A stretch of DNA of 5,527 nt from T1SED10-198M sp003554345 [NCBI: Candidatus Sumerlaeota bacterium] (GTDB lineage: Bacteria > Sumerlaeota > T1SED10-198M), in the NCBI GenBank assembly GCA_003554345.1, contig PWGE01000323.1:1-5527 (forward strand), in the 5' to 3' direction. Every line of letters begins with the position of its first letter. Within the stretch, counting starts at the first letter, position 1. Shown piece after piece: positions 1 to 5,527 of the stretch. The translations under genes were made by a program, and so were the position numbers. The notes below the pieces were generated by a model. The model ran no database searches and had not been told where the DNA came from. It saw only the letters and a program-made list of their open reading frames with translations.

Positions 1-2646
1 AGAACCATTTTTTGAGCCGACCAATCCCCCCACAGCACTATCTCCATTTACCGAGCCTGTCGCATAACAATATATTATTGCACCTGAATTTTGTCCCACT
101 AAACCCCCGATATCGCTTTCACCTGTCACGTCTACCCTCGTATAAATATTTGAAAGAGAGCTTTCTTCCTGATTACTCCCAACCAGTGCACCGACATTGC
201 TTTTTCCGGTGACTGCTCCCTCTACCAATGCCAGGTTTTGAATTTGAGCACCAGCCTCACAGGTGCCAAAAAGGCCGACATACTCTTCTTCAGGGCGATT
301 GATATGGAGTCCGCTGATAGAGTGTCCCTTGCCGTCAAACGTCCCCTGGAATGAATGTATCGGCTCAAATCCTTTGCCGTCATTCCACTCAGCAGTCTCC
401 GAAGCATCAATATTTGCTGTAAGAACATAATTCGCGTTGAGAGGATAAGTATAATCTTTGCCGATTTTCTGAAGATCTACGATGTGGCTGATGTAAACAG
501 GATCGGGCACCCTCACCATGTTCACGGAAAGAGGTAATGACCATTCAGATGTTTGGGTAGTATTTGCAGAACATCGAGTCTGTACGCGGACTGAATAGGT
601 TCCCGTTGAACTCCAGCTATGAGTAAAAGTAGAAGAACTGCTCCACTCTGAATAAAAGCCGTCACCCCAGTCAAATCGATATTCAACTTCTCCGCTACAG
701 GTGCAGGCACCTCCCTCTGCAGTATATTCGTAGCTATTATCAGTAATACCGGCTACTGTACCATCGGGAACCTCTGCCTTTGTTACCACATGAGGCAGAG
801 CTAACAGACGCAGTCCGATATTATTGTCAGTGTGAGCGGGATTATCAGAGTTGCGTGCTGCTGAACGGCATAATGCAGCAATACTGTCCCAGCTTCCACC
901 CCGCAAAACCCGCTCTGAAGCACGGGGAGAATTTACCCACGCAGAGCCATCACCGGGCGCTTCAGAATAATCAGAATGATAATCATCTTCACACCACTCC
1001 CATACATTGCCTGACATGTCAGACAGACCCCAGGCATTAGGAAGTTTCTGTCCAACTGGGTGCGCATATTCTCCTTCCCGGTTTTCCTGGTACCATGCAT
1101 AACTGGCAATTTCCACATAATCAGGATCATCTCCCCAATAAAAGCGGGTACTGGTATTTCCTCGTACAGCATATTCCCATTCTGCTTCAGCCGGCAGGCG
1201 AACATGAAAATTTTGTTCTGTATCTGCCAGATGAGCATTAAGGGTGTCAAGAAACCCGCCTTCTTCCCGAATATCGTTCCAGCTTACATGTGTTGCCGGC
1301 GAATCCGGATGATCCAGCACATTGTCTTCACCCTGCCAGGGTGCTGTTCCCATAACTGCTTCCCATTGGGCTCTGGTTACCGGATATTTCCCCAGGTGAA
1401 GCATTGACCAGGTTGTAGTATCAAATCGTGCCACACCGTGTCTTTCCAATAAAGCATAAACATTTCCCTCTTCATCTGATCGTAATACCGCGGTCCCATT
1501 CCACCATCCCTCATCTCTTTCGGGATTAAACTCAAAGGGTTCCGATTCAGATATCTTGTTTCCAGAAAGGTCCCAGATAACAATACGTTGATTATGATGA
1601 GTAACATCTCCGTCAATATTTCTTGCCAGTCCTATGGTATACACTATCCCTTTTTCTTCATCAATCTTAAAAGCTGCTATTCGTGGCGGGTTGTAAGCGG
1701 CTGACAGGTCAAAAGCAGTATCTTCTATCGGTGCCCCGGTAGGATCAAATTTCTGAAAAGGAATATCTTCCCTTGTACTGCTTCTCCAGAAAGTGCCGTC
1801 ATCATTTAAATGAAGATCCATCGCCTGGACTTTTTCATTGAGTATGGTGCCTGTCCATTCCCCATCAGTTTTCTCAATGAGAATGGGACGGGTATCTTCC
1901 TGGTTTCCTGATACGAGAATTCTTGTGTCATCACCGGTTCCCCGTACTGTTAATGCATCTCCTAAACGCATTCTTGGTATATCGCTGAAGTCATTTTCGT
2001 AAATTAACTCGGGATCAGCATCTATATCTGCCCAGCGATACACTTTAAAGTTTCCCAATAATACAGGATCCGGCTCATCCAGTACTTCTTCGTCGTGAAT
2101 AACCAGGTTTGTAGAATATAAAGCGCCATCTGCAGAGAACATTATACGGTTGATCCCAAAGTTTTTTTGTTGAATACCTTCCAACGACAGAGACATACCT
2201 GTTAATTCACTGCCGTCTTCAATGGAAAAGAAGGTAACTTCCGGTATGTTTTTATGCACAACAAGCAGGTAATCATCATAAACAGCAAGCCCCCGAAACT
2301 GATCCTTGTCAAAACCTTCCGGAAACGGCTCGGATCCTTCTTCTGCCAGAATCATACCGCAGGGGTCTTCCCAGATTTTTGTAGCCGTAAAATGAAAGTC
2401 AGTCCCGATATTAACTTCATGTTGTGGCTCTTCATCAGCATAGCTGTCCTGTTCCCCTGGATAGCGTCCCATCATGAAACCACCTCTGGGAATTTGAGAA
2501 AGTTCCATTTCTATATCATCAGGAAGTAAAATCGCATTTTCTCCCGGTCTTTCATATCCGTTGTTATCATTTGTTTCTCCAAAGGCAAATAAAAACATGC
2601 CAGCAAAAAAAGCTAATACAAAAAAACTTAATATGTTGCTTTTCAT
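1..2646 (-). CDS. Exported multidomain protein: FGE-sulfatase (SUMF1) fold split by a large insert, PKD-like domain, GLUG repeats (C-terminus cut off)
   Basis: I translated the minus strand base by base: 882 codons are open from the ATG at 2646-2644 to the window edge, with no stop. AGGG lies 7 bases before the ATG. Residues 1-23 form a signal peptide (Lys2, a long hydrophobic run, AFG before a likely cleavage site) with no lipobox cysteine, so the protein is probably exported. Residues 52-86 begin an FGE-sulfatase domain (GGFMMG, then EEPQHEV). Residues 87-415 are foreign beta-rich sequence. The FGE domain resumes at 416 with LGKYPVTRAQWEAVMG, then RLPAEAEWEYA (483), MSGNVWEWCEDD (544), RVLRGGSW (579) and NIGLRL (609). 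A PKD-like domain follows at about 622-714 (FDWGDG at 658, then THSWSSTGTYSV). GLUG sequence runs from about 717 (FDGKGHSISGLHI, VGLFG, VGALVG, IGGLVG, VGGLVG). Both catalytic cysteines of true formylglycine-generating enzyme appear absent, so a binding or structural surface role is likelier than sulfatase activation. Function is otherwise unknown. Confidence 0.9.
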   Translation of the reverse strand, partial: MKSNILSFFVLAFFAGMFLFAFGETNDNNGYERPGENAILLPDDIEMELSQIPRGGFMMGRYPGEQDSYADEEPQHEVNIGTDFHFTATKIWEDPCGMILAEEGSEPFPEGFDKDQFRGLAVYDDYLLVVHKNIPEVTFFSIEDGSELTGMSLSLEGIQQKNFGINRIMFSADGALYSTNLVIHDEEVLDEPDPVLLGNFKVYRWADIDADPELIYENDFSDIPRMRLGDALTVRGTGDDTRILVSGNQEDTRPILIEKTDGEWTGTILNEKVQAMDLHLNDDGTFWRSSTREDIPFQKFDPTGAPIEDTAFDLSAAYNPPRIAAFKIDEEKGIVYTIGLARNIDGDVTHHNQRIVIWDLSGNKISESEPFEFNPERDEGWWNGTAVLRSDEEGNVYALLERHGVARFDTTTWSMLHLGKYPVTRAQWEAVMGTAPWQGEDNVLDHPDSPATHVSWNDIREEGGFLDTLNAHLADTEQNFHVRLPAEAEWEYAVRGNTSTRFYWGDDPDYVEIASYAWYQENREGEYAHPVGQKLPNAWGLSDMSGNVWEWCEDDYHSDYSEAPGDGSAWVNSPRASERVLRGGSWDSIAALCRSAARNSDNPAHTDNNIGLRLLALPHVVTKAEVPDGTVAGITDNSYEYTAEGGACTCSGEVEYRFDWGDGFYSEWSSSSTFTHSWSSTGTYSVRVQTRCSANTTQTSEWSLPLSVNMVRVPDPVYISHIVDLQKIGKDYTYPLNANYVLTANIDASETAEWNDGKGFEPIHSFQGTFDGKGHSISGLHINRPEEEYVGLFGTCEAGAQIQNLALVEGAVTGKSNVGALVGSNQEESSLSNIYTRVDVTGESDIGGLVGQNSGAIIYCYATGSVNGDSAVGGLVGSKNGS
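1402..2388 (-). other. Insert of about 329 residues inside the FGE-sulfatase domain, beta-propeller-like or DUF4623-like
   Basis: This stretch encodes residues 87-415 of the minus-strand protein and separates the FGE-domain start (ending DFHF) from its continuation (LHLGKYPVT). It contains short beta-type units with recurring DG turns, for example LAVYDDYLLVV, SADGALYSTNL, FKVYRWADIDADPELIY, GDALTVRGTGDDTRILVSG, LNDDGTFWRSS, EEKGIVYTIGLAR and DEEGNVYALLERHGVARFD. That pattern resembles a beta-propeller. The VYRW and RGTGDDTRI segments remind me of the DUF4623 family, but I cannot confirm this without a profile search. No catalytic motif is recognisable. The reading frame continues cleanly across both edges. 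The boundaries are approximate to a few residues. Confidence 0.6.
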
Positions 2647-2858
2647 ATATCTACCCTCTCTTTTATTGTCCTTATTGTTACAAATCATCTCCTGTGTAAT
2701 ATTTCAGAAAACCGGGGGGCTGACATGCTCTGGAATAAAGGGATCAGCGAGGCAGAGATTGACAAAAAGAATAGTACTATGGCAAAACTCGTTACACACA
2801 ATCAAGAAGGTTAGAAAGAAGATCCAATGCCCCTTTTTTTACTGTTGGCTTTATATTA

Positions 2859-2887
2859 ATTATAAATCATAAAATTGTGTTTATCTA
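2859..2887 (-). promoter_or_regulatory. Candidate sigma-70-type promoter for the minus-strand gene
   Basis: Reading the minus strand, TAGATA (4 of 6 matches to the -35 consensus) is followed by a 17-base AT-rich spacer and a perfect TATAAT. Transcription would begin near 2852 and give a leader of roughly 200 bases before the ATG at 2646. AT-rich DNA throws up such matches by chance, so this is only a candidate. Confidence 0.35.
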
Positions 2888-2936
2888 CAAAAATATATAA
2901 AAGACTTAAATGACGCCCATTCTTTATAGATTTCTT

Positions 2937-2948
2937 CTCCCCGGGGAG
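2937..2948. repeat. Perfect 12-base palindrome CTCCCCGGGGAG
   Basis: The sequence equals its own reverse complement over 12 bases and is strikingly GC-rich in an AT-rich spacer. With no loop it would not form a good hairpin and is not followed by a T-tract, so it does not look like a terminator. A dimeric regulator site is possible but unproven. Confidence 0.45.
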
Positions 2949-2965
2949 TTCAAAAAAATTCCGGG

Positions 2966-3029
2966 AAAAAGCCGATAAGAACAGAAAAATGAAAAATATA
3001 TCTCTCCGTCCCTGGTATAGTTTACATGC
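2966..3029 (+). promoter_or_regulatory. Two-part upstream element, copy A, before the ADP-ribosylglycohydrolase gene
   Basis: The element has AAAAAGCCGATAA at 2966-2978 and GTATAGTTTACATGC at 3015-3029. The same two parts, in the same order, occur at 4072-4118 before the next gene. GCCGATAA (starting 181 bases before the ATG at 3152) equals the -10 consensus of sigma-28/FliA promoters. At the expected 15-base spacing the -35 position holds AAAA (2952-2955) instead of TAAA, so a sigma-28 promoter is possible but not secure. TATAGT in the second part also resembles a sigma-70 -10 box without a good -35. Confidence 0.4.
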
Positions 3030-3045
3030 CGGATAGCAATGCCAC

Positions 3046-3077
3046 GCAGAAGCAACAGACTTTCACAGCAGAAGCAA
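3046..3077. repeat. 10-base direct repeat GCAGAAGCAA, two copies 22 bases apart
   Basis: Identical GCAGAAGCAA copies lie at 3046-3055 and 3068-3077, each with CAC close before it. The 22-base start-to-start spacing is about two helical turns, which would put both copies on the same DNA face. They sit about 75-105 bases before the hydrolase start codon. A regulator-binding site is a reasonable guess; chance is also possible. Confidence 0.35.
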
Positions 3078-3085
3078 AGCTAATA

Positions 3086-3117
3086 TTGCCCACATTTTTT
3101 CATTAACATGATAGAAT
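3086..3117 (+). promoter_or_regulatory. Weak candidate promoter just upstream of the hydrolase gene
   Basis: TAGAAT at 3112-3117 matches the -10 consensus at 5 of 6 positions. The nearest -35-like hexamer, TTGCCC at 3086-3091, is 20 bases upstream, longer than the preferred 16-18. If used, transcription would begin near 3124, downstream of the ATG at 3116 and upstream of the one at 3152, which agrees with the chosen start. Confidence 0.2.
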
Positions 3118-3138
3118 GGTGCCAGGAATTATAATAAC

Positions 3139-3143
3139 AGGGA
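3139..3143 (+). promoter_or_regulatory. Ribosome binding site deciding the hydrolase start at 3152
   Basis: AGGGA lies 8 bases before ATG 3152. The in-frame upstream ATG at 3116 has no purine-rich Shine-Dalgarno sequence and would add 12 residues before the conserved N-terminus of the family. The start at 3152 is therefore preferred. Confidence 0.6.
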
Positions 3144-3151
3144 CAAAAACC

Positions 3152-4069
3152 ATGTCTTCACTGGAAAGATTTCGGGGAACGCTTCTTGGTCTGGCAGCGG
3201 GGGATGCCCTCGGTACGACGGTGGAATTTTCACCCCGGGGAAGCTTTGATCCTTTAACCGACATGGTCGGCGGCGGTCCTTTTGACCTCGAACCAGGCCA
3301 ATGGACAGACGATACTTCTATGGCACTGTGCCTGGCAACAAGTTTACTGGAATGCAACTCGTTTAATGCGCAGGATCAGATGGAACATTACTGCCGCTGG
3401 GCAGAAACAGGATATCTCAGCTGTACCACCGGACCTGCCTTTGATATTGGAGGAACTGTTGTAGCCGCCCTTGAAAAGTACAAGAAAAGCGGTAACCCTT
3501 ATGCAGGTTCCAGTGACCCCTATTCAGCAGGAAACGGGTGTATCATGAGGCTTGCACCCGTTCCCATGTTTTTCTTTCCCGACCAGGATAAAGTGGAAAA
3601 ATATGCTGTTAAAAGTTCCCAGACCACGCACGCCACCAGGGAATGCATAGATGCCTGCCGCCTGTTTGGAAGAATGATCTGCCGCGCTCTTCTGGGCTAT
3701 TCTAAAAAGGAAGTTGCAATCGGTGATAGCGATAGTTTTAAGGGTGCTCCCGCGATTATGAGCATAGCCCAGGGAAAGTACCTCAAAAAAGAAAAAGAAA
3801 ATATCCGCGGGTCAGGATATGTTGTTGAGAGCCTGGAAGCTGCCCTGTGGTGTTTCATGAAAACAGACAGTTACAGGGAGGCCATTCTGTCGGCAGCCAA
3901 CCTGGGTGATGATGCAGATACTACGGCAGCAGTATGCGGCCAGGTTGCCGGAGCTTATTACGGTGTATCAGGCATACCTTCTGACTGGCTCGATAAGCTG
4001 GCGATGAGGCAAGAAATAACACAAATTGCCGATGGGTTGTATGAAAGGCAGGCGGGTACGGATTCTTAA
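3152..4069 (+). CDS. ADP-ribosylglycohydrolase family protein (DraG/ARH fold)
   Basis: This encodes a complete 305-residue protein, about the usual length of the DraG family. These enzymes use two metal ions, usually magnesium, to cut ADP-ribose from modified amino-acid side chains, or act on related ADP-ribose compounds. Family hallmarks are in order: RFRGTLLGLAAGDALG at 6-21, the metal-binding WTDDTSMAL at 51-59, GNGCIMRLAPVP at 128-139, TTHATRECIDACRLF at 158-172, and the second metal cluster GDDADTTAAVCGQVAGAYYG at 252-271. All recognised metal ligands (Thr52, Asp53, Asp54, Asp254, Asp256, Thr257) are present, so it should be active. There is no signal peptide, so it is cytoplasmic. No ADP-ribosyltransferase or nitrogenase-related gene is adjacent, so its substrate is unknown and a draG symbol is not justified. 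It is transcribed in the same direction as the GLUG gene downstream, 182 bases away. Confidence 0.93.
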   Translation: MSSLERFRGTLLGLAAGDALGTTVEFSPRGSFDPLTDMVGGGPFDLEPGQWTDDTSMALCLATSLLECNSFNAQDQMEHYCRWAETGYLSCTTGPAFDIGGTVVAALEKYKKSGNPYAGSSDPYSAGNGCIMRLAPVPMFFFPDQDKVEKYAVKSSQTTHATRECIDACRLFGRMICRALLGYSKKEVAIGDSDSFKGAPAIMSIAQGKYLKKEKENIRGSGYVVESLEAALWCFMKTDSYREAILSAANLGDDADTTAAVCGQVAGAYYGVSGIPSDWLDKLAMRQEITQIADGLYERQAGTDS

Positions 4070-4071
4070 AA

Positions 4072-4118
4072 AAAAAGCCGATAAAGTATTTTCTGATTCG
4101 TTTGTATAGTTTTCAAGC
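4072..4118 (+). promoter_or_regulatory. Two-part upstream element, copy B, before the 361-residue GLUG gene
   Basis: AAAAAGCCGATAA at 4072-4084 and GTATAGTTTTCAAGC at 4104-4118 repeat the parts of copy A. The first part begins directly after the hydrolase stop codon; GCCGATAA starts 175 bases before the ATG at 4252. The parts are 27 bases apart (start of GCCGATAA to start of GTATAG), against 44 in copy A. At 15 bases before GCCGATAA the sequence is ACGG, a poor sigma-28 -35, so the sigma-28 reading is weaker here. No convincing terminator separates the hydrolase gene from this element. Confidence 0.4.
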
Positions 4119-4240
4119 GCTCCTCAGCAGGAAACTACAGTAAACCACTCAGGAATCCTTTAATTTTTAACCTTCTTGCCGACTTATATTGCATTCTTTA
4201 ATGATATCTGTAATATATTATACTCATACAAAAAATATCT

Positions 4241-4246
4241 GGAGGT
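4241..4246 (+). promoter_or_regulatory. Strong ribosome binding site GGAGGT deciding the start at 4252
   Basis: GGAGGT ends 5 bases before ATG 4252, an ideal arrangement, and the resulting protein opens with a clean signal peptide. The same frame is open upstream to a TTG at 4189 and an ATG at 4201, but those starts lack a Shine-Dalgarno sequence and would bury the signal peptide behind extra residues. Confidence 0.85.
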
Positions 4247-4251
4247 TATTT

Positions 4252-5337
4252 ATGCTTTTTAAGCATAATGTTTTTTTATTTTCATTCATTTTTGTATCTG
4301 CCCTGGCTCATATAATCACCGCAGGAGGCGGATTTGATGAAGGACAGGGGACAGAAGATGACCCGTATCAGGTCTCCACAGCCGAACACCTGAATAATGT
4401 CAGGGAACATCTGAATGCCTGTTTCATACAAAAAAGCGACATTAGTCTGACTGATTTTGCCAGCGAAGAAGGGTGGGAGCCTATAGGAGATGAATCCAAC
4501 CCTTTTACCGGTAATTATGATGGCAATGACAAAACGATCAGCGAACTGGTTATCAACAGGCAGGAAGAAGATCATGTGGGATTATTCGGCTATGCAGAGA
4601 ATGCAGAACTGGTCAATATAACAATTAAAAATGCAAACGTGCAGGGACATAATCATGCCGGAGGACTGGCAGGAAGACTTGCTGATAACAGTACCATCAG
4701 CGGGAGCCACATCAAAGCTGAGGTATACGCTGATGAGTACTATGCCGGCGGATTGGCAGGTTCAATCCAGGGCGGTTCTATTTTTCAATGTTCCAGTAAC
4801 AGCGAGGTCGAAGCCGGAATTAACCGAGCCGGAGGTATCGTGGGAAGCAGTACAGGCACCGTTGAACAGACCTACAGTAAAGGAGTCATCATGGCAAGCG
4901 GTTCACCAACACGAGCCGGAGGATTAATTGGAAAGAATGAAAGTGGCGGCGACATTGTCAATTGTTATTCCCACGCCGATGTTCATGCTGATGGCACAGC
5001 CAGCGGGGGGCTTGTTGGTCTGAACTGGGGAGACATTCAACATTCATATGCTGCTGGTCATGTTTCATCTGAAGAAAGTGATACTGGCGGATTGGTAGGT
5101 TCAAATAGAGGCTTCGTAGAAGGTTCATATTATGATAAAGACACCACCGGGCAGGATGATGATATGTGGAAGGGAGAACCCCGTTCCACAGCTGAGATGA
5201 AAGATGAAACGACTTTTACAGGATGGGACTTTGCTGAAAAGTGGGAAATATCAGAACCGAACTCAGAGATGGAAGGGTATCCGGTATTAAGCTGGCAGGA
5301 AGTTCCGAACAGTATCAGGGACTGGCTCAACTATTAA
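4252..5337 (+). CDS. Exported GLUG-repeat protein
   Basis: This encodes a complete protein of 361 residues. Residues 1-24 are a signal peptide (Lys4, hydrophobic core, possible cleavage after ALA at 19 or ITA at 24), so it is exported. After a short acidic segment (GTEDDPYQVSTAEHL), residues 72-113 show the usual lead-in to GLUG arrays (WEPIG, then F-TGNYDG, INRQEEDHVGLFG). Six GLUG-type units follow, starting at residues 136, 165, 193, 222, 251 and 278 with AGGLAG, AGGLAG, AGGIVG, AGGLIG, SGGLVG and TGGLVG, about 28 residues apart. The end has the typical closing motif: GSYYDKDTTGQ (291-301), TAEMKDETTFTGWDF (313-327), W-EI and YPVLSW. GLUG arrays are thought to form beta-solenoid surface structures, in some proteins linked to adhesion; no enzymatic domain, LPXTG motif or C-terminal sorting domain is visible. 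The protein is visibly acidic. It resembles the GLUG part of the minus-strand gene (NRPEEEYVGLFG against NRQEEDHVGLFG). Confidence 0.9.
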   Translation: MLFKHNVFLFSFIFVSALAHIITAGGGFDEGQGTEDDPYQVSTAEHLNNVREHLNACFIQKSDISLTDFASEEGWEPIGDESNPFTGNYDGNDKTISELVINRQEEDHVGLFGYAENAELVNITIKNANVQGHNHAGGLAGRLADNSTISGSHIKAEVYADEYYAGGLAGSIQGGSIFQCSSNSEVEAGINRAGGIVGSSTGTVEQTYSKGVIMASGSPTRAGGLIGKNESGGDIVNCYSHADVHADGTASGGLVGLNWGDIQHSYAAGHVSSEESDTGGLVGSNRGFVEGSYYDKDTTGQDDDMWKGEPRSTAEMKDETTFTGWDFAEKWEISEPNSEMEGYPVLSWQEVPNSIRDWLNY

Positions 5338-5381
5338 GCAAATAACCCGACAAAAAAGAATATGATTGCTATCAAAACTAT

Positions 5382-5388
5382 GAGGTGA
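5382..5388 (+). promoter_or_regulatory. Ribosome binding site GAGGTGA of the fourth gene
   Basis: GAGGTGA is a near-perfect Shine-Dalgarno sequence ending 6 bases before ATG 5395. It supports a real gene start although only 44 codons are visible. No hairpin-plus-T terminator is seen in the 57 bases after the preceding stop, so readthrough from the GLUG gene is possible. Confidence 0.75.
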
Positions 5389-5394
5389 CGATAT

Positions 5395-5527
5395 ATGGTC
5401 AATCAGGACAAAGAGACACGGTCCGAAGGTGGAGAAAAGAAGACGGCATCAAAGGTAACCTGGTTACGTCCGAGTGGAGGGTATCTCACCTTAAAATCTT
5501 TTCAGGTTACTACGATTATCTACGACG
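5395..5527 (+). CDS. N-terminus of a probable four-helix-bundle (suffix domain) family protein, cut by window end
   Basis: 44 complete codons are open to the window edge. The first 20 or so residues are charged and low-complexity (MVNQDKETRSEGGEKKT). The next part, WLRPSGGYLTLKSFQVTTII followed by YD, matches my memory of the N-terminus of 'four helix bundle suffix domain-containing protein' entries, relatives of the 23S rRNA intervening-sequence (IVP) four-helix-bundle proteins. Their biochemical role is not established. There is no signal peptide, so it is presumably cytoplasmic. It starts 57 bases after the GLUG gene on the same strand and may be cotranscribed. The family call rests on about 22 residues and should be treated as tentative; the existence of the gene is well supported by its ribosome binding site. 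Confidence 0.6.
   Translation, partial: MVNQDKETRSEGGEKKTASKVTWLRPSGGYLTLKSFQVTTIIYD

Follow-up and report, generated by a model that had tools for sequence, protein, structure and literature searches.

An 882-residue protein of a Sumerlaeota bacterium carries an FGE-sulfatase domain in two pieces: residues 41–85 and 416–615 are one FGE domain, parted by 330 residues. The parting segment is, by structure prediction and profile comparison, a β-propeller related to DUF4623. We consider it likely that this propeller sits in the N-terminal hairpin of the FGE domain, with a PKD-like domain and a GLUG region after it, that the host serves as a two-ended mount, and that the arrangement arose by recombination.

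The stretch of DNA analysed (the window) is contig C97, 5,527 bases, of a 2.55 Mb MAG in 454 contigs (87.7% complete, 4.3% contamination) that belongs to the phylum Sumerlaeota/BRC1 and is rich in paralogous repeat proteins. We refer to this genome as G000; contigs C223, C428, C381, C336, C307, C74, C87 and C12 are also part of it. Among the 60 relatives searched, the nearest to the source genome are related at the level of the phylum, and none is closer. The gene lies on the minus strand, and its frame is free of stops from position 2646 to position 1, as the preliminary description had stated (Table 1). Downstream of the FGE domain, PF00801 scored slightly above its cut-off over residues 652–689 (E = 3.3e-5) and PF18911 under its cut-off over residues 651–698 (E = 0.0023), while residues 737–882 matched Glug (E = 1e-5) and, under its cut-off, M26_N (E = 0.0089). 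PKD and GLUG are modules frequent in surface or secreted proteins, and by its predicted signal peptide and module content the nested protein is probably secreted. Genes for an ADP-ribosylglycohydrolase and a second GLUG protein adjoin it.

Table 1. Features of the window, and contigs of the source genome that carry the C-terminal motif
Feature	Position	Strand	Basis or remark
Nested-protein gene	1..2646	-	882 aa, ATG at 2646, open at contig end
Probable Sec signal peptide, aa 1–23	2578..2646	-	hydrophobic stretch, by eye
FGE-sulfatase N-terminal piece, aa 41–85	2392..2526	-	profile match; AF2 pLDDT 75–92 by blocks to about aa 82
DUF4623-like β-propeller (predicted), nested, aa 86–415	1402..2391	-	profile, AF2 model, structure comparison
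FGE-sulfatase C-terminal piece, aa 416–615	802..1401	-	Pfam, 18-row profile, AF2, structure alignment
PKD-like domain, aa 651–698	553..696	-	PF00801 and PF18911
GLUG / M26_N-like repeat region, aa 737–882	1..438	-	truncated by contig end
ADP-ribosylglycohydrolase gene	3116–4069	+	Pfam E = 2e-80
Second GLUG protein gene	4252–5337	+	Pfam E = 3e-17
WHLF[KE] carriers	contigs C381, C336, C223, C87, C307, C12 (loci L178–L183)		G000

One FGE-sulfatase domain in two pieces

Pfam reports the FGE-sulfatase family (PF03781) for residues 409–615 only, where the match begins only at position 30 of a 255-position profile, and the score of 136.3 bits against a curated cut-off of 23.3 places the C-terminal piece in the family. 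A second profile was built from 18 uninterrupted FGE homologues of viral contigs, with the window left out; these rows were chosen out of 20 distinct ones among 46 FGE domains found, leaving out L110:76 (a near-duplicate region) and L102 (whose N-terminal part is atypical). This profile matched the window protein in two pieces, residues 41–91 (profile 5–54 of 234) and 415–615 (profile 46–231), which bears out the split by about 330 residues proposed in the preliminary description. On its own the N-terminal piece (residues 24–95) scored 32.4 bits with the 18-row profile (E = 5e-12), against a best of 3.5 bits for its shuffled versions (667 scored out of 1000 shuffles), and the 45-residue piece alone matched no Pfam family at E ≤ 0.1. 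The insert region holds no residues in any of the 18 homologues, in which the two flanking strands (H.V.[VIL] and a strand into KYPVT or similar) are joined by 2–3 residues; without its insert the host thus looks like a normal domain, as had been expected.

The best match of both FGE pieces, among 24 FGE domains compared (four of the own genome and 20 viral, a partial one on C74 being left out), is the uninterrupted FGE of C223, with scores of 138 versus 87 for the next in the N-terminal piece and 746 versus 466 in the C-terminal piece. Identities with C223 amount to 27 of 44 and 132 of 197 residues, respectively, and the conserved FGE columns are retained, so that both halves do keep the family consensus. 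Given a host that is contiguous in 18 homologues and an insert whose relatives stand alone (L076) or in a linker on C223, the insert qualifies as a nested domain. Catalytic positions were taken from an alignment to human FGE 2aft, itself a C336S mutant. At C336 and C341 of the human enzyme, which we take to be the catalytic cysteines, the window protein has serine and cysteine, respectively; as the 336 position in this alignment is a serine, formylglycine-forming activity of the nested protein appears unlikely.

Since mixed alignments for one model misplaced rows, the FGE domain and the propeller were predicted apart. In the AF2 model of residues 24–620, made with the 18 FGE rows, the FGE pieces reach mostly pLDDT 75–96 by blocks, with three blocks of the C-terminal piece at 58–69, and the insert, whose homologues are absent from that alignment, is poorly predicted (blocks 31–69). 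Strands at residues 76–79 and 415–419 flank the insert, which therefore lies in a strand-turn-strand hairpin. VIA-align superposed this model on TvpA (2y3c) with Z = 29.6 over 231 residues (rmsd 2.5), on PvdO (5hha) with Z = 29.2 and on human FGE with Z of about 24. The alignments to 2y3c and 5hha run from model residue 12–13 to 595, across both FGE pieces, and the predicted model thereby contains the complete FGE fold, N-terminal hairpin included. The rigid alignment of the same model by Foldseek was poorer, with 2y3c first (E = 3e-14, rmsd 13.2). AF2 thus builds a single FGE fold out of both pieces and places the insert within the hairpin, in keeping with the single fold and the large domain nested in an FGE/C-type-lectin hairpin that the preliminary description had envisaged; as alignment rows that lack the insert favour the rebuilding of an FGE domain, the model shows compatibility and is not independent proof.

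A predicted DUF4623-like propeller

Against Pfam the insert gave no family at E ≤ 0.1 and stayed below the curated cut-off of DUF4623 (PF15416). Its own AF2 model, made with three sequences, has a pLDDT of 71.6 and a pTM of 0.79, and the top Foldseek match of this model is the DUF4623 protein 4ftd (E = 1.2e-11, TM 0.60 by query length), to which VIA aligned it over 287 residues with Z = 22.6 and rmsd 3.2; NHL propellers reached Z values of up to 23.5. The predicted model has the propeller fold of 4ftd. When seven DUF4623-like proteins that stand alone in genomes of the phylum were made into a profile, it recognised insert residues 19–183, its first half, at E = 6e-23, and 4ftd was the sole PDB sequence match of the five-row insert profile A2 at E < 0.1 (E = 0.0073). 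These structural and profile matches support the suggestion, made from the letters of the window alone, that the insert could form a propeller, and they relate this propeller to DUF4623.

Relatives of the insert were found in its own genome on C223 (56%), on C428 (43%) and, as a partial copy, on C307 (35%). The 56% propeller of C223 lies downstream of the complete FGE and outside it, in an ordinary linker between two PKDs. The same C223 protein (L059) matches dockerin (E = 2e-8) and cohesin (E = 6e-19) at residues 1135–1345, toward its end. In other Sumerlaeota, a 364-residue relative stands alone (L076/L011, G012) and another opens the protein of L075/L012 (G014); L075 and L076 are GTDB-contig records (candidate division BRC1, Candidatus Sumerlaeota) with the same proteins as L012 and L011. 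A first scan of GTDB contigs for insert relatives gave none, and a second scan with five sequences gave two, both from BRC1/Sumerlaeota. The insert protein had matches in 11 of 61 genomes, and insert profile A1 in three of 40 genomes of the phylum at E ≤ 1e-10 (G000, G012 and G014).

Propellers within PKD domains

A PKD profile was built from 12 intact PKDs of the own genome and run on 12 of 13 regions of G000. The insert relative on C428 lies within a PKD, of which residues 376–414 match profile 2–40 of 80 and, after 332 residues, 747–780 match profile 42–77. A second PKD on C428 ends at profile 41, and the sequence from there to the contig end matches PQQ_2 below the threshold (E = 0.0009). 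On C381, two PKDs are split at profile 39–41 by kelch propellers of 301 and 299 residues and the C-terminal half of a third stands near the contig start, and on C336 a C-terminal PKD part (profile 29–79) comes after kelch repeats. The regions scanned hold, in all, three complete PKD splits and three cut by contig ends, along with 16 PKDs that run without interruption and another that is cut at profile 60. By these profile matches, PKDs of this genome are split at one loop both by the insert's propeller family and by kelch propellers.

When the kelch-in-PKD arrangement was used as a query against 386 genomes, 11 had a match at E ≤ 1e-20. Only in the source genome, on C381, did a match cover both PKD halves; the start of C381 and C336 matched over the C-terminal half, and no match of another genome extends past query position 360, which is about 21 residues into the C-terminal half at the most. 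Run on the loci from this search (four rows without a locus being left out), the PKD profile found split PKDs only on C381.

The PKD matches listed from the 40 phylum genomes led, among those listed, to two long proteins. The first (G030:C745, 2,891 residues) has a DUF4623-like propeller (E = 6e-17), an F5/8C domain (E = 4e-11) and one more stretch without a Pfam name between PKD halves; the second (G014:C1, 3,263 residues) has a propeller (E = 7e-11) and a tested F5/8C domain (E = 3e-9) between PKD halves, with a second F5/8C domain, by eye, and an unnamed stretch likewise nested. With the own-genome profile these PKD halves are weak singly (E = 0.016–0.43), and for the G014 propeller only the N half matched (E = 0.3); PF18911 supports the C halves better (G030, profile 46–80, E = 9e-7; G014, 48–80, E = 6e-4), and the remaining assignments of PKD halves were read by eye. 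Only the seven-protein profile recognised the two nested propellers, for which insert profiles A1 and A2 gave a best E of 0.012, and Pfam gave only a sub-threshold Lactonase match on that of G030 (E = 0.0084). The PKD-propeller-PKD units of G030 and G014 align in one piece over 2–370 of 371 residues at 39% identity, and the G030 unit had no match at E ≤ 1e-6 in the rest of the 40 genomes, G000 included. As the unit is conserved in two genomes, such nests are inherited and are not the product of one assembly. PKD-like rows that end near profile 40 on G004:C2, G029:C167, G016:C73 and G017:C15 were also read, and by eye have no propeller-sized nest.

The lack of the window's own arrangement in related genomes, which the preliminary description had raised as a point against it, thus holds in part: a second nested FGE appeared in none of the FGE matches listed, which reach about E = 5e-39 (the window's own is 1.1e-38), but the propeller family is nested in another host domain, the PKD, in G000 and, by the broader seven-protein profile, in G030 and G014. 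Among the FGE rows listed, four begin at profile 22 or beyond (G031:C77 has two, G038:C20 and G024:C112 have one each), and none of these is nested. Similar nesting of further domains in the bacterium itself and in two distant relatives suggests that this lineage habitually assembles its surface proteins in this way.

Several apparently secreted proteins of G000 have a common C-terminal end, WHLF[KE] before the stop (Table 1). The pattern had six DNA matches, all six of them ORF ends, against none for the reversed control pattern. Ends of the form DW.L[FYIM] occur in other Sumerlaeota, the motif loci including L013, L016, L018, L021, L022, L075 and L076, and W.L[FYIML] plus up to three residues ends 14 of 109 open frames of at least 250 residues in the loci examined, which are not all genes. 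This motif may be a sorting or secretion tag.

Origin, function and relation to known domain insertions

On C223 an FGE of this type and a propeller of this family stand next to each other in one protein, and we propose that the nest arose when paralogous modular genes of this sort recombined. Codon usage of the insert is not different from that of residues 416–882 (p = 0.55), and third-position G+C is alike in the insert (36.3%) and the FGE C-terminal piece (37.6%); overall G+C is 42.9% in the insert, 44.2% and 49.8% in the N- and C-terminal FGE pieces and 46.4% in the remainder. Relative to C223, DNA identity is 61% in the N-terminal piece, 62% in the propeller and 71% in the C-terminal piece, and third-position identity is 36, 42 and 59%, respectively; at such low identity, the parts diverged long ago. 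The similar insert edges (FHF and LHL), which the preliminary description had noted as a possible clue to origin, are present: prolonging the N-terminal piece across the left edge raised its score from 28.7 to 32.2 bits, the overlap of the two FGE pieces at profile 46–54 is this same similarity, and left-edge HFTAT resembles the C223 FGE strand (FTVT) with p = 0.013 in a post-hoc test. With a gain of about 3.5 bits the likeness remains a weak hint of a short duplication.

Two other parts of the C-terminal piece stand out in the comparison with C223. Window positions 1261–1350 (residues 433–462) have 87–96% DNA identity to the C223 FGE, against about 70% in the remaining piece, and the DNA search gave 87% over 101 bases for this patch, a pattern that resembles gene conversion involving both FGE copies. 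At its C-terminal end (window 802–897, residues 584–615) the FGE domain is most diverged from C223, with 44–49% DNA identity at residues 584–613; this is where proteins of diversity-generating retroelements (DGRs) have their variable region. A reverse transcriptase (RVT_1) had no match in the MAG, which is 87.7% complete, and a DGR was dropped as the cause of the insert.

An assembler that joined unrelated or paralogous genes could also have produced the split frame, all the more so in an incomplete MAG of 454 contigs with some contamination and many paralogous repeat proteins, and the unequal G+C of insert and C-terminal FGE piece would agree with this. Both junctions, however, keep the reading frame and fall at a single turn of the host, C223 is the nearest paralogue of either FGE piece, and when window positions 1300–2500 were compared as DNA with the source genome, the matches apart from the window were diverged pieces of C223 alone (87% over 101 bases, 65% and 71%), with no source copy found. 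The low third-position identities with C223 in all three parts also speak against a chimera, as do the nesting of this propeller family within a PKD of C428 and the PKD-propeller unit kept between G030 and G014; we regard an assembly artefact as quite improbable. That the insertion broke the host, leaving its C-terminal part as a relic beside a propeller that alone matters, is conceivable in that 330 residues in a tight hairpin could hinder folding, but it is unlikely given the consensus retained in both pieces, the lack of a stop or frameshift, and the FGE fold that AF2 predicts.

A third reading would have the insert excise like an intein, or be cut out, to release the propeller and a restored FGE domain, and the site within a conserved domain and the normal look of the host without its insert are intein-like. 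The insert, though, is a predicted β-propeller with a stand-alone relative, its family also occupies the ordinary linker between PKDs on C223, and no intein or endonuclease family was found by Pfam in the protein at E ≤ 1, so that splicing or processing seems very unlikely indeed. On the preferred reading of a nested domain, the first and last strands of the propeller would meet, which would fit it to a tight turn and allow the host to close around it. The FGE domain would then be a two-ended mount that keeps the propeller rigid beside a lectin-like ligand-binding face, and the result would be one module with two binding surfaces. The most likely role of the FGE-type domain is that of a putative ligand-binding lectin-like module, with the nested propeller as a second binding surface held rigidly. 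A more general scheme, which we put forward tentatively, is that in Sumerlaeota fixed loops of small carriers (in PKD the turn that follows W.FGDG, in FGE-type lectin-like domains the N-terminal hairpin) could be sockets for interchangeable whole domains (DUF4623-like and kelch propellers, F5/8C and others), surface proteins diversifying by swaps of nested cassettes as well as by end-to-end additions.

A PKD of 80 residues carries unrelated inserts about four times larger at one same loop. Such natural instances of tolerant insertion sites are of use to protein engineering, and they bear on the evolution of large secreted modular proteins in uncultured phyla. End-to-end domain annotation may hide nests of this kind: here Pfam gave the FGE domain as truncated and the insert as nothing. 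We found no description of nested or discontinuous PKD domains, kelch or β-propeller inserts included, in the open-licence literature, which does not prove absence. The main text of a Sumerlaeota paper (PMC8092238) contains none of the words PKD, propeller, dockerin or adhesion, and that of a domain-insertion survey (PMC13114784) none of PKD, propeller or sulfatase. According to that survey, inserts fold independently with termini close together, and in 77% of events the insert is the smaller partner (median 115 residues, against 199 for the host) (PMC13114784). The A1-B-A2 topology is as in the survey, but here inserts of about 300–330 residues occupy an 80-residue PKD and a 245-residue FGE (PMC13114784).

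The propeller fold is shared with DUF4623 (PF15416; 4ftd), from which the window insert differs in matching no Pfam family at the threshold used and in lying inside another domain. In the integrin β chains of eukaryotes, a β-I domain is inserted in an Ig-like hybrid domain; a large domain in an Ig-like carrier is common to both cases, whereas the domains are unrelated and the loop is different. The host shares the FGE-subtype fold of the DGR proteins TvpA, TaqVP and Mtd (2y3c, Z = 29.6; 5vf4, Z = 14.1; 1yu0, Z = 12.6), AvpA being of another subtype. C-type-lectin folds of DGR proteins are described, in the sections consulted, as carrying inserts between core elements (PMC6328139, PMC5006420); where their extent is given, for TaqVP and AvpA, the inserts range from 17 to 89 residues and fall between elements later in the core, and those of AvpA are described as unlike any known structure (PMC5006420, PMC6328139). 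The insert of the window, by comparison, has 330 residues, makes up a complete known fold and comes before the first helix.
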